From Cellvibrionales bacterium (GTDB lineage: Bacteria > Pseudomonadota > Gammaproteobacteria > Pseudomonadales > JAHEGP01), in NCBI GenBank assembly GCA_024645065.1, contig JAHEGP010000005.1, positions 1 through 32,082 on the forward strand: a stretch of DNA of 32,082 nt. Direction: 5' to 3'. Numbering within the stretch: position 1 is the stretch's first letter; each line of letters begins with the position of its first letter. Positions 1 through 32,082 of this stretch are shown here, one piece after another. Made by a program: the position numbers and the translations under genes. The notes under the pieces were generated by a model that was given only the letters and a program-made list of their open reading frames with translations, was not told where the DNA came from and did not search any database.

Positions 1-1
1 C

Positions 2-49
2 ATTGCCGGCGAGGCACGCCTAGCGCTCAACCGCTTCCCGATCCGCTGA
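2..49 (+). CDS. 3' end of an upstream CDS cut by the window edge (product unknown)
   Basis: Frame 2 reads IAGEARLALNRFPIR then TGA at 47-49, convergent with rsmJ; too short to identify. Confidence 0.3.
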   Translation: MAGEARLALNRFPIR

Positions 50-76
50 ATACGGCAATATCACCCTGAAAGAGTA

Positions 77-880
77 CTAGTAATATTTGCCCAGGCTGTA
101 GATATCAAACCGGGTCGATTTGCCACTTAACCGGTAGCTTGGCGCGGGCCCTTCGATCACAGGCGCCTGGCGATGCCGTTTTACCACGACACGGTAGCGT
201 GCCTTCGCCAGAGCCAGCTCCAGCAGTTGCGATTCATTGTCGCCCCGAGCGGTCTTGTTGCTACTGTGCAGGAGCCACTGTCGTAGCACCTGCATCTCCT
301 TCTTGACCGCCGACTTGCCCGCACCGGAACCAAACATCGGGTCAAGATAGATCGCCTCATACTCGGGTGCCCGAGACAGGAAATCCTCAGCCCTGATCGG
401 CGCTTGCAACTGCATGCGCTCGGCGATAGCCCGCAGCTCAGATCGTTCAGACATCGCCAGCCGGCGCAGGCCATCCGCCAACAGCGCCGCTACCACTTCA
501 GATTGCTCCAGCAGAGTGACGCGGCAACCGAGTCCGGCCAGCACGAAACTGTCGCCACCAAGCCCGGCGGTAGCATCCAGCACTTCAGGACAGGCCCCCT
601 TGTGCAAGCCAAGTGCCCGGGCAATCAGTTGCCCCTTGCCTCCACCATGCTGTTGCCGCCAGGCCTGTTTGCCAGAGACAAAGTCCACCCTTACCGGTCC
701 GGGAGCGCCATTGCCGGTCTGTTGCAGGCATAAACCGGCCTCGTTAAAGCTCAGCATGAAATCGAATTTGCGGGCAGCCTGGCCGGCGTCACTGCAGTAG
801 GGCAGCCCGAGCCGGGTGGCAAGCGCTTCGGCCCTCGGCCGCAAATATTCGGCCGGCTCGGCGGTCACGGCAATTGTCAT
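77..880 (-). CDS. rsmJ: 16S rRNA (guanine(1516)-N(2))-methyltransferase
   Basis: 267 aa; VDFVSGKQAWRQQHGGGKGQLIARALG, DATAGLGGDSFVLA and YLDPMFG motifs typical of RsmJ/YhiQ. Confidence 0.9.
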   Translation of the reverse strand: MTIAVTAEPAEYLRPRAEALATRLGLPYCSDAGQAARKFDFMLSFNEAGLCLQQTGNGAPGPVRVDFVSGKQAWRQQHGGGKGQLIARALGLHKGACPEVLDATAGLGGDSFVLAGLGCRVTLLEQSEVVAALLADGLRRLAMSERSELRAIAERMQLQAPIRAEDFLSRAPEYEAIYLDPMFGSGAGKSAVKKEMQVLRQWLLHSSNKTARGDNESQLLELALAKARYRVVVKRHRQAPVIEGPAPSYRLSGKSTRFDIYSLGKYY

Positions 881-1106
881 AACAGCAACACTCGAGTGGC
901 ACCGCCGCCATGGCAGTCTGGGTTCGGAGGCATTGGGGAAGAATACAAGGGAGACAGGGACGGCTCAACAGGCCGGGTCTGCTGACCGTCATTCCCGCTC
1001 AGCGAGCGGGGAAACCGTGAGTATTTGCAGTGTCCCGGAGGCGGCCGGAGCGAGGGCCGATCATTTTAAACGCCGGTGGCTCAATTACCACCCTTCACCG
1101 AAAGCA

Positions 1107-2039
1107 TCACACTGCGAGCTCCAGCAGTGTGGAATCGTGATGTGGCGCGACGGTCAGGGCTTTTTCCAAGCGGCGTCGATTAGCCATCAAGGCTTCCATG
1201 TAGAGGTTATTGCCGCCAAAGTGCGCCTCTGCAAAGCGGTAAGCGGCCGCAAAGTAGCCATCGAGGCGCTGCTCGATAACCGACTCCACAAATCCCGGCG
1301 TCTTCACCAGCAGGTCGACCGGCGATTCGTAAACCACCAGTTCACTGCCGTCTGCCGCTTGCTGCCGGGTAATACCACCCATCTCGAATTCCTGGTAAAG
1401 GCAGTCGCGGCACTTTTCAAGGTAAGCAACGTCAGCCATCTGGGCGATAACATCGGCGGTACCTACCAAATGGCCAACCAGATGGGCCTGGCTGGATTTG
1501 AGTACGATATTTTCCGGTGATATTTCGTAACCCGTGTAGTGCACCATGCGCGCTGCCATGTCGGCTTGGGCACCGAGACCGATAGTGGGTAGATATTCCA
1601 CCAGGAAGCGCGCGCTGCGACTGACATGGGTGCGCGTATACGCAGCGCCATTACTGTGCCGGGTATCGCCCCTGCGACGAATGTATCCCGCATCGTGAAA
1701 CAGTGCGACGATCAAGCCAACCAGAGCCAGGCGGTGGCCAATCGAGCCCTGCGGCCCATGGGTTACCTCGTAGCCGTCAATCAGGCGCGCCATTGCCAGG
1801 GTGACGTCACGCACGTGACAGGCATCATGATAGGCCGTATCACAGGCATGGAAACCGGGATACTCTCCGCGGTAGAGGCGATCGAAATCCTGAAACGCTC
1901 GTTTCAGTTTCGAAAAGGGAAGTTCGGGGAAACGCGACACCAGCAAATCACGCACCGCGCGATAAACTGCGGCAGAGGAAGTAACATCTACGGTGTTGGT
2001 GACATCGTGGTCTGGCGATCTACTGGCGATCAGATGCAT
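1107..2039 (-). CDS. HD-domain / cyclic-nucleotide phosphodiesterase-like hydrolase
   Basis: H...HDACHVRDV...LFHDAGYIRR...HYTGYE metal-binding pattern; start MHLIASRS at 2039 preferred over the longer ORF from 2264. Confidence 0.7.
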   Translation of the reverse strand: MHLIASRSPDHDVTNTVDVTSSAAVYRAVRDLLVSRFPELPFSKLKRAFQDFDRLYRGEYPGFHACDTAYHDACHVRDVTLAMARLIDGYEVTHGPQGSIGHRLALVGLIVALFHDAGYIRRRGDTRHSNGAAYTRTHVSRSARFLVEYLPTIGLGAQADMAARMVHYTGYEISPENIVLKSSQAHLVGHLVGTADVIAQMADVAYLEKCRDCLYQEFEMGGITRQQAADGSELVVYESPVDLLVKTPGFVESVIEQRLDGYFAAAYRFAEAHFGGNNLYMEALMANRRRLEKALTVAPHHDSTLLELAV

Positions 2040-2409
2040 CCTGGGTAACTCCCTGTTGTGACCGGGCGTGGTTTCATGGCCCGCTTTCAAATTCTCCGGC
2101 ATGTTGCGAGGAACCGTGCCGGCACTCCATATTCTGCAAGGCGCAGATTGCGAGTATTGTCCTGGCACCGCCCACAAGCCGCGGGGAAGCGCCGGCAACC
2201 GCCTGAAATTCCTCATGTCTAAAAGATAGGTGGGTTCCCGCCCCTGAGGTGGGAATCGGATCACAATTCAGCCAATGGCCGGTGCCAATAATTGGCAAGC
2301 GCGTCACACAGAGTGAGTGGCCAACAATCACAGCGTCCCGGGCATATACCGCGTCACCATCAGGGGTTACACTGCCCCGCTGGACCCGGCCCCACTCAGG
2401 AGGTTTGCC

Positions 2410-2844
2410 ATGGGCGATAACAATTACCGCTTGCTTCCATTGCTGGCCGCGCTGCTGTCGGGAGCCTGTGCCGATTACGAATTCAGCGTCAACGATAAAC
2501 TGGTCTATACGCCCCTTCCGCTTTTCAGTGACTATGTGTTGCCAGACCGCGGCTTGCAGGACTGCGTCAGCAAAACCATCAGTGATGAGAAAATCACCAG
2601 GGCAGAGCTGCTGGAAAGCCTGAATTGCAGTCACGCGGGGATAGAATCTATCGAGGGTCTCGAGCGTTTTACTCAGTTGCAAACCCTGAATCTGGGCCAC
2701 AACCAGCTGCGTGATGCCAGTACGCTCAATGTTCTGGGCGAACTGCAACGCGTCAACCTCGAGGGTAACCCGGAGCTGAACTGCAGCAGTATCCCTGGCA
2801 GCAATAGTTCCGTTGAGCTAAGGCTACCGCAGCATTGCCGTTAG
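2410..2844 (+). CDS. Leucine-rich-repeat putative lipoprotein
   Basis: N-terminal hydrophobic signal with lipobox-like LLSGAC; LRR-like IESIEGLERFTQLQTLNLGHNQLRDASTLNVLGELQRVNLEGNPEL. Confidence 0.65.
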   Translation: MGDNNYRLLPLLAALLSGACADYEFSVNDKLVYTPLPLFSDYVLPDRGLQDCVSKTISDEKITRAELLESLNCSHAGIESIEGLERFTQLQTLNLGHNQLRDASTLNVLGELQRVNLEGNPELNCSSIPGSNSSVELRLPQHCR

Positions 2845-2872
2845 CTCAGGATGGGATGCTGTTTCCAGCCGA

Positions 2873-3160
2873 CTAGCCCTGGCTTGACTCATCCTGCAGG
2901 AGGTACATCAGACCAATGCCGTCCGGCTGGCGGTGTATTACCTCCATCGCCAGGGGCTCAACATTGATCATGCCGCCGTGGCGCTTCAACCTCACCTTCA
3001 AAACAGTCCCGACCGGGGGCTTGGGCGAAGCGCCGGTGCGCACAAAGATGCCGCCCTCCGAGATGTCCCTGGCACGCCATTCAAATTCGCCCAGCGCGGG
3101 GTGATACACCTCGACAAAGGCTTCGAAAGGGCAACGTTCAAACCGACGCTTTTCTATCAT
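2873..3160 (-). CDS. PilZ domain protein
   Basis: MIEKRRFERCPF (RxxxR-type) and DISEGGIFV (DxSxxG) c-di-GMP-binding motifs. Confidence 0.85.
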   Translation of the reverse strand: MIEKRRFERCPFEAFVEVYHPALGEFEWRARDISEGGIFVRTGASPKPPVGTVLKVRLKRHGGMINVEPLAMEVIHRQPDGIGLMYLLQDESSQG

Positions 3161-3407
3161 TGCTTGACCGAATCTGCTAAAAACCGGGGCGGGACTATAC
3201 CACAGGCACACCGGAACCAAACCACCCCGCGAGGATTTTAGCCGTTCGAGTCACCTGTTTCCCTGCCCCGGCATGGTTGACAGCATGCTCGTGTTCCAAT
3301 ACAAGTGAGGCTTCGGCGGGCGCTAAAACGACAGGGTCGAGGTGTGCAACACCCGTTTTCTGTTAGCCCACAGATCTTAAACAGTGCTAGCAACAGACGC
3401 AGAATCC

Positions 3408-4253
3408 ATGTCGCGCTATCGTTTTCACGCCCATTTTCGCGCCAGGCTTTACACGGTCATCTTCGGCACCGAAACCCCGGCCGGCCAGACCTTCGACATC
3501 ATCCTGATTTACGCCATCCTGACCAGCGTCGTGCTGGTGATGCTCGACTCCGTGGAAGCACTCTCAGCACTATATGGCTCGGCCTTCTTCCGGCTTGAAT
3601 GGTTTTTTACCCTCCTGTTCAGCATCGAGTACCTGGTGCGGCTCTATTGCTCGCCCCACCCGCTGCGCTACATGCGCAGCTTTTATGGCATCGTCGACCT
3701 GCTCGCAATACTCCCCTCCTACCTCGCTTTTTTTATCACCAACGTCCACTTCCTGCTGGTGATCCGGTTGCTCCGGGTATTGCGGGTGTTTCGCGTTTTC
3801 AAACTGTTTCGCTACCTGTCTGAAGCCAATGTGCTGCTGCGCTCGATGCGGATGGCACGGCGCAAGATATTCGTCTTTTTCTTTTCGGTTATAGTGCTGA
3901 CCTCCATTTTCGGGTCACTGATGTTTATCATCGAGGGACCCCAGAACGGCTTCACCTCGATCCCGATAAGTATCTACTGGGCAATCGTCACCATCACCAC
4001 GGTCGGCTATGGCGATATTACCCCCCAGTCACCGGTTGGACAGGGAATTGCCGCCCTTGCAATGCTGACCGGTTACGCGATCATTGCCGTGCCCACCGGC
4101 ATCATTACCGCCGAGCTTTCAAGGGAAATGAGCCGCTCCCGGCAAAAACGAAGCTGCCCCGTCTGCAAGTGCATCGGGCATGACAGCGACGCCAGATATT
4201 GCCGCCTTTGTGCCGCCCCGTTAGCCACCCCTGGCTCACAGGACATTCGCTGA
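3408..4253 (+). CDS. Voltage-gated potassium-channel-like ion transporter with C-terminal zinc-ribbon-like motif
   Basis: S4-like VIRLLRVLRVFRVFKLFRYL, selectivity filter TTVGYGD, C-terminal CPVC...CRLC; GTG start at 3384 also possible. Confidence 0.88.
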   Translation: MSRYRFHAHFRARLYTVIFGTETPAGQTFDIILIYAILTSVVLVMLDSVEALSALYGSAFFRLEWFFTLLFSIEYLVRLYCSPHPLRYMRSFYGIVDLLAILPSYLAFFITNVHFLLVIRLLRVLRVFRVFKLFRYLSEANVLLRSMRMARRKIFVFFFSVIVLTSIFGSLMFIIEGPQNGFTSIPISIYWAIVTITTVGYGDITPQSPVGQGIAALAMLTGYAIIAVPTGIITAELSREMSRSRQKRSCPVCKCIGHDSDARYCRLCAAPLATPGSQDIR

Positions 4254-4277
4254 ACTCCAACACGCATTAGAAGCATT

Positions 4278-4982
4278 ATGACCACACAGAAGAAGCTTAA
4301 AAACAACCAGGTAACCCATACTTCACAGGAGGTTACAGCGTTTCTCGACAAAGCCAGGCAACTGCAAACACATTCCAGCAACGGCCGCCTGGTTTTCGCC
4401 CTCGACGCCACCGCAAGCAGGCAGCGCACCTGGGATCGAGCCTGCCATCTGCAGGCGCAAATGTTTGAAGTCGCCAGGCAGATCAGCGGTCTGTCTATTC
4501 AGTTATGCTATTACCGCGGCCTCGGAGAATTCAGGGCCCTGCCCTGGTCTGACAACGGCACTGCATTACGCCAGAAAATGTTGTCGGTGCAGTGTCTTGG
4601 CGGGCGCACCCAGATCGAAAGGCTGCTGCAGCACGTCTTGAATGAGCATCGCCGGTCGCGAGTAAGAGCCGTGGTATTCGTCGGCGATGCCATGGAGGAA
4701 GACAGCGCGACTCTTGTCTCGCTCGCTGGCCAACTGGGCATTCACCGCCTACCGGTATTCATGTTCCAGGAAGGCAGCGACCGACTTGCCGGCGGCACCT
4801 TTGCCGAAATAGCCAGGCTCAGCGGCGGGGTGCACTGCCAATTCGATGAGAACAGCGAACAACAGCTGCGTGATTTGCTCAATGTGGTGGCTGCGTATGC
4901 CAGTGGCGGTAAATCTGCCGTCGAGTCTCTTGAAAAAAGCGCTCTGCAACAACATATACTGAAGAGACTTCCCAGAGATTAA
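4278..4982 (+). CDS. VWA domain-containing protein
   Basis: GRLVFALDATASRQRTWDRA followed by a VWA-like fold pattern (GGRTQIERLL, VVFVGDAMEED). Confidence 0.75.
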   Translation: MTTQKKLKNNQVTHTSQEVTAFLDKARQLQTHSSNGRLVFALDATASRQRTWDRACHLQAQMFEVARQISGLSIQLCYYRGLGEFRALPWSDNGTALRQKMLSVQCLGGRTQIERLLQHVLNEHRRSRVRAVVFVGDAMEEDSATLVSLAGQLGIHRLPVFMFQEGSDRLAGGTFAEIARLSGGVHCQFDENSEQQLRDLLNVVAAYASGGKSAVESLEKSALQQHILKRLPRD

Positions 4983-5123
4983 CACTGTTGCCTGGCAACG
5001 GCCTGCATCGTGCAGATGACGAACGGCATGATGCACACAGCTCAGCCCGATGCGTCCAGCAAGAGACCGCCGCGGCGCACCGCTTGAACCGGGCTTTCAC
5101 TCTCATCGCTCAGGATATCCTGC

Positions 5124-5852
5124 ATGGCTCGAATTTTACTGCTCATAGCCGTTGCCTTCATTGCCTATGCCGCATGGACACGCTACCGCAAACTGCCTCC
5201 CCCCCAGCAGAAGCAATATTTCTGGCAGGTACTGGCTATGGGGGGCGGCGCCTTGTTATTGTTGTTGGTTGTCACCGGCCGCCTGCATTGGATCGGTGCA
5301 GCCTTTGCAGCACTGATTCCGTTGGCGCGGCGTCTGTTGCCGCTATCGCTTCCCTTTTTACAACATCACCTCAGGCGCAGGGCAGCACGACCCGCCAGTG
5401 CCCAGGGTCCCCGACAATCCGCCGTGGCCACTGCAATTCTCAGCATGACACTGGACCACGATACCGGCGAACTGGATGGCAGCGTTACCAGTGGTCCGCT
5501 GGCCGGACAAGGCTTGCAGCAGTTGAGTGATGCACAATTGCTGGAACTGTATGCCTTCTGCTGCCAACACGACTCCGATTCAGCCCGCCTGCTGGAAAAC
5601 TACCTGGATCAACGACTGGGCGCCAACTGGCGCAATAGTAGTACCGAGACACCCGGTCAGGATTCGGCTTCCGGCCCCCAAGCCATGGGGCGCGAGGAGG
5701 CTCTACTGGTGCTGGGCCTGGAGGAAGGCGCCGGAAAGGAAGAAATCGTGCAGGCTCACCGTCGTTTGATCCAGAAGTTACACCCGGATCGTGGCGGCAA
5801 CGATTACCTGGCATCCCAGATAAACCGCGCCAGGGATATCCTCCTGTCCTGA
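5124..5852 (+). CDS. Membrane-anchored J-domain (DnaJ-like) protein
   Basis: N-terminal TM MARILLLIAVAFIAYAAW; C-terminal J domain with HPD in LIQKLHPDRGGNDYLASQINRARDIL. Confidence 0.85.
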   Translation: MARILLLIAVAFIAYAAWTRYRKLPPPQQKQYFWQVLAMGGGALLLLLVVTGRLHWIGAAFAALIPLARRLLPLSLPFLQHHLRRRAARPASAQGPRQSAVATAILSMTLDHDTGELDGSVTSGPLAGQGLQQLSDAQLLELYAFCCQHDSDSARLLENYLDQRLGANWRNSSTETPGQDSASGPQAMGREEALLVLGLEEGAGKEEIVQAHRRLIQKLHPDRGGNDYLASQINRARDILLS

Positions 5853-6006
5853 ACGCCTGGACGCCTGCATACACTGATCCAAAGCCGGTGGCACTGCTGC
5901 TTTGCCCGGTCGCGTGTTATTCTTGGCGTCTGACAAGGCACGAGATGCGCACATTTTGATCGGCGACTACTATGCCGCATTTAAACTCTCTCCCCAGGAA
6001 TTCGCA

Positions 6007-6444
6007 ATGACCAAACATATGCCACAATTGCTGTCTGTGATGACCCCATTCCCCTATGCTATCGACGTCGAACAAACCGTCGACGAAGCGCTGGCGATGA
6101 TGCAGAAGCATGATATCCGCCATCTCCCGGTGATGATCGAGGGCACCATTGAAACCCTTGTTTCTGATCGCGACGTGAAGCGCGCCCAACTCATTGGCCA
6201 TCGAGGCGCTGCAGATGCCGGCATGCTGGTGGGAGACATTTGCCCGGCCTCGGCCAACTTCGCCGACGTCCACGATCCGCTGGACCAGGTGCTGGAGCTG
6301 ATGATTGCGCATCGAGTGGATGCCCTTATGGTACTGCGAGATGGCGACCCGGTAGGCATCTTTACCGATACCGACGCCTGCAAAACGCTGATCGCCCTGC
6401 TGCGCCAGGTCTACCCGGAGCCGGGCGAGGACGACGTCGCCTGA
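6007..6444 (+). CDS. CBS-domain protein
   Basis: Two CBS repeats: VMTPFPYAIDVEQTVDEALAMMQKHDIRHLPVM and ANFADVHDPLDQVLELMIAHRVDALMVL...GIFTDTDACKTL. Confidence 0.88.
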   Translation: MTKHMPQLLSVMTPFPYAIDVEQTVDEALAMMQKHDIRHLPVMIEGTIETLVSDRDVKRAQLIGHRGAADAGMLVGDICPASANFADVHDPLDQVLELMIAHRVDALMVLRDGDPVGIFTDTDACKTLIALLRQVYPEPGEDDVA

Positions 6445-6515
6445 GCCGCACTATTCCCCGGCCGCAAGCAGGCTTTCGACGATTAAAGCCGCACGGCGCG
6501 CCGTCCGCCCTTGCC

Positions 6516-6681
6516 TAGGAGTCAGTCGGACTTGGGGGTTCGTAGCGAGGCGAGTGGGAAAGCGAGTACATTTTGACGCGATTTTGAGGCGCATAGTGGG
6601 GCTATGTAACGAGAAATCGCGTCAAAATGGGCCGGTGTCCCGCCGCCGCAGTAGAATCAGTCTAAGTCCGACAGACTCCTA
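6516..6681. repeat. MITE/REP-like nested inverted-repeat element
   Basis: 18-bp terminal inverted repeats taggagtcagtcggactt (6516-6533) / aagtccgacagactccta (6664-6681), 17/18 matched; inner perfect 16-bp arms cattttgacgcgattt (6569-6584) / aaatcgcgtcaaaatg (6614-6629); central catag/ctatg hairpin. Confidence 0.85.
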
Positions 6682-7260
6682 AACTCCTTGCTTATGCAGG
6701 AATCGTTCGCGATTGGCCGCGCTGGCCTTGTCGGTTTTTTTCAGCATCACATAAAGTGCCCCGGCACCACCGTGGTAGGGCTGGGCGCTGTGGTAGGCAA
6801 GCACTTCGGGTATATCCCGTAGCCAGTGAGCGACAAAACTTTTGAGCACGCCTGCCCGGGGAGAGCGGTCGCCTTTGCCGTGAAGAACCATCACGGCCCG
6901 CAGCTGGCATTCCATGCAGTCCTGCAAAAACGCCCACAGCTCGCTGCGGGCTTGCTCGACCGAGCGGCGATGCAAATCCAGGGTGGCTTCCGGCTCATAG
7001 CGTCCGCGACGCAATTTCCCGAATACGCCGTGCTGTACCCCGGGGCGCACAAAACTGATGATGTCGTGGGGACCGAGTTCGGGCGCATACTCGGTTGACA
7101 GGAAATTGCCCTGAACCGGCCCTTCTGCTACCGCAGCCCGGCGCCGTTGCTCAAGACCCGACTGCGCCGGCCTATCGGGCGCCAGCATAACTTTGTCGCG
7201 CGGTTTCAGCGGGGTCACATCCCCCATTTCATCTGCGAACTGTGTTTCTTTGTCTGACAT
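6679..7260 (-). CDS. Smr (MutS2-like) domain endonuclease family protein
   Basis: LDLHRRSVEQARSELWAFL, VMVLHGKGDRSPRAGVLKSFVAHWL, YHGGAGALYVMLKK; start MSDKETQF at 7260. Confidence 0.87.
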   Translation of the reverse strand: MSDKETQFADEMGDVTPLKPRDKVMLAPDRPAQSGLEQRRRAAVAEGPVQGNFLSTEYAPELGPHDIISFVRPGVQHGVFGKLRRGRYEPEATLDLHRRSVEQARSELWAFLQDCMECQLRAVMVLHGKGDRSPRAGVLKSFVAHWLRDIPEVLAYHSAQPYHGGAGALYVMLKKTDKASAANRERFLHKQGV

Positions 7261-7410
7261 GCCCGTTCCGCGTTGGTTCGCCCCCATGTGCCGCTTCTTT
7301 CGGCAGGGGTGTGCAAATCACTCAACCATCCATGGAATACTGTTCCACAAGCTGTGCGGCCCACCGTGGATTTCAGCCCTGCGCGCTGCCTGAGCGAGGC
7401 GTGCGGCAAT

Positions 7411-7490
7411 CCTGTTGTAGACCACCCTGTTGTAGACCACCCTGTTGTAGACCACCCTGTTGTAGACCACCCTGTTGTAGACCACCCTGT
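7411..7490. repeat. 15-bp tandem repeat, 5 perfect copies of cctgttgtagaccac plus a partial sixth
   Basis: Direct reading: 7411-7425, 7426-7440, 7441-7455, 7456-7470 and 7471-7485 identical; cctgt at 7486-7490. Confidence 0.98.
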
Positions 7491-7713
7491 CGCAGGCCCC
7501 AACTACCCGGCGGGACTCAAGCTCGGTGCCTTTTACGCAGAAGCATAACAAGTTCCCGGGCCATCCGACAATGGCGACTGTCGAAATTTTTTACACTATG
7601 CAACTAACGATCGAGCCCCGCAATTACCGGGACATTTGCCATCAATACCTTGGCGACCAGACGGAATCTGCTAAAATGCCCTCTCCCCCTCCCATCACAC
7701 CTATCCGAAAATC

Positions 7714-9651
7714 ATGTTAAACACCGAATCACTGGCACAACTGCAGCAATTGAAAGCTGATATCAAACAGGAACAGCGACGATTTACCGGTCTGGTAACG
7801 TCTTCCCAGGGCACCTTTGGCTTTGTTCGCGCTGATGCAGGCCAGCAACACTTTCTGCCGCCCCAGGAAATGCAGAAAGTGTTTCCCGGCGACAGGATAG
7901 AGTTCCAACTCAAAACCGATGATCGCGAGCGCGAATATGCCGCGGTGGAAAAACTGCTGGAGTCACCGCTCAAGGTGTTTTGCGGCAAGTGCATCCAGCA
8001 CGGCAAGGCCTGGTTCGTTGACATGGACCTGCCAAGGCTCAGCCGCAAGCTGTTTCTGCCGCCGTCCCAGCGCAATGGCATCAAGCCGGGAGACTGGCTG
8101 CAGTGCCAGGTATCCCGCCACCCCGTCAAGGACGGCAAGGGACAGGCATCGGTGAGGAAAAATCTCGGCCAGGATAGCGTCGCCGACTTTCCCAGTCGCT
8201 ACGCCAGCATTAATTTTCAGTTGTCACAGGCGAGCAATGCGATAACAGAAATCAGCGCAAAAATTGCGGAGCAGCTCACGCAGCGCCCTGAGCAAAGAGC
8301 GCTGCCGCTGGTCAGTATTGATCCTCCCGGGGCCGGAGACATCGATGATGCACTGAGTGCTGAAAAAACCGACGCCGGCTGGGAAGTAACGATAGCGATT
8401 GCCGACCCCGCCAGCGTGATTGATGTAGGTTCCAAAACCGGCATAGCGGCGCTGCAGCGGGCGGCGACCGCCTATCTGCCGCATCGACATTCGCCGATGC
8501 TGCCGTGTGAGCTATCCCACGATCAGCTATCGCTGCTGGCCTCACAATCGCGTCTCGCCGTACTCTGCCAGCTGAGCGTCGCATCCAGCGGCGAGGTTAC
8601 CGCTGCCCGGTTTGCCAACGCCGCCATCAACAGTCGCGCCCAGCTGAGTTACGCGGAGCTGGAGCACTACCTGCAGGAACAGCAGTTTCCGGAAACCCTC
8701 GACACCGATATCCAACAAAGCCTGTTGAACCTGGACCAGGCAACCCGGCAAATGCAGCAATGGCGCCGCGAGCATTACCTGTTGGTGGACGATCGCCCCG
8801 AGTTTCATATGAACCTCGCCAGTGACGGCCGCATTGAGGGCTTTACGCCCGTCACCAAAGGCGCCGCCAACCGCCTGGTCGAGGAATGCATGGTGGCGAC
8901 AAACCTGGCCGCCGCCCGGGAATTGCGCGATGCCGGCGGCCTTTACAAAGTGCACGCCGGCTTTCGACCGGAAAAGCTGAAAGACGCCGCCAGCATATTA
9001 CAGGAGTCCGGTTTCACAGAACTGGAGCAAGCTGAAGACCTGAATTCACTGCAGACCTATCGCAGCGCCATCAGCTGGCTGGGGGCCAGCAAGGAACACC
9101 AGCACCACAAGAATATCCTCAGCCGCTTTTTGCAACGCACCGCGCTGTCCAGCCAGCCAGGACCCCACCTGGGCATGGGAGTCGAGGCGTATCTTGGCTT
9201 TACCTCACCATTGCGCCGCTACAGCGATCTGTTCAATCACGCCCAGCTGCAACGCAAACTGGCCGGCCAGCCACCCCTGGCCCTGGAATCAGCCACATTG
9301 CAACAGCTTGAAGCCTCCCTTGGAGCTTTGCGCTCTGCCAGTTACTGGGCTGAGCAGTGGCTGAAATGCGACTATCTGCAGCGCCAGCCGGCGATCCCCA
9401 TGACGGGTCGGGTGGTTCAGGCCAACCCTTTTGGCCTGGTCGTGCGACTTGATGACAGTGGCATTGAAGGCATCCTGGAGAAGCGAGCCCTGCCTGGCAA
9501 ACCCAGGTTCAGCCCGACAAAATTGCGCTTCAGCAGCGAAGACCAGCACTTTGGCCTGGACGACCGGCTGACCGTCGAAATCAGCAGTATCCAACGCGAC
9601 AAGCGACAGATACTGTTCAAGCTGCCTGAAAAAGCGGGGGACGAGAGCTGA
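7714..9651 (+). CDS. rnb: Exoribonuclease II / RNase II-family protein
   Basis: N-terminal cold-shock-like domain, catalytic DPPGAGDIDDALS, YLGFTSPLRRYSDLFNHAQL, C-terminal S1-like MTGRVVQANPFGLVVRLDDSGIEGIL. Confidence 0.87.
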   Translation: MLNTESLAQLQQLKADIKQEQRRFTGLVTSSQGTFGFVRADAGQQHFLPPQEMQKVFPGDRIEFQLKTDDREREYAAVEKLLESPLKVFCGKCIQHGKAWFVDMDLPRLSRKLFLPPSQRNGIKPGDWLQCQVSRHPVKDGKGQASVRKNLGQDSVADFPSRYASINFQLSQASNAITEISAKIAEQLTQRPEQRALPLVSIDPPGAGDIDDALSAEKTDAGWEVTIAIADPASVIDVGSKTGIAALQRAATAYLPHRHSPMLPCELSHDQLSLLASQSRLAVLCQLSVASSGEVTAARFANAAINSRAQLSYAELEHYLQEQQFPETLDTDIQQSLLNLDQATRQMQQWRREHYLLVDDRPEFHMNLASDGRIEGFTPVTKGAANRLVEECMVATNLAAARELRDAGGLYKVHAGFRPEKLKDAASILQESGFTELEQAEDLNSLQTYRSAISWLGASKEHQHHKNILSRFLQRTALSSQPGPHLGMGVEAYLGFTSPLRRYSDLFNHAQLQRKLAGQPPLALESATLQQLEASLGALRSASYWAEQWLKCDYLQRQPAIPMTGRVVQANPFGLVVRLDDSGIEGILEKRALPGKPRFSPTKLRFSSEDQHFGLDDRLTVEISSIQRDKRQILFKLPEKAGDES

Positions 9652-9953
9652 ATCTCAAGCACTATCGGAGAAGCTTTCTCCCCCAACGGCGATAACTTTT
9701 ACCGCGAACAATCACACTTGCCGCCAGTTAAATTGGCATGCAGTTTTGCAACTTTTATTTCTTTGGTCTGGCAATCCCCTGAAATCCGTAAAGTCACTTG
9801 CAGCGCCCCCTGGAATCATCCAACGCTCGCTGGCAGTTGTTCGAGATGAAACCGCTCGCAGCGAGGCCGTGCCGAGTTACAGGATGGACTACCCGTCAGC
9901 GGACTGTCCCGGCCACCGCGCCCAGCGACGCCGATAGGCTCAGGCACTTGCCG

Positions 9954-10433
9954 CTAGCCACTGGCGGCTCGCTGACTGCGCAGCCCTTGTACCCTGGCCC
10001 TGCGTTCCAGGCGCTTGAGGTGCAGCCGCATATCCATTTTGCAGTGGGCGCACTCTGTGGCTAGTGGCTGGCCGTGCCCACAGCGGGGGCATACCAGTTC
10101 GCCCCCGGGCAAGTGCGCAGGTGGCGTGGCGGGGGCCTCCGGGGCGCTGTCGCTTGCTGCCGGCGCTTCGCCGTCGGAGTCCGGCTGCAACAGAATTTCT
10201 GCACCCAGTCGCTCCAGCAGCGCCTGATACTTGCCCGCCTCGGCTTGACCAAGACCGCGCTTGAGCGTAATCAGCCGACCGGAAAACAATTGCTCCAAAC
10301 CGCCGGCGTCCAGCTTGAGTAACTGACCAAGCTTCTGTCGAACCACGTCGACCTGGTGACCGCCGAGCGCCTCACCCCTGAACAGTAGTTTGTAGTGTGT
10401 CGGCACCATAGATATCCCGCCCTTCCCAGCCAC
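9954..10433 (-). CDS. Conserved hypothetical protein with C-terminal zinc-ribbon motif
   Basis: MVPTHYKLLFRGEALGGHQVDVVRQKLGQLL...; LVCPRCGHGQPLATECAHCKMDM (CxxC...CxxC). Confidence 0.65.
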   Translation of the reverse strand: MAGKGGISMVPTHYKLLFRGEALGGHQVDVVRQKLGQLLKLDAGGLEQLFSGRLITLKRGLGQAEAGKYQALLERLGAEILLQPDSDGEAPAASDSAPEAPATPPAHLPGGELVCPRCGHGQPLATECAHCKMDMRLHLKRLERRARVQGLRSQRAASG

Positions 10434-10547
10434 TCACATGTCGCACTCGTTTAGTACCAGGAGCCTGGGTCGAACCAGCCCCTGGCAGCAAGTGTAGGTC
10501 ACATCGATACCGCAGCCAGAACGCGGTAGTGAAAACACCAACCAGTG

Positions 10548-10572
10548 CGCATACCCCGGGGGTGCTTTTTTC
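10548..10572 (+). terminator. Possible Rho-independent terminator
   Basis: gcataccccgggggtgc imperfect hairpin followed by tttttt; orientation is + although flanking genes are -. Confidence 0.35.
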
Positions 10573-10723
10573 TGTGCCATGCTGACTGCGCTGCAACACC
10601 TTGACCGACTCACCAGAAGGGAGACAGCAGCCAGATCAAGGCTTTACCGTCGGATGGACAGCGCAGGGGCAGTCCGTTTGACCCGGGCGATATGATCTTG
10701 AACAGCAGGTTTTCGAGACTGTT

Positions 10724-11194
10724 TTAGCGCTGACGCTTGACCCTGTCGAACGCTCGCTGCTTTTCTTGCAGGTCGGCTTCGGCCCGTTCCAGGCGCTCGA
10801 TCCAGGCGGCATTGGGCCGCGCTCCGCCGGTCGCCGAACCCACCGTGTCGCCCTCGTGGATTTCCCGGGCACGCACCACAGTGCGCTCGGCCTGCTCCAG
10901 CTCGGCCCTGGCCTGGTCATAACGCTGTTGCCAGTCATTCTGCTGGGCGCGGCGCCGATTTTCCCGCTCGCGATCAGCCGCTTCCTGTTCACGCATCTGC
11001 TGCTCTATGTTGTCGCTCGGCATCACGTTGAGATTATCGTCCCCAACTTCGATCTCGCTGGTGCGGCTGGGGTCGGCAGGCGGCGAATCACTGTAAGTGA
11101 CATTCCCTTTCTCATCGACACTTTTATAGAGTGTGGTAGCACCAATGCCAAGGCTGATTGAGGCCGCTACCAGAGCTGACAATAGTCGATTCAT
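10724..11194 (-). CDS. DUF4124 domain-containing protein
   Basis: Signal peptide then TTLYKSVDEKGNVTYSDSPPAD (DUF4124 signature), followed by a charged coiled-coil region. Confidence 0.82.
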   Translation of the reverse strand: MNRLLSALVAASISLGIGATTLYKSVDEKGNVTYSDSPPADPSRTSEIEVGDDNLNVMPSDNIEQQMREQEAADRERENRRRAQQNDWQQRYDQARAELEQAERTVVRAREIHEGDTVGSATGGARPNAAWIERLERAEADLQEKQRAFDRVKRQR

Positions 11195-11464
11195 CGGAGG
11201 TAACTCCCTTATGGATTGGTTTGATTATAGGACGAAAAACCTGACAATTGGCCAGTGACATAAGCCGGACTTCACCTGCCCCGGGTTAGAGCTGAGAACC
11301 AGGCCGTAAGCCGAGATACTATTCGCACCCAGAGGGAGCCAGCCGAGGCGCGGCAGGATTTATCGCAGCAACGCCTGCCAGGGGATGCTGCACACAAACT
11401 ATTTGCTCCTGACTCGCTAAACGATATACATTAAACCCTCACAGCGGTGCAGAGGGAGGCCACC

Positions 11465-12316
11465 ATGCGTTGGCAAGGCGGAAGGCGCAGCAGGAATATT
11501 GAAGACCGACGTGGCAGCGGGGCCGGTCGAACAGCCACCGGCGGCGGTCTTGGTCTGCTGGTCCTGGTGCTACTGGGCCTGGTTTTTGGATTCAATCCAC
11601 TCACTTTATTTCAGGATGGCGGCCCTGGCGCGCCCAGTCTGGGTGGGCAATCCGCCCCGCGCCCGCCGGGGGAAGAGCAACTCACCGACTTCGTTGCAGT
11701 GGTGCTGGCCGACACCGAAGACACCTGGGGCCAGTTGTTCCAGTCTGCCGGAAAACGCTACCCGCCACCCACACTGGTACTGTTTAGCGGTATGACCCAA
11801 TCCGCCTGCGGCAATGCGCAGGCTTCTACGGGTCCGTTTTACTGCCCGGCCGACCAGAAACTCTATATCGACCTGCAGTTCTACCAGGAAATGAAAACCC
11901 GCTATGGGGCCCCAGGAGACTTCGCCCAGGCTTACGTGATTGCCCACGAGGTGGGGCATCACGTGCAAACCATGCTGGGTATTTCACAACAGGTCGTGCA
12001 GGCCCAGCAACGCGTGAGCAAGGTCGATGCCAATCAATTACAGGTGCGAATGGAATTGCAGGCAGACTGTTACGCCGGCATCTGGGCTCACCATGCAAAT
12101 CGTGCCCGCCATATACTGGAGCAAGGCGACGTGGCCGAGGGGCTCAACGCGGCTGCAGCCATTGGGGATGATCGCATGCAACAGCGCTCCAGGGGCTATG
12201 TCGTTCCCGAATCCTTTACCCACGGCAGCTCCCAACAGCGGGTTAATTGGTTCAATCGCGGTTTGCAAACCGGCTCGATGCAGCAGTGTGATACGTTTAA
12301 TGCCAATCCACTGTAA
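11465..12316 (+). CDS. ypfJ: Neutral zinc metallopeptidase, YpfJ/KPN_00215 family
   Basis: MRWQGGRRSRNIEDRRG N-terminus, single TM, HExxH in AYVIAHEVGHHVQTMLG, ELQADCYAGIWAH. Confidence 0.9.
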   Translation: MRWQGGRRSRNIEDRRGSGAGRTATGGGLGLLVLVLLGLVFGFNPLTLFQDGGPGAPSLGGQSAPRPPGEEQLTDFVAVVLADTEDTWGQLFQSAGKRYPPPTLVLFSGMTQSACGNAQASTGPFYCPADQKLYIDLQFYQEMKTRYGAPGDFAQAYVIAHEVGHHVQTMLGISQQVVQAQQRVSKVDANQLQVRMELQADCYAGIWAHHANRARHILEQGDVAEGLNAAAAIGDDRMQQRSRGYVVPESFTHGSSQQRVNWFNRGLQTGSMQQCDTFNANPL

Positions 12317-12379
12317 GCAGTTGAATCGCTGTTTGTCGTGACCTGGGGGAAGCAGCACACCGGTACGCAAGTCACCTGA

Positions 12380-13861
12380 ATGGATAACTCTACTCTCAAG
12401 CTGACGCCTGGAGACACAGGTACCAACGGCAAGGTAATGGAACGCTACTCGGCGCAGCATCTGCGCGATAAGCGATTCCAACCCACTGTGCCTTTCTGGC
12501 TGGAGTTTACGCTGGAGGGTGTTACAGAGCGCTGGCGGTGTATCGCCGTATTGCGTCATTTTCCCGGCAAGCGCCTGGTATTACAGCTGCAGCACGAAGA
12601 CTCGATCGTACTGTGTAAACTGTTTTTCGAGGGGCGCGACTATCACCGTGAATTGCGCGGCTGCAGCTACCTTGAGACAGCCGGCATTACCACCCCCGCA
12701 GTTCAACGCCACGGTGTCCTGGCCCGGGGCGGCAGCCTTATCCAATACCAGTTTATTGCGGGGCAAAACCTGGAGCAAATCAATATCGAACAGGCGTTGA
12801 CTCCTGACTCGACGATACTGCAATCCGCGGTGGTAGCCCTGGCAGAGATGCATCGCCACGGCTTGCGCCAAACCGATATTCACCTCGGCAATTTTCTCTA
12901 TCACCAGGATGCGATCTACGTGGTCGACACGGCCGCCATCCGGCGCAGTCGCGCACCCCTCAACGAGCGGTCCGCGATTACCAGTTTCGCGGATCTGGTA
13001 GGGCAGTTCAAACCGGGTCAGTTGGACGATCTTCAACCCCTTATTGCTGCCTACCAGGCGCACAGCCCCCATATCAGCCTGGCGCCGGAGGCGTTGGCTA
13101 GCGCCGTCCTGAAAAAGCGCGCATCGCGCTGGCGTCACTATCGCCGCAAACTCACACGGGTTTGCACCGAATTCAATTGCCAGCAAACCTTCAAGCGTTT
13201 CAGCGTTTGGCGGCGCGAGCTGGAAAGCCCCCCCCTGCTCAGGGTGTTGCACGACCTCGACCGCAGCCTGGAGCAGGGGAGTTATTTAAAGCAGGGTAAT
13301 ACCGCGACCGTTGCCCGCGCCAAAATCGATGGGCAAGCGCGAGTTATCAAACGTTACAATATCAAGAGCCGACGCCACCTGCTGAGCCGCTGCTGGCGCC
13401 CAACCCGGGGTTGGCGATCGTGGCACAACGCCCACTACCTGCTGTTCAATGGTCTGCAAACGCCACAGCCGGTTGCCCTCGTCGAGGAGCGCTGGGGGCC
13501 ATTACGAGGCCGGGCGTTTTTCCTCTGCGACTACGTCGCCGGGGATTCCCTGAAATCGGTATTGCAGACTGCCGACCCTGAGCAACGGCAAAAACTGGTG
13601 AATGACTTTGCCAGCATCGTGAATCGCTATTACCATGCCGGCATCAGCCACGGTGATATGAAAGCCGATAATTTTATCGTCACCCCGACACACATAACGA
13701 TAATCGACCTCGACCCAATGCAGTACCATCACGGCAAATCTGCGCTGCAAACAGCCCTCAGAAAAGACATACGTCGCTTTCTCGAAAACTTCAGCGGCGT
13801 CCAGGGCGAGGCAATTGCCAAAGAGCTGCTCGGGCGACTTCCGCAGGTATTAAGGCCCTGA
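12380..13861 (+). CDS. Tandem lipopolysaccharide-kinase-like (InaA/Kdo kinase-type) protein
   Basis: Two kinase-like catalytic segments: LRQTDIHLGNFLYHQDAIYVVDTAAI and ISHGDMKADNFIVTPTHITIIDLDPM. Confidence 0.78.
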   Translation: MDNSTLKLTPGDTGTNGKVMERYSAQHLRDKRFQPTVPFWLEFTLEGVTERWRCIAVLRHFPGKRLVLQLQHEDSIVLCKLFFEGRDYHRELRGCSYLETAGITTPAVQRHGVLARGGSLIQYQFIAGQNLEQINIEQALTPDSTILQSAVVALAEMHRHGLRQTDIHLGNFLYHQDAIYVVDTAAIRRSRAPLNERSAITSFADLVGQFKPGQLDDLQPLIAAYQAHSPHISLAPEALASAVLKKRASRWRHYRRKLTRVCTEFNCQQTFKRFSVWRRELESPPLLRVLHDLDRSLEQGSYLKQGNTATVARAKIDGQARVIKRYNIKSRRHLLSRCWRPTRGWRSWHNAHYLLFNGLQTPQPVALVEERWGPLRGRAFFLCDYVAGDSLKSVLQTADPEQRQKLVNDFASIVNRYYHAGISHGDMKADNFIVTPTHITIIDLDPMQYHHGKSALQTALRKDIRRFLENFSGVQGEAIAKELLGRLPQVLRP

Positions 13862-13864
13862 CCC

Positions 13865-14827
13865 ATGCGAATCCTGCTACTAGTACAACAAAAGCAACGC
13901 ATCATCCTCGACCGATTCTACGACTCCATCGTGCGCCACAGTGACGACTGCGAACTGCGCCAGCTCAGCTCGGAGCAACAGGCCGATCTGCGCAGCTATT
14001 TCGCGGATCTGGATACCGCCAGTTACGACCGGATTATTTTGTTTCTGCGCTTTAAGAAGGAGATTCGCCAGCGCCGCTTTATCCGTACCCTGCCCAAGCT
14101 CGTCATTCTCGAACATGACGCCTATCAAAATTACGCCCAGGGAAAGTACCATGGTGAGTTTTCCAGGCATTACCGCGCCCTGCCCTGGGCCAGAATCCTC
14201 TGTTCCGGGTACGTGCTGGCCGAACGGCTACGTGATGAGGGCTTTGATGCGGTGTTTGTTGGAAAGGGCTACGACCAGCAACTGCTGGCCAACCGACACC
14301 AACCAAGGGATATCGAAACGGGTTTTCTCGGCTCGCTGGAAAGCAGGATCTATACGCGCCGAAAGGCATTACTCGAACAGCTCGCAAGCCGGGAGAATCT
14401 ACTGATTAGGCGTACTCAGTCGGGTGAAGAGTATGCCGAAACACTGAATCGCATTCGCTATTTTGTTAGCGCCGATGTCGGCATGGGCGAATATATGATC
14501 AAAAACTTTGAGGCCATGGCATGCGGTTGCGTGGTGCTGGCCTGGAACCAGGGAGAGGTGGAGAATGCCGGCCTGGGCTTGCGCGACATGGAAAATATCG
14601 TGCTGTATGAAAGCCTGGAGGAATTGCAGCAAAAACTCCGGCAACTGCGCGCCAGTCCGCAGCTTGCCGACAGCATTGCCGCAGCCGGACAAGCGCTGGT
14701 TGAACAGCATTACAGCTGGGAAAAGCTGGGAGCAAGGGTCGTCGAGGTACTGAAACCGCCGCTGCGGCAAAAGATCAGTCGCACCTCCTTCGGGATCAAG
14801 CGCCTCACATGGGCACCCCCGAATTAA
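13865..14827 (+). CDS. Glycosyltransferase family protein
   Basis: FVSADVGMGEYMIKNFEAMACGCVVLAWNQGEVE...HYSWEKLGARVVEVL resembles the C-terminal half of GT-B/CgeB-like glycosyltransferases; start 3 nt after the kinase stop. Confidence 0.7.
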   Translation: MRILLLVQQKQRIILDRFYDSIVRHSDDCELRQLSSEQQADLRSYFADLDTASYDRIILFLRFKKEIRQRRFIRTLPKLVILEHDAYQNYAQGKYHGEFSRHYRALPWARILCSGYVLAERLRDEGFDAVFVGKGYDQQLLANRHQPRDIETGFLGSLESRIYTRRKALLEQLASRENLLIRRTQSGEEYAETLNRIRYFVSADVGMGEYMIKNFEAMACGCVVLAWNQGEVENAGLGLRDMENIVLYESLEELQQKLRQLRASPQLADSIAAAGQALVEQHYSWEKLGARVVEVLKPPLRQKISRTSFGIKRLTWAPPN

Positions 14828-14831
14828 TCCC

Positions 14832-15986
14832 GTGAACACGCCATCGATCAGCAGCAAACTCCCCGAGGTCGGCACCACGATTTTTACCGAGATGTCGTTG
14901 CTGGCACAAACCCACAACGCCATTAACCTGTCCCAGGGCTTTCCTGACTTCAATCCGCCACAGGGCTTGATCGACAGGCTCAGCTACCATATCAACCAGG
15001 GACATAACCAGTATGCCCCGATGAGTGGCCTGCCGGCCCTGCGCCAGCAACTGGCCACCAAACTCGACCGCTGGTACCAACGCCAGGTTGACCATGACCA
15101 GGAAATCACCGTGGTGCCCGGCGCCACGGCAGCGCTGTTCTGCGCCATCCACGCGGTAGTCAGACCCGGCGACGAGGTAATCGTATTCGACCCCAGCTAC
15201 GACAGTTACGACCCGGCGATCACCCTGGCGGGAGGACGCTGCGTTCACCTGCCGCTGCAGGCCCCTAACTACACCATAGACTGGCAACGAACCGCCGATG
15301 CGATCACCAGCCGCACCCGACTGCTCATTATCAATTCGCCCCACAACCCCAGCGGTACTGTGCTGACATCTGAGGATCTGCTCACCCTGCAGAGGCTGTT
15401 GCGCGATACCGAGGTGCTGGTGCTGTCCGATGAAGTCTACGAGCACCTGGTGTTCGACGGGCGCCGACATGCCAGCGTCTTGCAGTTCGACGAGCTGTTT
15501 GCACGCAGCTTCGCCGTATTTTCGTTTGGCAAAACCTATCACGCCACCGGTTGGAAGACCGGCTACTGCGTGGCGCCCGGGCCATTGATGAGCGAGTTTC
15601 GCAAGGTACATCAGTACCTCACTTTTGTCGCTGTGACACCTATCCAGTGCGCCCTGGCCGATTTCATGGCATCGGACCCGCACTACCTGTCAGAGCTGGC
15701 CGGCTTCTACCAGCAAAAGCGGGACTATTTCTGTACCGGCCTCGCCGCCAGCCGATTTGGCTTTACACCGGCTCAGGGTACCTTTTTTCAACTCGCCGAT
15801 TACAGCGCGATCAGCGATCTTGATGAACGCGCTTTTTGTCACTACCTCACCACCGAGGTGGGTGTTGCCGCCATTCCCCTGCAGCCTTTTTACCGGCAGC
15901 CGGCGCCCGGCTCCCAGCTGCGCTTTTGCTTCGCTAAAAGTGACCACACCTTGCAACGGGCGTTGGACAAACTATGCAGACTTTAA
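14832..15986 (+). CDS. Methionine aminotransferase, PLP-dependent (YbdL-like)
   Basis: INLSQGFPDFNPPQGLID, VVPGATAALFCAI, INSPHNPSGTVL, PLP-lysine SFGKTYHATGWKTGY; GTG start. Confidence 0.88.
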   Translation: MNTPSISSKLPEVGTTIFTEMSLLAQTHNAINLSQGFPDFNPPQGLIDRLSYHINQGHNQYAPMSGLPALRQQLATKLDRWYQRQVDHDQEITVVPGATAALFCAIHAVVRPGDEVIVFDPSYDSYDPAITLAGGRCVHLPLQAPNYTIDWQRTADAITSRTRLLIINSPHNPSGTVLTSEDLLTLQRLLRDTEVLVLSDEVYEHLVFDGRRHASVLQFDELFARSFAVFSFGKTYHATGWKTGYCVAPGPLMSEFRKVHQYLTFVAVTPIQCALADFMASDPHYLSELAGFYQQKRDYFCTGLAASRFGFTPAQGTFFQLADYSAISDLDERAFCHYLTTEVGVAAIPLQPFYRQPAPGSQLRFCFAKSDHTLQRALDKLCRL

Positions 15987-16750
15987 CTATCGGATTGGTG
16001 CAGGCCGCACTGTACTGGGAGCAAGCCGGCGCCAACAGGCGGCATTTCGACCAACTGCTGGCGGGCTGCGACGCACCCCTGGACATGATCGTCCTGCCCG
16101 AAATGTTCAATAGCGGTTTTACCAACGCGGCCACCAGCGTTGCCGAGCCCATGACCGGTCCCAGTGTGCAGTGGATGCAGCAAATTGCCGAATGCCGACA
16201 GTGCGCGGTGTGCGGCAGTCTCGCCATCATCGATGAGGGCGTGGTTTACAATCGACTGGTTTTCGCCGCGCCCGAGGGTGTGCTGCATCACTATGACAAA
16301 CGCCATTTGTTCCGTATGGCCAATGAGCAACAACGCTATGGAGCCGGCAATTCCAGGGTGGTGGTCAACTTTCGCAGCTGGCGCATTTGTCTTCAGGTCT
16401 GCTACGACCTGCGTTTCCCGGTTTGGAGCCGCAACTGCAATGACTATGACCTGCTGCTTTACGTCGCCAACTGGCCCCAGCGACGACGAATGCACTGGCG
16501 CCAGTTATTGATTGCGCGCGCAATCGAAAACCAGGTTGGGGTTATCGGTGTGAACCGGGTGGGAACCGACGGCAATGGCATAGCATATAGCGGCGATAGC
16601 CTGGCCATCGACGCCCGGGGCGAGCTTCTGGTCGATTGCCACGACCGGCCTGGCGTCCACATTGCCCAGTCGAACGGAGCCGAACAGCAGCAGTATCGCG
16701 AGACGTTTCCGGCCTTTCTGGATGCAGATCACTTTACCCTGCACCGCTAA
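15974..16750 (+). CDS. Nitrilase-family amidohydrolase (omega-amidase/YafV-like)
   Basis: Glu-Lys-Cys triad: IVLPEMFNSGF, YDKRHLFRM, QVCYDLRFPVW. Confidence 0.88.
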   Translation: MQTLTIGLVQAALYWEQAGANRRHFDQLLAGCDAPLDMIVLPEMFNSGFTNAATSVAEPMTGPSVQWMQQIAECRQCAVCGSLAIIDEGVVYNRLVFAAPEGVLHHYDKRHLFRMANEQQRYGAGNSRVVVNFRSWRICLQVCYDLRFPVWSRNCNDYDLLLYVANWPQRRRMHWRQLLIARAIENQVGVIGVNRVGTDGNGIAYSGDSLAIDARGELLVDCHDRPGVHIAQSNGAEQQQYRETFPAFLDADHFTLHR

Positions 16751-16868
16751 AGTGGAATAGCGCCGGGTTGGGCAGAGGCCGCGTTCAAAGGGGCTGCGAA
16801 GAGCCGGTCACTCTGCGACGCACTCGCCCCCGGGGCTGGCGCCTGCTCGTTCGACTGCGGTTTTCAGG

Positions 16869-18557
16869 TTAATGGATCACCCGGCCGTCACTCTCGCCAC
16901 CGGCCATTGGACTATCAGGCCGGGCCGCCCCTGCCCCGGTTGCGTTTTTTGCCTTACCCTGAGGGCGACCTGCCTTGGCTATTTTTTTCCGCGACCCTGG
17001 CTTCTTCGTGGGTGCCTTGTTCGAGCCAGACCTGCCGCGACCTGAAGTCCGGGCAGTTTTGTTCGGCGGCAGCTTCGTTACCGTGGCTTTCTTTTTCACC
17101 AGTGCAGCGCGCCGGACCGGTCGCGCACGACGGGTCTTACCCAACACGCCCCGCTTCAACTCCTCGAACGAAGCCTCGAGGCATTCCCGGTAAAAACCGG
17201 GGTCCGGCAATTGCTCACGCTCGGCAAGCACCGACAGTGTAATCACGCCTGAGGAGCTGAACAGGGCATGGAACAGGCCAACCCCCGGCGTCAGAACCCC
17301 AAGTCCGTAATACCTTACCAGTCGCGCACCGGCACAGTATAGATCGAAGTGGGGTCCCGCTACATTGGTGACCACAGTGCTTATATTCAGCGGCATACTC
17401 AGGGAGAATTCGTTTTCCGAGTACAGGCGCGCTGCAGTTTTCGTTAGCCAGGGAGGGAATGCACCCGCAAGTTTCAGGGTATCAGCGAGAGGTGTATTCT
17501 CGCCAAATTCCTTGGCCTCCACGGTACTGCGGTGAATCGCCTGCAAGCGCTCAACCGGGTCCGCAATATTGGTATGCAGCTCACAAAAAGCCGATCCCAC
17601 CTGGTTATTGTCATCAGTCTGGTCGCGGCGGGTGCGCATGTTCAATGGCAAGGTCACCGCCAGTGATTCATCCGGCAGCTCACCTTTACTCTGGAGATAC
17701 TTGCGCAAACCACCTGACACCACCGCCAGCGCGACATCGTTAATTTTCACGCCGGTCGCATCTTTAATCGCCCTGAACTGCTCGAGCTGGAACGAGGTGG
17801 CATCGAAGGCCCGATGCGGTCCGACTGGCCGGTTGAATCGGGTTTTCGGCGCCTTGATCTCGGGCCGGGGGATTTGCTCCCGCAGCACGCCAATGCCCAT
17901 TCTTATCAAATCCTTTGCCAGGTGCATTGAACCCCGCGCCAGGCTGAGCCCGGTGCGGCCCTGGTTCATCGCAGCCCGTGTTAGCAGTTCCAGCGCGCTG
18001 GGGTCGCGATCCACCAGTAGCGCCTCCTGGCTGGCTGGCACCGGCGCGGGACCGGGTGACGGCTCGAGATCGTGGATTGCTGTCATAAAGGATTGACTAC
18101 CGGCACCATCGACCAGGGAATGGTGTATCTTGGTATAGATCGCAAAGCTGCCCGCGGGCAGATCGGGAATCCTGTCGAGCCCCTCTATGATGTAGACCTC
18201 CCAGAGTGGCCGCGACATATCCAGCGGTCGTGAATGCAAACGAGCGACCTGGATACACAACTGGCGCCAATCGCCTGGCTGCGGCAGGGCAATATGACGC
18301 ACGTGAAACTCGACATCAAAATTCTCATCGAGCACCCAGTACGGATTGTCCAAGCCACCGGGCACCTCTACCAGGCGAGTGCGAAATAACGGCATCCGCC
18401 TCAAACGCTGTTCAAAATTTGCAATAACCTGCTTGAATCGAACGAAACCGCCCGCTGCTGTAGAGGGGTCATAAAAAGCGACGGAACCCACATGCTGCGG
18501 TGTATTGGGCTGTTCCAGATTGATAAACGCGGTGTCTAGTGTTCCCAATTGCTTCAT
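16869..18557 (-). CDS. Wax ester synthase/diacylglycerol acyltransferase (WS/DGAT) family protein
   Basis: LDTAFINLEQPNTPQHVG N-terminus, catalytic HHSLVDG, NDVALAVVSGGLRKYL, PLNISTVVTNVAGP; Lys/Arg-rich C-terminal tail. Confidence 0.93.
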   Translation of the reverse strand: MKQLGTLDTAFINLEQPNTPQHVGSVAFYDPSTAAGGFVRFKQVIANFEQRLRRMPLFRTRLVEVPGGLDNPYWVLDENFDVEFHVRHIALPQPGDWRQLCIQVARLHSRPLDMSRPLWEVYIIEGLDRIPDLPAGSFAIYTKIHHSLVDGAGSQSFMTAIHDLEPSPGPAPVPASQEALLVDRDPSALELLTRAAMNQGRTGLSLARGSMHLAKDLIRMGIGVLREQIPRPEIKAPKTRFNRPVGPHRAFDATSFQLEQFRAIKDATGVKINDVALAVVSGGLRKYLQSKGELPDESLAVTLPLNMRTRRDQTDDNNQVGSAFCELHTNIADPVERLQAIHRSTVEAKEFGENTPLADTLKLAGAFPPWLTKTAARLYSENEFSLSMPLNISTVVTNVAGPHFDLYCAGARLVRYYGLGVLTPGVGLFHALFSSSGVITLSVLAEREQLPDPGFYRECLEASFEELKRGVLGKTRRARPVRRAALVKKKATVTKLPPNKTARTSGRGRSGSNKAPTKKPGSRKKIAKAGRPQGKAKNATGAGAARPDSPMAGGESDGRVIH

Positions 18558-18815
18558 GGTCCGTGCGCGCTCCCTGGCGTTACAAAAACGGTGATCGATG
18601 CTTCGCAGAGTCTACCGCATCGGCAGCGGCATCGCACAATAACACGCTCGAATTTTGTGCCGCGCTGCACAGTCGGGAAAGGTGTTGCCAGGCGCCATGC
18701 CGGCCACGAGCCGTCGATGACCCCGCGGCGCTTGCTGCTGAACAGGTTTCCCCACTGCAATGTATTTCAAATGCACATCGGCTGAGTACTGCAAGTTGCT
18801 GGCAGTGTTGCAGGC

Positions 18816-19556
18816 TCAGCTGACAGCTATGGCGGCAACCGTGGATTCAAAATCGATACCCAGGCGACGACCCACCAGCTCATAGGACTCGATCACATTC
18901 CCCAACTCCTTGCGGAAGCGGTCCTTGTCGAGTTTTTCGCGTGTTTCCTGATCCCACAAGCGGCAGCCATCAGGTGAAAACTCATCACCCAAAACCACTT
19001 CACCATCGAATAGCCCAAACTCGAGCTTGTAATCGACCAGCAATATGCCCGCATCGAGGAACAGCGGCTTGAGGACTTCGTTGACCGCAAAACTGAGCTC
19101 CCTGGCCCGCGCGATATGCCCGGGCTCACCCCAGCCAAACGAAGCAATATGTGACTCGTTGATCATGGGGTCCCCCAGCTCGTCATTTTTGAGGAACAAT
19201 TCAAAGGTCGGTGGGTTGAGGTCGATGCCCTCGGGGACACCAAGACGACGACAGATGCTACCCGCTGCAATATTGCGCACCACACACTCCACCGGCATCA
19301 TATCAAGCTTCTTCACCAGGGACTCATGGGCCGAGAGCAAGCGCTCGAAGTGGGTGGAAATGCCGGCCCGTTCCAGTTTCTGCATGATGAAAGCGTTGAA
19401 GATATTATTGATCATCCCCTTGCGCGCCAGCTTCTCGACCTTCTTGCCATCAAAGGCGGAGGTGTCATCGCGAAACTCGAGGACAAGGTAGCGGTCGTCG
19501 TCAGTAGCGAATACGGACTTCGCCTTGCCGGCATACAGTTTATCAAGCTTGTTCAT
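18816..19556 (-). CDS. purC: Phosphoribosylaminoimidazole-succinocarboxamide synthase
   Basis: [64 protein letters not shown]; start MNKLDKLY at 19556. Confidence 0.96.
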
Positions 19557-19658
19557 GACTACTCTCTCGTTAGTAAATCGCTGGCCCTGGCATGGGTGAG
19601 TATCCGCTGCAGCCGCTGCGGGTGATCTCGCGGACTGCAAGGGTCGGCGCTGCCGCCT

Positions 19659-20417
19659 CTAGCCAAAGTCGATCCAGTCGAGAATCTCATCCTGCTCGGC
19701 GTAGCATAGACTCGTGCCCTCGAGCTGGGGAATCCGCAATGCCTGGGCCACCAATGCGCGAGCATTGTTTTTTTCACTGATATGCCCGACGACCAGATGC
19801 TGCAGGCGATCCAGGGACAGGCCCATCAACAGCTCCCGGGTCTGGGCGTTGCTGAGGTGCCCCCACTTCCCCCCAACCCGGCGCTTCAACGACGGTGGGT
19901 AAGGCCCGTCCGCCAACATGTCTGCATCGTGGTTGGACTCGACAAACAGGCCGTCGCAATTACTGTAGCTATGCCGTATCTGTGGTGTCACATGCCCCAG
20001 GTCAGTAAGTATCCCGAGTTTGCAACCCGCTGCCTCAAACACATATTGACAAGGCTCACGGGCATCATGGGGTACGGTGACGGCCTGCACTTCGATCTCG
20101 CCCAGCTGGAACCTGTCCCGGCCACGGATCAGTCTCTGCTGTTGCACCTCACTGACCGCCCGATGCCTGGCGGTTCCGTGGGTCATGTAGACGGGCAGCT
20201 GATAACGCTTGGACAGGGCCAGGACGCCCTTGATATGGTCGGAGTGCTCGTGGGTAACCAGGATGCCGGTGAGGTCCTCGATCCCTCGGCCGAGTTCGTG
20301 CAGTCGCTCCCGGGTAGCGCGCAGCGAAAACCCGCAGTCCACCAACAGGCAGGTCTGGCCATGCTCTACTAATAGCCCATTGCCCCGGGAGCCGCTGCCA
20401 AGGGCAGCCAGCCGCAT
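19659..20417 (-). CDS. MBL-fold metallo-hydrolase (WalJ/VicX-like)
   Basis: LGSGSRGNGLLVEHG, VTHEHSDHIKGV (HxHxDH), GILTDLGHVT. Confidence 0.9.
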   Translation of the reverse strand: MRLAALGSGSRGNGLLVEHGQTCLLVDCGFSLRATRERLHELGRGIEDLTGILVTHEHSDHIKGVLALSKRYQLPVYMTHGTARHRAVSEVQQQRLIRGRDRFQLGEIEVQAVTVPHDAREPCQYVFEAAGCKLGILTDLGHVTPQIRHSYSNCDGLFVESNHDADMLADGPYPPSLKRRVGGKWGHLSNAQTRELLMGLSLDRLQHLVVGHISEKNNARALVAQALRIPQLEGTSLCYAEQDEILDWIDFG

Positions 20418-21496
20418 CAGGTCAAATACCCCTTGATCAAGCCCAACATCTGTTGTTGCACCTGGGGGTTGGACTTGCCGGCACCGGCCTCGGGATTGGC
20501 AATACGGATTTCCATCCAGCCGGGCTCTGGCGCTGGCTTCATGGTCAACCTGAACCGGTATTCTTCCATCGTCCGGGTTTCATCCCCGGGCTTGACCGCC
20601 TGGTAAAAACGCTGCCACATACCTTTTTCTGCCGGTTGCATTTGCGGATCGAGGCTTACCAGCATGGTACCGGCTGCAGCGTCCTGTTGCAGCACCCGGA
20701 AGCCGGCTTTGTCGACGGCATAGGACAGCGATGCCCAGCCCCGACTCTGGTCAACTTTCGCGAGAATCGCCGGATCATCGCCCGCAGTCAGGTAGAGCCG
20801 CCGGGATGTATCGATTCCCTGCCCCATCAGCGACACTGCCGCATTGACATCGGCAGTATCAGCGAGATAGTTGGCGAATTGTTCCAGGGTTGCCCGCTCG
20901 CGCCGGGTGTCGTCAGAACTGGCGGGCCAGTCTGTAGCGATATCCCGGGGGGCCGGCTCCCGCTGCATCTGCAACAGGTGAATCTCTGCGGTATTGCGCT
21001 GCAGGCCCTGCATCACCTTGAATCGATACCTCTCCTGCAGGTCAGGCAACGACTGGCTGGTCCACGGCGTTTCGACGACACCCCGGCCGCCATCCTCGCG
21101 CGCGACGCCCATACCCCGGGCTAACAGGAAGTCCTTCAACCTTGGCCACACCTGGCCGGGCAGCAACCGCACCAGAATCCATTGCCTCTGGTCCAGGGTC
21201 TGGATTTTGACCAATTCCTCATAGTCGCCGGCCACCAGAGCCTGGGGCCGCGGCACTTCAAAATCTGCAGGCGGTTGTGCGTACTGATCGATGGGCGGTA
21301 CAAAATAGATGTCTTCGATCGCTTCGCTGTCGAGGCTCGGGGGCAGCTCCAGGGGAGGCAGGTTGCCGGCCTTCAGATAGTCATCCTCACGATCCCTGAA
21401 ATACCCGTCTTTACCGAATAAACCGCAGCCTGGAAGCACCGCAGTCAAGGCCACCATGAGCAATACCGCCGTTTCCCTCTTACTAAAATACATCAC
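20417..21496 (-). CDS. bamC: Outer membrane protein assembly factor BamC
   Basis: Lipobox LPGC, GYFRDREDDYLKAGNLPPLELPPSLD; located between dapA and MBL/purC as in other gammaproteobacteria. Confidence 0.92.
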   Translation of the reverse strand: MMYFSKRETAVLLMVALTAVLPGCGLFGKDGYFRDREDDYLKAGNLPPLELPPSLDSEAIEDIYFVPPIDQYAQPPADFEVPRPQALVAGDYEELVKIQTLDQRQWILVRLLPGQVWPRLKDFLLARGMGVAREDGGRGVVETPWTSQSLPDLQERYRFKVMQGLQRNTAEIHLLQMQREPAPRDIATDWPASSDDTRRERATLEQFANYLADTADVNAAVSLMGQGIDTSRRLYLTAGDDPAILAKVDQSRGWASLSYAVDKAGFRVLQQDAAAGTMLVSLDPQMQPAEKGMWQRFYQAVKPGDETRTMEEYRFRLTMKPAPEPGWMEIRIANPEAGAGKSNPQVQQQMLGLIKGYLT

Positions 21497-22368
21497 AGTA
21501 AACCGGCCTCCCTAAGGCCTTTTGCGAGCGCACCGTGGTGAACGCCGGACAATGGGGTGAGGGGCAAACGAATACCCGCCTCAATTTTTCCCAGTTGCTG
21601 TAGCGCCCATTTAACCGGAATCGGGTTGGACTCGACGAACAGCTGTTGATGCAAATGCGATACGCAACCATTCAGCTGGCGGGCTGCAGGCGCGTCGCCG
21701 GCAAGGGCAAGGGCACAAACCTTTGCCATTATCGCCGGCGCCACGTTGGCGGTGACTGAAATATTGCCCTTGCCACCCAACAGTATCAGCTCCACCGCCG
21801 TGGCATCATCACCGGAGTAAACAGCGAAATCTGCGGGACAAGCCCCAATCAGCGCCGCCGCGCGCTGCAGGTTACCCGTGGCTTCCTTGATACCAACGAT
21901 ATTCGTGATGGAAGCCAGCCGCAGCACCGTTTCCGGCAGCATATCGCATGCCGTGCGACCGGGAACATTGTACAGGATCTGGGGAATATCGACCGCCCTG
22001 GCTATCGCCTGGTGGTGCAGAAACAAGCCTTCCTGGGTGGGTTTGTTGTAATAGGGTGTCACCAACAGGCAGGCATCGGCACCTGCATCCCTGGCGCCTG
22101 CAGTCAACTCGATAGCCTCGCTGGTGGCGTTGGCACCGGTACCGGCGATCACCGGTATGCGGCCGCGGGCCTGGTCGACAACGGCCTTGACGACCTTGCA
22201 ATGCTCGGCAACACCCAGGGTAGCAGACTCACCGCTGGTGCCGACCGCCACGATAGCATCGCTACCCTCGCTGATGTGCCACTCAACCAGCTTTTGCAGG
22301 CGCGCCCAATCGATCTCACCGGACTCCAGCATAGGGGTCACCAGCGCGACGATGCTTCCGCTAATCAT
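21493..22368 (-). CDS. dapA: 4-hydroxy-tetrahydrodipicolinate synthase
   Basis: GSIVALVTPM, VAVGTSGESATL, VTPYYNKPTQEGL, YNVPGRTACDM, GIKEATGNL. Confidence 0.97.
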   Translation of the reverse strand: MISGSIVALVTPMLESGEIDWARLQKLVEWHISEGSDAIVAVGTSGESATLGVAEHCKVVKAVVDQARGRIPVIAGTGANATSEAIELTAGARDAGADACLLVTPYYNKPTQEGLFLHHQAIARAVDIPQILYNVPGRTACDMLPETVLRLASITNIVGIKEATGNLQRAAALIGACPADFAVYSGDDATAVELILLGGKGNISVTANVAPAIMAKVCALALAGDAPAARQLNGCVSHLHQQLFVESNPIPVKWALQQLGKIEAGIRLPLTPLSGVHHGALAKGLREAGLL

Positions 22369-22484
22369 TGTGATTCTCCAAACAGCGCAAAAAGGCGGTT
22401 ATGGTACTCGTGAGGCCTGTCTCACACAAGATGAGCGGGCCGATAACGCGCTACAATAGCCGGCGATTAGCCAGGAGAAACCCG

Positions 22485-22982
22485 ATGCCCCGCCTACGGC
22501 GTTGCCAGATCGCACTGCTTGGATGTCTTTTGCCTGCGATAATGGCCTTCGCAGAGCCGATAATGACACCGCTCAGCCCCCTCGACCTGGCCTATCTCGA
22601 GCAGCAAAAACAGTACATTGACGAGCTTGCGGCGCGACGCCTGGGAAGGCGCCTGAGCGGTGACCAAACCGATCTCGAGTTGCTTCAGGCGATTCTAGAC
22701 AGGCAACTGGTCAAGGTGGGTGATGAGGCCGGCCTGCAAGCACTGGGGATCGTGCTGGGAAACACGCTGGCCAGTGAATATGCCCTGGAGTGGATCATTT
22801 ACAGCGATTCCCTGGGTCGCAGCAGGGCACTGTATGTTGGCGGGGATCGGCAATGCCTGTTTCCCGCCACCATGATCGCCCGTCGCGCACGGGCAGGGCT
22901 GGCGGTCGACGTCCACTCTCTTTACGACAAGGCGGCCCAGACCATCGAGAAACTGCGTGCCGGGGGCCTCAGGACTTACTGA
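22485..22982 (+). CDS. Secreted DUF3806-like protein
   Basis: Signal peptide MPRLRRCQIALLGCLLPAIMAFA; LGIVLGNTLASEYALEWIIYSDSLGRSRALYV; ATG at 22485 preceded by aggag. Confidence 0.65.
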   Translation: MPRLRRCQIALLGCLLPAIMAFAEPIMTPLSPLDLAYLEQQKQYIDELAARRLGRRLSGDQTDLELLQAILDRQLVKVGDEAGLQALGIVLGNTLASEYALEWIIYSDSLGRSRALYVGGDRQCLFPATMIARRARAGLAVDVHSLYDKAAQTIEKLRAGGLRTY

Positions 22983-25374
22983 GACGACCCATTACCGAGG
23001 CGAGCGCGCGCTCAAAGAACCGCTTGTTTTCGCGCTCCGTTATCGATGCAGAGCCCTCATGCAGGGCCTTGACCAGGTCCGCCAGAGTGATCACTGCAGT
23101 CTTGACGCCCGAGTGATTGACAAACATGTAATTGCCACTCACCGAGCTGTACCAGCAGAGTTTTAATCGTGCCGCCGCAGCACCGACTACACCGCTTTTG
23201 AACTCGAACCAGGTGCCGAAATCCACCGAGGCCAACTTGTCAGCCAGGCGCTGTTCCTGAAAAGAAAGCTTTTTCCTTTGCTGGTCCCCGGACGCGTGGG
23301 TATTCAGTTGCTGTTGTGACAACTGGCGACCGATAGCGGTCTGGCCGGCTCCCCCGCCTTGGGGCATTGCTGTTGCTGTCGGCTTGATCGCCGTTTCCGG
23401 CTGCTGCGCTGATGCTACCTTGCCCGGATTGCAATCGTGCCCATGGAATTCACGCCCTGGCGCCCTGTTGGGTGAGTCATCGGCACGCTCGAATACTGTC
23501 GCGCGAACCGGTGCCCCGGCACTGTTATTCCGCTGGGCCTGTTGCTGTGCTTCACGCAGCGCCTGCAGCAGGCGTTGCCCCCTGTCACGATCGTAACCGA
23601 GACTGGCCAGGCCCGACTCGATTTCCGCATTCAGGCCTTCTGGCGCCTTCGAGGAACCGTGCCCGCACTGCCCATTCCCCGGGGAAATGCTGGCAACGAT
23701 GCCGTCCACTGCATCCAGGCCCGACTGCCAGTTGGGGCTATCAGTGCCATGGCGAAGGTAATTGAATACCAGGAAATCAGTCCACGGTTGCTGTAACAGC
23801 TCGAGTACCGGGCCAGGCAAAGGGAAGCTGCCAATGCGCCTGGCTATTTCGCCCGCCGCGGCCTCGCGTGCCTGGCGCAGTTGGTCGAGTCCTTTTTCCG
23901 CTTCGATGGAACGCTGGGCCGCAAGTTCGGCACGACGCTCCAGCACTTTGACAAAGCTGGCAAATTCCTTCAGCAACTCATCGAAGAAGGCGAGATCATC
24001 GTCAAACTCCTTGATGATCTTCTCGACCACCATTCGAATACGCTGATAGACCTTCTCGTCGTCATCGCCATCGCGCACCCAGCGCGCCCCGGCTGCGGCC
24101 ATCAGGTCAAGTAGGCAGCGAGCCGGATGGCGCGCACTGGCAAAAAACTTCTTGTCAATCAGGGCTACCTTCAGGTAGGGGGTGTGCAGATGACTGAGCA
24201 GGGATTTGAGGCCGTCCGGGAGCTGCGGATCATCCAGCATATAATCGAACAGCATACCCACGAGATCGATTGTATCTGCGTCGACGGATGTGACCTTTTG
24301 ACGTTGATCGGCCAGATTACCGAGTTCGCCCATAAACTTCTTTTCGGTATCGGATACCCGGCGCGGTTGCGCATGGCGCGCGGCTGGCAACTGCAGCGCC
24401 GCCTGCAGGACTCCCAGCGCAATAGCCAGTTCGCGCTGGCTAAAAGTATCGCCTTGTCCGGCCACGCCATCTGCAGCCAGTACACCGTAACTGGCCCCAC
24501 CAAAGGTTTGATTGCGCGGCTGGTCAGACTGGCGCCGGCGCTGCTGCACCGCCTGGATTGCCTCCATAACCCTGGCCTGGCGGCGCTCTACCTCGGGGCT
24601 TACCAGCTGGGTTGCAATATCCTGTTGCTGATCGTCGTTTGGCACCGGCGCGAGTGCAGGCGCATCGTTGGCTGCGCGCCCCCGGGCGACGTCCTCCGCT
24701 GCGGGTTGATCAGGCCCTGTGGTACCGCCCGCGGCGCAGGCCCGGGCGCGGCCGGTAACGGCAAAACTCAGGGTCTTGAGAACTCCCTGCCCCGCCAACT
24801 GCTTGTTGAGGAGCTGATAGTGCTCGCCGATTCGGGCCAGGATTTTCTGGTCGTACAACTTGTACAGCTGCAACTTGATGCTTGGGTCCAACTCGACCAG
24901 TCCGTAGGCATCACGCATCGCGTCGCACAATCGCAGCGGCCCGCAGGGATTGATGTCATTGGTGCACTTCATTCCGCCGCGGATCACGGCAAAGCGGCGA
25001 TTCAGCTTCCATAGCTCTTCGGAATTCTCGGCAACGGCCTTGTTTGCCATGCTGCGAATCGCCACATCGTCCTCGAACTGGGATTTTTCAACCAGAGCAA
25101 GACGGGACGTGTCTGTGCGCGCTCCGCGCTCGCACTCCCGACCAGCGGAAAAATCCCTGAAACCCTGCTCGAAAACCATCCGGTAGTGCTTGGCAATGGG
25201 CTGAAGCATTGGCTGGATAGCCTTGTGCGCTTCAAGATACCGCAGCCGCTGCATATCGGAGTGGGCATCGGCTGTTTGCGCGATAAATATGTCAGGAAGC
25301 TGCTGGATCGTTTCACCAAATAGCCCACTAAAAAATTCAACGCTCTGAATATGGCACTGCTGGAATAGGTCCAT
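22969..25374 (-). CDS. DUF1631 family protein
   Basis: 801 aa ORF; VDLVGMLFDYMLDDPQLPDGLKSLLSHLHTPYLKVALIDKKFFASARHPARCLLDLMA and the C-terminal LKLCWYSSVSGNYMFVNHSGVK are typical of DUF1631. Confidence 0.85.
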   Translation of the reverse strand: MDLFQQCHIQSVEFFSGLFGETIQQLPDIFIAQTADAHSDMQRLRYLEAHKAIQPMLQPIAKHYRMVFEQGFRDFSAGRECERGARTDTSRLALVEKSQFEDDVAIRSMANKAVAENSEELWKLNRRFAVIRGGMKCTNDINPCGPLRLCDAMRDAYGLVELDPSIKLQLYKLYDQKILARIGEHYQLLNKQLAGQGVLKTLSFAVTGRARACAAGGTTGPDQPAAEDVARGRAANDAPALAPVPNDDQQQDIATQLVSPEVERRQARVMEAIQAVQQRRRQSDQPRNQTFGGASYGVLAADGVAGQGDTFSQRELAIALGVLQAALQLPAARHAQPRRVSDTEKKFMGELGNLADQRQKVTSVDADTIDLVGMLFDYMLDDPQLPDGLKSLLSHLHTPYLKVALIDKKFFASARHPARCLLDLMAAAGARWVRDGDDDEKVYQRIRMVVEKIIKEFDDDLAFFDELLKEFASFVKVLERRAELAAQRSIEAEKGLDQLRQAREAAAGEIARRIGSFPLPGPVLELLQQPWTDFLVFNYLRHGTDSPNWQSGLDAVDGIVASISPGNGQCGHGSSKAPEGLNAEIESGLASLGYDRDRGQRLLQALREAQQQAQRNNSAGAPVRATVFERADDSPNRAPGREFHGHDCNPGKVASAQQPETAIKPTATAMPQGGGAGQTAIGRQLSQQQLNTHASGDQQRKKLSFQEQRLADKLASVDFGTWFEFKSGVVGAAAARLKLCWYSSVSGNYMFVNHSGVKTAVITLADLVKALHEGSASITERENKRFFERALASVMGRLSKS

Positions 25375-25781
25375 TTTGATATTTTTACTTATAGATTAAT
25401 AAGTTACGGTTAATCGAATGGTTCTGGCCCGGTTGCGGCTGTTCCTTCAATGTAGTCCAGATTTTCACAGTGTGTGTGTGATGACTATCACCGAGTGCGA
25501 ACCAATAAACAGAAACCGCTTATCCAGTACAGCGCAACGCAGGCCTCCCTGCCGAGGGCAAAGGATCGCAGAATGAATGGGAGGTCAAGCTTGTCGAAGC
25601 CGCCGCTTTATACGAGCAGGCCACTGATTACTCTGACAGTCGCTTTGGCCCGGTTGGAGAACAGGGGATTGCAGGTATCCCGGCCAGCACCGCGTCAGAT
25701 CCTAGCCACGAATGGCAGGGCTGTTGCCATTCGCAGCCGGGATCTCAAACGGGGCATTCCCCCGGACAGCCAGTCCCGGGT

Positions 25782-26804
25782 TCAGGCAATACTGCGAATG
25801 CCGATAGCCTGGCGAATCTGATCCAGAAACGGTGCCGCCGCGGCGCGCGCGCGCTCGGCACCCTGCTGCAGGATGGACTCGATCTGGGTACCACTTTCCA
25901 GTAGCTGCTGATAGCGCTGGCGTGGCTCACGCAAGTGGTCATTGATCAATTCAAACAGTTCTTTCTTGGCCTGGCCCCAGGCAATACCAGCGGCAAATTG
26001 CTCGCGCATGTAGTCAGATTGTTCGGACGTGGCGAACGCCCGCCAGATGGGAAACAGTGCCGAGTCATCCAGCTGCTTCGGCTCCCCCGGCTCGAGTAAA
26101 TTGGTTTTTATCTTGTTAATGGTTTTCTGCAATTTTTTTTCAGGCAGGAACAGGGGGATAGTGTTGTTATAACTTTTACTCATCTTGCGGCCGTCGAGCC
26201 CGGCAAGCACCGCAACCGAATCTTCGATCAGCGCCTCGGGAAGTTCAAAACAATCACCGTAAACGTGATTGAAACGCTGGGCGATATCCCGCGCCATTTC
26301 GATATGTTGTAATTGGTCGCGACCGACCGGTACCTGGGTAGCATTGAACATCAAGATATCCGCGGCCATCAGTACTGGATAGGAAAACAAACCCATATTG
26401 ATCCCGAAGTCGGGGTCTTCGCCAGCCGCCTCATTATCAGCAACCGCAGCTTTATAGGCATGGGAGCGGTTCATCAGCCCCTTGGCACACACACAGGAGA
26501 GAATCCAGCTCAGCTCCATAATCTCAGGGACGTCTGACTGGCGATAGAAAACCACCTCGGTTGGGTCAAGACCCAGCGCCAGCCAGGTGGCCGCAATTTC
26601 CAGTGTCGACTGCTGCAATAGCTCTGGCTGCTGGCACTGAATAATGCCGTGATAATCTGCGAGGAAAAAAAATGATTCACGACGGCTGTCCCTGCTAGCC
26701 TCGATTGCCGGGCGTATGGCGCCAACATAATTGCCCAGGTGCGGGGTTCCGGTGGTCTTTATTCCGGTCAATACCCGTGGTCTTTGATGGTTCACAGTTT
26801 CCAC
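25782..26804 (-). CDS. trpS: Tryptophan--tRNA ligase
   Basis: [17 protein letters not shown] (HIGH-like), [15 protein letters not shown] (KMSKS). Confidence 0.96.
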
Positions 26805-26856
26805 ATTGGTTACTCCCTGGTGGCAATCCGGCTAAAAAACGGGCGCCATAATACTG

Positions 26857-28094
26857 TCATTCATCGCTCGACCGCAAACCAGTGGTGCTGCATTGCTGCA
26901 GCAGGCGTTGATATTCTGGCGCCAGCTTTTGCCAGCCATACCCTGTCATGTCCGGCACCCGGAGATGACCACCAGACGCCAGCAGACCGGACAACTGAGA
27001 CAGCCTGGCAGCAATCTCCACGCCCTCCCGGGCTGGCCGATTGGGCGCGCAGCGGTAACGATAGTGGCTGGCAAATAGCTCAGGATAACTCAGCCGGTCC
27101 GGCACCAGGGGCCAACAACCGTGGGCTACCGCCTCCATCACCGCCACGCCCTGGAATTCGTGCAAGGCGGTGGATAGCACGACGTCGGACGCGTCCAGTA
27201 AATCCAGATAGTCCTTGCGAGCAGGCACGGTGCCCCAGCTCCCCAGATAGGCGGGGTTGAGTTGCAATAATTGCCCGAGTTCCCGCAGCTCTGGTGGCTG
27301 GCTTTTGAAGCGCTGGCCTATGATATGGAACCGGACCGGGATCCCGGCCTCAATACAGGCCACAACCGCCGCCAGCAAAATTGCAGGTCCCTTGTCGTAT
27401 TCCCAACGATGATTCCAGACGACCTGCAGCCTTGCGCCGGGGGCTCTATTTGCAGGCGCGGTTTGGGCAAGCGCAGCGCCCGGGTGCCCGAGTTCGATAG
27501 GCACCGGCAGCACATGGGACATTGCGGCCAGGCGTGCAGTCAAGCCACGGGGTACCTGGTCGGGCAATCGCCGCAGTAACTGGCCCACCCCCTCGAGGAA
27601 GCTGCGCCGGTTCCATTCGCTGTTGAACACCAGCCTGTCAGCACACAGCGCGCTGTAAAGGTTGATAATTTTGGGTTCGAGGGATGCATGGGCTGAATCG
27701 CTCAGCGGGTAGGCAAACTGGTTTTCATGAAAATACAACAGTGTGGGAATGCCGGCCAGCGCGGGTACAAAGCCCCGCAGCGCGCTGAGGTCAACCTGTG
27801 AGGTAGCCACAAGCAGATCGTAACCCTGCTCGAGGGTCTCTCGACAGGTAAATCCCCAGCTCAAACTGTTGCCCCGCACACGCCAGCTGAAAAAGCGCGG
27901 CGGCAACGCCAGCTGGGTAAAGCGGTGCTGAGCGCAGTAACGCGCCAGGCCCTCTCGCCAATAGCGGTGGCTGGGGGCATCATAGGCGGATAGTAGCAGG
28001 ATTCGCAGCGCTTCCTTCTCCGAGTGGTCTATTGACGTGGACTCCGAGGCCAGGGGGCAAGCTAAAACCCCGGCATTGCCCGGTATGCGGTCAT
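26857..28094 (-). CDS. DUF3524 / tRNA-queuosine alpha-mannosyltransferase (QTMAN/GTDC1)-like glycosyltransferase; start uncertain
   Basis: LRILLLSAYDAPSHRYWREGLARY, HENQFAYPL, FNSEWNRRSFLEGV, WNHRWEYDKGP, HEFQGVAVMEAVAHGCWPLVPDRLSYPELF (GT4-type EX7E region). Confidence 0.82.
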
Positions 28095-29401
28095 CAAGCC
28101 CCGGCAAAAAGCTGCTCGAGTTGGAAAAAGCGCCGGACCACCCTGAACAGGTAGTGGGGGTCCTCAGCGCCTGCCAACTCACGAATACTGTGCATCGCCA
28201 ACTGCGGCACACCCACGTCAATGGTTCGCACGCCGATTCCTGCGGCCGTAATGGGCCCTATGGTTGAGCCGCAGCCCATGTCCGAGCGCACCACAAAGGA
28301 CTGCACCGGAACCTTCTCCAACTGGCAAAGCCGGCGAAATACCGCCGCGGTTTCACTGCTGGTGGCATAGCGCTGGTTGGCGTTCACCTTAATTACGGGC
28401 CCGCGATTAAGCAGTGGACCATGGTTGCTATCGTGCATATCGGCATAATTCGGATGGATTCCATGGGCGTTGTCGGCGGATATCAGCATCGACTGGTCGA
28501 TCGCGCGGACGACCTTGTCGGCATCGCCGAGCATGCGCCGCAGTACACTCTGCAACATCGGGCCCTGGGCTCCCGCCATGGAACCGCTACCAACCTCTTC
28601 ATGGTCGTTGCATACCAGCAAGGCAGTCGTCCGGGTATCCGCTTCCAGCAAGGCTTGCAAGCCAATGTAACAGCTGAGCAGGTTATCGAGCCGGGCGCCG
28701 ACGATAAACTCCTGGTCCAGCCCTGCCAGCCCCGCCGGTTGCGTGTCGTAAAGGCTCATCTCATAATCGAGCACCTGGCGCAATGGCAACTCGGGCATCT
28801 GCTCTGCAATTTCACGCTGCAGCAAGTCTCGGAAAGTGAAGTCACTGTTTTCGTCACCAACACCGGCAAGCGCCGGAAGGTGCAGTTGCTTGTTTACCGT
28901 ACGATTACAGTTGGCTTCCTTGTCGAGGTGGATGGCGAGGCTGGGGATCACCAGTAAAGGCCTGGCGAAATCGAGCAGCACACTTGCAATTTCTCCCTGC
29001 TTGGTCTCGTAGAAAACCCGTCCGGCCATGGACAGGTCGCGGTCGAACCAGGGGTTGAGTAGCACCCCTCCGTAAACCTCAAGCCCAAGCTGCAAAGTGC
29101 CGTGTAAGGCCATTTCCGGGTTGGGTTTGACCTTGAGGCAGGGACTATCGGTATGCGCTCCCATCATGCGCAAACCGTTTCCAAATCCATCCTCGCCCAC
29201 TACAAACGCGATAATCGACGAGCCGTTACGGGTGGTATAGTACTTCCTGCCCGGCTGCAAATCCCAGTGCTTGCTTTCCTCGAGGAAGTCGAACCCAGCA
29301 GCTTCAAGTCGCAGGGACATCTGACTGACGGCGTGAAAAGGGGTTGGCGAGGAATGCAAAAATGACAGCAATTGGCGGTTGAATCGGTGTTTTGGTGTCA
29401 T
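28094..29401 (-). CDS. apeB: M18 family aminopeptidase
   Basis: MMGAHTDSPCLKVKPNP, CNDHEEVGSGSMAGAQGP, AHGIHPNYADMHD, SDMGCGSTIGPITAA. Confidence 0.94.
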   Translation of the reverse strand: MTPKHRFNRQLLSFLHSSPTPFHAVSQMSLRLEAAGFDFLEESKHWDLQPGRKYYTTRNGSSIIAFVVGEDGFGNGLRMMGAHTDSPCLKVKPNPEMALHGTLQLGLEVYGGVLLNPWFDRDLSMAGRVFYETKQGEIASVLLDFARPLLVIPSLAIHLDKEANCNRTVNKQLHLPALAGVGDENSDFTFRDLLQREIAEQMPELPLRQVLDYEMSLYDTQPAGLAGLDQEFIVGARLDNLLSCYIGLQALLEADTRTTALLVCNDHEEVGSGSMAGAQGPMLQSVLRRMLGDADKVVRAIDQSMLISADNAHGIHPNYADMHDSNHGPLLNRGPVIKVNANQRYATSSETAAVFRRLCQLEKVPVQSFVVRSDMGCGSTIGPITAAGIGVRTIDVGVPQLAMHSIRELAGAEDPHYLFRVVRRFFQLEQLFAGA

Positions 29402-29483
29402 CGGCTTATCGCGTCCATCCGTTTTACAGGCTGTGATATCCTATCATTACTGTAGATCCTAAACTATCAGACAGGAACAACCC

Positions 29484-31808
29484 TTGCGGCCAGATCGGGA
29501 TTACACGACTCGCCTCTTCGCCCTTGGCAGCCTGCTGCTGGCGTTAGCCTTTTTGCTGCCTGGCAACCTCTTTGGCCTGGGTGTGGCGCTGGATAAACTG
29601 AATTTTCGTATCTGGAGCGGACTATTTCCCCCGCAACAGGTCAAGGCGGCCAGGGATCTGGCGGTGGTGGCACTGCCGCCCAGCATCGGCGATGCCGTTG
29701 ATGCCAGTCTGGCCACAACCCTGGCGCTGAATCAACTGCTCGCTGAGCTTGGGGAATACCAGCCCACCACGATTGGTATTGTCTCGAACCTCGACCCACT
29801 CATCTGGCCCCGGGAAAGCATCGTGCAGCTATTGAGTGATCGACCGGGTAACGGAAATAGCAGCGTGAAGCGGCTGGCTGCTCCCTACCAGCAGTTGCAG
29901 CAACAACTGCTGCAACTCGAGGTTCACTGGCGTGACGTCCCGCCAAGAATCAAATCTCCGGCGGTGTTGATTGACCGCGAGTTCAACTGGCCGATCCTGT
30001 TCAACCTGCACGATCGCTTGCTTCAGTATCGCTTCGAAAGGCAGCTTCGTGACCCGCAACAGCAATACCTGTTCAACTATGAGCAGGGCCGAATTGTCGC
30101 CGGGTTCGAGCTCTCCGTGTTGGCCAGCGCCTATCAGGCGAGTTCACTGCGCTGGCAGATACCGGAAACATTGCGAGCCGGTTCACTGGCACTCCCGGTC
30201 TCCATGTATGGCAGTATCATTCCCTGGCCGCAGGACAGCGCGGTAGCCGCGCTCCAGGCCAGGTCGCTGGATGTGGAGCAACTCGACGCCGAAAGCGTGG
30301 GCGGGAAGATCCTGCTGCTGGCGCGAGCTGGCGACCCACAGCTGGCCCCCTCCATCACCGCGATCAATGCACTGTTAACCGATCAATACAGTTTTACACC
30401 CTGGTGGCAGCTGCTGGTACTGGGACCCGTCATGCTGCTGATCTGGTCATTCGGCCTGTTCGCTTTTCGGCGGTTCACCAGCGGCGCCATTTGCCTGGCT
30501 TCGTCCGCTCTGATCGGGCTACTGATCGTGCTGTCGGTCACGACCCTGGTGCAGTGGGGTTTCTGGATCGAAACGGGGGACGCCATGGCTTACACCCTTT
30601 GCCTATGCGCTTTCCTGCTGGCACACAGCATCTACCACAACTGGTTGATCAGAACCCGGGCCGAGGCCGACGAAGTAAGGATGGAGCTGGCGCAGCTGTA
30701 TCTTGAGCAGAGCCAGCCCAAGTCAGCGGCCGAGCAATTGCTGCTGACGGCCATGTCTGGTGATACCGCCGATCTGCTGATGGAGACCGGCAAGGTGTTC
30801 GAGCGCAAGCGCGATTACCAGGCGGCCCGGGATATCTATTCCAAGGTACACAGCTACTTCCCCAGTCATTCCGAGGCAAGCGATGCGCTGGACGACATTT
30901 CCAGTATTACCGGGCAACACCCGAGCCTGAATTCGACCCTGATATTGCCGGACATGCCGGTGGAGCTGCCACAATTGGGTCGCTACGAGTTGATCCGGCT
31001 TCTCGGCAAGGGCGCAATGGGAGCCGTCTACCTGGCCAGCGACCCCACTATTCGCCGCCAGGTTGCGATCAAGACACTGCAACTGCAGGAGTTGGGCGAC
31101 AACCGGGATGAGATGCGCCAGCGGTTCCTGCTGGAAGCGGAGACCGCCGGCAAGCTGCAACACCCGCATATCGTCTCGGTCTACGACGTTGGAGAGGAAG
31201 GCGACCTGGCTTATATTGCGATGGATTACGTCGCCGGTGGCACCCTCGCGGACTGGACCGATGAAGATCAGTTGCTGGAACTGACGACTCTCTATCCAGT
31301 TATGGAGCAGGTTTGCGAAGCCCTGTCCTACGCCCACCAGCAGGGTGTCGTCCACCGCGACATCAAACCGGGGAATATCCTTTACGACCCGGAACAGGGC
31401 ACGATCAAGGTAACTGATTTCGGCATCGCCCGACTGGCTGACTATTCACGCACCAAAACCGGCGCGATTCTGGGTAGCCCGTACTATATGTCGCCGGAGC
31501 AAATATCAGGCAAGAAGGTCGGCCCTGCCAGTGATTTATACAGCCTGGGCGTGAGCTTCTACCAGCTGTTATCAGGCCATCTGCCATTTGAGGCGGAGTC
31601 ACTTGCCCAGCTGGCCTGGCAAATCACCAACAAACCCCATCGCAGCATCGGTAAATTCAGAAAAGGATTGCCGCGCTCCGCCAGCCGGATCATCTCCAGC
31701 GCGTTGAAAAAGAACCCGGCTGAGCGTTTCGCCAGCGCTGCCGAGATGGCATTGGCATTCCAGAAGGGCGCCAAGAGCCTGGCAGCCAATGAGCGGCACT
31801 CTGCCTGA
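29484..31808 (+). CDS. CHASE2-type sensor serine/threonine protein kinase
   Basis: N-terminal TM plus extracytoplasmic region, three further TMs, TPR-like segment, C-terminal kinase GKGAMGAVYLASD / VHRDIKPGNILYD / DFGIARLAD / SPYYMSPEQ; TTG start. Confidence 0.9.
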   Translation: MRPDRDYTTRLFALGSLLLALAFLLPGNLFGLGVALDKLNFRIWSGLFPPQQVKAARDLAVVALPPSIGDAVDASLATTLALNQLLAELGEYQPTTIGIVSNLDPLIWPRESIVQLLSDRPGNGNSSVKRLAAPYQQLQQQLLQLEVHWRDVPPRIKSPAVLIDREFNWPILFNLHDRLLQYRFERQLRDPQQQYLFNYEQGRIVAGFELSVLASAYQASSLRWQIPETLRAGSLALPVSMYGSIIPWPQDSAVAALQARSLDVEQLDAESVGGKILLLARAGDPQLAPSITAINALLTDQYSFTPWWQLLVLGPVMLLIWSFGLFAFRRFTSGAICLASSALIGLLIVLSVTTLVQWGFWIETGDAMAYTLCLCAFLLAHSIYHNWLIRTRAEADEVRMELAQLYLEQSQPKSAAEQLLLTAMSGDTADLLMETGKVFERKRDYQAARDIYSKVHSYFPSHSEASDALDDISSITGQHPSLNSTLILPDMPVELPQLGRYELIRLLGKGAMGAVYLASDPTIRRQVAIKTLQLQELGDNRDEMRQRFLLEAETAGKLQHPHIVSVYDVGEEGDLAYIAMDYVAGGTLADWTDEDQLLELTTLYPVMEQVCEALSYAHQQGVVHRDIKPGNILYDPEQGTIKVTDFGIARLADYSRTKTGAILGSPYYMSPEQISGKKVGPASDLYSLGVSFYQLLSGHLPFEAESLAQLAWQITNKPHRSIGKFRKGLPRSASRIISSALKKNPAERFASAAEMALAFQKGAKSLAANERHSA

Positions 31809-31835
31809 ACTTATCCAGGCGCCAGGATCGCCCTC

Positions 31836-32082
31836 TCAGCCCCACATGACCCCGAGCAGCACACAGCCCAGCACAAGGCGATAGACCACAAATGGCATAA
31901 AGCCGATGGTTTCCACCAAGCGCATAAACACGGCAATACAGAGGTAGGCGGTCACCCCCGACAACAGCGTACCCATGGCAATATAGCTCCAGGGCATGTC
32001 GGTCCCGGACTGCATCAGTTCAATCCCCTTGAACAAGCCGGCTGCAAGGATCAGCGGTATCGCCAACAGAAACGAAAAACGG
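31836..32082 (-). CDS. uppP: Undecaprenyl-diphosphatase, C-terminal part (runs off window edge)
   Basis: RFSFLLAIPLILAAGLFKG...GTLLSGVTAYLCIAVFMRLVETIGFMPFVVYRLVLG matches the UppP/BacA C-terminus. Confidence 0.9.
   Translation of the reverse strand, partial: RFSFLLAIPLILAAGLFKGIELMQSGTDMPWSYIAMGTLLSGVTAYLCIAVFMRLVETIGFMPFVVYRLVLGCVLLGVMWG

Follow-up and report, generated by a model that had tools for sequence, protein, structure and literature searches.

A 162-bp palindromic mobile element in an smr stop codon, most likely an IS1182-type MITE from a family of nearly fixed length

MITEs are usually viewed as decayed, lineage-specific deletion products. ERIC, Correia (NEMIS), and REP-BIME sequences are short and palindromic, occur in high copy number, and are mostly intergenic. 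A MITE linked to the IS1182 family has already been reported, namely MITEPye1 from Paracoccus yeei, which is 159 bp long (PMC11578231). The staphylococcal IS1182-family elements IS1272 and TnSha1 target hairpins, which are replaced or partly deleted without any duplication (PMC5678879, PMC4923244). The element described here was found in a 32,082-nucleotide stretch of DNA from a Cellvibrionales bacterium (the window), which is contig C61 of an assembly (G000) of 3.1 Mb in 353 contigs that is 87% complete.

Architecture, copies, and insertion sites

The outer arms of the element (6516-6533 and 6664-6681) are 18 nt long and complementary at 17 of 18 positions. They enclose a perfect 16-bp inverted repeat (6569-6584 and 6614-6629) and an apical CATAG/CTATG hairpin, all of which were found where a sequence-only reading of the same DNA had placed them. 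That reading also noted that TA stands beside both ends if the arms are read as GGAGTC...GACTCC, and the two TA copies were located at 6516-6517 (context C-TA-G) and 6680-6681 (context C-TA-A); empty sites in the family identify them as copies of a duplication. The mobile unit is redefined as GGAGTC...GACTCC, spanning 6518-6679 of the plus strand (162 bp, with the CGTAGCGAG half first), in line with its copies, its boundaries, and a family length of 161-163 bp. The left terminal inverted repeat (TIR), GGAGTCAGTCGGACTT (6518-6533, plus strand), has one mismatch to the family. The right one, GGAGTCTGTCGGACTT, occupies 6664-6679 and reads on the minus strand, and IS1182 elements end like both. 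Further inward, the conserved internal-loop motif CGTAGCGAG (6541-6549) faces a second conserved motif, CGCAGTAG (6647-6654), both on the plus strand and in near-invariant columns of the family alignment A1. The plus-strand arms of the inner repeat form a covarying stem (helix 5, with two-sided changes in all 22 pairs), and the alignment and covariation place a conserved GAGGCG - CATAG..CTATG - TAACGA block at the apex (6586-6613, limits approximate, plus strand).

The element sits between the ends of two convergent genes, a placement on which Pfam matches and coordinates agree with the earlier reading. The CBS-domain gene (5902-6444, plus strand; PF00571) stops 73 bp before the element. The smr gene (6679-7287, minus strand) encodes an Smr domain protein (PF01713, 90 bits), and its stop codon is the insertion site: this TAG (6679-6681, minus strand) is composed of a TA copy and the terminal G of the element. 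As had been claimed, no internal ORF resembles a transposase; smr excepted, the ORFs overlapping the element are at most 92 aa long, and none reaches transposase length.

A search with positions 6500-6700 retrieved seven full copies from G000, which are 98-99% identical. The assembly is also broken within the element, leaving pieces of it at the ends of contigs C123, C220, C144, C317, and C125. G001, the one congener in the dataset, carries no copy. The window element is a mobile element, and the proposal that it is non-autonomous and duplicates TA is supported by its copies (it is multi-copy, not single-copy, in G000), by its TIRs, by empty sites of family members in relatives, and by insertion sequences (ISs) with the same ends. 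It has the features of a MITE, being short and free of a transposase ORF, with TIRs, dispersed near-identical copies, a TA duplication with an empty site in family members, and an autonomous element sharing its TIRs.

Empty sites were found by comparing the flanks of sampled elements with all loci in the dataset. In one relative (G285), the occupied site GCGGTC-TA-[162 bp]-TA-GGCCCC has an empty paralogue, GCGGTCTAGGCCCC (GCGGTC-TA-GGCCCC), revealing an exact TA duplication in CTAG. In a second (G163), CA and TG flank the element where the intact empty paralogue has a single TA at the junction. The paralogous empty sites of these two relatives support the proposed insertion at TA. Among 146 sites, TA was read at 228 of 292 element ends and on both sides at 96 sites, 88 of which are C-TA...TA-G. 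At the other 8 of the 96, the base outside TA differs on one side; a duplication of 2 bp (TA) is thus favoured over one of 4 bp (CTAG), and the latter was rejected. In altered TA copies the outer base is usually the changed one (CA on the left, TG on the right). The sides can also change jointly, as CA...TG was found at 5 of 92 sites, which plain post-insertion mutation does not readily predict. At one locus (L041:1338-1664) a tandem pair of MITEs has one TA in common, i.e., insertion occurred beside an existing copy.

The target of the window copy is C-TA-A, and the inferred empty sequence CCTTGCC-TA-AACTCC would likewise yield TAG for smr. The Smr protein (...RERFLHKQGV) ends close to where that of the congener does (...RERFLHKRPDHRD); the empty site of the window copy was sought in this congener, where the region downstream of smr is non-syntenic. 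Throughout the family, 52 of 262 ends have an ORF of at least 120 codons that terminates precisely at the junction TA|G, compared with 7 and 15 ends at which such an ORF runs up to the junction in the other two frames. Of the 116 sites whose flanks are long, 41 show this stop-codon placement on at least one side. Moreover, 24.7% of CTA ends lie at an ORF end versus 6.4% of the remaining CTAG sites of those loci (odds ratio 4.8), a background that also counts CTAG inside genes, from which insertions would be purged. Roughly one in three insertions, the window copy included, lies in a TAG stop codon and restores it. The position of the window element between convergent genes is therefore explained by tolerance, because the CTAG target and the leading G of the element regenerate TAG stop codons. 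This accounts in a simple way for insertion at the ends of genes without harm, and since the smr TAG is rebuilt, the placement can be understood without invoking a host function.

Family extent, length, and fold

Related elements were found in 15 of the 295 genomes of the order, G000 counted. With the TIR pattern, G163 yielded about 95 elements and G185 yielded 70; a reversed TIR control pattern yielded 0. At class level, 49 of the 369 genomes contain the exact TIR, and for the phylum the count is 44 of 399. A pattern combining the TIR with CGTAGCGAG retrieved at least 108 stretches from GTDB contigs, whose hosts include Endozoicomonas, Pseudomaricurvus, Pseudomonas, Thioalkalivibrio, Nitrosomonas, Thiobacillus, Parazoarcus, Thiodiazotropha, Mariprofundaceae, Desulfuromonadales, and one MAG labelled Verrucomicrobia. 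The same pattern retrieved nothing from viral contigs, a phage scan for the element found nothing, and plasmid scans yielded two copies only, both on Pseudomonas plasmids. A length of 161-163 bp was found for 148 of 183 sampled elements (TIR pairs less than 300 bp apart). As judged from sequence, this is one ancient family across Gamma-, Beta-, and Zetaproteobacteria and Desulfuromonadales, with a length nearly fixed at 162 bp.

Several variants were seen alongside the main form. Internally deleted short palindromes that keep both TIRs (L166, L165, L084, L257, L236, and others; 51, 61, 76, 77, and 91 bp) are rare compared with the 161-163 bp form. A 58-bp stretch (L022:1501-1558, on contig C30 of G019) is 78% like the apex region and has no recognisable TIRs; G019 has no other match. 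MITEs from several genera carry an inserted 47-bp repeat, ACGACTGCATGGATGCAGGAGGTAGAGCAACGCAGGAGCAGTTGCCG, at nearly the same point of their CGCAGTAG motif (L406:1001-1075, L362, L083, L074, L168, L068, and L261), and four tandem units of it are present at L219:1160-1345. This repeat looks like a STAR- or REP-like unit targeting the MITE interior. In G185 (L227), a MITE-like stretch that also contains this repeat ends abruptly beside an IS630 locus, suggesting nested insertions.

Folding of both strands, which had been suggested as a check, gave results far outside chance. The RNA fold of the window element has a free energy of -96.4 kcal/mol (z = -11.9), the other strand reaches z = -9.0 and the DNA fold z = -10.3, and no shuffled sequence folds as well. 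In alignment A1 (43 representatives, less than 88% identical), 39 of 57 consensus pairs show two-sided compensatory changes and 93.8% of cells are paired. The covariation score is 0.488 versus 0.173 for shuffles, of which 0 of 500 scored as high, and it is at most 0.151 with the partner slid. TIRs aside, the most conserved columns are the facing loops CGTAGCGAG/CGCAGTAG, GAGGCG...AACGA, and the apex. For pairs picked by Watson-Crick complementarity only, changes to GU outnumber those to AC by 163:79 in the deep alignment A1 and by 42:17 among cluster consensuses, a strand effect that is suggestive only, with few columns and related sequences behind it. Within young copy clusters the ratio is 54:49. 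The CGTAGCGAG strand folds better in 16 of 17 cluster consensuses. These results are taken to mean that constraint acts on the lineage while it is active, not on copies once they are inserted. The structure seems to belong to the mobile lineage as a whole and not to individual insertions, and the fold is inferred to serve mobility.

Long near-perfect palindromes, of which the element is one, are known substrates of template-switch (quasi-palindrome) correction. Its arms could be kept complementary in this way during replication while the fold has no role, as the lack of strand preference among pair changes in young copies would allow. This reading competes only with the inferred role of the fold and is considered rather unlikely. 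The columns of the mismatched internal loops rank with the most conserved ones instead of being corrected away, the length is locked at 161-163 bp, and the deep excess of GU over AC on one strand is not predicted by template switching alone.

It had also been suggested that the element acts as a bidirectional terminator or a host RNA, i.e., that a host-beneficial structure is retained between convergent genes. The hairpin is indeed real and conserved, and its very stable fold, its covariation, its better-folding strand, and the frequent placement of elements directly after stop codons are all compatible with such a function. However, no intrinsic-terminator signature was found at the element, and the orientation of neighbouring genes relative to it is random (23/22/21/21, based on ORFs without a gene finder); therefore a host role is not supported. 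In addition, the equal GU and AC changes in young clusters make inserted copies look unconstrained, and Rfam contains no match above the gathering score, the weak miRNA hits far below it only reflecting the hairpin shape. This explanation is very improbable.

An IS1182-type partner

In the survey of the class, two TIRs were found 1.56 kb apart in one genome (G643). They bound a 1563-bp unit with perfect 16-bp TIRs and CTA/TAG flanks, which encodes a 452-aa transposase. This protein belongs to IS1182 according to NCBIfam NF033551 (374.8 bits, cut-off 270) and contains PF05598 (DUF772) and PF01609 (DDE) domains. Relatives of this IS with the same ends and flanks are found in G266 (62% identity) and Pseudomonas sp. 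CC6-YY-74 (58%) and include ISAzo2, and they occur on several plasmids as well (P. aeruginosa, Marinobacter, Methylobacter, and Polaromonas). The search proposed earlier for an IS sharing the TIR was thus successful. IS1182 ends differ from MITE ends by 0-5 mismatches summed over both ends, and a GCAG end variant of some MITEs (G163, G226) recurs in the IS ends of ISAzo2, P. aeruginosa, Marinobacter, and Polaromonas. An IS1182 transposase accompanies the MITE in the same genome in G266, which carries the IS1182 element and about 30 MITEs, and in G300. Several MITE-rich genomes contain IS1182 fragments only. No IS1182 transposase gene was found in G000, an 87% complete assembly that could miss a repeated IS owing to its breaks at the element. 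IS and MITE have only the terminal 16-18 bp in common, with nothing obvious shared inside the TIRs.

Two other sets of TIR pairs were set aside. Pairs 0.5-2.5 kb apart that were first noticed in loci proved to be partial TIRs occurring by chance. In G801 (L399, contig C28), facing MITE ends 1.54 kb apart flank ordinary chromosomal genes, judged by eye to be peptidase U32-like and Ca/cation antiporter-like, and the pair was rejected as a further IS; it is possibly a composite unit.

With IS1182 elements bearing the same 16-bp ends and flanks, the element is very probably an IS1182-type MITE, moved in trans by an IS1182 transposase, rather than one of IS630 or REP/RAYT type. Mobilisation by another transposase, either IS630/Tc1-mariner or a RAYT/REP-type Y1 enzyme, is extremely unlikely: TA duplication is typical of IS630, the sub-terminal motifs contain a conserved GTAG that would suit a Y1/RAYT enzyme, and all but one of 15 genomes examined have a Y1_Tnp match, but 8 of 15 carriers have no IS630 DDE_3 match, so that an IS630 partner was rejected as not tracking the element, the RAYT partner tracks it poorly and is unsupported (Y1_Tnp is reduced to a fragment in E. 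elysicola, G302, and to a stop-containing remnant in G000), a duplicated TA is not a Y1 signature, and the ends equal those of IS1182 base for base.

For the IS1182-type MITE, the proposed mechanism begins with the transposase, which would bind the 16-bp ends GGAGNCTGTCGGACTT and presumably excise or copy the unit. This would then insert at the TA of CTAG, duplicating TA as observed in a family member, and the 162-bp element would in this way be mobilised in trans. The folded element, as a DNA hairpin or cruciform or as a transcript of one strand, may be needed for mobilisation or favour it, so that fold, loops, and length would be maintained. In a more specific version, which is quite unlikely, the conserved fold would be part of the transposition machinery: IS1182 transposases would recognise one particular strand in single-stranded form, as an RNA transcript or as ssDNA, with its fixed internal loops, and the MITE would be a structure-guided DDE element. 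If true, this would account for the GU excess in the deep lineage, its loss in young copies, and the length lock.

Comparison with known systems

In the open-access literature searched, the TIR was not found printed in this context, and within that literature the family is apparently undescribed. The P. fluorescens R200/R6 repeats are 320 and 177 bp long and their sequences are not printed, and no link to them is claimed. IS1182-linked MITEs as such are known; what is new is the extent of the family, its length lock, and its conserved structure. In several proteobacterial classes and in Desulfuromonadales, a gene-less element has kept both its length and the fold of the whole molecule, at up to about 95 copies per genome, and its presumed transposase shares just 16-18 bp with it and is often undetectable in the host genome. 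With this family it can be asked whether IS1182-family DDE transposases, among which IS1272 is reported to act on hairpins, read the structure of DNA or RNA.

The present family differs from ERIC, Correia (NEMIS), and REP-BIME in its termini, hosts, and lengths, and its mobiliser is probably of IS1182 type. IS1272 and TnSha1 resemble it in their IS1182 transposase and in the central place of DNA hairpins in transposition (PMC5678879, PMC4923244). However, IS1272 swaps a target stem-loop without duplication, whereas the present family duplicates TA in CTAG; stem-loop replacement of the IS1272 type was rejected, as TA is duplicated at the G285 empty site. MITEPye1, compared by description only, is similar in lacking an ORF, in its 18-bp TIRs like those of the IS1182-family ISPye18, in its intergenic location, and in its long stem-loop, but its description covers one alphaproteobacterial species, with 1-3 copies and reported 4-bp direct repeats (PMC11578231). 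Intact ISAzo2-like IS1182-family elements share with the MITE the terminal 16 bp and the CTA...TAG flanks, but they are 1.55-1.62 kb long, carry a transposase gene, and have an interior without obvious similarity to the MITE.
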